From Bacteroidales bacterium (lineage in GTDB: Bacteria; Bacteroidota; Bacteroidia; Bacteroidales; JAAYJT01), in the NCBI GenBank assembly GCA_012522795.1, contig JAAYJT010000099.1:1-49845 (forward strand): 49,845 bases of DNA, in the 5' to 3' direction. Positions 1 through 49,845 of this stretch are shown here, piece after piece (the first letter of the stretch is position 1; every line of letters begins with the position of its first letter). Position numbers and translations under genes: made by a program. The notes under the pieces are model-generated. The model did not search any database. It worked only from the letters and a program-made list of their open reading frames with translations, and was not told the DNA's origin.

Positions 1-2937
1 ACCTGCTACGGTTATAGTTTGAGTTGCATCAAAACACTGAAACATTCCATTGGATATGATGATATTCTGAAGAGGAAAATTCGTTGCCACACCGGTTGTA
101 GTAATTACCTTGATTCTGGCAGTACTTGTTCCACATTCATTTTTAGCAGCTACATTAAGTGTACCGCTTGTATAAGCAGTTAAGTTTACATAGGTGCCAC
201 TGCCTGAAATACTACCTATTCCATTATAAGACCAGATATAGCTTGTAGCTCCCGTTACCGGTGAAATACTGTATGTCTTCGTAGTTCCAGCAGGAACTGA
301 TGAAGATCCACTTATTGTTCCGGGTTGTGCCGGAATAGCTTTAACACTCACAGTAAGGCTTCTTGATATTCCAGAGCCACAGGCATTATTAGCCTTTACT
401 GTAATATTCCCTGAATTTTGACCTACAGTTGTTGTAATTGAATTTGATGTTGAACTACCACTCCAACCCGATGGTAAAGTCCATGTATAGCTTGTAGCAC
501 CTGAAACCGGAGAAACACTGTAGGTTTGAGTTGAACCGGAACAAACAGAAGTAATACCGGAAATTGCCCCAGGTTGCGCTGGCGTTGTAATTACACTTAC
601 ACTCAAATTTCTCTTGATACTGCTTCCGCAATTATTGTTTGCCTGTGCCGATATAGTGCCACTATTTGCACCTACGGTAACTGTGATCGAATTTGATGTT
701 GAATTACCACTCCAACCCAATGGTAAAGTCCATGTATAACTTGTAGCACCTGAAACAGGAGATATGCTGTAAGTTTGGGTTGAGCCGGCACAAACAGATG
801 TATTGCCCGAAATGATTCCGGGCTGTGCCGGAGCAGAACTACAATAATTATATGCCAAAGTATAACTTCCTGAATAATGACTCCATCCCTTTACCCTTAA
901 ATAAGCATATCCGGTATAGTTGGCAGTCCATTCAATTTTACTTCTGTAACTTTCGCAACCATCATCGTTAAATGCTACCTGCGTGCAGGTATTATTAAAC
1001 AAGTATAATTGTGTATCATAACTTGCTGTTGCACCATCGCCGCAACCGGTTTTAAAAGTATATTTATTTCCGTTATAAGCCCAAAAACGATATATTTTAC
1101 ATCCATTCATCGAATGAGATGACGAATGGGTTTGCCATGATGTTTGAGGAGTTAATGAAAAATCATAATCCGGGCAATTCTTACAAATCTCAGTTCCTGA
1201 ACCTGTAATACTTATTGTTTTTGGACTACTCATATTATCAGCATTATGTGGAATATTAAGAGTTACAGTTTTGGGTCCTGAAGAAGTTGGGTTAAATCTG
1301 ATTATAAAACTGCCTGATGCTCCAGGAGGCAAATAAAATGATTTTTCTCCAACAATTGTAAACATGTTTGCATCGGTTCCGGTAATAGATATTGTTCCGG
1401 CCTCAAGATTAAGATAATTAGGGCGTATTCCGCTATTTGTCACCGTTATGGTCATATCAGTTAGTGAACCAACAGGTCGTGAACCAAAATCAAAATTTGA
1501 TGACGAATTTACTGACATAGCAACGCTTGCACCTCCATTATTGAGCCAATATTGAAGATTATTATTACTATATGATACATTGAAGCGACCCCACATATTA
1601 TTATACGAACTATAATCACATTCATCCCAGTTATCTGGATGACAGACTCCATAAAGCTGACCAACAACTCTGCCATCAGCATTAGCAATCACTCCACCAG
1701 AACTACCTCCGGAGGTTTGTCCCCCAAGAGTTACTGTATAATGATAGTTTGTAGTACTAAACCCAGCACAGGAATACGATGGTGATGTTTTGTTGGTATG
1801 TCTGGAATATTTCTGAAGCATACCTCCAGGATGATGGACTGAATGTAACACACCATTATTAGCTACATTAGTTATTGTCCAGCCTAAATAATAATTTCCA
1901 CCCTTTTCTTTTAAAAGAACCAATGTAAAGTCTGACTGACTATTAGTTGCAATAAGGTTGGCACCATTAATAATTATGTGATCTGGATTTGTTATACCAC
2001 TATTACAAGATGTAGACCAGTAATAAAATCTGGCTTCAAGTCCTGCCGCTGAAGCCTGAGTATCAAAACAATGATTTGCTGTAAGCAGAAATGGCTGAAA
2101 GTCTTTGGTTCTCGAATCATTTAATTGTCCACCAGAGCATATATAATATCCATAGCCTACTGGAAAAGTAAGTTGCGCTGTGGCTCGTCGTAGATTATTA
2201 GTGTAGATATATTCGTTAGCAAAAGAACAATTAGCATCCTCATAGCAAGACCTTATAAATTCTTCAGGTATGTAAATCCTATCTATATGAATGACTTTTG
2301 TTATTGAAAAATAGAAATCCTGTTCAAAACATTCTTTTGGAATAACTACCTGAAGAATAACATAATCAGCAAAAGTTGTTCTGGTATAAAAACCATACTC
2401 ATCAAGTTTGCCTGTCAACTCAAACTGATTAAAAGCAAAATCATCCTTACTGAATAAATTTACTTTAACTCCGTACGGGAAATTGCCTTCTGAGAAAAAA
2501 ATCCTGATCTCATCAGCCTTTTCTGACTTAATATAAGTTGAAAACACCAGGATTTCATCACTTATTCTCGAAAGTCTTCCTCCTGAAGTGCTTATTTCTC
2601 CATTTAATGGAATTTCTATATTCCTTAAATTGAAGACAATTGGTTGCTTTAAATCGCGAATAACCCCTATAGCCGGTGGGTTAACTTCAGATTCAATAAA
2701 AGCTCTTTCATCGTTTGATAAAATATCAAGCAAATGCATCTCATTTTTATCAAATCCTCTTTGTAATGTATGGTATTCTGGTGTTTCTCTAATAATCTCA
2801 CCAAAAGCAGAAAAGTAACGTTCACCATCAATAGAAACGAGTTCATCATTCTGGCAAAATGCAGTTTTAATGTTAAAAAACAGAGTAGAAATAACCCCTA
2901 TGAAAATCAAAATAGAATTGGAAAATCTTTTCTTCAT
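1..2937 (-). CDS. Secreted trypsin-like serine protease with tandem Ig/PKD-like repeats (partial, C-terminus off the window)
   Basis: The frame stays open from an ATG at 2937 to the window edge (979 codons, no stop), so the C-terminus is missing. A signal peptide (about residues 1-26, ending TAFCQ) predicts export. A trypsin-fold catalytic domain follows, with a readable triad: His289 in TANHC, Asp336 in QSDFTLV and Ser413 in GGSSGG. The layout resembles lysyl endopeptidase-type S1 proteases, which cleave secreted or environmental protein; substrate specificity cannot be read. After the protease come an ASPM/SPD-2/Hydin-like beta domain (around residues 460-570), a cysteine-containing PPC-like domain (around 580-695), and from about residue 700 three tandem repeats of about 83 residues starting PAQPG. 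The missing end probably carries a type IX secretion sorting domain (inference). A -7 promoter element lies at 2967-2974. Confidence 0.85.
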   Translation of the reverse strand, partial: MKKRFSNSILIFIGVISTLFFNIKTAFCQNDELVSIDGERYFSAFGEIIRETPEYHTLQRGFDKNEMHLLDILSNDERAFIESEVNPPAIGVIRDLKQPIVFNLRNIEIPLNGEISTSGGRLSRISDEILVFSTYIKSEKADEIRIFFSEGNFPYGVKVNLFSKDDFAFNQFELTGKLDEYGFYTRTTFADYVILQVVIPKECFEQDFYFSITKVIHIDRIYIPEEFIRSCYEDANCSFANEYIYTNNLRRATAQLTFPVGYGYYICSGGQLNDSRTKDFQPFLLTANHCFDTQASAAGLEARFYYWSTSCNSGITNPDHIIINGANLIATNSQSDFTLVLLKEKGGNYYLGWTITNVANNGVLHSVHHPGGMLQKYSRHTNKTSPSYSCAGFSTTNYHYTVTLGGQTSGGSSGGVIANADGRVVGQLYGVCHPDNWDECDYSSYNNMWGRFNVSYSNNNLQYWLNNGGASVAMSVNSSSNFDFGSRPVGSLTDMTITVTNSGIRPNYLNLEAGTISITGTDANMFTIVGEKSFYLPPGASGSFIIRFNPTSSGPKTVTLNIPHNADNMSSPKTISITGSGTEICKNCPDYDFSLTPQTSWQTHSSSHSMNGCKIYRFWAYNGNKYTFKTGCGDGATASYDTQLYLFNNTCTQVAFNDDGCESYRSKIEWTANYTGYAYLRVKGWSHYSGSYTLAYNYCSSAPAQPGIISGNTSVCAGSTQTYSISPVSGATSYTWTLPLGWSGNSTSNSITVTVGANSGTISAQANNNCGSSIKRNLSVSVITTPAQPGAISGITSVCSGSTQTYSVSPVSGATSYTWTLPSGWSGSSTSNSITTTVGQNSGNITVKANNACGSGISRSLTVSVKAIPAQPGTISGSSSVPAGTTKTYSISPVTGATSYIWSYNGIGSISGSGTYVNLTAYTSGTLNVAAKNECGTSTARIKVITTTGVATNFPLQNIIISNGMFQCFDATQTITVAG
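98..836 (-). repeat. Three tandem ~249-bp repeats inside the protease gene
   Basis: Each unit encodes about 83 residues and begins with PAQPG, followed by a core with TYS(I/V)SPV(S/T)GATSY and a conserved Cys-Gly near the end. The unit boundaries, read on the minus strand, lie near 836, 587 and 338. The first two units are nearly identical at protein level; the third is more diverged. The units resemble the Ig/PKD-like repeats common in large adhesive Bacteroidota surface proteins. The array may continue beyond the window. Confidence 0.85.
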
Positions 2938-2966
2938 AGTTTTTAATTTCAAATTTGTCATGCCGG

Positions 2967-2974
2967 CAAAAATA
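2967..2974 (-). promoter_or_regulatory. Bacteroidota -7 element upstream of the secreted protease
   Basis: The minus strand reads TATTTTTG, matching TAnnTTTG, 30 bases before the protease ATG. I see no TTG at the expected 17-23-base distance, so only the -7 half is supported. Confidence 0.45.
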
Positions 2975-3089
2975 GTGTTATTAAGCCTTACAGGCATATT
3001 AATATCTTAACTTTTTTTTGTTTTTAATTTAAATTTATCTTGCAAAACAAGAAAAAACATCAGGATATAGGAAAGCTCAAACTAACACA

Positions 3090-3157
3090 ATTGCAATCCT
3101 TTTGTCAAACCAAAAATGAATTTTGGATATATATACTGATAAACAGAGGATTGTAAT
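3090..3157. other. Nested inverted repeats downstream of the lipoprotein gene
   Basis: ATTGCAATCC at 3090-3099 pairs with GGATTGTAAT at 3148-3157 (one mismatch). Between them CCAAAA/TTTTGG forms a second short stem at 3110-3126. The structure lies just past the stop codon at 3179 of the minus-strand lipoprotein gene and could end that operon, but it has no clean T-tract. The remainder of 2938-3178 is AT-rich with no gene. Confidence 0.3.
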
Positions 3158-3178
3158 CCATATGAGAGAAACAGGGAA

Positions 3179-4024
3179 TTACTCCAGAATTATAAATCTT
3201 TCATCTAAAGAAGGTTTCAGAGAACGGTTAAGAAGATCATATCTGAAATATAATATCCTGTCATCACCGTTGGGAATATTCCGTTCAATATAGCGGTTCA
3301 TAAAATAGTCAAAAATATAACCGGAATAACGATTACCCGCAGCATATGCCATTGTGTAAATATCGTTAATATCAATTGAATCAATATTGTATGTATAAGC
3401 CATTCTGCCGGTAAAAGGGAAATAACGTAGTCTTCCTTCAAAATAATCATTCATATACAAATCGCTATAAACCAGCGACTTGTCAGGATTATTCTCAGTT
3501 ACTGCGGAAATTTCAAACCAGGAGCTAAGTACGATCTTATTTAAGTAAATATCGCCAACATATTCATATTCAGGATCGTACTCAGGATCGAATACACGCT
3601 CAACTGTTTCCTCCATCATCAATTGAGCCACATTTAATAGATATTTATCACCCGATGCGTTAAGAAAAACATCGGTATCCGGTTCAAGATAAACATTAAG
3701 TTTTCTTTTCCTTAACCCGTTTATTAGTTCATTCATATAGGTTTCAAGGAAAACTGAATCAGAAACATACTGTACAAATAAGCTCCGATAAAACAAAACG
3801 GAATCAATTGTAGCCTCATCCATCCAGCTTTCTCCAGCAACTTCATAAGTTTTGAGGTTATATTTATAAACAAAATTGGCAGGTATTAAAAGAACAGAAG
3901 TATTTTGCCTGATTTCAACAAACTGTTTGGCAAGTTTCCTTTCTACAGTACATCCAGACAGAAAAATAAGACCGGAGAAAGAAAAGCAAAATATTTTTAA
4001 TATAATTTTAGTTATTCCCTTCAT
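3179..4024 (-). CDS. Predicted lipoprotein of unknown function, coupled to the flavodiiron protein gene
   Basis: I do not recognise the family. The chosen ATG at 4024 gives 281 residues with a clear lipoprotein signal: a hydrophobic stretch to about residue 24, then LSGC, so the protein is probably anchored to the outer or inner membrane through the Cys. A longer frame exists (upstream start at 4072) but would place 16 hydrophilic residues before the signal peptide. The mature protein is acidic and rich in Tyr and Asp, with no repeats, membrane segments or catalytic signature that I can see. Its start lies 17 bases inside the end of the upstream flavodiiron gene, which suggests translational coupling. 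Whether it takes part in oxygen or NO detoxification is not known. Confidence 0.75.
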   Translation of the reverse strand: MKGITKIILKIFCFSFSGLIFLSGCTVERKLAKQFVEIRQNTSVLLIPANFVYKYNLKTYEVAGESWMDEATIDSVLFYRSLFVQYVSDSVFLETYMNELINGLRKRKLNVYLEPDTDVFLNASGDKYLLNVAQLMMEETVERVFDPEYDPEYEYVGDIYLNKIVLSSWFEISAVTENNPDKSLVYSDLYMNDYFEGRLRYFPFTGRMAYTYNIDSIDINDIYTMAYAAGNRYSGYIFDYFMNRYIERNIPNGDDRILYFRYDLLNRSLKPSLDERFIILE

Positions 4025-5231
4025 TCTCAATTTGTTTAAGCAATTGCTCTCCAAAATTTCTGCCGTAAGCAAACGCTTTTTCTAGTTCTTGTTGGTGAGG
4101 TGTAAATTTATTGAAAAGCGATTCTCCTATATATTTTAATTTTAGGTTTTCAATAGCAGCTGTAATGATCTTTTCTCCTTCCCCACTCCATCCATACGAG
4201 CCAAAAGCTCCAGCAAGTTTTCCCTTATCTCTTAAAGGATTGATCAATGCAAAAACCTGATATATCTGAAGTAAGATATTCTGGTTAATAACCGGGCTTC
4301 CCAATATTAAACCGTTACTTCGTTCAATCTGTGCTCCTATTTCATCAAGCGATTTCATTTCTATATCGCAAACTCTTACTTCAATATCGCCAGCAGAGCG
4401 AATTCCTTTTGCAATTTCACCAGCAAGCATACCTGTATTCTTATAAGCTGAAACATAAGCTATAAAAACACGGTTTTTCTGAGGCAGGGCGAGGTATTCG
4501 CTGGCATATTTTTCTGACAGATCAACGTATTTCTTCCAGTTACTGCGCAAAATAGGTCCGTGACCCGGACAAATAATACTAATAGGTAAAGGACGAATCT
4601 TTTCAATTGCTTTCAACATAAACTTGCTGAAAGGCTTCAGTATAACTTCAAAGTAATATTTAAAGGCATCATCCCAGTTGCCAACCAAATCATCGAACAT
4701 ACCTTCATGTGCATAATGAGCACCAAATGAATCGCAGCTAAACAAAACCTTTTCCTGTTCAAGCCATGTATACATGGAATCAGGCCAATGGAGATTAGGA
4801 GCCCCAATAAATCTGAAAGTATTCTTTCCTGTATTTAAAGTATCACCATCCTTTACAATTCTGTGTGGAAACGGCGATCCAAGAAACTCATTCAGATAAC
4901 GAACAGCATTACCAGTGCAAATGACGGTTGCATCTGGTGCAATAGCCAAAAGATTTTTAAGACTTCCTGAATGGTCAGGTTCTGTATGGTTTAGAATTAT
5001 ATATTTAATTTTTGACGGATCAACTAAACTACGGATTTTGGTTTCGTATACAGGCCAAAAATTCTCCTTAACAGTCTCTATAATAGTAACTTCCGAATCG
5101 TTTACCAGATATGAATTGTAAGTAGTTCCATATTTGGTCTCCATAACAACATCAAAAGTTACAAGATCTGGGTCAAGTGCCCCAATCCATTTCACACTAT
5201 CAGTGATGTCAAGAATCTTTGTGTTATCCAT
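4008..5231 (-). CDS. fprA: FprA-type flavodiiron protein (O2/NO reductase)
   Basis: A 407-residue A-type flavoprotein: an N-terminal metallo-beta-lactamase-like di-iron domain and a C-terminal flavodoxin-like FMN domain. The di-iron ligand motif HxExDH is intact (His82, Glu84, Asp86, His87), as are His148 (NLHWPD), Asp167 (SCDSFG) and His224 (CPGHGP). The flavodoxin part starts around residue 255 (VFIAYVSAYKNTG). Family members reduce O2 to water and/or NO to N2O in the cytoplasm of anaerobes and microaerophiles, with electrons from rubredoxin or similar donors. No rubredoxin domain is fused here and none is encoded nearby, and I cannot tell O2 from NO preference. It starts 19 bases after the topoisomerase gene. 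Confidence 0.92.
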   Translation of the reverse strand: MDNTKILDITDSVKWIGALDPDLVTFDVVMETKYGTTYNSYLVNDSEVTIIETVKENFWPVYETKIRSLVDPSKIKYIILNHTEPDHSGSLKNLLAIAPDATVICTGNAVRYLNEFLGSPFPHRIVKDGDTLNTGKNTFRFIGAPNLHWPDSMYTWLEQEKVLFSCDSFGAHYAHEGMFDDLVGNWDDAFKYYFEVILKPFSKFMLKAIEKIRPLPISIICPGHGPILRSNWKKYVDLSEKYASEYLALPQKNRVFIAYVSAYKNTGMLAGEIAKGIRSAGDIEVRVCDIEMKSLDEIGAQIERSNGLILGSPVINQNILLQIYQVFALINPLRDKGKLAGAFGSYGWSGEGEKIITAAIENLKLKYIGESLFNKFTPHQQELEKAFAYGRNFGEQLLKQIENEGNN

Positions 5232-5250
5232 TTTAAAAATATTTTGTTAA

Positions 5251-8136
5251 TTAAAAATCAAGTGTCATCTGCCGATTATCACCTTTTGGTCTGGGTGGAG
5301 TTAGCGATATATCGTCATCAATTTTCTTTTTTACTTTCTCCTGCTTAGCCCCTGTTCCTTCTTTGATCACACCTTTTCGCGCTTTCTCTTTTTTTCTTTG
5401 CTTTGGTTTTGCTTTAATATCGGGGACTTCTTCAGTATCGTCCGGTTTTATTTCATTAGCTTTTACTACAGGTTCTTCCTTGAGTTCATCCTTAATTTCT
5501 TCATTTATACCAGCATCAGCCTGCTCATGTTTTCCTGAAGCCAAAATCTCACCAGGCTCTTTATCCAGAGATTCATTGTTTTCAATTTCAGGCTTGTCCA
5601 AAGATTGTTTCGTTTCATTCTGTCCGACAGCAAAACCAAGCTTTTTTATCTTATACTTCGATATCCTTTTTCCCATTGCCCTCACACCCATAACTGCAAC
5701 AAAATCAGCTGCATTAATTATATCATCTTCTAGCGATTTTTTATTTTGTCGGGTATCATACTCTACTTTAATAAGTGGATTCGTGTCAAAACTGAAGTCT
5801 ACAATACGGGATTCTTCTTCAGGAATAAACCATATTTTTCTATCAGAAAGTTCGGGACTAAAACGTTTCAGGTAATAATCCTGTTTATTTCCATTAAAAT
5901 AAATCACGGTCAGTATTTTTCCTGGTTCATATTTTTCAATATGAGCCAGGTCTTCCTCCACATGAAGTGAAAGATCGTAGCCAGTGTGAAAATAAACTCC
6001 TGATGAAAGGATATGTAATAATTTATCATCACCTGAGAATTCGCCAAGATATTTACCCCTGTCGTCACTGTTCAAACGCCTTACAATATCGTCAAACCAA
6101 ATGGAACGTGCAGCCAGAGTTGAAACTCCTTCTTCAGATTTCAAAATTTTACTTACCGGGTGTCGGCTGATAATATTTCCTTTTGAATTACGTCCCTTTA
6201 TTGCAAGAGTACTGAAATCAAATTCATAATTTAGTTTCCTCAATTTTTTATGAGGTTTCAGGAATATCTTTACAGTCTCAGCCTCACCATTCGGATTTGC
6301 AGAAAAATACAACACTTTTGAACCTGGTTTTCCCATAGTAAGGTCATATTCTTTATCGCGCGTAATACCCATTACAGCATAACGCTTGACAAAAGCCTTA
6401 CCGTTTTTACCATCTCTGTAGATCATGTTGTATATGGTACGTTCATCGTTGCGTTTAAACACATCAATATGAACAATGCCTTTCCCAATAAAGCTCTTAT
6501 CAGTAACTCTGGTTACCAGAAAAGTTCCATCGTCTCTAAACACAATGATATCATCAATATTAGAGCAATCGCAAACGTATTCATCCTTTTTCAGCCCGGT
6601 ACCGGCAAATCCTTCTTCACGGTTTACATATAACTTTTGAGTAGCCGCAGCCACAGCTGTAGCTTCAATAACATCAAAGTTTCTTATTTCAGTCCTGCGC
6701 TCATGCCCTTTACTGTATTTTTTCAATATTTTCCTAAAATATTCAATTGCATACTCTATAAGATTATCAAGGTTTTGCTGGATTTCAGCAAGTTCATCCT
6801 GCAATTTTTTAATTTCCTTATCAGCTTTGAATGAGTTGTATTTCGAAATCCTTTTAATTCTAATTTCAGTAAGCTTAACTATATCATCAATAGTAACTTC
6901 CCTGATTAAATCGCTTATAAAAGGTTGTAAGCCATTTTTAATTGTAGTAATAACTTCCTGCCAGGTTTCACATTCTTCTATTTGCCGATAAATACGATTT
7001 TCAATAAATATTTTTTCAAGTGAAGCAAAATGCAACTGTTCAAGTAACTCATCCTTACGGATTTGCAATTCAGTACGCAGGAGTTCGAGAGTGTTTTGAG
7101 TTGAGATTTTAAGCAACTCATCAACTGGCAAAAACTGTGGCTTGCCTTCATGAATCACACATATATTTGAAGAAATAGAAACTTCACATCCGGTAAAAGC
7201 ATACAAAGCATCAATGGTCAAATCAGGAGAAATACCAGGCTGAAGATGAATTAGAATTTCAACATTCTCAGCAGTATTATCGTCAATCTTACGTATCTTT
7301 ATCTTTCCCTTATCATTGGCTGCAATTATACTGTCAATCAATGCTCCGGTAGTAGTTCCAAAAGGTATTTCAGTAATTACAAGGGTTTTCTTATCAAATT
7401 TATTTATTCTGGCACGAACCCTTACTCTACCTCCTCGAAGTCCTTTATTGTATTTTGAAAAATCAGCAAGTCCTCCTGTAGGAAAATCGGGAAGTATCTC
7501 AAATTCCTTGTTTTGAAGTATCTTTATTGAAGCCTCAATTAATTCAATGAAATTATTGGGTAAGATCTTTGATGCAAGCCCAACGGCTATTCCTTCCACA
7601 CCACTTGCCAGCAGCAATGGAAATTTAACTGGTAATACCACAGGCTCTTGATTTCTGCCATCATATGAAAGTTTCCATTTAGTGTTTTTAGAATTAAAAA
7701 CAACTTCAAGTGCAAATTTCGAAAGTCTTGCCTCAATATATCGCGGAGCAGCAGCACTATCTCCTGTCAACACATTACCCCAGTTTCCCTGAGTATCAAT
7801 AAGCAGGTCTTTTTGTCCCATCTGAACCAGAGCATCACCAATTGAAGCATCGCCATGGGGATGATACTTCATAGTATGCCCGATAATATTGGCTACCTTA
7901 TTATATCGTCCGTCTTCAAGTTCATACATTGAATGTAAAAGGCGGCGTTGCACAGGTTTCAAGCCATCAAGCAATTCAGGAACAGCACGCTCAAGTATGA
8001 CGTAGGTGGCATAATCGAGGAACCAATTCTCATACATACCCGTTAAAGGTGTAATACGATGCAACGCATGATGCTGATCCGCAAACTGATCAGGTTCATT
8101 AATATCTTCAGGTATATATGACAAGTTCTCTTCCAT
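5251..8136 (-). CDS. parC: DNA topoisomerase IV subunit A (GyrA/ParC family)
   Basis: A 961-residue type IIA topoisomerase breakage-reunion subunit. The winged-helix and tower domains occupy about residues 30-480, with the catalytic tyrosine at Tyr133 in APRYIEARL and a PHGDASIGDAL segment at 93-103. The C-terminal domain is beta-pinwheel-like and lacks a clean GyrA box (QRRGGKG), which favours ParC over GyrA. The last ~120 residues are a Lys/Glu-rich tail. The enzyme decatenates chromosomes together with ParE. ParE is often adjacent in this phylum, but the neighbours here are a BatA-like protein (11 bases upstream) and the flavodiiron gene, so the partner must be elsewhere or outside the window. 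Confidence 0.88.
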   Translation of the reverse strand: MEENLSYIPEDINEPDQFADQHHALHRITPLTGMYENWFLDYATYVILERAVPELLDGLKPVQRRLLHSMYELEDGRYNKVANIIGHTMKYHPHGDASIGDALVQMGQKDLLIDTQGNWGNVLTGDSAAAPRYIEARLSKFALEVVFNSKNTKWKLSYDGRNQEPVVLPVKFPLLLASGVEGIAVGLASKILPNNFIELIEASIKILQNKEFEILPDFPTGGLADFSKYNKGLRGGRVRVRARINKFDKKTLVITEIPFGTTTGALIDSIIAANDKGKIKIRKIDDNTAENVEILIHLQPGISPDLTIDALYAFTGCEVSISSNICVIHEGKPQFLPVDELLKISTQNTLELLRTELQIRKDELLEQLHFASLEKIFIENRIYRQIEECETWQEVITTIKNGLQPFISDLIREVTIDDIVKLTEIRIKRISKYNSFKADKEIKKLQDELAEIQQNLDNLIEYAIEYFRKILKKYSKGHERRTEIRNFDVIEATAVAAATQKLYVNREEGFAGTGLKKDEYVCDCSNIDDIIVFRDDGTFLVTRVTDKSFIGKGIVHIDVFKRNDERTIYNMIYRDGKNGKAFVKRYAVMGITRDKEYDLTMGKPGSKVLYFSANPNGEAETVKIFLKPHKKLRKLNYEFDFSTLAIKGRNSKGNIISRHPVSKILKSEEGVSTLAARSIWFDDIVRRLNSDDRGKYLGEFSGDDKLLHILSSGVYFHTGYDLSLHVEEDLAHIEKYEPGKILTVIYFNGNKQDYYLKRFSPELSDRKIWFIPEEESRIVDFSFDTNPLIKVEYDTRQNKKSLEDDIINAADFVAVMGVRAMGKRISKYKIKKLGFAVGQNETKQSLDKPEIENNESLDKEPGEILASGKHEQADAGINEEIKDELKEEPVVKANEIKPDDTEEVPDIKAKPKQRKKEKARKGVIKEGTGAKQEKVKKKIDDDISLTPPRPKGDNRQMTLDF

Positions 8137-8147
8137 TATTTAATTCA

Positions 8148-10211
8148 TCAGGGCAAAAATCTAAGAACTACTATCTCAGCAAGGATAAAAGCCAGTGAAG
8201 CAATTATAAAATATTTCCATAGTTGCTTTCCTCTGCTCAATTCACTAATAACTTGCCCAATAGGTCTTTCGCTTTCGCTAACTACTGCAAAGTTAATGAT
8301 TCCGGAGCTTTCAGCCAAATTCTCAAGTTCTTCCTCACTTAAATAATCAGGAAGCGATTCGCGTCTGTCGTAATTAAACGAAAGTACGAGCAATGTATCA
8401 GAATCGCTGGTGAGAGTGTAATTACCAGCTTTATTAATGGCATCCAGTGCAAAAAGATGAGTATTGTAGTTCACTGTTCTATGACCCGGAATGAACCGGA
8501 ACTGACCTCCGACATCAGATAACTGAAATATCTGACTATTGCCAGGATTAATATTACCAATATTAACAGATTCTCCAGCACCAATTACTGAATACAAATC
8601 CTGATGCAATGTACTTAACAAAGCCATTCTGTATAGTACTGGAACAAAAATAGCATGAACCGGAAAAGTAGTTGCCTGAATATCAAGTGGTGAAGATAAA
8701 ACATATATCATTCCTTCGCCATGACGGTCGGCAATAAGAAACGGAGCTGAATTTTTGAGACTCATCAGGGTTTGAATATCTTTACGAGCCGGAAAACTTA
8801 ATCCATACCTTAAATTCACCCAGGGAAGGTCAGTTTCGGATGTTACAGGAGAACGACCTGCTGACTGATTCTCAAAAACATCTTTGAATAGCGGATGCAA
8901 AAGATTGAGGTCAGATACCCTGAGCCTTGCAGTGTCAGTTTCAGCAAAGCTAATTGTATTGAGCGAACGCATCCAATTTGAATAGGATTCATTATCAATA
9001 TTTTCAGCAGGAATAACAAAAACACTTCCTCCATTTTCAATAAAACGGTTCAATTCAGTAGCCAAGCCACTTGATATGCCGTTCAGCCCGTTCAATACGA
9101 TCAATTCCTGGCGTTGCAGATCTGCAAAATTCAATTGTTTCAAATTAATCTCAGTATAACTGAACAATGTGTCAGAACCAAATAACGCCTGCAAATAAGG
9201 TCCCTGTTTTTGATCAAATATTCCAAGAATATTTATCTTTTCCAGTACCCTGAAGGAAATATACAAACGATCGTCGAAAGTAACGGGATAATCATTTATT
9301 TCAAAAAATCCTTCATGAATGCCGGTTTCACGAATAGTAAAAGATACCATCGTTGTTGTACTGCCACCGGGTTCAAGGTCAATAGAGGTAAGTGCCCTCT
9401 GTGAGCCATTTATAACAAGTTTAAGCGGTATTTTCTCTCTAACTACATCACTATGATTAGTTATCTTTGCATATATTTGGGCTACCTGCCCCGGTTGCTG
9501 AGCTGGTATTTCAAACCAGCATGAATCAATACTCAGATTTGAATAGTTGATTGGCTCAAGCCTCACAAAAAAATGTCGGATATTGGTATCAGGAGCAAAA
9601 CCATCGAGCGTGGAGATACTACGCTGAAAATCAGAAATAAGGTAAACTGTTTTATTTGGTATTGGTTCGCGGTTTAAAACATCATATTGTCTTGATAAAA
9701 CCTCAGCGATATTTTTAACAGTAGGGCTGATCTCTGTCTGATCAAGAAAGTTTCCTAATTCGTCGCCGGCAACAAGACGATGATGAATGCCCATAAAATC
9801 ATTGGTAAGTAAGTTAAACTTATCAGAACGGGAGTGATTTTCAACTATGTCTCTGGCTTTGCCAAGAGCTTCATCAATAAGAAAACCCTTATGTCCCTCG
9901 GTTTCCATGCTAAATGAATTATCAATATATATTCCTACTGCTCCGCTTGCTTCAGGGAACGCACCAAGGGTTGACGGGATATATGGTTTTGCAAAAGCCA
10001 GTATCAGGAATGCAATTGCCAGAATACGAAATAACAAAGCCAGCCAGTGCCTTAATACCGACTGCCTTCGCGATTGCTGCTGTAACTGCTGAAGAAATCG
10101 CACATTTGTAAAATAGACTTTCTTATATCGCTGAAAATTAAATAAATGTATAATTATTGGGATCGAAATAGCCAACAGACCCCACAATATTAACGGATTG
10201 GTAAAAAGCAT
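8148..10211 (-). CDS. BatA-domain membrane protein with a von Willebrand A-like domain
   Basis: A 687-residue protein. It opens with the BatA/aerotolerance N-terminal signature (NPLILWGLLAISIPIIIHLFNF), i.e. a membrane segment at about 6-26 followed by a second at 57-76. A von Willebrand A-like domain follows with the metal-site motif DNSFS (Asp97, Ser99, Ser101). A C-terminal membrane helix covers about 666-685, so the large middle region should be periplasmic. Bat proteins are associated with aerotolerance and stress in Bacteroides, but the molecular role is unresolved. This copy is not in a batABCDE cluster; it lies directly upstream of parC and probably shares its transcript. Upstream, 10212-10417 holds no gene or promoter that I can recognise. 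Confidence 0.82.
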   Translation of the reverse strand: MLFTNPLILWGLLAISIPIIIHLFNFQRYKKVYFTNVRFLQQLQQQSRRQSVLRHWLALLFRILAIAFLILAFAKPYIPSTLGAFPEASGAVGIYIDNSFSMETEGHKGFLIDEALGKARDIVENHSRSDKFNLLTNDFMGIHHRLVAGDELGNFLDQTEISPTVKNIAEVLSRQYDVLNREPIPNKTVYLISDFQRSISTLDGFAPDTNIRHFFVRLEPINYSNLSIDSCWFEIPAQQPGQVAQIYAKITNHSDVVREKIPLKLVINGSQRALTSIDLEPGGSTTTMVSFTIRETGIHEGFFEINDYPVTFDDRLYISFRVLEKINILGIFDQKQGPYLQALFGSDTLFSYTEINLKQLNFADLQRQELIVLNGLNGISSGLATELNRFIENGGSVFVIPAENIDNESYSNWMRSLNTISFAETDTARLRVSDLNLLHPLFKDVFENQSAGRSPVTSETDLPWVNLRYGLSFPARKDIQTLMSLKNSAPFLIADRHGEGMIYVLSSPLDIQATTFPVHAIFVPVLYRMALLSTLHQDLYSVIGAGESVNIGNINPGNSQIFQLSDVGGQFRFIPGHRTVNYNTHLFALDAINKAGNYTLTSDSDTLLVLSFNYDRRESLPDYLSEEELENLAESSGIINFAVVSESERPIGQVISELSRGKQLWKYFIIASLAFILAEIVVLRFLP

Positions 10212-10417
10212 CAGATTCTATAACTCCTTATTTTTATAATCATCAAAACGGGAAAAAGCAGATAATTAGTGTAAAACAACTAATTTATAATCATTCTTTA
10301 AACTGGGAAATAAATATTATCCAAATTTTGGATGAGATCAATACCATTTAAAACACTTATTCTTTAGCGTATTATTTTCTTTCAACAATGCTATCATTCA
10401 AACATTTGAATTTTGTA

Positions 10418-12673
10418 TTAATTATGATTTTCACTCATACGATCAATACGGAAAATCGTTTTTATGTCTTTAAGCGTTTTTAAATCATTAATTACTAGTT
10501 TTAGCTTATCAATATCCTGAACATATATCATTAAAACCGCTTCCCAAATCTCTCCGGAACTATGGATATTAAAGGATTTTATACTTATATTATGCTTTTC
10601 TGAAAACACTTTCATAATATCCAATATCAAACCTTTTCGGTCAATACCTGAAATTCTCAAACCTGCAAGAAAAGTAATTGCCTCCCTGGACCTCCATTTG
10701 GTTTTTACAATTCTATCTCCAAATTTTGAACTTAGCTGTATAGCTTCCGGGCAATTGATCCGGTGAATAATAATTCCGCCCCCGGGGTCAATAAAACCAA
10801 TGATATCATCACCGGGAATAGGGCTGCAACAGTTTGAAATATTATAATTTACTGAACTCAAATCATCACTGATAAGCAAAGCTTCAGGATTACTCTTAAT
10901 TTTTTCCTCTATCAGTTTTCCAAGTAATCTATGTTCAGAGCTGCGGGTTTTTATGAATGGTCGTTTCAGAAAATTTATTAATCCTCCTTTTGAATGTTCA
11001 ATAAAACATTCTTTAATATCTTTTTGAGTAATATTACCGATGGCAAGCAAATAATAAAGATCAACAGTACTATTTATGCCAATGCATGCCATAAACTTAT
11101 TAATGCTATGCTTTGAGAATTCAATATCAAGTGAATTGAAATACTTCTGAAGCATATCTTTTCCTTCGACAGTAAATTTCTTCTTTTCTTCCCGTAAAGC
11201 TTCTCTGATATAATTCTTAGCCCTGGTTGTTATTACCCAATCAAGCCATTTTTCCTGTGGTCTGGCTGCCTTTGAAATTATAATCTCGACCTGATCTCCA
11301 TTTATCAGCTTCTTGTCTAATTCAACAAGTTTATTGTTAACTTTTGCTGCAAGACAGGAGTTGCCAATTTCAGAATGAACTGAGTATGCAAAATCAAGAA
11401 CTGTAGAACCGTTAGGAAGTACTTTTTGATCTCCTTTTGGTGTAAAAACACTGATTACATTACTATTAATAATTGTGGCAAAATGACTAACAAATTCAAG
11501 TGGCGTTTGTCCATCCGGACCTGCAAAATCGTTAATACGTTGCAAATAATGATCAAGCGTTAATTTCTTATCAACAACTTCACACTCATGATCTCTCCAA
11601 AAAGCGGCACAACCTTTTTCTGCTATTTCATTCATTCTCCGCGATCTGATCTGCACTTCAACACGTCGTCTTCCGGTTTTATCAAGCACTGTTATATGTA
11701 ACGCCTGATATCCATTGGCTTTAGGAGACACTATATAATCGCGCAAACGATTATGTACAGGTTTATAATAAGTGGTCAAAATGGTATATACTTTCCAGCA
11801 GCTCTCTTTTTCTTTCTCAGGTTCTGAATCAACTGCAATAACTACGGCAAAAGTATCATGAACATCCTCAATGGGGATTTTGTCATCCTTCATTCTTGAC
11901 CAAATGCCCTGAATAGATTTCTTTTGTTCTGAAATAGAATATTCCAGTCCTTCTTTTGTTAATTCCCTTTTTATTGGCTTACTAAAATTTTCAACAAATT
12001 TTCTTCTATCCTTCTCTGTTTCCTCAAGTTGCTGATTTATAGTAGCATATATCGCAGGTTCAATATATTTTAACGAAAGATTGCTCAGTTCATTTCTAAT
12101 TTTATACATTCCAAGTTGCAATGCAAGAGGAGCATAAATTAAATATGTTTCAGAAGCAATCTTGATTTGAGTTTTAGACGCCATATGATCAAGAGTGCGC
12201 ATATTATGAAGCCGGTCAGCAAATTTTATAAGTATAACCCTTATATCCTGTAAAAATGATGTTATAACTTTTTGAAAATTAACAGCCTGTGAACTATCCA
12301 TTTTAACATCCGGCAAATTTTTGATCTTTGTAAGTCCATCAATAATATGCCTTATCTGTGAACCAAAATTTTCTTCAATAAAATCCAATGAATAATTTGA
12401 ATCCTCAACAACATCATGTAAGATTGCACAAACCGCTTCTGTTACTCCAAGTCCAATTTCCTTAGCCACAATATAAGCAACCTCAAGTGGATGATAAATA
12501 TATGGCTCGCCACTCTTGCGACGAGCATCTAAATGAGCTTCCAATGCCACATTAAAGGCTTTTCGCAGCAGACGCTTTTCAGCATTTGATGCATTCTCTG
12601 GCAAAGCCCGAAGCAGTTTCCTGTAACGCTTATTGATCTCAATCCTTTCAAGTTCCGGATTTATTTCATACAT
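10418..12673 (-). CDS. RelA/SpoT family (p)ppGpp synthetase/hydrolase, divergent copy
   Basis: A 751-residue protein with the full RSH layout. The HD hydrolase domain runs over residues 40-190, with HPLEV at 61, HDVVED at 86-91 and ADRLHNMRTL at 152-161. The synthetase domain runs over 250-360, with SPKANGYQALH at 316-326 and EVQIRS at 339-344. A TGS domain begins near residue 400 and a C-terminal ACT domain covers about 675-750. The enzyme makes and/or degrades the alarmone (p)ppGpp in the stringent response. Several usually conserved positions differ: the segment normally reading F-A-x-R is FAVV (residue 278), AAHW is AAFW (358), and AHRLG is ALQLG. It may therefore be a paralogue with shifted activity rather than the main Rel. 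A -7 element lies at 12711-12718. Confidence 0.9.
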   Translation of the reverse strand: MYEINPELERIEINKRYRKLLRALPENASNAEKRLLRKAFNVALEAHLDARRKSGEPYIYHPLEVAYIVAKEIGLGVTEAVCAILHDVVEDSNYSLDFIEENFGSQIRHIIDGLTKIKNLPDVKMDSSQAVNFQKVITSFLQDIRVILIKFADRLHNMRTLDHMASKTQIKIASETYLIYAPLALQLGMYKIRNELSNLSLKYIEPAIYATINQQLEETEKDRRKFVENFSKPIKRELTKEGLEYSISEQKKSIQGIWSRMKDDKIPIEDVHDTFAVVIAVDSEPEKEKESCWKVYTILTTYYKPVHNRLRDYIVSPKANGYQALHITVLDKTGRRRVEVQIRSRRMNEIAEKGCAAFWRDHECEVVDKKLTLDHYLQRINDFAGPDGQTPLEFVSHFATIINSNVISVFTPKGDQKVLPNGSTVLDFAYSVHSEIGNSCLAAKVNNKLVELDKKLINGDQVEIIISKAARPQEKWLDWVITTRAKNYIREALREEKKKFTVEGKDMLQKYFNSLDIEFSKHSINKFMACIGINSTVDLYYLLAIGNITQKDIKECFIEHSKGGLINFLKRPFIKTRSSEHRLLGKLIEEKIKSNPEALLISDDLSSVNYNISNCCSPIPGDDIIGFIDPGGGIIIHRINCPEAIQLSSKFGDRIVKTKWRSREAITFLAGLRISGIDRKGLILDIMKVFSEKHNISIKSFNIHSSGEIWEAVLMIYVQDIDKLKLVINDLKTLKDIKTIFRIDRMSENHN

Positions 12674-12710
12674 GGGAGCAATTCTGATTTTGGTGTAAGA
12701 AATTGTTCTA

Positions 12711-12718
12711 CAAAATTA
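12711..12718 (-). promoter_or_regulatory. Bacteroidota -7 element upstream of the RelA/SpoT gene
   Basis: The minus strand reads TAATTTTG, a TAnnTTTG match, 38 bases before the start codon. A TTG at 17-23 bases is not visible. Confidence 0.5.
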
Positions 12719-12828
12719 CTAATAATAATTTTTATCTTATTCATAAGTCCCAATCTCATGTGTTTTTTGATATTTATGTATTATTTCATATTTTTTGACC
12801 TTATTATTAATTAACGGCTTACACGACG

Positions 12829-12836
12829 TATCTTTG
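12829..12836 (+). promoter_or_regulatory. Bacteroidota -7 element upstream of the type B-sorted secreted protein
   Basis: TATCTTTG matches TAnnTTTG and lies 100 bases before the ATG at 12937, predicting a leader of about 95 bases. No matching -33 TTG at the usual distance. Confidence 0.4.
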
Positions 12837-12936
12837 CAGCATTGTTATTCATTTACTTTTCTAAATTAAGCCTGAAATTTGATCTTAAACAGCCGGATCT
12901 GGTGCAGGATAAAATAAAATTTCTATTTTTGGGTGA

Positions 12937-15588
12937 ATGATTAAGCCAAAATACATACTGCTTTTATTTCTAAGTATCTGCCTGACACCCAGAGCACAAG
13001 CTACTCACCAGCGTTCAGGCGAAATAACCTATCGTCATATTTCAGGATTAACTTATGAGTTTACAATAACTACTTATACTTTTGCTCCAAGCCCGGCTGA
13101 TCGTTGGGAGCTTGAAATACTCTATGGTGATGGGGGTTCTGCTATTCTTCCCCGTGTAAACGGATCATATGGTCTGCATCCTTCAGGGAATTATGGCTTT
13201 TTGGGTGAAATCGTTGATGCTTTCGGACTGATCCGTAAGAATGTATATACAGGACAACATACATATGCGGGATCGTCAACCTATACTATATCCGTTGAAG
13301 ACCCGAACCGTAATGCAGGTATAATAAATATCCCTAACTCAGTGGATGTTCCGTTTTTCGTACAATCTACACTTGTTATCAATCCCTTTCTGGGAGGCCC
13401 GAATAATTCAGTACAGCTTTTATTACCTCCAATTGATAACGCTTGTGTTGGTCACACCTTCATACATAATACAGGGGCATGGGATCCTGATGGCGATAGT
13501 TTATCATTTCAGATAGTAACATGCAGGGGTTTTAATGGTTTGCCAATACCGGGATATACCCTTCCAACAGCATCTGATTCCATATTCATTAATCCTGTAA
13601 CTGGTGATCTTATATGGGAAACTCCGGTTATGCAAGGCGAATATAATATTGCAATTGAAGTAACCGAATGGAGAAACGGAGTTATGGTAGGAAAAGTAAC
13701 ACGCGACCTGCAGATAATAGTAGGCTCATGCGAAAACAACCCCCACCCTCCTGTTATCAATACTATAACCGACACCTGCGTTGTTGCAGGGACAACATTG
13801 CATTTCCCTGTACGTGCCACTGATGCTGACGGACACGTAATAACCCTTACCGGCGTGGGCGAACCACTTACGCTGGAATATAAACCGGCTAATTTCACCC
13901 AACCTGTTGATTCTGCCGGCAGAGTTACATCTTATTTCCTCTGGGCAGCACAATGTTCTCATGTGCGAAAGATTCCCTACGTCATGTATTTTAAAGCTCA
14001 GGATAATGGAATGCCGGTAAATCTTATTGATATTCACAAAACCACTATAACTGTTATAGGGCCTCCACCGGAGAACCTAACAGCCAATGCATCCGGGAAT
14101 AACATTCTACTGAACTGGGAAAGAAGTTCTTGTACCAACATAACCGGTTATCGTATTTATCGCAAAATTGGTCAATCGGATTTCATTCCGGGTAATTGTA
14201 TTACTGGTGTACCGGACTGGACTGGTTTTCAATTGATATCCGGTGCAAATCCCATTCCTGACACTCTTTTTATTGATGATGGGCAAGGTCAACCACTTAT
14301 ACATGGTTTGAAATATTGTTATCTGGTAACTGCCATATTCCCTGATAGTTCTGAAAGTTATGCCTCAAACCAGGCTTGTGCTTCATTAAAAAAGGACATT
14401 CCAATTATCACCCATGCCTCTGTATTAAATACCTCCGTCGTTGATGGAGCTGTTTATGTAGCCTGGAGCAAGCCAACTGAGCTGGATTTCAATCAAACGC
14501 CTGGTCCTTTCAAATATCTTATAAACCGTGAAGTTGATGGGCAGTCAATGATTGTGGATTCATTAAGTCATCTTAACGATACTGTATTCATTGATTCTGG
14601 TTTGAACACCATTCAAAATGCTTATAGTTACAAAATTGATCTTATCAACAACACACCCGGCAACCGTTTCCTTGCTGGTTCATCACTTAAAGCAACCAGC
14701 ATTTTTCTTGACATCGGGGCTAACGACAAGCGTCTTGATTTATCATGGAATGTTGATGTACCATGGATAAATTCCTATTTTGTAATTTATCGTTTGAATA
14801 TGGAAACCTCTCAATTTGACTCTATTGGAGTATCATATTTGAATAATTATACCGATTCGGGATTAACCAATGGGTACAACTATTGCTACAAAGTTATGAG
14901 CTCAGGTAATTACCTGATTGATGGACTGGTAAATCCTATCATTAATTACTCGCAGGAGAAATGTGCAATTCCTGTTGATTACTCTCCCCCCTGCCCTCCT
15001 GAACTTTTTGTTGAAACCGACTGCGATCTGTTAATAAACACCTTGCGCTGGACTAATACCGACAATTACTGCCCATACACTGACGACACCGATAAATATT
15101 ATATCTGGTACCGTCAACAATCAATCGGCGATTTCATTTTGCTGGATTCCACACTGATAGCAACTGACACTGTTTACGATCATTATATGTCAATAGGCAT
15201 AGCAGGCTGTTACGCTGTAACTGCTGTTGATTTTAACGGAAATATCAGTTCCCCATCGAATATTGTTTGTGTTTCATCTGATGCATGTCCGCTTTATAGT
15301 TTGCCAAATGTATTCACACCCAATAATGATTCCTACAACGACTACTGGGAAGCATTTCCGCATCTGGCAAGTGTTGAAAGAATCAAACTGGTAGTGGTTA
15401 ACCGCTGGGGGAATTTAGTGTTTGAAACTAAAGATCCAAACTTCCGCTGGGATGGAAGAAATATAAGCACCAACAAGTTATGCCCTGATGGTGCTTATTT
15501 CTATGTGTGTGATGTGTTTGAAATAACCCTTGAAGGCACTCGACAGCGAACAATCACGGGTAGTGTTCACATTATCACAGGAAAATAA
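12937..15588 (+). CDS. Large secreted protein with type B (gliding motility-associated, CHU_C-like) T9SS sorting domain
   Basis: An 883-residue exported protein. The signal peptide covers about residues 1-22 (ends RAQA), followed by a domain beginning THQRSGEITYRHISG, an N-terminal type seen on many giant Bacteroidota surface proteins. Fibronectin-III/Ig-like beta modules fill the middle (for example ENLTANASGNNILLNWERS). The C-terminal ~95 residues are the type B sorting domain: NVFTPNNDSYNDYWE, then VVNRWGNLVFE, then a WDG segment and a final beta strand. That domain directs outer-membrane translocation by the type IX secretion system and surface attachment. No enzyme motif is visible, so an adhesin or structural role is the most likely guess. 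The gene stands alone on this strand. Confidence 0.88.
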   Translation: MIKPKYILLLFLSICLTPRAQATHQRSGEITYRHISGLTYEFTITTYTFAPSPADRWELEILYGDGGSAILPRVNGSYGLHPSGNYGFLGEIVDAFGLIRKNVYTGQHTYAGSSTYTISVEDPNRNAGIINIPNSVDVPFFVQSTLVINPFLGGPNNSVQLLLPPIDNACVGHTFIHNTGAWDPDGDSLSFQIVTCRGFNGLPIPGYTLPTASDSIFINPVTGDLIWETPVMQGEYNIAIEVTEWRNGVMVGKVTRDLQIIVGSCENNPHPPVINTITDTCVVAGTTLHFPVRATDADGHVITLTGVGEPLTLEYKPANFTQPVDSAGRVTSYFLWAAQCSHVRKIPYVMYFKAQDNGMPVNLIDIHKTTITVIGPPPENLTANASGNNILLNWERSSCTNITGYRIYRKIGQSDFIPGNCITGVPDWTGFQLISGANPIPDTLFIDDGQGQPLIHGLKYCYLVTAIFPDSSESYASNQACASLKKDIPIITHASVLNTSVVDGAVYVAWSKPTELDFNQTPGPFKYLINREVDGQSMIVDSLSHLNDTVFIDSGLNTIQNAYSYKIDLINNTPGNRFLAGSSLKATSIFLDIGANDKRLDLSWNVDVPWINSYFVIYRLNMETSQFDSIGVSYLNNYTDSGLTNGYNYCYKVMSSGNYLIDGLVNPIINYSQEKCAIPVDYSPPCPPELFVETDCDLLINTLRWTNTDNYCPYTDDTDKYYIWYRQQSIGDFILLDSTLIATDTVYDHYMSIGIAGCYAVTAVDFNGNISSPSNIVCVSSDACPLYSLPNVFTPNNDSYNDYWEAFPHLASVERIKLVVVNRWGNLVFETKDPNFRWDGRNISTNKLCPDGAYFYVCDVFEITLEGTRQRTITGSVHIITGK

Positions 15589-15610
15589 TTCCAGACTAAT
15601 CTGTGAAACT

Positions 15611-16615
15611 TTAGAACAGTTTTTCAATCAAATCAATTACTCTGGCTGAATAACCCCATTCATTATCATACCATGCAAGCACTTTAATGGTTTTTCCATT
15701 AACCATAGTGCTCTGTGCATCGAATATTGCTGAATGCGGATTGTGAATAATATCTACTGATACAATTTCATCTTCGGTGTACTCAATGATACCTTTCATA
15801 GGTCCTTCTGCAGCTTCTTTAATAGCAGCGTTGATTTCCTGTTTTGTGGTTTCAACTTTAAGATTAACTACAAGGTCAACCAGAGAACCTGTAGGAGTAG
15901 GAACACGAACTGCTAGCCCATCAAGTTTTCCATTGAGTTCAGGAATAACCACTCCAACTGCTTTGGCTGCACCTGTAGTAGTAGGTATCTGCGAAACTGC
16001 TGCAGAACGGGCACGGCGCAAATCATTATGTGGCCCATCAAGGATGACCTGATCGTTAGTATAGGCATGGATAGTGGTCATAAAACCATTTTCAATACCA
16101 AACCGGTTATGAAGTACTTTGGCAATTGGGGCAAGACAATTAGTGGTACATGAGGCATTTGAAATACACTCATGGCTTTCTTTTAATTCGTTATCGTTTA
16201 CTCCCATTACAATAGTTGCATCAATTTGGTCTTTTGAGGGTACACAAAGAACTACTTTACGGGCGCCATTTTTCAAATGATCGCCATATCCGCCTTTATT
16301 ACTTTCGCGCGAACGAAATACACCAGTTACCTCAACAACTACATCAGGTTTAACAGCCCAGGGAATATTGATAGGAGATTTCTCAGCAGAAACAGGTATT
16401 TTTTGTCCGTTGATGATGATATTGTTTTCATCAAATTCAACAGTGCCGTTAAATTTGCCCTGAGTTGAATCGTATTTTAATAAATGAGCCAATACTTTGG
16501 TACTCGTTAAATCATTGATACCAATTATTTCGAGATTAGGCTTTTCAAAAGCCAGTTTAAAAACATTGCGGCCAATACGGCCAAAACCATTAATTCCAAT
16601 TTTAATCTTTGACAT
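15611..16615 (-). CDS. gap: Glyceraldehyde-3-phosphate dehydrogenase, NAD-dependent type
   Basis: A 334-residue protein, the normal length. The Rossmann motif INGFGRIGR lies at 8-16. Asp35 after the second strand (GINDLTS) indicates NAD preference over NADP. The active-site segment SNASCTTNCLAP carries the catalytic Cys156, and the C-terminal WYDNEWGYS is intact. It catalyses the oxidative phosphorylation of glyceraldehyde 3-phosphate in glycolysis/gluconeogenesis in the cytoplasm. It is transcribed toward the convergent secreted-protein gene with only 22 bases between them. A -7 element at 16641-16648 lies 26 bases upstream of the ATG, so it is probably monocistronic. Confidence 0.97.
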   Translation of the reverse strand: MSKIKIGINGFGRIGRNVFKLAFEKPNLEIIGINDLTSTKVLAHLLKYDSTQGKFNGTVEFDENNIIINGQKIPVSAEKSPINIPWAVKPDVVVEVTGVFRSRESNKGGYGDHLKNGARKVVLCVPSKDQIDATIVMGVNDNELKESHECISNASCTTNCLAPIAKVLHNRFGIENGFMTTIHAYTNDQVILDGPHNDLRRARSAAVSQIPTTTGAAKAVGVVIPELNGKLDGLAVRVPTPTGSLVDLVVNLKVETTKQEINAAIKEAAEGPMKGIIEYTEDEIVSVDIIHNPHSAIFDAQSTMVNGKTIKVLAWYDNEWGYSARVIDLIEKLF

Positions 16616-16640
16616 ATAATATTGATTTTTTATTTAGCTG

Positions 16641-16648
16641 CAAAATTA
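16641..16648 (-). promoter_or_regulatory. Bacteroidota -7 element upstream of gap
   Basis: The minus strand reads TAATTTTG, 26 bases before the ATG at 16615. The region is AT-rich and no TTG sits at the expected distance. Confidence 0.5.
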
Positions 16649-16698
16649 CTATTCGTCTAACATAGAACTATTAAATAAGTTTGAATTAAAAATATTTT

Positions 16699-17955
16699 TT
16701 ATTTATTATTAACAAAAAATAAAGGCTTCACTGTCAGCATTATCCATCCCCAATGAACAGGCTCTTCTGAAGATCCTAAGGGTTTTAGATATTCCATTGA
16801 TTTTGATGCAAACATTGTGGAGTATCCAACCCGAAGATCAATTGCCTTTGAAAAAGTTAGCTGAAAGGTCAGATCAAGTTCTGAACCAAGATATTTTTTT
16901 ATAGGATCGCCTTTTGAATCCAACACATTGCCATTTAGAGCAAAAAGATGATAATCAGCTTTCACTATTTTTTTTGAATCAATGGCGTAAGCAACATTCA
17001 GATATGGATTGATAAGTCCGGCATTTTTTGTGCTTTTGGGAATATCAGCAAAATAATCAAGATGCCCATTATATAGATGAACTCCCCCATATAACGGATT
17101 AAAAACTCTATACCTATCCTCTGGCTTTTTCTGATCATTACCAGAAAAGACCTCCGAACCTATTGCAAGATTGAACTCATTAACAGGGTTAAACCGTGCA
17201 ACTATGTTTAAATACCAGGCATTGATTTTCTGAGAATCAGGATTTTTGCCTCCCTGTCTATAAGCATGAAGTTCCAAAGCATGTTTGTTTAACTTCCAGT
17301 TTACTATTCCTCCAAACGTTGAGCGGAAATATGTTTTTGAACTGAGAAGAACGCTCTGATATCCATCAATTACAGCCATCCCATTCAGGTTCACATCTCC
17401 GATTTTTTTATCTATCCATAAATAATTCAGTGACTTATACTCTGATCCATCATAATAAGTACCAAAAATATTTTCTCTGCTTTGATTGAATGCAGTGCCC
17501 AAATGCACACTCCATCCGTCATTCATAAACTTGAAAATGGCAGCATCGTGAGTCCTTCCATTCTGATTCCAGTTATTTATTCCAAACAGTCGTTGATTAT
17601 TATATCTTAATTCCTGCCGTCCGATTTTTAACGAAAAATAATTTAAAAAAGGTATTTCAGCATAAGCCTGATGGAAACCCAGCCCTGGCTCTACCTCAAA
17701 CATCCCTTTACCGCCCCATGTCCTCACTTCCTGGACGCTGGCAAAAACATTCAATATTTTACTTTCATACATCATGTTTAACCGGCTGCGCTGACTTACG
17801 AAAGCAGCCATATCAGCATCCACAGGTGGCAGAGTGCGATATCCGTGTCTTAATTCAAGGCGTGGTCGAAACTCCCCGCTTAAAGTGAAAACCTGTGCAA
17901 AGAGTCCGGTACTTGTAAATAGCATTAACAACAAAACAATAATACTCTTTCTCAT
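16699..17955 (-). CDS. Outer-membrane beta-barrel porin, alginate-export-like family
   Basis: I chose the ATG at 17955 (418 residues) because it opens directly on a signal peptide (MRKSIIVLLLMLFTSTGLFAQ); the longer frame starting at 17985 adds ten residues before it. The mature N-terminus FTLSGEFRPRLELRHGYRT is typical of the alginate-export/porin family, and the rest shows alternating aromatic and polar beta strands, ending in a hydrophobic strand before a short Lys-containing tail. It should form a monomeric outer-membrane channel for a small anionic solute. The name alginate export reflects the family, not evidence for alginate. It is downstream of pstB on the same strand but has its own -7 element at 18060-18067. 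A role in phosphate uptake is possible but unproven. Confidence 0.75.
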   Translation of the reverse strand: MRKSIIVLLLMLFTSTGLFAQVFTLSGEFRPRLELRHGYRTLPPVDADMAAFVSQRSRLNMMYESKILNVFASVQEVRTWGGKGMFEVEPGLGFHQAYAEIPFLNYFSLKIGRQELRYNNQRLFGINNWNQNGRTHDAAIFKFMNDGWSVHLGTAFNQSRENIFGTYYDGSEYKSLNYLWIDKKIGDVNLNGMAVIDGYQSVLLSSKTYFRSTFGGIVNWKLNKHALELHAYRQGGKNPDSQKINAWYLNIVARFNPVNEFNLAIGSEVFSGNDQKKPEDRYRVFNPLYGGVHLYNGHLDYFADIPKSTKNAGLINPYLNVAYAIDSKKIVKADYHLFALNGNVLDSKGDPIKKYLGSELDLTFQLTFSKAIDLRVGYSTMFASKSMEYLKPLGSSEEPVHWGWIMLTVKPLFFVNNK

Positions 17956-18059
17956 ATTTTGAAATTTCAATTTATTAAAAACCATTAGATTCGGTTATAC
18001 TTAACAGTCAAGCCAATTTATATTAACACATTAAATAAGCCGCATTAACTTTAGGGCTG

Positions 18060-18067
18060 CAAAATTA
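18060..18067 (-). promoter_or_regulatory. Bacteroidota -7 element upstream of the porin gene
   Basis: The minus strand reads TAATTTTG in the 139-base gap between pstB and the porin gene. It predicts a leader of about 100 bases and suggests the porin can be transcribed separately from the pst genes. Confidence 0.45.
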
Positions 18068-18094
18068 GAAATATTCAACAATTTAGATACAGTG

Positions 18095-18856
18095 TTAATT
18101 AAACGCCCCTTTAAGGTATTCCCTAGTTTTATCCATTTCAGGATAATTGAAAAATTTATTGGCTGAGCCCTGCTCAATTACCTCACCCAAATACATAAAT
18201 ATAATGTGATCGGCTATACGCCGTGCCTGCCTTAAAATATGAGTAACAACCACAATCGTGTAGCTGCTTTTTAGTTTTACAAATTGTTTTTCAATTGCGT
18301 TGCTCGACAATGGATCAAGAGCAGATGTAGGCTCATCAGCAAGTATGATCTCCGGATCAACAGCCAGCCCCCTCGCAAGACAAAGACGTTGCTGCTGCCC
18401 TATGGATAGTGTTGAAGCAGGTTCACGCAAACGATCTTTTACTTCATCCCATAAATTTGCAAGTCTCAGATAATACTCCACCTTGTCATCTAACTCTTTA
18501 TGATTGCTCACACCATTGATCTTCAAACCATAAGCAATATTTTTATATATACTCATGGGCAGAGGATATGGCCTTTGCGATAATAAACCCATTTTTCGCC
18601 TGATCTCCGGAACTTCAGCTCCGGCTTTGAGGATATCCTTATCATCAATAAGAATCTGACCACTTAGAACCATTTCCGGATACAAATCAGTAAGCCTGTT
18701 CATACTTTTAAGTAGGGTTGTCTTTCCACACCCTGATGGTCCCAGAATAACCGTAATTTTATTATCCGGCACTACAATGTTCACATTCTTAAGAATATGC
18801 TGTTTACCAATAAACAGATTTAAATCTTTGGTTATAATTTTTCCGGAATTTTTCAT
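18095..18856 (-). CDS. pstB: Phosphate ABC transporter ATP-binding protein PstB
   Basis: A 253-residue ABC ATPase, the usual PstB length. Walker A is GPSGCGKTT (about 39-47) and Walker B is EIILADEPTSALDP, both intact, followed by the switch His in VVVTHI. The signature reads LSIGQQQR in place of the standard LSGGQ, a conservative change at one Gly. It powers phosphate import through PstC-PstA at the inner membrane. It is the last gene of pstSCAB, starting 2 bases after pstA. No phoU follows, unlike the common pstSCAB-phoU arrangement. Confidence 0.93.
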   Translation of the reverse strand: MKNSGKIITKDLNLFIGKQHILKNVNIVVPDNKITVILGPSGCGKTTLLKSMNRLTDLYPEMVLSGQILIDDKDILKAGAEVPEIRRKMGLLSQRPYPLPMSIYKNIAYGLKINGVSNHKELDDKVEYYLRLANLWDEVKDRLREPASTLSIGQQQRLCLARGLAVDPEIILADEPTSALDPLSSNAIEKQFVKLKSSYTIVVVTHILRQARRIADHIIFMYLGEVIEQGSANKFFNYPEMDKTREYLKGAFN

Positions 18857-18858
18857 GA

Positions 18859-19716
18859 TCAGAAGTTTATCTTATTTCTTTGAAATTTTCCTGAGCTAAG
18901 GCGAGCCAAAATACTGATTATTAATATAAAAAAAGTAAGTATGGCGGCAGCCGCATAAGCTCTTTCCTGTACTTCGGCTATAGGTGCACCAAGTTGAAAG
19001 AATATAGCAAGTGGCAAAGTGGCAGTTGGTTGCATTAGCGAAACAGGAATATGATCGGTAAAACCAGTTGTAAAAAGAACAGATGCTGCATCTCCAATTC
19101 CTCTTCCAAACGCCAACAACACAGCAGTAATAATGCCGGGATAACACTGTCGGAGAAAGACGCGATATGCAGTTTCTGATCTTGTTGAACCCAATGACAA
19201 TGATGCTTCGTACAATCCTACAGGCACAGTTTTAAAAACCTCATCCATAGCCCTTACCATAATAGGGATAATGAAGAGGGTAACAGTGATAATGCCGGCT
19301 AATAATGAGGCTCTAAGCCCAAAATGGATCATAATGATAAAACCAAAAGCACCGTAAACAATAGAAGGAACGCCCCATAACAGATCAAGAAAAAAACGTA
19401 CTGTGTTCAATACAAACTTATACCTCTTTAAATATATATTCATAAAAAGAGCCAAAGGCAAGGAGACAAAAAGAGCTAGCAAAGTTGAACAGACTGAAAG
19501 ATAAAATGATCCAATTATAGCATTCAGGATGCCACCTTCTTTTCCCAGATAAAAACCACCCTTAGGTGTTTGAGATATCATTTCCCACGATAACATCGGT
19601 AAACCTTTGTATAATATGCTGAAAATGATTATTGCCAATGCCAAAACAATGAATAATGTTGAAACAAGCATCAGTACCCTGAAAATCTTTTCTTCTTTAT
19701 ATCTGAAATATTTCAT
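18859..19716 (-). CDS. pstA: Phosphate ABC transporter permease PstA
   Basis: The ATG at 19716 gives 285 residues beginning MKYFRYKEEKIF and lies 7 bases after the pstC stop. The longer frame to 19788 would overlap pstC and adds a non-native hydrophobic leader. It has six membrane segments. The cytoplasmic coupling loop is recognisable as VPVGLYEASLSLGSTRSETAYRV, followed by FGRGIGDAASVLFTTG, typical for PstA. It forms the inner-membrane phosphate channel with PstC. Read-through from pstS and pstC is expected. Confidence 0.92.
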   Translation of the reverse strand: MKYFRYKEEKIFRVLMLVSTLFIVLALAIIIFSILYKGLPMLSWEMISQTPKGGFYLGKEGGILNAIIGSFYLSVCSTLLALFVSLPLALFMNIYLKRYKFVLNTVRFFLDLLWGVPSIVYGAFGFIIMIHFGLRASLLAGIITVTLFIIPIMVRAMDEVFKTVPVGLYEASLSLGSTRSETAYRVFLRQCYPGIITAVLLAFGRGIGDAASVLFTTGFTDHIPVSLMQPTATLPLAIFFQLGAPIAEVQERAYAAAAILTFFILIISILARLSSGKFQRNKINF

Positions 19717-19723
19717 GATTGCT

Positions 19724-20623
19724 TTATTTGGTTTCAAATTTTGTAATTGCAATCCTTGAAGCAAGATTAAACAACATAACAATAACAAAAAGCACCAATG
19801 CTGAAAACATCAAAGCCGACTGATACATAGGAATGGACATCATCTCGCCATAATTATTTGCTATTAATGCGGGCAAAGGATAACCCGGCTGAAAAATACC
19901 TGTTGGGATCTTAGCTACATTTCCAACCACCATCAGCACTGCAATTGTTTCGCCAAAAGCACGCGAAATTCCGAGACCTAATGCTGAAATTATCCCAGGA
20001 AATCCTTTTCGCAAAATCACAAACTTAATTGTTTGCCATCGGGTTGCTCCAAGTGCAAGAGATGCCTCAGTAAGCTCGGTAGGAATACTGCGAAAAACTT
20101 CAATTAAAATATTTAAAATAAAAGGAATGATCATAATTGCCAGAACAATAGCTCCGGCCAGAAGTGTATATCCTGACGTCTGGACACCAAATAAAGGCGC
20201 AATATATTTTGATACTAAAGGAACAACTGCCAGAATTCCCCACACACCATAAATCACCGATGGGATTCCTGCCAAAATATCAATCACCGGATGCATAATA
20301 TTCAAAACATAACGCTTTGCATATTGTGTAAGATGAATTGCTGTAAGCAAACATACCGGACAGGCAATAAGCAACGAAAGAACAGTAACCATCAAAGAAC
20401 TGAGAATAAAACTCAGCAAACCGAATTTTCCCGACATAGGCATCCATTGTGAAGTAAATAGAACATTCCATATGCTCAGCTCTTTCAATAATAAACCACT
20501 CTGGACGAAAAGACCAAGCCCAAGCAATAAAGGCAAAAACAGTACAATTGCCAGAATCACTATCATCCAGGAAACATTTAGCCTGTCACGCAAACGCCTT
20601 ATTTCCCGATTTTGTAACATCAT
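19724..20623 (-). CDS. pstC: Phosphate ABC transporter permease PstC
   Basis: A 299-residue inner-membrane permease with a hydrophobic first helix at about 17-40 and five more. The coupling-loop motif IPTELTEASLALGATRWQTI and the following SRAFGETIAVLMVVGN are typical of PstC. Its ATG overlaps the pstS stop by four bases (ATGA), indicating translational coupling. It pairs with PstA to form the phosphate channel. Confidence 0.93.
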   Translation of the reverse strand: MMLQNREIRRLRDRLNVSWMIVILAIVLFLPLLLGLGLFVQSGLLLKELSIWNVLFTSQWMPMSGKFGLLSFILSSLMVTVLSLLIACPVCLLTAIHLTQYAKRYVLNIMHPVIDILAGIPSVIYGVWGILAVVPLVSKYIAPLFGVQTSGYTLLAGAIVLAIMIIPFILNILIEVFRSIPTELTEASLALGATRWQTIKFVILRKGFPGIISALGLGISRAFGETIAVLMVVGNVAKIPTGIFQPGYPLPALIANNYGEMMSIPMYQSALMFSALVLFVIVMLFNLASRIAITKFETK

Positions 20624-21594
20624 TCAAGTTTTAAGAGTTCCATGGTAATAAAGTCTTCGGACAAAGAAACATAACCTGCCTCTTCAACAAATTGCTGCCC
20701 ATGAATTAAAATCCATTTCAAAAACTCTATAACCACTTTTTTATCCGGTTTCGATTTAGCAACAAAATATAAAGGACGTGCAGGTGGTGAAGGATATTTC
20801 CTATTGCGGATAGCTTCATTTAAACTATCCAGTGTACCAAAAAAGTTTTCATCGTCATCAATAACTCCATTTGAATTCAAATCAACGGGAATGACTACCA
20901 GTCCCGGATAAGGAAGCCTTGTGTTTAAATCAAAAACATAGTTCACATTATTATATCCTATACCCAAAGCATCATTTCTTACAGCACTTGCAACGCCAGG
21001 ATCACCAAACACTCCTGTTCCTGAAAGATTTTCCTGATGCCTGCCAAGGTATTCAGCCCATATTTCTGCTGCTCCACAGGCATCAGACCTTGTGAAGACA
21101 TGGATGCCATCATTGCTCTGCACCTCTACCAACTGATTCCATTTTGTTATTGAGCGTTCAATAAAGATTTGCCGTAATTTTTCTCTGCTTATACCAGTTA
21201 TTAACAGTTCGTCAAGAAAAGGATTCTTATGATTAACAACAGGAATTACAGCATCCTTAGTTACTCCGAGATACCATATACCCCTGTCGAGTTCTGCCTG
21301 AGTGAAACCTCTGGAAAACATTCCCAAATCAACCATGCCCGTAATTGCATCAGTAAAGCCTTTACCTGCGCCACCGGCCGAAATGTCAATTCTGACTTTC
21401 GGATGTAGTTTCTGAAATTCTTCAGCCCATTTCACTGTCATTGGATAAAGAGCCCAGGCACCCGAAATAGAAATAGTACCTGATAATTCATTTGTATCTG
21501 TTGTGCTTTTCAATGCCGGTCCCTGACAACTGAATGATAAAAGAATAAACACGGCACAAAGCAGTAAAAGCAAAAACTGTAATTTTTTTCTCAT
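20620..21594 (-). CDS. pstS: Phosphate-binding lipoprotein PstS
   Basis: A 324-residue periplasmic solute-binding protein anchored as a lipoprotein: hydrophobic leader, then LSFSC with Cys23 as the lipidation site. PstS-type binding segments are SISGAWALYPM (42-52), SAGGAGKGF (72-80, usual SGGSGxG region) and TRSDACGAAEIWAEYL (168-183). An EF-hand-like loop, DLNSNGVIDDDE (238-249), sits between the lobes and could bind calcium; similar loops occur in some Bacteroidota PstS proteins as I remember them. It delivers phosphate to PstCAB. It is the first gene of the operon. The upstream region has a perfect palindrome at 21650-21661, but no clear -7 element on this strand. Confidence 0.9.
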   Translation of the reverse strand: MRKKLQFLLLLLCAVFILLSFSCQGPALKSTTDTNELSGTISISGAWALYPMTVKWAEEFQKLHPKVRIDISAGGAGKGFTDAITGMVDLGMFSRGFTQAELDRGIWYLGVTKDAVIPVVNHKNPFLDELLITGISREKLRQIFIERSITKWNQLVEVQSNDGIHVFTRSDACGAAEIWAEYLGRHQENLSGTGVFGDPGVASAVRNDALGIGYNNVNYVFDLNTRLPYPGLVVIPVDLNSNGVIDDDENFFGTLDSLNEAIRNRKYPSPPARPLYFVAKSKPDKKVVIEFLKWILIHGQQFVEEAGYVSLSEDFITMELLKLE

Positions 21595-21649
21595 GGTTAA
21601 TGATTTAATTAATGATGTAAACTATTGATTATCCATACATTATTACAAC

Positions 21650-21661
21650 TTGTTATAACAA
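21650..21661. promoter_or_regulatory. Perfect 12-bp palindrome in the pstS/Crp-Fnr divergent region
   Basis: TTGTTATAACAA reads the same on both strands. It lies 56 bases before pstS and about 200 before the Crp/Fnr gene. TTG-N6-CAA is a plausible dimer-binding site for a helix-turn-helix regulator, although Fnr boxes normally have TTG-N8-CAA. The rest of 21595-21862 is AT-rich without a gene. Confidence 0.35.
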
Positions 21662-21774
21662 TTTCAGAACATATTTAAGTGCCTTTCATTTATAAATCTC
21701 AGACTTTCATTATGTTGGGACAAGAGTAAAAAAAATTATTCGCTAATATATACATAACATCTATCGAACAAGTG

Positions 21775-21782
21775 TATATTTG
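21775..21782 (+). promoter_or_regulatory. Bacteroidota -7 element upstream of the Crp/Fnr regulator
   Basis: TATATTTG matches TAnnTTTG and lies 80 bases before the ATG at 21863. No -33 TTG at the usual spacing. Confidence 0.4.
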
Positions 21783-21834
21783 TATTAGTTTTTCAACAAA
21801 TGAATATTAAATATTTAATGTTTTTATGTATAGC

Positions 21835-21847
21835 GCTGATAATCAGC
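21835..21847. promoter_or_regulatory. 13-bp dyad just before the Crp/Fnr start
   Basis: GCTGAT-A-ATCAGC is a perfect inverted repeat ending 15 bases before the ATG. It overlaps the ribosome-loading region, so it could be an operator for autoregulation or an RNA hairpin affecting translation. Confidence 0.35.
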
Positions 21848-21862
21848 AAATAAACCCATCAT

Positions 21863-22552
21863 ATGAAAACAAATATACTTACAAACAACAGTAGTTGGTT
21901 AAGCGAACTTGCATTACCCAATCTTACAAAGGACGAAATAAAAACAATTGAACAAGCCTCAGTGAGACTTACTTTCAAAAAAAGTGAAACAATTTTAAAA
22001 CAGGGAGGACAATCAACTCATATTGCCTATCTTGTTCAGGGGATTGTAAAATTTAATTTTGAGAACGAATTAGGGCGTAATCTTATCCTAACAGTTGTGT
22101 CGGCGCCCAAAATTCTTGGAGGTGCAAACCTGCTGTACCAACACAACAATCTTTTTTCAATCATCGCCATTGAAATATGTGAAGTAATTTTAGTTGAAAG
22201 CCCTGTGATTGTTGATTTATTAAAACAAAATGCTCATTTTTCATTCACCACATTACAACTTACTTCCGAGATGTATAAAAAGACAATTTTAAATTTCGTA
22301 AGTCTGGCTTTTAAACATAAAGAAGGAAGGATCGCCGATATAATGATCTATCTGGCTGAAAATGTATATCATAACAATAAATTTCAGCTTAGTCTGACCC
22401 GCAAGGAACTTGCGGAATTTGCCGGTTGTTCATCTGAGAATTTAATTATGACCCTATCACGATGGAATAAAGAACATATAATACATAATAATGGTAAGGC
22501 ATTTGAAATAGTTGATCCTGACAAGCTTAAACTGATTAGCCGTAATTGCTGA
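21863..22552 (+). CDS. Crp/Fnr-family transcriptional regulator
   Basis: A 229-residue protein with an N-terminal cyclic-nucleotide-binding-type beta-roll (about 20-120), a long dimerisation helix (125-160) and a C-terminal winged helix-turn-helix (LTRKELAEFAGCSSENLIMTLSRW, 178-201). The four-cysteine N-terminal cluster of Fnr is absent; Cys106, Cys189 and Cys229 are scattered, so an oxygen-sensing Fe-S cluster is unlikely. The family commonly controls respiration, oxidative stress or carbon use. It is divergent from pstS and followed 78 bases later by an Rrf2-type regulator. Which genes it controls is not visible. Confidence 0.9.
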   Translation: MKTNILTNNSSWLSELALPNLTKDEIKTIEQASVRLTFKKSETILKQGGQSTHIAYLVQGIVKFNFENELGRNLILTVVSAPKILGGANLLYQHNNLFSIIAIEICEVILVESPVIVDLLKQNAHFSFTTLQLTSEMYKKTILNFVSLAFKHKEGRIADIMIYLAENVYHNNKFQLSLTRKELAEFAGCSSENLIMTLSRWNKEHIIHNNGKAFEIVDPDKLKLISRNC

Positions 22553-22630
22553 AGATTAAAAACCATTTATAAACACTGTTCTCACTATTTCATTTTAAAC
22601 TTATAACTCAAATACATAATTCTATAACTT

Positions 22631-23041
22631 ATGCTTACATATAAAACCCGATATTCAATTCTTGCATTGGTAAAGCTGGCTTCGGAATATGGAAAAGGGC
22701 CTCTACAAATAAATCAGATAGCTGAAAGTGAGAGTATTCCAAAACGTTTTCTTGAGTCAATCCTACTTGAGCTAAAAAAGAATGGCTATCTGGACAGTAA
22801 ATTGGGCAAAAAGGGAGGTTATTACCTGATAAGAAAGCCCGATCAGGTAAATTTGCTTGATATTATCAGGTTGTTTGAAGGAGCAATAGCTTTATTACCT
22901 TGTATTTCCGAGAAGTATTATCAGCCGTGCGAACATTGTAAAGACGAAGTAAATTGCACAATACGAGCTACTTTTAAAGATATCAGGGAATATACTTATA
23001 ATAAGCTGGCAGCTACAACTCTGGCATCTTTGCTGCAATAA
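22631..23041 (+). CDS. Rrf2-family transcriptional regulator with a cysteine cluster
   Basis: A 136-residue protein with an N-terminal winged helix-turn-helix (LQINQIAESESIPKRFLESIL, 25-45, and the wing GKKGGYYL at 59-66) and a dimerisation helix. Four cysteines lie at 91, 100, 103 and 109, in the region where IscR, NsrR and RsrR bind a 2Fe-2S or 4Fe-4S cluster, so it is likely an iron-sulfur or redox/NO sensor. The spacing differs from the canonical three-Cys IscR pattern. It probably shares a transcript with the Crp/Fnr gene. Confidence 0.88.
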   Translation: MLTYKTRYSILALVKLASEYGKGPLQINQIAESESIPKRFLESILLELKKNGYLDSKLGKKGGYYLIRKPDQVNLLDIIRLFEGAIALLPCISEKYYQPCEHCKDEVNCTIRATFKDIREYTYNKLAATTLASLLQ

Positions 23042-23073
23042 AATCATAGTTGCATGATCAATAATGCTATGGA

Positions 23074-23107
23074 AACAAAAACGGATGCACTGAAAAAGTA
23101 CATCCGT
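23074..23107 (-). terminator. Rho-independent terminator of the small T9SS cargo gene
   Basis: On the minus strand ACGGATG (23107-23101) pairs with CATCCGT (23087-23081), with two further pairs beyond a single mismatch and a short A/T loop, followed by TTTTTGTTT. It lies 37 bases after the stop codon of the gene at 23145-23888. No T-run follows on the plus strand. Confidence 0.7.
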
Positions 23108-23144
23108 CAAAAAAAAACAGCTATGGAATGATAACCTATTGTTA

Positions 23145-23888
23145 TCATTTGATTATAAACCTTCCGGTTTCTACCTGAAGGTTGTCGTTCACAATTAAAG
23201 TATAGAAATAAATTCCTTCTTTATATTCATTTACCGGTAAAACCAGCTTACCTGTTCTATTGGTAACAGAATATTGATTTACAACCATGCCCAGCATATT
23301 TCTCACAACAAGAACAGCATCTTCTGCCTGGGCTTTGAGCGAAATATCAAATGTAACCACTGATGATGCAGGATTGGGATAGGGCTTTGAGATCGTAGCC
23401 TGTTGAGAAGCAAGCAGATCGCCAGTTCCTACAAAACCTATAATGTAACGCACTAACACACTCACGGAATCATCAGGATTATCAGCATCGAAAAATGTAA
23501 ATCGTACTTTTGAAGTTCCTTTTTGACCCTCAGGTGAATACAAACCATAAAAATCGTTTGATGTAGTTGTTGCTCCCGAAGCTACCGGCAATGGATCAGA
23601 AGCTTCATATACAAACGGCGGATAGCATGAGCCATTCCAGCAAAAGCTACTGATTGCATCAGGTAACAGATATACATCATCACGCTTTACCAGAATAGCT
23701 TTATCGGTAGATGAATTATTGGTAACAAAAATATAAGCGTGAACTTCATCAGCCGATGGGGGTTCAAGCATGCCATATTCACCATTGGCAGGGATAGGAC
23801 CATCGGGGCTGGATAATGAAAAACTCTGGGATTGTATGGTACTGGCTACCAAAAACAAAAATGAAAAGAGTAATAATAGTTTCTTCAT
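23145..23888 (-). CDS. Small secreted protein with type A T9SS sorting domain
   Basis: A 247-residue exported protein. Signal peptide about residues 1-20 (ends TIQSQ). The middle ~140 residues form a beta-rich domain of no recognised enzyme family, with one close Cys pair (FCWNGSCYPP) that may form a disulfide. The C-terminal ~80 residues are the type A sorting domain: PYPNPASSVVTFDI, then a central VVRNMLGMVV strand, a GKLVLPVNEYKEGIYFYTL segment and the end GRFIIK. The domain targets the protein through the type IX secretion system. It has its own terminator. Confidence 0.87.
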   Translation of the reverse strand: MKKLLLLFSFLFLVASTIQSQSFSLSSPDGPIPANGEYGMLEPPSADEVHAYIFVTNNSSTDKAILVKRDDVYLLPDAISSFCWNGSCYPPFVYEASDPLPVASGATTTSNDFYGLYSPEGQKGTSKVRFTFFDADNPDDSVSVLVRYIIGFVGTGDLLASQQATISKPYPNPASSVVTFDISLKAQAEDAVLVVRNMLGMVVNQYSVTNRTGKLVLPVNEYKEGIYFYTLIVNDNLQVETGRFIIK

Positions 23889-23958
23889 AATTAGAAATTT
23901 TATTTAATAATAAGCAAAAATCATGCTAAAGCCATCAATTTAAATAACAATTTAATTT

Positions 23959-24561
23959 TCACTGTACTAATTTTGCAATTTTTTCAATCGGAATAGTATT
24001 GACCATCTCCATTACAGCTTTTTCATCGCTGATCCCAACACAATGAAATGTGAGCAACGATGATTGAAAAGGAACCTGTATATCCCAAGAGATCAATTCA
24101 GTATCACTGGCGCTCTTTTGAAGAAGTCCTTTATAGCTGCCCAATTTTATTCTTTTCTGATTAGGATCGCCTCCTCCAAAGAAAGGAATGGAAAGTATAG
24201 CATTGACACCGGCAAGCAAAGGAGAGTCACCAATGAGTTGAATACTGGCAGTGGTCTCGTTTTCACCTTTATAAGAGCGAATAACGCTTAATCCGGCAAT
24301 TCCCAGATTGGCTGTTGTCATTTCGGTATCATTGTCTGTAGCGATCATTTCCCCCATAATTTTTGGAAGAATTTTGATTATCTCCTGCCCTATGGCATGA
24401 TCAATTTCATTAAGAGCCTGTTGCAGAGCAAAACGCGAATTATTCAAATCACCGGACTTATATGCATTTCTGGCTTCATCAAACTGCGAACCTGCATCCT
24501 GTGCTTTTACACCAACAATAACAAAGCAGGCGATAACAAAAGTTAAAATTGCACTTTTCAT
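23959..24561 (-). CDS. Exported protein of unknown function, paralogue of the upstream gene
   Basis: A 200-residue protein, unrecognised, with a signal peptide (about 1-20, MKSAILTFVIACFVIVGVKA). It aligns by eye along its full length with the C-terminal ~190 residues of the 263-residue protein encoded just upstream. Both share an amphipathic helical opening (QAL...IG.....LP), a GxxVxRxYxGxxE-like segment, and a QKxIxxxxxxxxxx...VPFxQS segment near the end. The ATG overlaps the upstream stop by one base (TAATG), so the two are translationally coupled. Both are likely periplasmic or outer-membrane-associated. Function unknown. Confidence 0.8.
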   Translation of the reverse strand: MKSAILTFVIACFVIVGVKAQDAGSQFDEARNAYKSGDLNNSRFALQQALNEIDHAIGQEIIKILPKIMGEMIATDNDTEMTTANLGIAGLSVIRSYKGENETTASIQLIGDSPLLAGVNAILSIPFFGGGDPNQKRIKLGSYKGLLQKSASDTELISWDIQVPFQSSLLTFHCVGISDEKAVMEMVNTIPIEKIAKLVQ

Positions 24562-25352
24562 TATTCCCCCAATTCTTTTTTAATGGTTTCAATATCAAAG
24601 TTATCAGCAGCACGCATAAAATGTTCTTCTGAATCAAAATTCACACCTTGCAAAACAAAAACAGATGACTGACCAAAAGGGACGTTTAATTTATATCCTT
24701 CACTATCATTATATTCAATCTTTGCTCTATGGTCCTGAAAACGGATAGTCTTTTGATTGGTTTCATCGGAACTACTCTTATACAAATCACCCATCATGTA
24801 GGTGCCTGCCAGCCCGAGTATGGCAGAATCATTCCCAATTGTACAATTAAGCTCCATATCATCTTTGCCCTGATACACCCTCTCAATCAATAAGCCAACA
24901 AATCCAATACCAGAGCTGGTAACACGATCGTCCTCTTTAATGAATTTCAAGCCCTCCACGCTTTCAGGAAGAGAATTCAGGAGTTTTCTGCCTATTTCAA
25001 GCTCAATATCCCATAAAGCCTGCCTGACATAGGATTTTGACTCCGAATATCTTGAATCTTTAAATGCAGACTCAGCATCTGCAATGTTTTGAAGGACATC
25101 TGGAGCTGTTTTGCTTAATCCTCCGCCCTTACGTTGTTGACGCGCAGAACCTGATCTGTCATAATCAGATTCTGCATCCTGATAATCAGGATACTGTCCC
25201 TTTCCTTTTGTTTTTTTGTCTTTAAATATCTCTTCTATCGCCTTATCCTCAGCCTTCTCTTTTATCTTACGGATCAGTCTTCCCTGGCTGTAGGAAATGC
25301 TTGTACTAAAAACAAAACTAACAAGTAAAAATAAATATTTAATTGACTTCAC
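24561..25352 (-). CDS. Exported protein of unknown function, first gene of a paralogous pair
   Basis: A 263-residue protein, unrecognised. It has a signal peptide (about 1-22, ending SYSQ), then a highly charged low-complexity linker (residues 30-78, Lys/Asp/Arg/Gly-rich, including an RQQRKGGG stretch), then the ~190-residue domain shared with the downstream gene. The helical start of that domain (ADAESAFKDSRYSESKSYV) recalls tetratricopeptide-like helices but is too short to call. A -7 element at 25446-25453 lies about 95 bases upstream. The pair probably arose by tandem duplication. Confidence 0.8.
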   Translation of the reverse strand: MKSIKYLFLLVSFVFSTSISYSQGRLIRKIKEKAEDKAIEEIFKDKKTKGKGQYPDYQDAESDYDRSGSARQQRKGGGLSKTAPDVLQNIADAESAFKDSRYSESKSYVRQALWDIELEIGRKLLNSLPESVEGLKFIKEDDRVTSSGIGFVGLLIERVYQGKDDMELNCTIGNDSAILGLAGTYMMGDLYKSSSDETNQKTIRFQDHRAKIEYNDSEGYKLNVPFGQSSVFVLQGVNFDSEEHFMRAADNFDIETIKKELGE

Positions 25353-25445
25353 AATTATATTTTAATGACTAATTAATTGATTTTAAGTCTTTCACGTATT
25401 TTTATCTGAATTTAATTCCTGAATGATGCAACAAAATTCTTTTAG

Positions 25446-25453
25446 CAAAATTA
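25446..25453 (-). promoter_or_regulatory. Bacteroidota -7 element upstream of the paralogous exported pair
   Basis: The minus strand reads TAATTTTG, about 95 bases before the ATG at 25352. Confidence 0.45.
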
Positions 25454-25594
25454 TATAAAAGCAATCTATTTCAGAATAATAATTACTTAAAAATTTTCAA
25501 TACTGACTAATTAACATTTAACAGGGCAAATTGTTAAGTGTAAGAATAACTTTTTTAAACAGACTCCTACTTAAAATAATCGTAAATTCAGTTT

Positions 25595-25628
25595 TTGTCT
25601 GAAACATTGGTATAAAACAATAACTTTG
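25595..25628 (+). promoter_or_regulatory. Bacteroidota-type promoter of thyA-folA
   Basis: TTG at 25595-25597, a spacer of 23 bases, and TAACTTTG at 25621-25628 fit the published Flavobacterium consensus TTG-N17-23-TAnnTTTG. Transcription would start near 25635 and leave a leader of about 140 bases. Confidence 0.55.
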
Positions 25629-25778
25629 CAAAACAATTGGTCATCTTAAAAATATTTATAATAACAATTTGATTAATAGCGCATTAGCAGATCATAATCA
25701 AGAAATTATACACTATAAATATAGCAACCATTCTTTCATGCCAAATTATTAAACTGAAATTTTAAAAACTCTGACAAA

Positions 25779-26570
25779 ATGCAACAATATTTAAATCTAT
25801 TGGATCATATTTTAGAAACCGGAACTACTAAAAGCGATCGCACCGGAACAGGAACCATAAGTGTTTTTGGTTATCAGATGCGATTTGACCTAAGCAAGGG
25901 TTTCCCTTTACTAACTACCAAAAAACTACATTTAAAGTCAATAATTTATGAATTGCTGTGGTTTTTAAAAGGAGATACTAATATCAAATATCTTAACGAT
26001 AATGGCGTAACTATTTGGGATGAATGGGCTGATGAAAACGGAAACCTTGGACCAATTTACGGAAAGCAATGGCGAAGCTGGCAATCGGCTGACGATACCG
26101 TTGATCAGGTTTCGCAGGTTATAAATCTCATAAAACATAATCCGGATTCGCGCCGCATTTTGATAAATGCCTGGAATGCAGGAGAAATAAAATCAATGGC
26201 TTTGCCTCCATGCCACATTCTATTTCAGTTTTACGTTGCAGATGGAAAGCTTTCGTGCCAACTTTACCAGCGCAGTGCCGATGTTTTTCTGGGAGTACCT
26301 TTCAACATAGCATCCTATTCGCTGCTAACTTTAATGGTAGCGCAGGTTACAGACTTGCAGCCAGGTGAATTCGTTCACACCTTTGGAGATGCTCATTTGT
26401 ACCTGAACCATTTGGAACAAGCTAAATTACAGTTATCACGTGAACCCCGTTCTCTTCCTCAAATGCATATTAACAGGAAAATAAAAGATATTTTCGGATT
26501 CAGTTATGAAGATTTTCAGCTTACTGATTACGATCCGTATCCTCATATTAAAGCAAAAGTTGCTGTTTGA
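25779..26570 (+). CDS. thyA: Thymidylate synthase ThyA
   Basis: A 263-residue protein, essentially the E. coli ThyA length. It carries the folate/dUMP-site segments [10 protein letters not shown] (22-31), [20 protein letters not shown] (near 82-101), the arginine pair Arg125-Arg126, and the catalytic Cys145 in [10 protein letters not shown]. It methylates dUMP to dTMP using methylene-tetrahydrofolate, releasing dihydrofolate, in the cytoplasm. folA follows directly and recycles that dihydrofolate, a classic functional pair in one operon. Confidence 0.98.
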
Positions 26571-26633
26571 CATTCCTTGTACCATTCAAATAACAATGCA
26601 ACTAAAACACTAAGAATTAAAATCCAAAAAAAT

Positions 26634-27149
26634 ATGTTATCTATAATAGCAGCTGTATCAGAGAATAATATAATTGGCACTAATAACAAACTTCCATGGC
26701 ATTTGCCTGCTGATTTGAAGTATTTCAAAAACACTACAATGGGGCATATGCTAATTATGGGAAGAAAAACTTTTGAGAGCTTTGGCAAACCACTTCCAGG
26801 ACGCCACTCCATAGTTATAACACGGCAGGAGAACTGGTTTTATGAAGGAGTTGAAGTTGCTCATTCACTTGATGAAGCAATCATAAAAGTCGGAAAGCAG
26901 GATGAAATATTTATTATCGGTGGAGCTGAAATCTTTAAGCAGGCATTACCATTTTGTAATAAAATGTATCTGACAATTATACATCACAATTTTGAAGGCG
27001 ATACCAGCTTTCCTCCAGTTGGTTTCTCAGAATGGAAACTCGTAAAGGATGAAAAGCACCAACCGGACGATAAAAATCCATATCCATACAGTTTTCGAAC
27101 CTATATCAGAAAAAAGAAAAGTTTGAAATCAGCTGCCAGGGCAACTTGA
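26634..27149 (+). CDS. folA: Dihydrofolate reductase
   Basis: I chose the ATG at 26634 (171 residues, MLSIIAAVSENNIIG), because DHFR proteins begin with this strand; the longer frame from 26577 adds an unrelated 19-residue stretch. Family marks: NNKLPWHLPADLKYFKNTT, the NADPH-binding MGRKTFESFG and GGAEIF, and the C-terminal FRTYIRKKK. It reduces dihydrofolate to tetrahydrofolate with NADPH and supports the upstream thyA. The last ~12 residues form a basic tail of no known role. Confidence 0.95.
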   Translation: MLSIIAAVSENNIIGTNNKLPWHLPADLKYFKNTTMGHMLIMGRKTFESFGKPLPGRHSIVITRQENWFYEGVEVAHSLDEAIIKVGKQDEIFIIGGAEIFKQALPFCNKMYLTIIHHNFEGDTSFPPVGFSEWKLVKDEKHQPDDKNPYPYSFRTYIRKKKSLKSAARAT

Positions 27150-27230
27150 CAGGCATGCAATAATAGAAACTTTTGATTATCGTTACTCAGGTAATTTAAA
27201 CGCACCATACCATATGTTCTGCAAAAGCAA

Positions 27231-28487
27231 TCAGGTTTTTTGTTTCTTTTTCTTAGCAGCAGGGAAAAGGATATTATTCAAAATTAAACGATAACCTGGC
27301 GAATTAGGGTAAAGTTCAAGATTGGTAGGTGGGTCTCCTACATAATGCTGATAATCTTCCGGGTCATGCCCTCCTAAAAAGGTAAATGTTCCATTGCCAA
27401 AAGATCCATGAATATAACGGGCTTCATTCCATGCTTTATTTTCTCCAAGAATTGTTACAGTAGGCTTAATATATTGTTTCCGGAATGCTGTAGCCTGCCC
27501 CATGAAACCTTTTACTACAGTTTCATGATTCTGATTCAGCATGGTGGGAACCTGATCCCATTTTGCCGAAAACTCAAACAATGTAAAGAGATCAAGAGTT
27601 TGATTTCTTCTAGTTTTGGGCACATCAATGCTTGATTTTGCATATTCGTAAGGGTTCATAACCAATTTAAAATTTTGAAAAGCGAAAGTTCTGCTAAAAT
27701 CTAATTTTTGTTGTGCATTTGGATCCGGCGGATCTCCATCATACATTACATCACAAATATCAACGCCTTCGGCTGCTAAAGCAATATCAAGGCTTTCAGG
27801 CGCCGAACACATTGCAAAAAGATAGCCTCCTCCGGCAACAAACTCCTGAATACGTTTTGCAACTGCCAGCTTCAGCTGCGACACCTTGCTAAAGCCAAAC
27901 TCATTAGCCATATTGGTAAGGGTTCTTACCTCTTCCTGATACCATGCAGTATTTCGATATGAAGCATAAAACTTACCGAATTGTCCGGTAAAATCTTCAT
28001 GATGCAGATGCAACCAATCGTACATAGGTAATACACCTTGCATAATTGCATCGTTGTAAATAGCATCGTATGGAATTTCAGCATAGGTAAGTGCCAGAGT
28101 TACAGCGTCATCCCAGGGCTGACTAAGCGGGGGTGTGTAAACAGCAATATGAGGAGCTTTATGCAATTTTATTTCATCCATATTTATATTCGGGTCCGAA
28201 ATCTCATTAAGTATTGCAGCTGCCTGAACATCAGCAATTATCTGATAACTAACATTTCGGATTATACACTCATTTTCAAAAGTTTTATAATGTGGGAACA
28301 TAAAACTTCCGCCTCTGTAATTCAACAACCAGCTTACTTCGGTTTCATGTGTCAGAATCCAGTAGGCAATTCCGTAGGCTTTCAGATGATTTCGCTGGGT
28401 ATTGTCCATCGGAATCAGAATATAAGCAGCAAAACCATTTGTAATAATAAAAAAGGAAAGTAAGAAAGAGAAAATCAATCGCTTCAT
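27231..28487 (-). CDS. Exported conserved protein of the Bacteroidota family often labelled 'asparagine synthetase B'
   Basis: The chosen ATG at 28487 gives 418 residues with a signal peptide (MKRLIFSFLLSFFIITNGFA), followed by AYILIPMDNTQRNHLKAYG. From memory, this opening belongs to a family commonly labelled asparagine synthetase B in databases. The sequence lacks a nucleophile Cys at position 2 and the ATP-pyrophosphatase SGGxDS motif, so that name is probably wrong. A glutamine-amidotransferase-like fold is possible around VAGGGYLFAMCSAPESL, where a Cys follows a glycine-rich turn. The 54 residues upstream in the longer frame to 28649 are unlikely to be translated. No terminator seen. 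Confidence 0.7.
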   Translation of the reverse strand: MKRLIFSFLLSFFIITNGFAAYILIPMDNTQRNHLKAYGIAYWILTHETEVSWLLNYRGGSFMFPHYKTFENECIIRNVSYQIIADVQAAAILNEISDPNINMDEIKLHKAPHIAVYTPPLSQPWDDAVTLALTYAEIPYDAIYNDAIMQGVLPMYDWLHLHHEDFTGQFGKFYASYRNTAWYQEEVRTLTNMANEFGFSKVSQLKLAVAKRIQEFVAGGGYLFAMCSAPESLDIALAAEGVDICDVMYDGDPPDPNAQQKLDFSRTFAFQNFKLVMNPYEYAKSSIDVPKTRRNQTLDLFTLFEFSAKWDQVPTMLNQNHETVVKGFMGQATAFRKQYIKPTVTILGENKAWNEARYIHGSFGNGTFTFLGGHDPEDYQHYVGDPPTNLELYPNSPGYRLILNNILFPAAKKKKQKT

Positions 28488-28657
28488 ATTCAAAACATCA
28501 TTGATCAAGATATTTATACAACGCTTGATGCACATGATTAGTTTAAAAACATAATAATTAAAACCATGTGTTATCCAAAACAATGTGTATTTTATAAAAA
28601 GGGAATAGTTGTAACACTTCGTTTTGCACCTCAACAAACTTCTTAACACATTTTTAC

Positions 28658-28665
28658 TAATTTTG
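28658..28665 (+). promoter_or_regulatory. Bacteroidota -7 element upstream of valS
   Basis: TAATTTTG lies 38 bases before the ATG at 28696. It falls inside the longer open frame that begins at 28624, which supports the internal start. Confidence 0.5.
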
Positions 28666-28695
28666 CACCCTTTAAAATCTAACCTGAATGTAATA

Positions 28696-31359
28696 ATGAA
28701 GCAAGTTGAAATTGCAAGCCGTTATGAACCGGCTCTGACAGAACAAAAATGGTATGATTACTGGATGAAATCCGGATTTTTCCATTCAGAACCTGACGAA
28801 CGCACTCCATATACAATAGTTATTCCCCCTCCCAATGTTACAGGAGTTTTGCATATGGGGCATATGCTTAATAATACCATTCAGGATATTTTGGTAAGAC
28901 GTGCACGTATGCAGGGATTTAACACTTTATGGCTTCCCGGTACTGACCACGCAAGCATTGCCACTGAAGCTAAAGTAGTTGCAAAACTCAAGAGTGAAGG
29001 AATTGAAAAAAGTGAGCTTTCCCGCAAAGAATTTCTCAATCATGCATGGGAATGGAAAGAAAAGCATGGTGGTATTATCCTTGAGCAGTTGAAAAAACTT
29101 GGTGCTTCGTGCGATTGGGATCGTACCAGTTTTACAATGGATGAGCATTTATACGACTCGGTAATCGAAGTATTTATTGATCTATATAATAAAGGACTTA
29201 TATACAGAGGGGTACGTATGGTAAATTGGGATCCCAAAGCTTTGACCGCCGTTTCGGATGAAGAAGTGAATTACCGTGAAGTAAAGTCAAAGCTGTATTA
29301 CATACGCTATCAGGTTGAGGATGCCAATGATGAAGAACTTACCAATGGCACAGGCTGGGTTACTATAGCAACCACCCGCCCTGAAACCATTCTGGGGGAT
29401 ACGGCTGTATGCGTTCATCCTGAAGATGAGCGTTTCAAACACTTACATGGTAAAACCGTTCTGGTTCCTCTAATTAACCGCCCTATCCCCATTATTCAGG
29501 ATGAATATGTTGACCGTGAATTTGGAACCGGAGCTTTGAAGATTACTCCTGCTCATGATATCAATGACTATAATCTGGGTTTGAAATATAATTTACCAAC
29601 TGTTGATATTTTTAACCCTAATGGTACGCTTAATGAATCGGCTGAAATCTATATAGGTGAAGATCGCTTTGTTGTGAGGACCAAAATTACCGACGAGTTG
29701 CAGGCTAAAGGACATCTGTTAAAAATTGAGGATTATGATAATAAAGTTGGTTTTTCTGAAAGAACTGACGAAGTCATTGAGCCTAAATTATCACTCCAGT
29801 GGTTTTGCAGCATGCAGAAAATGGCAAAACCGGCTCTGGAACTCGTTATGGACGATACAATACGTTTTTATCCGGCAAAGTTCAAGAACACTTATAAACA
29901 CTGGATGGAAAATGTAAAAGACTGGTGTATTTCGCGACAGTTATGGTGGGGACAGAGGATTCCGGCGTGGTATTTGAAATCAGGAGAGGTTTTTGTTGCA
30001 AAAACTGCCCAGGAAGCCGCCGTTAAAGCCAGCGAAGAGCTTAACAGAACAGTCAGTCCTGATGAGTTCACACAGGATGAAGATGTTCTCGACACATGGT
30101 TTTCGTCTTGGTTATGGCCAATATCGGTATTTGACGGCATCAGAAAGCCTGATAATCCTGATATTAAATATTATTATCCAACAAACGATCTGGTTACTGC
30201 ACCCGAGATCATATTCTTCTGGGTAGCACGTATGATAATGGCGGGATGGGAATACCGTAAAGCAATTCCGTTCAGAAATGTTTACTATACAGGGATTGTA
30301 CGTGACCAATTAGGCAGAAAAATGTCAAAATCGCTGGGTAATTCACCCGATCCACTTGAACTTATTAGCAAATACGGAGCTGATGGGGTCAGAGTTGGCA
30401 TGATGTTATTATCACCGGCAGGGAATGACTTACTTTTTGATGAATCGCTTTGCGAACAGGGGCGTAATTTCAGTAATAAAATCTGGAATGCATTTCGTTT
30501 GTTAAAAGGCTGGACAATTGATAATAATCTTGCACAACCTGAATCAGCTGAAGTTTCAGCAAAATGGTTCGAAGCAAAACTTAATACCGCTATAAATACT
30601 GTTAACGACCATTTTGAAAAATTCCGTATTTCAGATGCTTTAATGACAATTTACAAGCTCATTTGGGATGATTATTGCTCCTGGTACCTTGAAATGATCA
30701 AACCCCCATACGGTGAACCTGTGGATGAAAAAACTCTTTCTAGCTCAATTGACTTCCTTGAGAAACTGATGAAACTGCTTCATCCTTTTATGCCTTTCCT
30801 TACAGAAGAAATATGGCATCATCTGTCAGAACGTAAAGCAGGTGAAAGCATAATGATTTCTGATCTACCTGTTCCCGGGAGTGTTGATGAGGATATTATC
30901 AGCCGATTTGATTTTGCTTCAGAAGTTATAGTTGCAGTCAGAAATCTACGTGCAGGCAATAATATAGCACAAAAACAACCTTTGTCACTTTTTGTCAAGA
31001 AAAACAATAATGAAACTGCCGATCCTACTTTTGATAATATAGTAATAAAACTTTGCAATCTTGAACATCTGGTTTATACCGACGAAAAAATACCGGGTGC
31101 ATTAGGGTTTGTTGTTAAACGCACGGAATTTTATGTACCCGTTGATCAAACTATTGACATCGAAGAGAAGCGTCAGAAACTGGAAGAAGAACTGACTTAT
31201 ATGAAAGGCTTTCTGCAATCGGTTCAGAAAAAACTTAGCAATGAGAAATTTGTTGCTAATGCAAAACCTGATATTGTTGAAGGCGAACGCAAAAAAGAAA
31301 GCGATGCAATTGCAAGGATACGTGTAATTGAAGAGCAGATAGCAGGGCTGAAAGGATAA
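28696..31359 (+). CDS. valS: Valyl-tRNA synthetase
   Basis: The ATG at 28696 gives 887 residues; the frame from 28624 adds 24 residues unlike any ValRS and includes the promoter region. Class Ia marks: PPPNVTG then HMGH at 53-56, KMSKS at 542-546, the editing (CP1) domain between them with TTRPET, and an anticodon-binding helical region with a C-terminal coiled coil (about 820-885) that clamps the tRNA. It charges tRNA-Val in the cytoplasm and removes mischarged threonine. Confidence 0.97.
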
Positions 31360-31483
31360 AACTAAATGGAGGAATAAAATATAAATTCCATAATCTTTCC
31401 AAATATCTCAAAGATTCAAATGAATTTGTTTTGATTGGTTCTGACAGTTAGCGGCAAATCAAGTCCGATAATTATACAAATTT

Positions 31484-31512
31484 CAGTGGAAATTGAATTA
31501 TAAATTTCACTG
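31484..31512. terminator. Weak hairpin between valS and the flavodoxin gene
   Basis: CAGTG-g-AAATT pairs with AATTTCACTG across a short AT loop (ten base pairs and one bulge). It could end transcription from either side of this convergent gap, but no strong T-run follows on either strand. The rest of 31360-31527 shows no gene. Confidence 0.3.
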
Positions 31513-31527
31513 GAATAAACCCGGATC

Positions 31528-32094
31528 TTATTTATTAAACCTACCAGTGATTTCAGCTACCCTCTTTCCAAGCTGATAGCCTTTGTTCAGAAAAATTTCG
31601 TCAAGCCCGCCATCAACAGAATAAAAAGGCAGTTCGCCAGTAATGGCTGAAGCGCCAAAAGCCTGCTCCCATGGTGAACCCCCTACTATGATCATCCCGA
31701 ATATCATCATACTATGAAGAATGTTAAGCTGTGCCAGTTCTTCACCAGCCGAAATGCCACCACCTGTTACAAAAGCAGCTCCTATTTTATTTTTCAACGG
31801 TTCACCTTCAAAAGGCCACGACATGATAAATTCTGAAACCGCAGGTGCTATATTTGCATTATACACCGGACTACCAACTATAATTGCTTGCGCTTCAAGC
31901 AAATCAGCATGTTCCACTTCATGAACCGGACATAGTTTTACATTCACGCCCTCAACACTTACAACACCTCTGCTAACTGATTCGGCTAGTGCTTTTGTGT
32001 GTCCGTCAACACTGTAATAAGTAACAAGTACTTGTGTTTGAGAGCAAACTGAAAAAGAAAAGAAAGTAAATAAAACAAACAAGGTGCGTTTCAT
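31528..32094 (-). CDS. WrbA-like flavodoxin with a predicted signal peptide
   Basis: The ATG at 32094 gives 188 residues. The flavodoxin core is clear: the FMN phosphate loop VTYYSVDGHTKALAES, GSPVYNANIAPAVSEFI, FVTGGGISAGEE and GMIIVGGSPW. It resembles NAD(P)H:quinone oxidoreductases of the WrbA/flavodoxin family. Oddly, it begins with a convincing signal peptide (MKRTLFVLFTFFSFSVCSQ), so the protein should be periplasmic or membrane-attached, where a flavin quinone reductase would have unusual partners. It starts 17 bases after the cohesin/dockerin gene stop and is probably co-transcribed. An alternative is that the hydrophobic start is a membrane anchor. Confidence 0.82.
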   Translation of the reverse strand: MKRTLFVLFTFFSFSVCSQTQVLVTYYSVDGHTKALAESVSRGVVSVEGVNVKLCPVHEVEHADLLEAQAIIVGSPVYNANIAPAVSEFIMSWPFEGEPLKNKIGAAFVTGGGISAGEELAQLNILHSMMIFGMIIVGGSPWEQAFGASAITGELPFYSVDGGLDEIFLNKGYQLGKRVAEITGRFNK

Positions 32095-32110
32095 AGCTAA
32101 CAACAATACA

Positions 32111-33556
32111 TTATTTTCCTACACCCATGATGATGTTCACAGTTAAAACAAAATCCTGAATATTGATTATTCCATCATTATTAACATCTGCCGCTTCAAA
32201 AATAAATGGCTGAGGGTTACTACCCATAATGAAATTCGAGATTGTTACCGGATCAAGAATATTAACAACACCATCACCATTGGCATCACCAGGCAAATAT
32301 GCTGAAGTTACAGTAATAATAAATGTACAGGTATTGGTGCAGTTATTTTCGTCGGAATAGGTATAAACAATCTGATGATTTCCTATTCCTGCCGTATTAG
32401 GATAAAAGATTCCATCAACAACACCTGTGCCGGAATAAACACCATCCTCTGGCGTGGCACCTGTTAGCTCAAAAGGATTTGTATTTATACTCACTGAATT
32501 ATCAGGAGGGCAGGATAGCTCCGGTAATTGAAGTTCGGTAATAATAATTGTACCTTCCATATTAACTGTACCCCATGAATTGGTAGCATTAGCCATATAC
32601 AAACCTCCAATCATATTCTCCCATACAATAGCATTTCCGGTACCAGGTATTGAAGAACCAACTGGGTTAGGACCGTTATAAAGCTGATAATTAACGTCTG
32701 TTTGTGAATTATGCAGTGTAATATCAATTCCTGTTGGGGTCATACCGGTACAATAAGAACCACCTCCCGTAAGCTGATAAACCTGGGGCAGACCGGAACC
32801 TCCGGGTGTTATATTAAGCATTGCCGCTTTAGAATAATAATCGCAATATTCAACTTTGGAAATTCTGCATCGAAACTTGTATCCATTAAAAGAATATGAT
32901 GCACCGGCAATAATCAACTGAGGCCCGTTTACATTCTGATAAATTGCACTATTCTGAAGATCAATCCATTCAAGACCATTATTTTGTTGCCACTGATAGG
33001 TATCTACTTCATTTGCCACCAAAGTAAATATGGCATTGGTTCCTGCAGGCACAGTTGTATTTTGAGGCTGTGAAACAATATAGGGTGGCAATTGGCTTAT
33101 CATTCCATTATTTGGAGTAAAAGGTATTTTTATAAGATTTACGGTAACAATTTCGCCACCCGGTTTAAACACTAACGGACATGAATTAAGCTTATGGGTG
33201 AATTTCAAATCAAGTAATGTACCGTTTGAGAGGTTACCACCTGCTGTATTGCTCCAGGCTATAATAACCATTGGTTCAGGTTGCACAACCGCATTCGACA
33301 TTATTCCGCTAAACTGGGAATGAGCATTTGTGTGTCCTTCGTATTTCAGAACAGCAGTGTCGTAAGCAATATAAAGTGTGATGGCACCAATATTATTTAA
33401 ATTTGTTGCATTCAATGGCACAAGGGTTAAGTCCCCAGGGCAGGTTTGTACACTGCCAAGCGATAATGAAATTGATTGTGCATAAGATAAAAATGAAATA
33501 AGGGCAAAGAAAACAGTAAATATTATTATTCTTATTTTTGGGATCAAGGTTTTCAT
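32111..33556 (-). CDS. Secreted protein with cohesin-like and dockerin-like modules
   Basis: A 481-residue exported protein. Signal peptide about 1-26 (ends LSYAQ). A cohesin-like domain covers about 27-160 (SISLSLGSVQTCPGDLTLVPL, then LYIAYDTAVLKYEG). One or two Ig-like beta domains follow, with paired cysteines (FRCRISKVEYC and others). A C-terminal dockerin type I pair has two calcium-loop repeats: DANGDGVVNILDPV and DVNNDGIINIQDFV. In clostridial cellulosomes cohesin and dockerin bind each other on separate proteins; Bacteroidota proteins carry them outside cellulosomes with unknown partners. No enzyme domain and no obvious type IX sorting domain is present. A promoter lies at 33600-33633. 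Confidence 0.8.
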   Translation of the reverse strand: MKTLIPKIRIIIFTVFFALISFLSYAQSISLSLGSVQTCPGDLTLVPLNATNLNNIGAITLYIAYDTAVLKYEGHTNAHSQFSGIMSNAVVQPEPMVIIAWSNTAGGNLSNGTLLDLKFTHKLNSCPLVFKPGGEIVTVNLIKIPFTPNNGMISQLPPYIVSQPQNTTVPAGTNAIFTLVANEVDTYQWQQNNGLEWIDLQNSAIYQNVNGPQLIIAGASYSFNGYKFRCRISKVEYCDYYSKAAMLNITPGGSGLPQVYQLTGGGSYCTGMTPTGIDITLHNSQTDVNYQLYNGPNPVGSSIPGTGNAIVWENMIGGLYMANATNSWGTVNMEGTIIITELQLPELSCPPDNSVSINTNPFELTGATPEDGVYSGTGVVDGIFYPNTAGIGNHQIVYTYSDENNCTNTCTFIITVTSAYLPGDANGDGVVNILDPVTISNFIMGSNPQPFIFEAADVNNDGIINIQDFVLTVNIIMGVGK

Positions 33557-33599
33557 AATTGTTGTAGTTTAAAAGTTAATTGATGTTTTAAATATTCTG

Positions 33600-33633
33600 C
33601 AAAATTACTATTTTTCAGTATGAAAGCTGTCAA
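33600..33633 (-). promoter_or_regulatory. Bacteroidota-type promoter of the cohesin/dockerin gene
   Basis: On the minus strand, TTG (33633-33631), a 23-base spacer and TAATTTTG (33607-33600) fit TTG-N17-23-TAnnTTTG. Transcription would begin about 40 bases before the ATG, so this gene and the flavodoxin gene form their own unit. Confidence 0.6.
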
Positions 33634-33634
33634 A

Positions 33635-36472
33635 TCATATTTTATCTATCTCCTGCTGCGCTTTATTAATAATTCCATCTGCTTGTTTTTTGGCCTGATT
33701 TGCAATATTTTCAGCCTTCTTGTCTGCTTCCCTGATTAATTTCTGAGCCGTATTCTCACCTTCCTGTCTAACCTTTTTAGCTGCTTCTTTAGCTGCCAGT
33801 TCTGCAACCTTGCCTTTCTTTTTTCCTTCTTCTTCCAAGCGCTTTGCCTGATTTTCAGCTTCTGTCCTAATCTTTTCAGCGGCAATATTTGCTTCAGCCC
33901 GAATGGAAGTAGCCGTGTTTTCAGCCTGAGCAATCAATTGCTCACTCTTTCTGTGAGCTTCATCCAATATTTTCTGAGCTTCTTCGCTAACCTTTTTCAA
34001 AGCTTCTTCTTTTTGTTTCTGTAATTCCTGACGTGCAGCATCTTCAAGTTCTGATTGCAAATTAACGACTGCATCCTTATAGTCCAGCTCAATTTTCGGG
34101 CTAATCAAAGCACCGGTCAGTTTCGCATTTACATTTAAATTACTTCCAGGATTAAGTTTAAACCCTTTTTTTGAAGCAGCTTCTGATAAATTCTTAACAG
34201 CCTGACTAAGTCCTAATTTCTCATAAGGGATCTGAAAAATAAAATCATAGTTAATCTGTTTGTCGAACCCAACATATCCCCCAAATGTGGTATTAGTGCC
34301 ACCATATTTTATAGTAAAGGGTTTTTGAAAGACTTTCCCATTAACAATCTCAAAAGCAAAATTAATACCGTCAGTAACAAGTCGTTTATAATCATTATTG
34401 CCAAGTAAAGTAGCCAACTGATCCATCACTTTAACCGATTCGATGGTCAAATCCGAAGTTTGCAAAAAACCACCACCAAATAATGTTTCATATTTAGGAT
34501 TTAGTTCTTTGTCAAGAACCCCTTTTAGTTTAAAACCTGTTGACATTGAGCCCCGGGTTTTTTCAGCAACCGGTGCAACCATCTGAATCATAGATATGCT
34601 TGAATATGCCTGCGCAATATCTATTGTATTCATTCTGAAATCCATATCTATCATTGCTGCATTAACGTCTCTTGCATCAAAAACTCCCTTCATTTCAAGG
34701 TTACCAGCAAGTATTTCAGCTTTTAGCGATTCAAACCGTATTAATTTATCCTTATAAACAATATTCGCCGTTGAATTGGTCAGATTATAATTTTCATAAA
34801 CGATCTTGTCTGCCTTTGCATTAAATACAAACTCTACCCTATCCGGAAGCTCAGGTATTTGAATAGCGGAATCTAAAGTATCAGCTTCAGCAGTAGTGTC
34901 AGAAGGCATAGCAGAAAGAATTTCATTAACATTCAAAATACCGGCATTCAGATTTAAACTACCTTTTAAATATTCATTATTAAGATAATAAGCCAAATAA
35001 TTATCAATCCTTCCGTCAAGCTGTATCAGGCTATTACCCATTTTTATTTCAAAATCTGACAGTTGCAGGAATACAGGAGAAAAATCAAATCGTGCATTAT
35101 GGATTTCCAACGGCAATAGTATAGTAGAAGACTGATAGTCAATATCTGATAAAGCAAGGAAACCACTTGCATCCACCTGACTTAAATGAGATTCCTCAAT
35201 GTCTGAGACCTTTCCGGCAAATTTTATTCCAAAATCCACCACACCCTTCAATGATTCTTCAGGTTCAAGAGGAATAACATCAGCCAGGCCTGCCAGGTTT
35301 ATCTTTCCTGAAAATGAAGCTTTCACATTGGGATCGCTGACAGGGTTTTTCAGATACAAGCTTGTTATCACCGGATTCCCTGCTATAGTGAAATCAAAAC
35401 GAGCAATATCAATACTGAGATCATCCATAACACCGGTCTTATTCTGAACATTTGCGTTCAGGCTAATATTTTTAATATTTTCAGGCAAATCAGGGTAACT
35501 GAAACTGGCATCATTAACATTTACTTCAAGCCCAAAACCTGGCATTAAATTATCTCCGTATAAACCTTTAATAAACCCGTTTAGAGTGAACTTACCGTCA
35601 GTTTTTACTTTTTCAAAATCACGGGCATAAATAACCGGAACCAGCGATAACAAACTTTTAAAATTGTCGTCTTTTGATTTAAAATCAATATCAAGAATTA
35701 TCTCTTCATCTATAAAGCCAAAACCACCATTTACATCAATTCCCAAACCATTGAGGTAGATCCTGTTATCATGAATGGTATAATAATCTTTATCAAGATC
35801 CAGCTTAAACAAACCTTTGTAATCAGCCTTGACTCCACTCATATAGGTTATATTTTCATATATCATAATCAGCTCCCTCGCTTCAGCTTCAATAAGCAGA
35901 TTAGAAATACCCGCTGACAGATCCCCGCTCATATTTCCTTTAAGATCATCGAGCTTCATTATAAAATCAAGCTCCTTATCATCATATACAACATTACCGC
36001 CTATAACTCTCATATCCTTAATATTCAAAACCAACAGCTCATCCTCGTCAGCAGAGGTCTCGTCAGATATTTCATCAGGGAGTAATATATCCCAGTTTAC
36101 CGAACCATCTTCCAGTACAAGTAGCCTCAGATCGGGTGAATTCAGCACAACCTTTTTTATTTCGTAAGGATTGCCTCTGAACACACTAAACAAGTCAAGT
36201 ACAATTGTTGTATTATCAACCAGTATCAGAGTATCGCTTTCAAAAGGCGAATTGCCGGTAATATTCAGCTTTTTAATTTTAAGGGAAAAATCAGGAAAAT
36301 TTCTGATCAGACTAAGGTTTGCATATGTAAAATCTACCTTAGCATTAAGAGATTTATTAATTTCCTGTTTTATAATATTTATGATCTTCCCCTGAAACAC
36401 AAAAGGCAAGGCAACTACAATAGCCAGAAGTAAAACAACAGCAATAATTAATATTTTGAAAAATTTCTTCAT
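33635..36472 (-). CDS. AsmA-family inner-membrane protein with a C-terminal coiled coil
   Basis: I chose the ATG at 36472 (945 residues; the frame could begin with a TTG two codons earlier). One N-terminal membrane anchor (about 4-26) is followed by an AsmA-type opening (INKSLNAKVDFTYANLSLI) and a long beta-groove domain of AsmA/TamB-like type. Such proteins are thought to bridge the periplasm and assist lipid or outer-membrane transport. Residues ~790-945 form a very Ala/Lys/Glu-rich coiled coil with repeated EAxxxAEKIRTEAENQA-like heptads. The coiled-coil tail is an addition to the simple AsmA architecture. The gene is 78 bases upstream of the cohesin/dockerin gene, which has its own promoter. 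Confidence 0.85.
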   Translation of the reverse strand: MKKFFKILIIAVVLLLAIVVALPFVFQGKIINIIKQEINKSLNAKVDFTYANLSLIRNFPDFSLKIKKLNITGNSPFESDTLILVDNTTIVLDLFSVFRGNPYEIKKVVLNSPDLRLLVLEDGSVNWDILLPDEISDETSADEDELLVLNIKDMRVIGGNVVYDDKELDFIMKLDDLKGNMSGDLSAGISNLLIEAEARELIMIYENITYMSGVKADYKGLFKLDLDKDYYTIHDNRIYLNGLGIDVNGGFGFIDEEIILDIDFKSKDDNFKSLLSLVPVIYARDFEKVKTDGKFTLNGFIKGLYGDNLMPGFGLEVNVNDASFSYPDLPENIKNISLNANVQNKTGVMDDLSIDIARFDFTIAGNPVITSLYLKNPVSDPNVKASFSGKINLAGLADVIPLEPEESLKGVVDFGIKFAGKVSDIEESHLSQVDASGFLALSDIDYQSSTILLPLEIHNARFDFSPVFLQLSDFEIKMGNSLIQLDGRIDNYLAYYLNNEYLKGSLNLNAGILNVNEILSAMPSDTTAEADTLDSAIQIPELPDRVEFVFNAKADKIVYENYNLTNSTANIVYKDKLIRFESLKAEILAGNLEMKGVFDARDVNAAMIDMDFRMNTIDIAQAYSSISMIQMVAPVAEKTRGSMSTGFKLKGVLDKELNPKYETLFGGGFLQTSDLTIESVKVMDQLATLLGNNDYKRLVTDGINFAFEIVNGKVFQKPFTIKYGGTNTTFGGYVGFDKQINYDFIFQIPYEKLGLSQAVKNLSEAASKKGFKLNPGSNLNVNAKLTGALISPKIELDYKDAVVNLQSELEDAARQELQKQKEEALKKVSEEAQKILDEAHRKSEQLIAQAENTATSIRAEANIAAEKIRTEAENQAKRLEEEGKKKGKVAELAAKEAAKKVRQEGENTAQKLIREADKKAENIANQAKKQADGIINKAQQEIDKI

Positions 36473-36478
36473 AAACAA

Positions 36479-36890
36479 TTTATTATCAACATATTACTAA
36501 ATAAAATCTTTTCATAAATCCTGTTATTCAACTATATCAATCAGATATACAACCAGTAATTACAATTCAAACGATTCATATATTATTATTGTTATAGATT
36601 GCAAGAAAAATACAGAGTCCAGGCAATTTAACATACAATTTATTACCACTTATTCAATCATCAAAAAAATCCCCGCTATTTATTGGCAGACATTTGCTTA
36701 AGCATCTTTTAGAATCACTCAGAAATATAGATTTTTAAACTTATTGTAGCGTAAAACTAGTTTTGCCATATGATAAAATATCGAAGCCTGTAATAGCCTG
36801 AAAACTACAATTACAAAATTATTATTTTTATTTATTCTAAATAATAATAAATAATTATTAATTTTACGCCAAATTTTCAACCAACCCGAT
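36479..36890. other. AT-rich divergent region between the AsmA-like gene and fur
   Basis: 412 bases with no gene or RNA gene that I recognise. It contains a -7 element TAGTTTTG at 36758-36765 (+), a 10-bp palindrome TGCTTAAGCA at 36695-36704, and inverted repeats before fur at 36818-36860. No promoter is evident for the AsmA-like gene on the minus strand. Confidence 0.5.
36818..36860. promoter_or_regulatory. AT-rich overlapping inverted repeats before fur (candidate Fur/PerR operator)
   Basis: ATTATTATTT (36818-36827) pairs with AAATAATAAT (36839-36848). Overlapping it, TAATAAT (36842-36848) pairs with ATTATTA (36854-36860) to make a 19-bp dyad ending 30 bases before the fur ATG. Fur-family regulators bind AT-rich 15-19-bp dyads and often repress themselves, but low complexity makes this weak evidence. 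Confidence 0.35.
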
Positions 36891-37370
36891 ATGAGTAAAG
36901 TTAAAGAAACTGAAAAGCAAACTTACGAAACAGTAAAAAAAATTTTTATTGACTATCTGAATAAGAATGGTCATAGGAAAACTCCTGAGCGATTTTCTAT
37001 TTTACGGCAGATATATGCTACTGACGGGCACTTTGATGTTGAGACCCTCTATATTAACATGAAAAACAATAAATACAGGGTCAGTCGCGCTACTTTATAT
37101 AATACTGTTGAGCTTTTACTTAATTGCAATCTTGTTGCACGCCATCAGTTTGGCAATAATTTGTCATTATATGAAAAATCGTACAAATGCAGTCAGCATG
37201 ATCATTTTGTTGATATGGAAAGTGGGGAGATCCTGGAATTCTGCGACCCCAGAATTCATGAAATTCAACTGGCAATTGAAAAACTTCTGAACGTAAAGAT
37301 AAAAAACCGTAGCCTTACGTTTTATGGTAAAAAATTAAATTCTCAGAGGGAACAGAAAGCTGCAAAGTAA
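36891..37370 (+). CDS. fur: Fur-family metalloregulator (Fur/PerR/Zur type)
   Basis: A 159-residue protein. The winged helix includes TPERFSILRQIYA and the recognition helix VSRATLYNTVELL (64-76). Metal-site residues present: His47 (GHFDVETLY), His103-Asp104-His105 and Cys100, Cys118. The CxxC zinc pair usual after HDHxxC in E. coli Fur is absent (the segment reads HDHFVDMESGE), as seen in some Bacteroidota homologues. It senses iron, zinc or peroxide and represses uptake or defence genes; the ligand cannot be read here. purA follows at 88 bases. The basic C-terminus (QREQKAAK) is disordered. Confidence 0.88.
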   Translation: MSKVKETEKQTYETVKKIFIDYLNKNGHRKTPERFSILRQIYATDGHFDVETLYINMKNNKYRVSRATLYNTVELLLNCNLVARHQFGNNLSLYEKSYKCSQHDHFVDMESGEILEFCDPRIHEIQLAIEKLLNVKIKNRSLTFYGKKLNSQREQKAAK

Positions 37371-37457
37371 TATTTGTATTCTTGCAATCCGGAATATAGT
37401 ACATCGTTTCTTTAGGCTTAATAATAATACTGTTCAGAAATCTTAAAAATACTAAAA

Positions 37458-38774
37458 ATGACAAAAATTGATGTGCTTTTAGGTTTACAGTGGGGTGACG
37501 AAGGCAAAGGCAAAATCGTTGATTTTTTAGCACCAAATTACGATGTTATTGCCCGTTTCCAGGGTGGTCCCAATGCAGGTCATACTCTTGAATTTGATGG
37601 GGGAAAACATATTTTACATACTATCCCTTCAGGAATATTTCACCCATCCATAAAGAATATCGTAGGGAATGGAGTAATAATTGACCCTGTGGTATTTGAG
37701 AAAGAAATTAACCAACTTCGAGATAAAGGTGTTGAGCCGACAAAAAACTTGTTTATTTCAAAAAGAACACATCTTATCACGCCAACACATTTACTTTTAG
37801 ATGCAGTTTACGAAAAGTCAAAAGGAAAAGCTAAAATTGGATCAACACTTAAAGGTATAGGACCTGCCTATACTGACAAAACCGGTAGAAACGGGATCAG
37901 AGTTGGAGATATTACTTCAAGTGAATTTATGAAGAAATATGAACGATTGCAGAAGCAGCATTTAAAAATAGCATCAGTATTCGATACTGATTATGAAGGA
38001 ATCCTGATCCACGGAATTAAGCTTCAGGAGTATGAAGAACTATGGATAAAAGCTCTGGAATTATTGAAATCGCTTGAAAGAATTGATAGTGAATATTTTA
38101 TTAATGATTGTGTAGCAAAAGGCAAACGTGTACTAGCTGAAGGCGCTCAAGGCACCCTACTCGACCTGGACTTTGGCAGTTATCCATTTGTAACCTCATC
38201 AAATACAATTGCAGGCGGAGTATGTTCCGGACTTGGAGTACCACCGTCCGTTATAGGACGGGTTTTTGGTGTTTTTAAAGCCTATTGCACCCGTGTAGGA
38301 TGCGGGCCATTCCCTACTGAGTTGTTTGATAGCGATGGAGAAATTCTTAGGCAGAAAGGCCATGAGTTTGGTTCAACAACAGGTCGTCCAAGACGTTGCG
38401 GCTGGCTTGATCTGCCGGCTCTTAAATATTCGGTAATGATAAATGGTGTAACTGACCTGCTGATGATGAAAGCTGATGTAATGAATGAATTGCCTGTAAT
38501 TAAGGTCTGTACCGCTTATAAAACACCGGTTTCTGATGTGAACCACCTTAGCTGGGAAGTAATGAACGAAAAAATCACACCTATTTACAAAGAACTTCCG
38601 GGATGGCAAACATCACTAAAAGGCATTGATAATTTTTCAGATCTACCTTCTGAACTTAAAGACTATATCAAATTTATCGAAACAGAATGCAATGTTGGAA
38701 TCCCCTTGCTTTCAATTGGTCCTGACCGCAAGGAAACATTGATCAAAACGGATTTTATTTCAAAATTAAATTAG
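37458..38774 (+). CDS. purA: Adenylosuccinate synthetase
   Basis: A 438-residue protein, close to the family norm. N-terminal GTP/IMP site WGDEGKGK (12-19, with catalytic Asp14) and GGPNAGHT (His42). Further marks are LAEGAQGTLLDLDFGSYPFVTSS and the GSTTGRPRRCGWLD segment. It converts IMP, aspartate and GTP to adenylosuccinate, the first step from IMP to AMP. It probably shares a transcript with fur and ends in a clear terminator. Confidence 0.98.
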   Translation: MTKIDVLLGLQWGDEGKGKIVDFLAPNYDVIARFQGGPNAGHTLEFDGGKHILHTIPSGIFHPSIKNIVGNGVIIDPVVFEKEINQLRDKGVEPTKNLFISKRTHLITPTHLLLDAVYEKSKGKAKIGSTLKGIGPAYTDKTGRNGIRVGDITSSEFMKKYERLQKQHLKIASVFDTDYEGILIHGIKLQEYEELWIKALELLKSLERIDSEYFINDCVAKGKRVLAEGAQGTLLDLDFGSYPFVTSSNTIAGGVCSGLGVPPSVIGRVFGVFKAYCTRVGCGPFPTELFDSDGEILRQKGHEFGSTTGRPRRCGWLDLPALKYSVMINGVTDLLMMKADVMNELPVIKVCTAYKTPVSDVNHLSWEVMNEKITPIYKELPGWQTSLKGIDNFSDLPSELKDYIKFIETECNVGIPLLSIGPDRKETLIKTDFISKLN

Positions 38775-38808
38775 CAGGAAGGAGTTAGATTTATCTCCTG
38801 CCTTTTTT
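38774..38808 (+). terminator. Rho-independent terminator of fur-purA
   Basis: GCAGGA (38774-38779) pairs with TCCTGC (38796-38801) and is followed by CTTTTTT. An alternative inner stem, GGAG with CTCC, also forms. The T-run overlaps the infB stop codon on the opposite strand, so the convergent genes share this site. Confidence 0.8.
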
Positions 38809-41800
38809 ACCCTTTGCGTTTTATCTCAATCATTTCATAACTTTCAATGATATCGCCAACTTTAATATCATTGAAGTTTTCAATATTCAATCCACAATCC
38901 TGACCGGCAAAAACTTCTTTAGCATCATCTTTAAAACGTCTTAACGAACCCAGTTTTCCGGTGTAAATAACTATTCCGTCTCTGATAAGCCTTATTTTTG
39001 AGTTGCGCATAAGCTTGCCGTCAAGCACCATACAACCTGCAACAGTGCCTACCTTAGTTATCTTGAATATTTCTCTAACCTCAATATTGCTAAGTATCTT
39101 TTCTTCATATTCAGGAGATAGCATACCTTCAATAGCAGCTTTAATTTCGTCAATAACCTTATAAATAATAGAATACAAACGGATATCAATCTGCTCTGTT
39201 TCAGCAAGTTTCTTTGCTCCTAAAGTTGGTCTGACCTGGAATCCGATAATAATGGCATCTGAAGCGCTTGCCAGCAACACATCACTTTCAGTAATAGCAC
39301 CAACTGATTTATGAATCACATTAACCTGGACCTGTTCAGCGCTCAGCTTGAGCAGTGAGTCAGCAAGGGCTTCAACTGAACCATCAACATCACCTTTAAC
39401 AATAATATTCAATTCCTTAAAGTCGCCAATTGCGATTCTGCGACCAATTTCATCAAGAGTAATATGCTTCTGTGTTCTAAGTCCCTGTTCACGTTGTAAT
39501 TGCTGACGTTTCAGGGCAATATTCTTAGCTTCTCTTTCATCTGAAAGCACATTGAACTGATCACCAGCCTGTGGAGCACCATTTAAACCAAGCAATAATA
39601 CGGGAGTTGCCGGTCCGGCTTTTACAACAGCCTGATTTCTTTCGTTATGCATAGCTTTAACACGTCCGAAAGTAGTACCTGCCAAGACCACATCACCAAC
39701 ATTTAAAGTGCCATTCTCAATCAGGATCTTAGCAACATAACCTCTTCCTTTATCCAATGCCGATTCAATAACCGAACCTTTTGCATTTCGGTTCGGATTT
39801 GCTTTAAGATCAAGTAATTCTGCTTCGAGCAATACTTTTTCAAGGAGCAAATCAATATTAATTCCTTTCTTTGCCGAAATCTCCTGGCTTTGATATTTGC
39901 CTCCCCATTCTTCAACAAGGATATTTAGCTTTGACAGTTCTTCCCTCACTTTATCAGGGTTCGCAGTAGGTTTATCAATTTTATTTATTGCGATCACAAT
40001 AGGTATTCCTGCTGCAAGAGCATGATTAATAGCTTCAACTGTCTGAGGCATAACATGGTCGTCAGCAGCAACCACAATAATAGCAATATCAGTTATTTTT
40101 GTACCACGGGCACGCATAGCAGTAAAAGCTTCGTGGCCGGGTGTGTCGAGGAAGGTAATCTTTTTACCATTTTCAAGCTTTACTTCATAAGCTCCTATAT
40201 GCTGGGTAATTCCTCCTGCCTCTCCGGCTATCACGTTTGAATGCCTTATATAATCAAGTAATGACGTTTTTCCATGGTCCACATGTCCCATTACAGTAAC
40301 TATCGGATGTCTTTCAACAAGATCTTCAGGCCTATCAACTTCTGTGGATTCATCAATTGCTTCTTGAACTTCAACACTAACAAATTCTACTTTAAAACCA
40401 AACTCTTCGGCAACCAGGACAAGAGTTTCTGCATCAAGTCGTTGATTTATTGATACAAATAATCCAAGACTCAGGCAAGCAGCAATAACTTGATTTACAG
40501 GCAAGTTCATCATAGTGGCCAGATCATTGGCAGTTACAAATTCAGTAACCTTCAATATCTTTTGATCCGATTGTTGTTTTTCAAGCTCTTCCTGTTTATG
40601 CTGAATTAAAAGCTGCCGCTTTTCACGTCTGTATCTAGCTGCTCTTGACTTTCCTGTTGAGCTCAGGCGCTGAAGTGTTTCTTTCATTTGGCGCTGGATC
40701 TCTTCTTCCGAAGGTTCAATTCTCCGAACTTCCCTTCTCGTTTTTCTATCTTTAAGTTTGCCTTTTTGATCAACAGCTTTTTCTGCAGCTGTTCCCACCG
40801 GTCCAACTTCTGCCTGTTTTTTAATCCTTTTGCGCTTTTTCCTTCGCACTTCTTTTTGTTCTACCGATGCTGCACCAGGTCTTGCAGTTTCCTGTTTTTT
40901 TGTTTCTGGCTTTTTAATAACGGGAAGTTCAATGCTTCCAAGAATTACAGGACCTTCGAGAATAATTTTTTCTCGAGGCATGAATTTAGGATCAACTTTT
41001 TCTTCTTCAACAATGGGTTCTGATTCTTCTGTTTTTGCCACAGGCTCAGACTCTATAATCTGTTCCGGTGATACAGGAGCAGATTTAATTGGTGCTTCAG
41101 CCGGTGCCGGAATCTCAGTGTCAGGCACGACTGTCTCTTCCGATTCGGTAATTTTAGGTGCTTTTTTCTTTTTTGGTTTCGCTTTTACTTTCTTTTCTTT
41201 TTCTTTTTCTTTTTCCTCTTTAGTTTTGCGGTCACGCTTGGATTTTGCGTTTATTGCATCCAAATCTATTTTACCCACAACCTTAACAGAAGCTCTCTTT
41301 TTTGCTTTTGTTTTAGGTTCTTCTTTCTGATCGGCCTCCGCAACAATTTTCTCAGAATCATCTTCAACCGGTAATTCAGTTTTTTCAACTCTTTCAGTTT
41401 CCGGTACTTTTGATTCTATTTCTCCAAGAGGTATTTCCTTAATTTCTTCTCCGGCACTTACTTCTTCTTTAATAGGCTTGTCTACTGAGATTTCAATTGG
41501 CTCAGTTTTTTCAGTAACAACTGCTTCAGCAGATGTATCAACTTTTTCTGGTTCTGCAGCTGGTACTTCTTCGGTTTTTGCTTTTGCAGATTTTTTTGAT
41601 TCCGGAGTGGGTGGTTTAACATCAGTTTCTTTAGTTTCCGCAGGTTCTTCAGTTTCAGCAGGTTTATCTGTAGGTTTTAAATGATGGATATATTCCAACT
41701 CAATTTTCATTGCAGTTTCCTTCACAGCCTTTTCTGACTGAAACTCCTTTACTAAAAGGGCATACATTTCAGGTGTAAGCTTAGTATTTGGATTGCTATC

Positions 41801-41905
41801 AATTTTATGTCCTTTCTTTGAAAGGAATTCAGTTATAGTAGCAATCCCAATATTAAACTCTTTGGCTGCCTTAATTAATCGTATGGAAATGTTGCCGTTG
41901 GACAT
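38807..41905 (-). CDS. infB: Translation initiation factor IF-2
   Basis: The ATG at 41905 gives 1032 residues beginning [18 protein letters not shown], the typical IF2_N module of Bacteroidota; the longer frame to 41971 adds 22 unrelated residues. A long Lys/Glu/Pro/Val-rich linker covers about 75-400, the second IF2_N-like region about 480-530, and the GTPase has GHVDHGKTS (G1, Gly540), DTPGHEAF (G3) and NKIDKP (G4). EF-Tu-like beta domains and the C-terminal fMet-tRNA-binding domain follow. It brings initiator tRNA to the ribosome. It is the last gene of rimP-nusA-infB. Confidence 0.97.
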
Positions 41906-42030
41906 ATAACTCCTTAGTTTTCTAAAGCTTTTGAACCCGTAAAAGTACACTTTTTCTATAAATGCCATCATTTAAGGTTGCAAAAAGCAAAATACTTTTG
42001 TTATTTCTATTAATCTATGCAAAATATCTG

Positions 42031-43269
42031 TTATTCAAATTCCGAATTAAGAATTTTAACAACTTCTAAAATCGTTTCTTCCTCAAGGTCGCTACGCTTA
42101 ACCAGTTCAGCAATGCTAAGCTCCAATACACTTTTGGCAGTGTCGCAACCAATGTTTTTTAATACATCAATGATCCATTCATCAATTTCATCAGAAAATT
42201 CATCAAGATCCACATCTTCATAAAAGATCTCACTATCGCGGTATACGTCAATCTCATATCCTGTAAGTCTTCCAGCAAGTCTAATATTATATCCTCCCTT
42301 TCCTATTGCCAGTGAAACCTGATCGGGCTTCATATATACCTCCGCACGTTTATTTTCTTCATCAATAGTAATTGAAGTAATTTTTGCAGGACTTAAAGCA
42401 CGCTGTATATAAAGAGTAGGATTTGTGGTAAAATTAATCACATCAATATTTTCATTATTAAGTTCCCTTACTATTCCATGTATGCGCGAACCCTTCATTC
42501 CAACACAAGCACCAACCGGATCAATACGATCATCATACGATTCAACAGCTACTTTGGCTCTTTCGCCGGGAACACGTACAATATTCCTGATAGTGATTAA
42601 ACCATCATAAACCTCCGGAACCTCAAGTTCAAAAAGTCTTTCAAGAAATACGGGAGAAGTACGTGACACAATAATAAAAAGTTGTTTTTTATCATTCATT
42701 TCAACTTTTGATACAACTGCCCTTATGTTATCACCTTTACGATAAAAATCGGATGGTATTTGCTCTGATTTAGGAAGTAATAGTTCAATTGATTCATCGT
42801 CAAGTAACATTACTTCTTTTTTTCTTACCTGATAAATCTCAGCTGTAATGATTTCTCCTATCTTATCTTTATATTTCTTGAAAATACTATCTTTCTCATA
42901 TTCCAAAACCTTTGCCACAAGATTTTGTCGCAAAGCCAGAATTTCACGACGACCAAAATCCTCCATTTTGAGTTCTTCAGTAACTTCTTCACCTACTTCA
43001 AAATCCGGTTCAATTTTGATAGCTTCTGAATAGGCAATTTGAGTATTTTCGTCTTCCACCTCACCGTCTTCAACTATAACCCGATTTCTCCATATCTCCA
43101 GGTCACCTTTGCCAACATTAACGATGATATCAAAATTTTCATCGCTACCATATTTCTTTCCGAGCATATTACGGAAAACGTCTTCAATAATACGCATCAA
43201 AGTTTCAGTTTCAATGCTTTTGAACTCTTTAAACTCTGAAAAAGTTTCTACAAGATTAATATGTTCCAT
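42031..43269 (-). CDS. nusA: Transcription termination/antitermination factor NusA
   Basis: A 412-residue protein. N-terminal RNA-polymerase-binding domain (about 1-130), S1 domain (about 138-205), then KH domains with GMKGSRIHGIV (KH1) and AIGKGGYNIRLAG (KH2). The acidic C-terminal part (about 350-412, FYEDVDLDEF...) carries one helix-hairpin-helix-like repeat and is short compared with the duplicated repeats of E. coli NusA (495 residues), as is usual outside Proteobacteria. It modulates pausing, termination and antitermination. It sits 30 bases after rimP. Confidence 0.95.
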   Translation of the reverse strand: MEHINLVETFSEFKEFKSIETETLMRIIEDVFRNMLGKKYGSDENFDIIVNVGKGDLEIWRNRVIVEDGEVEDENTQIAYSEAIKIEPDFEVGEEVTEELKMEDFGRREILALRQNLVAKVLEYEKDSIFKKYKDKIGEIITAEIYQVRKKEVMLLDDESIELLLPKSEQIPSDFYRKGDNIRAVVSKVEMNDKKQLFIIVSRTSPVFLERLFELEVPEVYDGLITIRNIVRVPGERAKVAVESYDDRIDPVGACVGMKGSRIHGIVRELNNENIDVINFTTNPTLYIQRALSPAKITSITIDEENKRAEVYMKPDQVSLAIGKGGYNIRLAGRLTGYEIDVYRDSEIFYEDVDLDEFSDEIDEWIIDVLKNIGCDTAKSVLELSIAELVKRSDLEEETILEVVKILNSEFE

Positions 43270-43299
43270 TTCAAATTGTTATAAAATATTATTAATCAT

Positions 43300-43752
43300 C
43301 TATTTAAATGAAATCAGACAAAGTGCCTTATTTATATCTGAAATTTCCAATTCAATTATTTTATCCTCAATAACCATTTTTCCCTTTTGTTTTTCAGTAT
43401 GAACCTGAATTTTATCACCTTCAACTGAAAGTAGCTTTCCAGTAAAAGAGCTACCATCTTTCAACTCTATTCTGAATCTTCTACCAATATTTTTCACATA
43501 TTGCCTTCTGAATTTCAAAGGCTGATCAATTCCAGCCGATGATACCTGAAGGGTAAAATCCTCGTCATTGCGATTCAGATTTGATTCAATATATTTCGAT
43601 AACATAGCACAATCATCAATCGTAACTCCTTGATCACCATCAATATAAACATTAATCTGGTTACCCTGTCTGATAACCAGATTAGTGAGAAAAAATGGAG
43701 TATTTTCAAGTTTTTCTTCAACAATTGACCGTATGCTATTCTCAGTAATCAT
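43300..43752 (-). CDS. rimP: Ribosome maturation factor RimP
   Basis: A 150-residue protein of normal length with the two RimP domains. The N-terminal part includes NQINVYIDGDQGVTIDDCA and LQVSSAGIDQPLK (family: EVSSPGLDRPL), followed by a C-terminal SH3-like barrel (FRIELKDGSSFTGKLLSVEGDKI). It aids 30S subunit assembly, in the usual position upstream of nusA and infB. Its leader (43753 to about 43870) has a promoter and a terminator-like hairpin. Confidence 0.93.
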   Translation of the reverse strand: MITENSIRSIVEEKLENTPFFLTNLVIRQGNQINVYIDGDQGVTIDDCAMLSKYIESNLNRNDEDFTLQVSSAGIDQPLKFRRQYVKNIGRRFRIELKDGSSFTGKLLSVEGDKIQVHTEKQKGKMVIEDKIIELEISDINKALCLISFK

Positions 43753-43771
43753 TTACTATTTTTAATAAAAG

Positions 43772-43789
43772 AGGGGACTGAAGTCCCCT
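43772..43789 (-). terminator. Terminator-like hairpin in the rimP-nusA-infB leader (candidate attenuator)
   Basis: The minus strand reads AGGGGAC-TTCA-GTCCCCT (seven base pairs, tetraloop) followed by CTTTTATT, about 20 bases before the rimP ATG. It is GC-rich in an AT-rich leader and the T-rich side faces only toward rimP. Read-through control of the operon is the inference. Confidence 0.5.
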
Positions 43790-43811
43790 GCTACTATATC
43801 TCTAATCTGTT

Positions 43812-43858
43812 CCTTGTTGAACCGTTCCTATATAATCCTGCCCACAAAATCAACAAGG
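43812..43858 (-). promoter_or_regulatory. 9-bp inverted repeat in the rimP leader
   Basis: CCTTGTTGA (43812-43820) pairs perfectly with TCAACAAGG (43850-43858), enclosing 29 bases. It is upstream of the terminator-like hairpin in the transcript and may form a first stem of a switching leader. Confidence 0.4.
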
Positions 43859-43876
43859 TGACTATTTTTGCGGCTG

Positions 43877-43908
43877 CAAAAGTAATATATTTTTACAAGC
43901 TGTGCAAA
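43877..43908 (-). promoter_or_regulatory. Bacteroidota-type promoter of rimP-nusA-infB
   Basis: On the minus strand TTTG (43908-43905), 20-base spacer, TACTTTTG (43884-43877): the best match in the window to both halves of the consensus. The transcript would start near 43870, giving a leader of about 118 bases. An opposing -7-like TATTTTTG lies at 43863-43870 on the plus strand. Confidence 0.65.
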
Positions 43909-44054
43909 AAAAATCATTACTGTCTCATTTATACGAATTTATTCAAGCGGGCGTTTTGGAGATTTGGAGCAATCACGATCTTTTTTTCAAGCGTGTAAAA
44001 ATCACATATTTCAGAAATATATCTGACTATTTTAAAACTACTATCTGGATAACA

Positions 44055-46196
44055 ATGAATAAAAAAAATATTTTTCACCTTTTTTTGTGTTTAGCAGCCA
44101 TTAACATATTTTCATTAGCTAATGCCCAAACCCCAAAAGAAACTGTTTTTGATGAAATAATTTTAAGTGTTGATACAAATACATACCTGCTTTCTGAGCT
44201 TCCGGAGCAACACCGCGAAGCTAATCTATTTCCCTTTTTGTATCGTCATGAAAATGAACTTGCCGAATTAAAGTTAATACATAAATCATCTTATAATTCT
44301 GAGCTTATAGATGTTTACTCATCGCCAGGAATTAATGTAGTACAGTTCAAGGAAGTACACCCTGAAAAACACTTTCTGATATATTTTCAATTCGAAAATA
44401 TTACCAGAGGTAATTTCTTCAATATAACTACTGCCATACTTCTTGATAACCACGACACTGTGTATCAGCAAATTTCATTACAACCTGTTACACTCATGCA
44501 GATTTCGCTCGTAAATTATTCAGAAGAGATCTTTATTGGTGAAGAAGTTGTAAATGAACTAAATGTAAATTTAGCCGGAAATATTTTAATTCATTCGGGT
44601 TGGATAGTAAAAGACAATTTCAATTATCGCCTGAGCGAAAAAAATGGTTCTGTTTTTCTTCATCTAATGGCATTCAGTACCGGACTCCAGAAATTCCCAA
44701 TTGAGGTAGAACTAATGAAGCCAATGATGAATACAAACGGGGAATTCAACTATAAATATTCTTTTGAGACACCACCGTTCAATGTTCGTTCCAGCCGTAT
44801 GGCATTTCTTGGTATTGACCATAAAGAAATAATTCTTGATGATGAAAATAAATTAAAAGGCGTTGAGGTTCAGCTGGACAATCATCGCACACTTCAGCTT
44901 AACAAAACTTATAGGATTGAAGCACAGGAAGAAGCCGGAGGAGCACTGATTGCTGAATTATTCACTAAAAGCAATCTGATGAACAATCGCGTTCTGGCTA
45001 TACTCCGACCCTATAACTTTCATCATTCCCGCGAAGGCTATCTTTACATTAAAGATGGAGATCAGGCTAAATTTTTAAGCAATTTTTCGGTAATTCCGCA
45101 AAGTGTAATACATAATGTAAAAATAATGCATGAAGGGCGAAACTGGACTGAGAGACTTGAAGTTAACCCAAATGAAAGAATCATAGTCAAAATTTCAGGG
45201 CAAAGCCTTGAAAAAACCAATATCGCATTTGAGATGCCTGGAGGCAGAATAAGTGATACCATCAACTGGTCGGATACCGAAGTGGAGTTCAGCATGCATA
45301 TTCCAATAGAAATCCCAAAATCAAGAGTCAGTCTGCTGGTTAATAACCGACCTTCAGGTTATGAACTAACAATTGCTGAATATCAGATTCCACGGCAGTT
45401 TGACTTCATTAAAATAAATTACGGAGATAATCCCCAAAAGGTATCTGAAATTGCCGGGCCCATTTTCCATGAAAGCTCAATACGCGATATAGTAATAAAT
45501 TTCGATAATTATAAAATTGATGAAAACGGAAAATTATTCGGCAAACAATATCTTGATATTGAAGTCAGAATTCTTGGTCCTCGTGGTGAATTACTTGAAA
45601 CATTGAGACAAAACGGTATTGCAGTATGCCCTGCCGAAAACTCATCACGGTTTCGGTATTACTCAAAGAAAGATTGCCGCATTCAGGAACTCAGTTTAAA
45701 TCAGTTTCTTTCGCGAAAAACCCATTCATGGGATATATGGACCAGAGTGCTGATAACCATTGAACACTCAGCAGGTAAATACAGTACGGGTCATCACAAA
45801 AAAACTCTTGAAATCATTTTACAGCGTCAGCTACGTTTTGATGTTGATGTTTCATTTCCAGCCGGATTACTTATTTTAAGTCCTGAAAGCGAGAAAATTG
45901 GCAATCTTAGCGGTATAAGTATGGCGATGATCGCACAATTCAGCTTTTATTACAAGGATAAAATTGCAATAATGAAACCATATAAAATCGGAGGAGGGTT
46001 TCTTGCACTTAATGCTTTCAACTTCTCAGAAAGTGCCGGAATTAACAGAGATATGGGTATTGTTCTTATAGGTAGCATCTTCCCTACCCGCAGAGATTCA
46101 CGAATGTCGTTTCCTTTATATGTGGGTGGTGGTTATTTTCTGAACCAAAAAGAATGGTTTATGCTTCTTGGACCCGGAATCAGAGTGAGCTTCTAA
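44055..46196 (+). CDS. Large exported protein of unknown function
   Basis: The ATG at 44055 gives 713 residues and starts at a signal peptide (MNKKNIFHLFLCLAAINIFSLANAQ). The frame stays open back to 43902, but that stretch crosses the rimP promoter and lacks a plausible leader. I do not recognise the family. Most of the protein is beta-rich. Residues ~430-510 contain an IPT/TIG-like strand pattern (ERIIVKISGQSLEKTNIAF). The C-terminal ~100 residues have short glycine- and aromatic-rich strands (YKIGGGFLALNAF, FPLYVGGGYFL) and end in a terminal Phe, resembling an outer-membrane barrel segment. It may be envelope-associated. It is divergent from rimP and stands alone. Confidence 0.72.
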   Translation: MNKKNIFHLFLCLAAINIFSLANAQTPKETVFDEIILSVDTNTYLLSELPEQHREANLFPFLYRHENELAELKLIHKSSYNSELIDVYSSPGINVVQFKEVHPEKHFLIYFQFENITRGNFFNITTAILLDNHDTVYQQISLQPVTLMQISLVNYSEEIFIGEEVVNELNVNLAGNILIHSGWIVKDNFNYRLSEKNGSVFLHLMAFSTGLQKFPIEVELMKPMMNTNGEFNYKYSFETPPFNVRSSRMAFLGIDHKEIILDDENKLKGVEVQLDNHRTLQLNKTYRIEAQEEAGGALIAELFTKSNLMNNRVLAILRPYNFHHSREGYLYIKDGDQAKFLSNFSVIPQSVIHNVKIMHEGRNWTERLEVNPNERIIVKISGQSLEKTNIAFEMPGGRISDTINWSDTEVEFSMHIPIEIPKSRVSLLVNNRPSGYELTIAEYQIPRQFDFIKINYGDNPQKVSEIAGPIFHESSIRDIVINFDNYKIDENGKLFGKQYLDIEVRILGPRGELLETLRQNGIAVCPAENSSRFRYYSKKDCRIQELSLNQFLSRKTHSWDIWTRVLITIEHSAGKYSTGHHKKTLEIILQRQLRFDVDVSFPAGLLILSPESEKIGNLSGISMAMIAQFSFYYKDKIAIMKPYKIGGGFLALNAFNFSESAGINRDMGIVLIGSIFPTRRDSRMSFPLYVGGGYFLNQKEWFMLLGPGIRVSF

Positions 46197-46217
46197 AACA
46201 AAACCAAACCTGAAGGA

Positions 46218-47471
46218 TCATATTTCAAGCAAAGGCTTAACAGCCAGAATTTGTTTTCTAAGAACCAGTATTGCTGTTAAACATATTACGCTCATAATCA
46301 AAACAGTAATCCCAACACCAATATATTCAGCCAACGCACCAGTCATAAGGTTCCCAAGCGGAGGCATTCCCATAAACGTGAGACTATAAAGTGAGATCAC
46401 CCTTCCACGTTTATCACTGTCAGCAACTCCCTGGAGCAGAGCATTTGTAGCATTAAACATAACAATCATACCAAAACCGGCAATAAAAAGGGTAAGCATA
46501 GAAAGCACGACTATATGGGATTGTGAAAAAAAACCCAGAGCAATGGAAAAAAGTAAAGCAGCAGTAATTATATTAGCAGGCAAGGCTTGCATTTTCTGAC
46601 GGGAAGCAAGAAACAATGCTCCGGAAAGAGCGCCTGCTCCTAACGAACCTATTAATGTTCCCAATAAGGTAGCACTCCCTTTAAGGACATTTGCAGCAAA
46701 AGCCGGTAATAATGCCTGAAAAGGCAGTCCAATCAATCCACAAATTGCTATTAGCATCAAAGGATAGCGTATAGGTTTAAAACCCCATGAATATTGCAAA
46801 CCTTCAGCAAGCTGCCTTAAAATACTTCCCTGTGAAGATGTTTGAACCGATTTTTTAACCTTTATGTACAAAAGACTAAGAACCACAGCCGAGTAACTGA
46901 TACCATTTATTAAGAAACACCATCCTTCGCCAACAAGGCTGATGAGAATACCTCCTATTAAAGGACCAATAAAACGAGCAGAATTATTAAGTGAACTGTT
47001 TAATGCTATGGCATTAGGTAGATCATCCCGGTTGCCGATGATTTCAAGTACGAAAGCATGACGGAAAGGATTATCAAAAGCATTGATAACTCCGGCAATT
47101 ATTGATATTGTGATCAGATGGGCAATTGTAGCTATATCCAGAAGTACGAGAACTGCAAGAGTGAGTGTGGTCAGCATTGCCATTGATTGCGTTATTATCA
47201 GGGTTCTTCTCTGATTTAACCTGTCAGTGAAAACGCCGGCAAGCGGAGTAACTACCAACGAAGGTATCTGCCCGGTAAAAGCGATGATACCCAGATACAT
47301 TGCTGAGCCTGTAAGACGATAAACAAGCCAGCCCATGGCAACATTCTGTATCCATGCTCCCATGAGCGAAATACTCTGTCCAAAAAAATAATAGCGGTAA
47401 TTGCGATGACGTAATGAACGGAAAATCAATCTTAAAGCCTCAAGCCTAAAAATTTCACCACGTCCGCTCAT
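46218..47471 (-). CDS. Major facilitator superfamily exporter (EntS-like MFS_3 type)
   Basis: The ATG at 47471 gives 417 residues; the longer frame begins with a TTG at 47492 and would overlap the predicted -7 element. About 12 membrane helices are apparent. The early segment NYRYYFFGQSISLMGAWIQNVAMGWLVYRLTGS and the loop motif GVFTDRLNQRRTLI are typical of the EntS/MFS_3 group, which exports siderophores or drugs. The substrate is unknown. It has a -7 element at 47490-47497 and is divergent from kdsA. Confidence 0.87.
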   Translation of the reverse strand: MSGRGEIFRLEALRLIFRSLRHRNYRYYFFGQSISLMGAWIQNVAMGWLVYRLTGSAMYLGIIAFTGQIPSLVVTPLAGVFTDRLNQRRTLIITQSMAMLTTLTLAVLVLLDIATIAHLITISIIAGVINAFDNPFRHAFVLEIIGNRDDLPNAIALNSSLNNSARFIGPLIGGILISLVGEGWCFLINGISYSAVVLSLLYIKVKKSVQTSSQGSILRQLAEGLQYSWGFKPIRYPLMLIAICGLIGLPFQALLPAFAANVLKGSATLLGTLIGSLGAGALSGALFLASRQKMQALPANIITAALLFSIALGFFSQSHIVVLSMLTLFIAGFGMIVMFNATNALLQGVADSDKRGRVISLYSLTFMGMPPLGNLMTGALAEYIGVGITVLIMSVICLTAILVLRKQILAVKPLLEI

Positions 47472-47489
47472 AGAAAAATAAGGTTTTCG

Positions 47490-47497
47490 CAAAAATA
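47490..47497 (-). promoter_or_regulatory. Bacteroidota -7 element upstream of the MFS gene
   Basis: The minus strand reads TATTTTTG, 18 bases before the ATG at 47471, so the leader would be very short. No -33 TTG at the expected spacing. Confidence 0.35.
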
Positions 47498-47587
47498 CAG
47501 TTTATCTGTGAATGTTGCAGATTCAATCTTTTAAAAGAGATCCGGCTTAAATCTTGAGTAGAATAGGTTTATTTTCAATTCCTTTCT

Positions 47588-47595
47588 TAATTTTG
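47588..47595 (+). promoter_or_regulatory. Bacteroidota -7 element upstream of kdsA
   Basis: TAATTTTG lies 16 bases before the kdsA ATG, giving a very short leader. No TTG at 17-23 bases. Confidence 0.4.
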
Positions 47596-47611
47596 TATTT
47601 TAATTCCCAAA

Positions 47612-48439
47612 ATGATGAATAATATTCTAAAGCATTTGCCCCATATTAAGCATTCCGATTCAGATAATTTTTTCTTAATCGCGGGACCATGCGTAGTGGA
47701 AAATCCTGATATGCCTGAAAAAATTGGCAATCATATAAAACACATTTGTGAAGAACTTGAGATCCCTTTTATTTTCAAGGCTTCCTATAAAAAAGCAAAT
47801 CGTTCAAAAGCTGATTCATTCACCGGAATTGGTGATATTCCGGCTCTGGAAGCCATACAACGGGTGGGGGTAAATCTCGATCTGCCAACAATAACTGATA
47901 TCCACAGCGAAGCTGAAGCTGAAATAGCAGCTAATTATGTTGACATATTGCAAATCCCGGCTTTTCTGTGCAGGCAAACCGAGCTGCTCCAGGCAGCAGG
48001 GCGAACCGGGAAATTTGTGAATATTAAAAAAGGTCAGTATGTTTCAGCTGCATCTATGGCATTTGCAGCAGAAAAAATTAAAATCACCGGAAACAATAAA
48101 ATCATGTTAACCGAGCGCGGAAGTATGTTCGGATATTACGATCTTATTGTGGATTTCAGAAATATTGCAATCATGAGATCATTCGGATATCCGGTTGTAC
48201 TTGATGTAACGCATTCACTTCAACAACCTAACCAGGCAACCGGAGTATCAGGCGGAATGCCTGAAATGATTGCCACAATAGCAAAAGCCGGGATTGCAGC
48301 AGGTGCTGACGGGATTTTTCTTGAAACTCATCCTAATCCTGCAGCAGCTAAATCGGATGGGGCTAATATGCTGCCACTTGACCAGTTAAATGATTTGCTG
48401 ATAAAACTTACCAGTATCAGAAAAGCACTGATACCTTAA
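47612..48439 (+). CDS. kdsA: 3-deoxy-8-phosphooctulonate (KDO8P) synthase
   Basis: A 275-residue aldolase-type barrel. The segment LIAGPCVVENP carries Cys27, where metal-dependent KDO8P synthases have a metal-ligand Cys and metal-independent ones (E. coli) have Asn; this indicates the metal-dependent class. Further marks: FKASYKKANRSK, TDIHSEAEA and DVTHSLQQPN. It condenses phosphoenolpyruvate with arabinose 5-phosphate to make KDO8P for the lipopolysaccharide inner core. The start is the first of two adjacent ATGs. Confidence 0.96.
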   Translation: MMNNILKHLPHIKHSDSDNFFLIAGPCVVENPDMPEKIGNHIKHICEELEIPFIFKASYKKANRSKADSFTGIGDIPALEAIQRVGVNLDLPTITDIHSEAEAEIAANYVDILQIPAFLCRQTELLQAAGRTGKFVNIKKGQYVSAASMAFAAEKIKITGNNKIMLTERGSMFGYYDLIVDFRNIAIMRSFGYPVVLDVTHSLQQPNQATGVSGGMPEMIATIAKAGIAAGADGIFLETHPNPAAAKSDGANMLPLDQLNDLLIKLTSIRKALIP

Positions 48440-48461
48440 AAGGTCAGAAACCAAAAGAAAT

Positions 48462-49640
48462 TTATTTTTCTTTAATCCTGATATATTTTAATGAGCCTGT
48501 TTCAGGATGAAATTGCACCTCGCTTACACCATCGAAAGGCAAAAAGACAATTGTTCCTAACTGACTTATGACAAACTGATTATCGGTTAAAATACCCTCT
48601 CCTGCTCTGACGGTAAAATTAGCTTTATCAGGGATCCTGTAAAAGAAGCCAGTTGATTTGCGCTTAGCTTGTTCACGTACTTTATGATGCTGCTCAACTT
48701 TTGTAATATTGCCGGCTTTGGTAAATTCAATTGTAACAGGTTCTCCAAAAGGCGATTTTGTATCCAATACACCCTGCGTTGGTGAAAACTTGCAAAGAAC
48801 CTTACGCTGGTCTGCATTATCGGGCAAGGGTTCAAGAACAAAACTATAATGCCGGGTTGTAGTGGTGGTTTTACCTTTGAACAGTGCAAGATATTCGTTT
48901 TGAAGGTTCAGAAGCTGATCATTCATATATGCCATTGTTTCAGCCGAGTAGCTAACTTCCTGATAACCTGTTATTAACCCAAACCTGTCTTCTTCAAGCT
49001 TAAGAATAAAATTGGCAGCTTCACGTGCTTTTTGTTCAGTTGATTTTTCGATAAATGTTTTTCTAAAAAACACCTCTTCAAAAGTTGTGGTGTCAACATT
49101 AATACGCCGAATAAAAGTGTCAACTTTTTCAATTATTCCGGGAACCGTGACATCCATAAATTCATCCCGAAATATTGGTTTTTCAAAATCCTTTTCTTGT
49201 TTCTTCTTTTCAGAAGCCTTGCCCGTTTCGTGCCAGTAAGCTGACTGCATTAAACCTTCGGGGCTTAATGATAAAAAGATATTGTTTTTATTCTTCTCAG
49301 GAATCCTGATATAGTAAAACTGCTCCTGATCAACTTCAGAAAAGGAACTCATGCTTGCACCTGTAATGTGGTAAACCGTGGAATTGCTTCGCGGCACATT
49401 ATCCAACCCCAACAAACGGCTTGCATACTCAGAGTAAGGTCCGGAAACTATATCAACTCTTTCAACCCAAATATCCACTCTTATTTTATTTTTCGGCAGC
49501 GCGTAATATATCCCTTCATTGTATTTATTATCCAATTCCCTGTCAAGAGAAACTATTTCAACCTGGGCTGCTATCCGACCACATATTCCTGTTAAAGCAA
49601 AGAATATCAGGCTTAAAATCGCTGGTTTTAATTTATTCAT
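48462..49640 (-). CDS. DUF4831 family exported protein
   Basis: A 392-residue protein with a signal peptide (about 1-25, ending RIAAQ). The opening of the mature part (VEIVSLDRELDNKYNEGIYYALPKNKIRVDIWVERVD) is the family signature I associate with DUF4831, a Bacteroidota-restricted family of unknown function. A Lys/Glu-rich linker lies near 140-155. The C-terminal half is beta-rich and ends YIRIKEK. It is probably periplasmic. It converges on kdsA with 22 bases between them; no terminator is visible. Confidence 0.8.
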   Translation of the reverse strand: MNKLKPAILSLIFFALTGICGRIAAQVEIVSLDRELDNKYNEGIYYALPKNKIRVDIWVERVDIVSGPYSEYASRLLGLDNVPRSNSTVYHITGASMSSFSEVDQEQFYYIRIPEKNKNNIFLSLSPEGLMQSAYWHETGKASEKKKQEKDFEKPIFRDEFMDVTVPGIIEKVDTFIRRINVDTTTFEEVFFRKTFIEKSTEQKAREAANFILKLEEDRFGLITGYQEVSYSAETMAYMNDQLLNLQNEYLALFKGKTTTTTRHYSFVLEPLPDNADQRKVLCKFSPTQGVLDTKSPFGEPVTIEFTKAGNITKVEQHHKVREQAKRKSTGFFYRIPDKANFTVRAGEGILTDNQFVISQLGTIVFLPFDGVSEVQFHPETGSLKYIRIKEK

Positions 49641-49792
49641 GGCAGTGTTTTATTGCATTTTGACTTCTTTAACGCTTTTCTTAATCCAAATGGTATAATA
49701 TTCTGATATTAATGATTTATACCGATTGGAAAAATATAATAGACCAATTTTCGCTCTGCTCGATTGTTCTATACATTTAAACCATCGGCATT

Positions 49793-49845
49793 TACGTTTG
49801 TAGATTTACAAAACAGTTTGGACTATTTTGTAAATACAAATCGTA
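49793..49845. repeat. Large imperfect inverted repeat at the right edge
   Basis: TTTACAAAACAGT (49805-49817) pairs with ACTATTTTGTAAA (49822-49834) with one mismatch and a TTGG loop. The symmetry extends outward, with gaps, to TACG/CGTA at 49793 and 49845. The element spans about 53 bases and may continue past the window. The rest of 49641-49792 is AT-rich without a gene. Confidence 0.6.

Follow-up and report, generated by a model that had tools for sequence, protein, structure and literature searches.

Flavodoxins are normally cytosolic. Among described proteins with this fold, WrbA (NAD(P)H:quinone oxidoreductase type IV) is reported to form a tetramer with NAD(P)H:quinone activity and active sites shared by three subunits (PMC3430622), with Trp98 and His133 documented as active-site residues (PMC12247152; Trp98 also in PMC10302398). 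Beyond the inner membrane, the route by which electrons arrive at periplasmic reductions in Bacteroidota is described as unsettled for HmuS, if not for other cases (PMC12583661, PMC13227078). The texts accessible to us, among them few subscription papers, yielded no mention of a periplasmic, secreted or exported flavodoxin like the one described here; an archaeal 'extracellular flavodoxin-like domain' in this literature is a different protein.

We analysed a stretch of 49,845 nucleotides (the window; contig C82) from a Bacteroidales genome of 2.88 Mb rated 97% complete. It encodes a protein in which a predicted Sec leader precedes a flavodoxin domain with a WrbA-type fold. As judged from their sequences, this protein and its close homologues form a clade of exported flavodoxins, which sets them apart from WrbA and makes them a fresh variant of a normally cytosolic group.

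The gene, its fold and its relation to WrbA

By our reading of the sequence, which agrees with the coordinates of the first-pass annotation, the gene runs on the minus strand from an ATG at 32094 to a stop codon ending at 31528. Its features are as follows.

31528..32094, minus strand: coding sequence of the putative exported flavodoxin, 188 aa (open reading frame; the genus has two other genomes, whose counterparts are 67% and 61% identical)
32041..32094, minus strand: predicted Sec/signal peptidase I leader, residues 1-18 (MKRTLFVLFTFFSFSVCS), with the cut expected before Q19 (sequence and homologues)
31996..32013, minus strand: FMN phosphate-binding loop, residues 28-33 (SVDGHT), with S28, G31 and T33 invariant (alignment)
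31852..31872, minus strand: FMN loop, residues 75-81 (SPVYNAN), aligned with TPTRFGN of WrbA (alignment)
31738..31764, minus strand: FMN loop GGGISAGEE, residues 111-119, corresponding to the TGGGQE stretch of WrbA (alignment)
31648..31659, minus strand: FGAS motif, residues 146-149, aligned with PYGAS of PnpB, a member of the WrbA family, after a loop 12 residues shorter (alignment with 4la4)

Scores above the Pfam gathering cut-offs of FMN_red (40.1 versus 24 bits) and Flavodoxin_5 (36.2 versus 27 bits), together with one just below that of Flavodoxin_1 (23.7 versus 25 bits), assign the protein to the flavodoxin superfamily. The mature domain is acidic and, across the clade, nearly free of cysteine. 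S28, G31, T33, the G74-S75-P76 stretch and T110 were invariant in all 27 rows of our alignment. The flavodoxin/WrbA-type FMN site is predicted to be intact, and the first-pass annotation was right that this copy keeps its FMN loop. A point that speaks against an FMN protein is the third position of the phosphate loop, which was Asp in the window's genus (three of 25 rows) but Thr or Ser in 20 of the 25; a leaderless relative, L084, likewise has Asp there. No RNA structure was found at the start of the gene (z = 1.0).

The AlphaFold model, built with 27 sequences, reached a mean pLDDT of 85.9 and a pTM of 0.83. Its nearest solved folds were WrbA and PnpB, the top eight rows having Z scores of 24-25 over 156-165 residues at 24-26% identity; WrbA-type rows as a whole spanned Z 23-25, 155-165 residues and 20-28% identity, in fold lists that leave other families possible. 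The Aquifex aeolicus flavodoxin 2ark came shortly after these in fold (Z 23.3, 30% identity) and was the strongest PDB match by sequence (104.5 bits). Flavodoxins of the 2ark type resemble the window protein in their similar length and in lacking the long segment that WrbA carries after strand 2. Leaderless Bacteroidota proteins of this type (L084-L090) differ from the exported clade in having no leader, in their three to five cysteines each and in the loop at the position of SPVYNAN, which reads SPTNMG in L086-L090.

The comparison with WrbA gave a divided answer. All 27 alignment members matched the WrbA models TIGR01755 and NF002999 at E values of 1e-5 or better, yet the window protein, the one member compared with the equivalog cut-offs, fell far below both (53.6 versus 141 bits for NF002999, 45.1 versus 132.5 bits for TIGR01755). 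It lacks two segments: some 20 residues that follow strand 2 in E. coli WrbA, and 12 that precede the YGA(T/S) motif in PnpB. With numbering counted along the E. coli WrbA alignment, W98 corresponds to F95 of the clade (Phe in 25 of 25 rows), H133 to residue 131 (15 Ile, nine Val, one Met) and His134 to residue 132 (21 Phe, three His, one Tyr). The label 'WrbA-like' therefore stands for the modelled fold (Z about 25) and the FMN loops but not for membership of WrbA, from which the cut-offs, the two shorter segments and the replaced Trp98 and His133 exclude the protein on present alignments. Its designation as a quinone reductase fares similarly, having structural likeness on its side and the replaced Trp and His of the WrbA quinone site against it.

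Two other flavodoxin-type proteins were seen in the same genome. A flavodiiron protein in the window (4008-5231, minus strand), the only other match in the genome to the A2 flavodoxin profile at E 1e-8, shares the flavodoxin domain but has no leader and is fused to an ODP beta-lactamase-type domain. A second FMN_red match (L099:1495-2073, contig C28, 192 aa) starts right at the core and is leaderless. The Flavodoxin_4 family (PF12682), whose cut-off the window protein missed (14.1 versus 24 bits), is a separate Pfam family, yet most of its members here are probably exported as well: by eye, 10 of 12 N-termini, from 13 matches in 60 genomes of the order (L047-L059), showed a signal peptide or lipobox-like leader, and two showed none.

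Leader peptide and its conservation

The leader opens with basic K2 and R3, is uncharged from residue 4 to its end and has a hydrophobic core with a maximum mean Kyte-Doolittle value over 10 residues of 2.43, followed by the predicted cleavage site V16-C17-S18|Q19. We based the leader call on rule-based scoring combined with comparative evidence. As a control, the same scoring was applied to 19 other genes of the window, which carry names given by recognition (we take them to include valS, DHFR, kdsA and gap) and of which valS and DHFR were read from a codon other than the start. A core above 2.4 together with the absence of Asp and Glu from the first 18 residues marked five of five secreted-looking genes and none of 14 cytosolic ones; kdsA reached 2.46 at residue 19 but has acids ahead of the core, and gap is acid-free but lacks a hydrophobic core.

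A hydrophobic leader was present in all 24 distinct full-length close homologues, window included, and since its letters vary among them, the leader is not a chance feature. A site with Gln at +1 was found in 23 of the 24 by a lenient pattern, L010 being the exception. This count leaves aside L005, which is cut at a contig edge, at the Gln, and 10 further Balneolaceae carrier genomes. Signal peptidase I substrates that expose Gln, which is then cyclised, are put at about 71% across Bacteroidota in one study (PMC10653852), and this Q-rule for signal peptidase I sites also appears in a second (PMC5837995). The window protein, with its hydrophobic leader and VCS|Q site, is accordingly predicted to follow the Sec/signal peptidase I route of the phylum. 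None of the 24 leaders contains an RR pair, so that a twin-arginine signal is not indicated. A lipoprotein reading of the window leader was dropped, as FSVC makes a poor lipobox; one homologue, L003, has LSAC in its leader and could be a lipoprotein.

Cysteine content differs along the same line. Mature proteins of the close family are Cys-free in 22 of 25 cases, with a single Cys in the other three, whereas only two of 13 leaderless relatives are Cys-free and 11 have one or more. Fisher's exact test gives p = 2e-5 for this contrast, a value that overstates independence, as the sequences compared for leaders and Cys are related to one another; the Cys-free pair L025/L026 was left out of the count. 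The 13 leaderless relatives (L084-L096), sampled from weaker profile matches in 116 further genomes, have their nearest Met 1-8 residues ahead of the core in every case.

Taken together, the scoring that separates the window controls and the recurrence of the leader in every full-length close homologue make export of the clade protein near certain on sequence grounds, and it very probably acts outside the inner membrane. The first-pass annotation had proposed this export signal and suggested looking for homologues with the same leader; these were found without exception. Leaderless homologues beginning at the flavodoxin core, which it had set against the idea, turned out to lie outside the clade in all 13 relatives examined.

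Distribution and genomic context

Homologues occur in all three genomes of the family (own included), in five of 295 genomes of the order, in 17 of 395 phylum genomes, two of these holding a distant, roughly 35-36% identical type (L025/L026), and in 23 of 92 Balneolaceae genomes. A scan of genome contigs gave four named records, from two Bacteroidales bacteria, a Balneolaceae bacterium and Algoriphagus boseongensis, two of the four loci being the same places as loci of the phylum search. The close homologues come from Bacteroidales, Balneolaceae, Algoriphagus and kin, and the 24 distinct full-length ones are 52-65% identical to the window protein. A profile search of the 395 phylum genomes matched 133 of them, with 267-315 bits for the exported clade and 210-214 for the L025/L026 type, both being members of the search profile themselves, and 112 bits or lower for the next best.

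When 41 rows were placed on a tree, the close exported proteins (25 rows) grouped together with moderate, unstarred support (83/78) and long-branch warnings. The L025/L026 pair was placed apart from them, so export may have arisen once or twice. Both proteins of this pair have a long hydrophobic N-terminus followed by a linker of about 20 residues before the core, and in both genomes the gene sits between one for a hydrolase-like protein of 259-260 residues and one for a secreted-looking protein of 1097-1098 residues. Plasmid carriage was limited to one record of 72,556, a 38% match across 68% of the query. This Bradyrhizobium plasmid gene (L097:2447-2998) carries the annotation NAD(P)H-dependent oxidoreductase. 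Its match begins at query residue 54, and no recognisable phosphate loop lies in frame ahead of the matched part.

Two neighbours flank the gene in the window.

32111..33556, minus strand: upstream gene for a secreted-looking protein of 481 aa that contains a dockerin type I domain; its match to cohesin narrowly misses the cut-off (Pfam)
28696..31359, plus strand: convergent neighbour, presumably valS (named by recognition), which each of the three genomes of the genus has next to the flavodoxin or one gene away

The dockerin gene ends 16 nt before the flavodoxin ATG on the same strand, and the two may possibly be co-transcribed; it was not found beside the homologues. Adjoining valS, the window also holds a gene for a secreted-looking protein of about 434 residues (27231-28649, minus strand) with no Pfam match at E 0.001.

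Neighbourhoods were compared at 23 distinct loci, window included, with L006 omitted as the same place as L045. Neighbours recur inside lineages, a recN-like gene lying within four genes in nine of nine Balneolaceae loci. Across lineages, three genes are common to L005 and the f33 pair and one to L041 and L043, and nothing more; in these 23 neighbourhoods, whose genes were clustered with few of them annotated, no neighbour was common to all lineages. At one locus (G522, L040:7070-8019) a dodecin gene comes 41 nt after the flavodoxin, and next a gene for a beta-lactamase-fold protein with a signal-peptide-like start.

A probable flavin protein outside the inner membrane

We favour the reading, at a probability of roughly 0.6, that the clade comprises Sec-exported, soluble periplasmic FMN proteins of the flavodoxin fold that act as small reductases or electron carriers outside the inner membrane. 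The apoprotein would pass SecYEG unfolded and be cut after Ser18, the new N-terminal Gln would cyclise, and the protein would then fold and take FMN from a periplasmic flavin pool; folding and flavin loading are expected outside since Sec export proceeds here without a twin-arginine signal. Since the periplasm is not expected to contain free NAD(P)H, a membrane-bound donor is likely, and the need for a donor other than NAD(P)H is a fair inference from the location, in keeping with the unusual donor called for in the first-pass annotation. Electrons might accordingly run from a membrane-bound donor (a quinol, an NQR/Rnf-type complex or similar) through the flavodoxin to a quinone, iron or a protein acceptor. 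Flavin chemistry in a periplasm has been described: Shewanella is reported to secrete FAD, which periplasmic UshA cuts to FMN (PMC4468914), and V. cholerae ApbE to use FAD in that compartment (PMC5655446). The window's own genome encodes an NQR operon that includes an NqrC-type protein of the FMN_bind family, a second NQR2/RnfD-family gene and an ApbE with a lipoprotein-like leader; the FMN_bind protein and ApbE make other flavin-using periplasmic proteins likely.

Candidate partners were surveyed in 24 carrier and 26 non-carrier genomes, chosen non-randomly from earlier matches and kin and uncorrected for kinship. In this sample ApbE was found in 20 of 24 carriers versus 12 of 26 non-carriers and NQR2/RnfD in 10 of 24 versus seven of 26; as the former is missing from four carriers and the latter from 14, neither is a general partner. 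A PepSY_TM conduit, considered as a general donor, was dropped, being present in seven of 24 carriers versus 20 of 26 non-carriers and absent from the window's own genome. With PF02514 (the CobN/HmuS family) found in none of the 50 genomes, none of the four families, HmuS, PepSY_TM, ApbE and NQR/Rnf, is a constant companion of the flavodoxin.

Among the alternatives, a periplasmic flavin binder without redox duty, which would capture, store or deliver FMN as a scavenger or chaperone and keep the fold for binding only, is unlikely. It would account for the replaced catalytic Trp and His positions and for the fact that no redox partner recurs beside the gene among the clustered, sparsely annotated neighbours, and the gene that comes next in G522 is for a dodecin, a member of a flavin-binding family. 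That dodecin neighbour, however, occurs in just one of 22 homologue neighbourhoods, and the strong conservation of GGGISAGEE and FGAS suggests more than phosphate binding.

Less probable still is the role put forward in the first-pass annotation, in which the exported protein would reduce quinones or act as a shuttle, either for menaquinone or for electron flow to the cell exterior. The WrbA fold and the NQR genes of the window's own genome agree with it, but the Trp and His of the WrbA quinone site are not kept, NQR2/RnfD is found in fewer than half of the carriers as well as in non-carriers, and no pathway-marking neighbour is common across lineages. With no shared redox neighbour and no constant companion among the four families, the proposed link to menaquinone or extracellular electron flow gained no direct backing from our data and is a guess.

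That the protein is a cytosolic flavodoxin with a mis-called start, its leader being untranslated or a spurious extension, is very improbable. The leaderless relatives outside the clade do start just ahead of the core, and a GTG or TTG near the core does occur in some close homologues. The window gene, however, has no ATG, GTG or TTG from codon 5, which lies within the leader, as far as codon 50, which lies past the FMN phosphate loop. None of the common start codons could therefore open translation at the core; an internal start, the other objection foreseen in the first-pass annotation, would delete the phosphate loop and destroy the FMN site. The presence of the leader in every full-length close homologue and the 16-nt spacing from the upstream gene also speak against a mis-called start. 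Least probable of all is a role in supplying electrons, in the periplasm, to the haem de-chelatase HmuS, for which flavodoxin is named as a possibility where the electron route is called unknown (PMC12583661, PMC13227078), because PF02514 was absent from all 24 carriers and all 26 non-carriers but detected in five of 14 control genomes; we dropped this partnership for the window clade, and for the separate Flavodoxin_4 lineages the idea stays open.

Under the preferred reading of a soluble periplasmic reductase or carrier, the finding is of moderate importance because it is an open question what donates electrons in the Bacteroidota periplasm. It also makes one ask how a protein that binds FMN non-covalently acquires its cofactor once Sec has exported it, and the mature protein, of roughly 170 residues and encoded by one gene, should be simple to express and test. 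More tentatively, Bacteroidota may have moved flavodoxins to the periplasm several times, in the window clade, the L025/L026 type and the Flavodoxin_4 lineages, to form a general and so far unrecognised pool of soluble flavin electron carriers that connects the respiratory chain in the membrane with reductases of the periplasm, much like cytochromes in other bacteria; we hold this wider scenario to be a doubtful but conceivable one. The window clade and the exported Flavodoxin_4 proteins offer concrete candidates for soluble periplasmic electron carriers.
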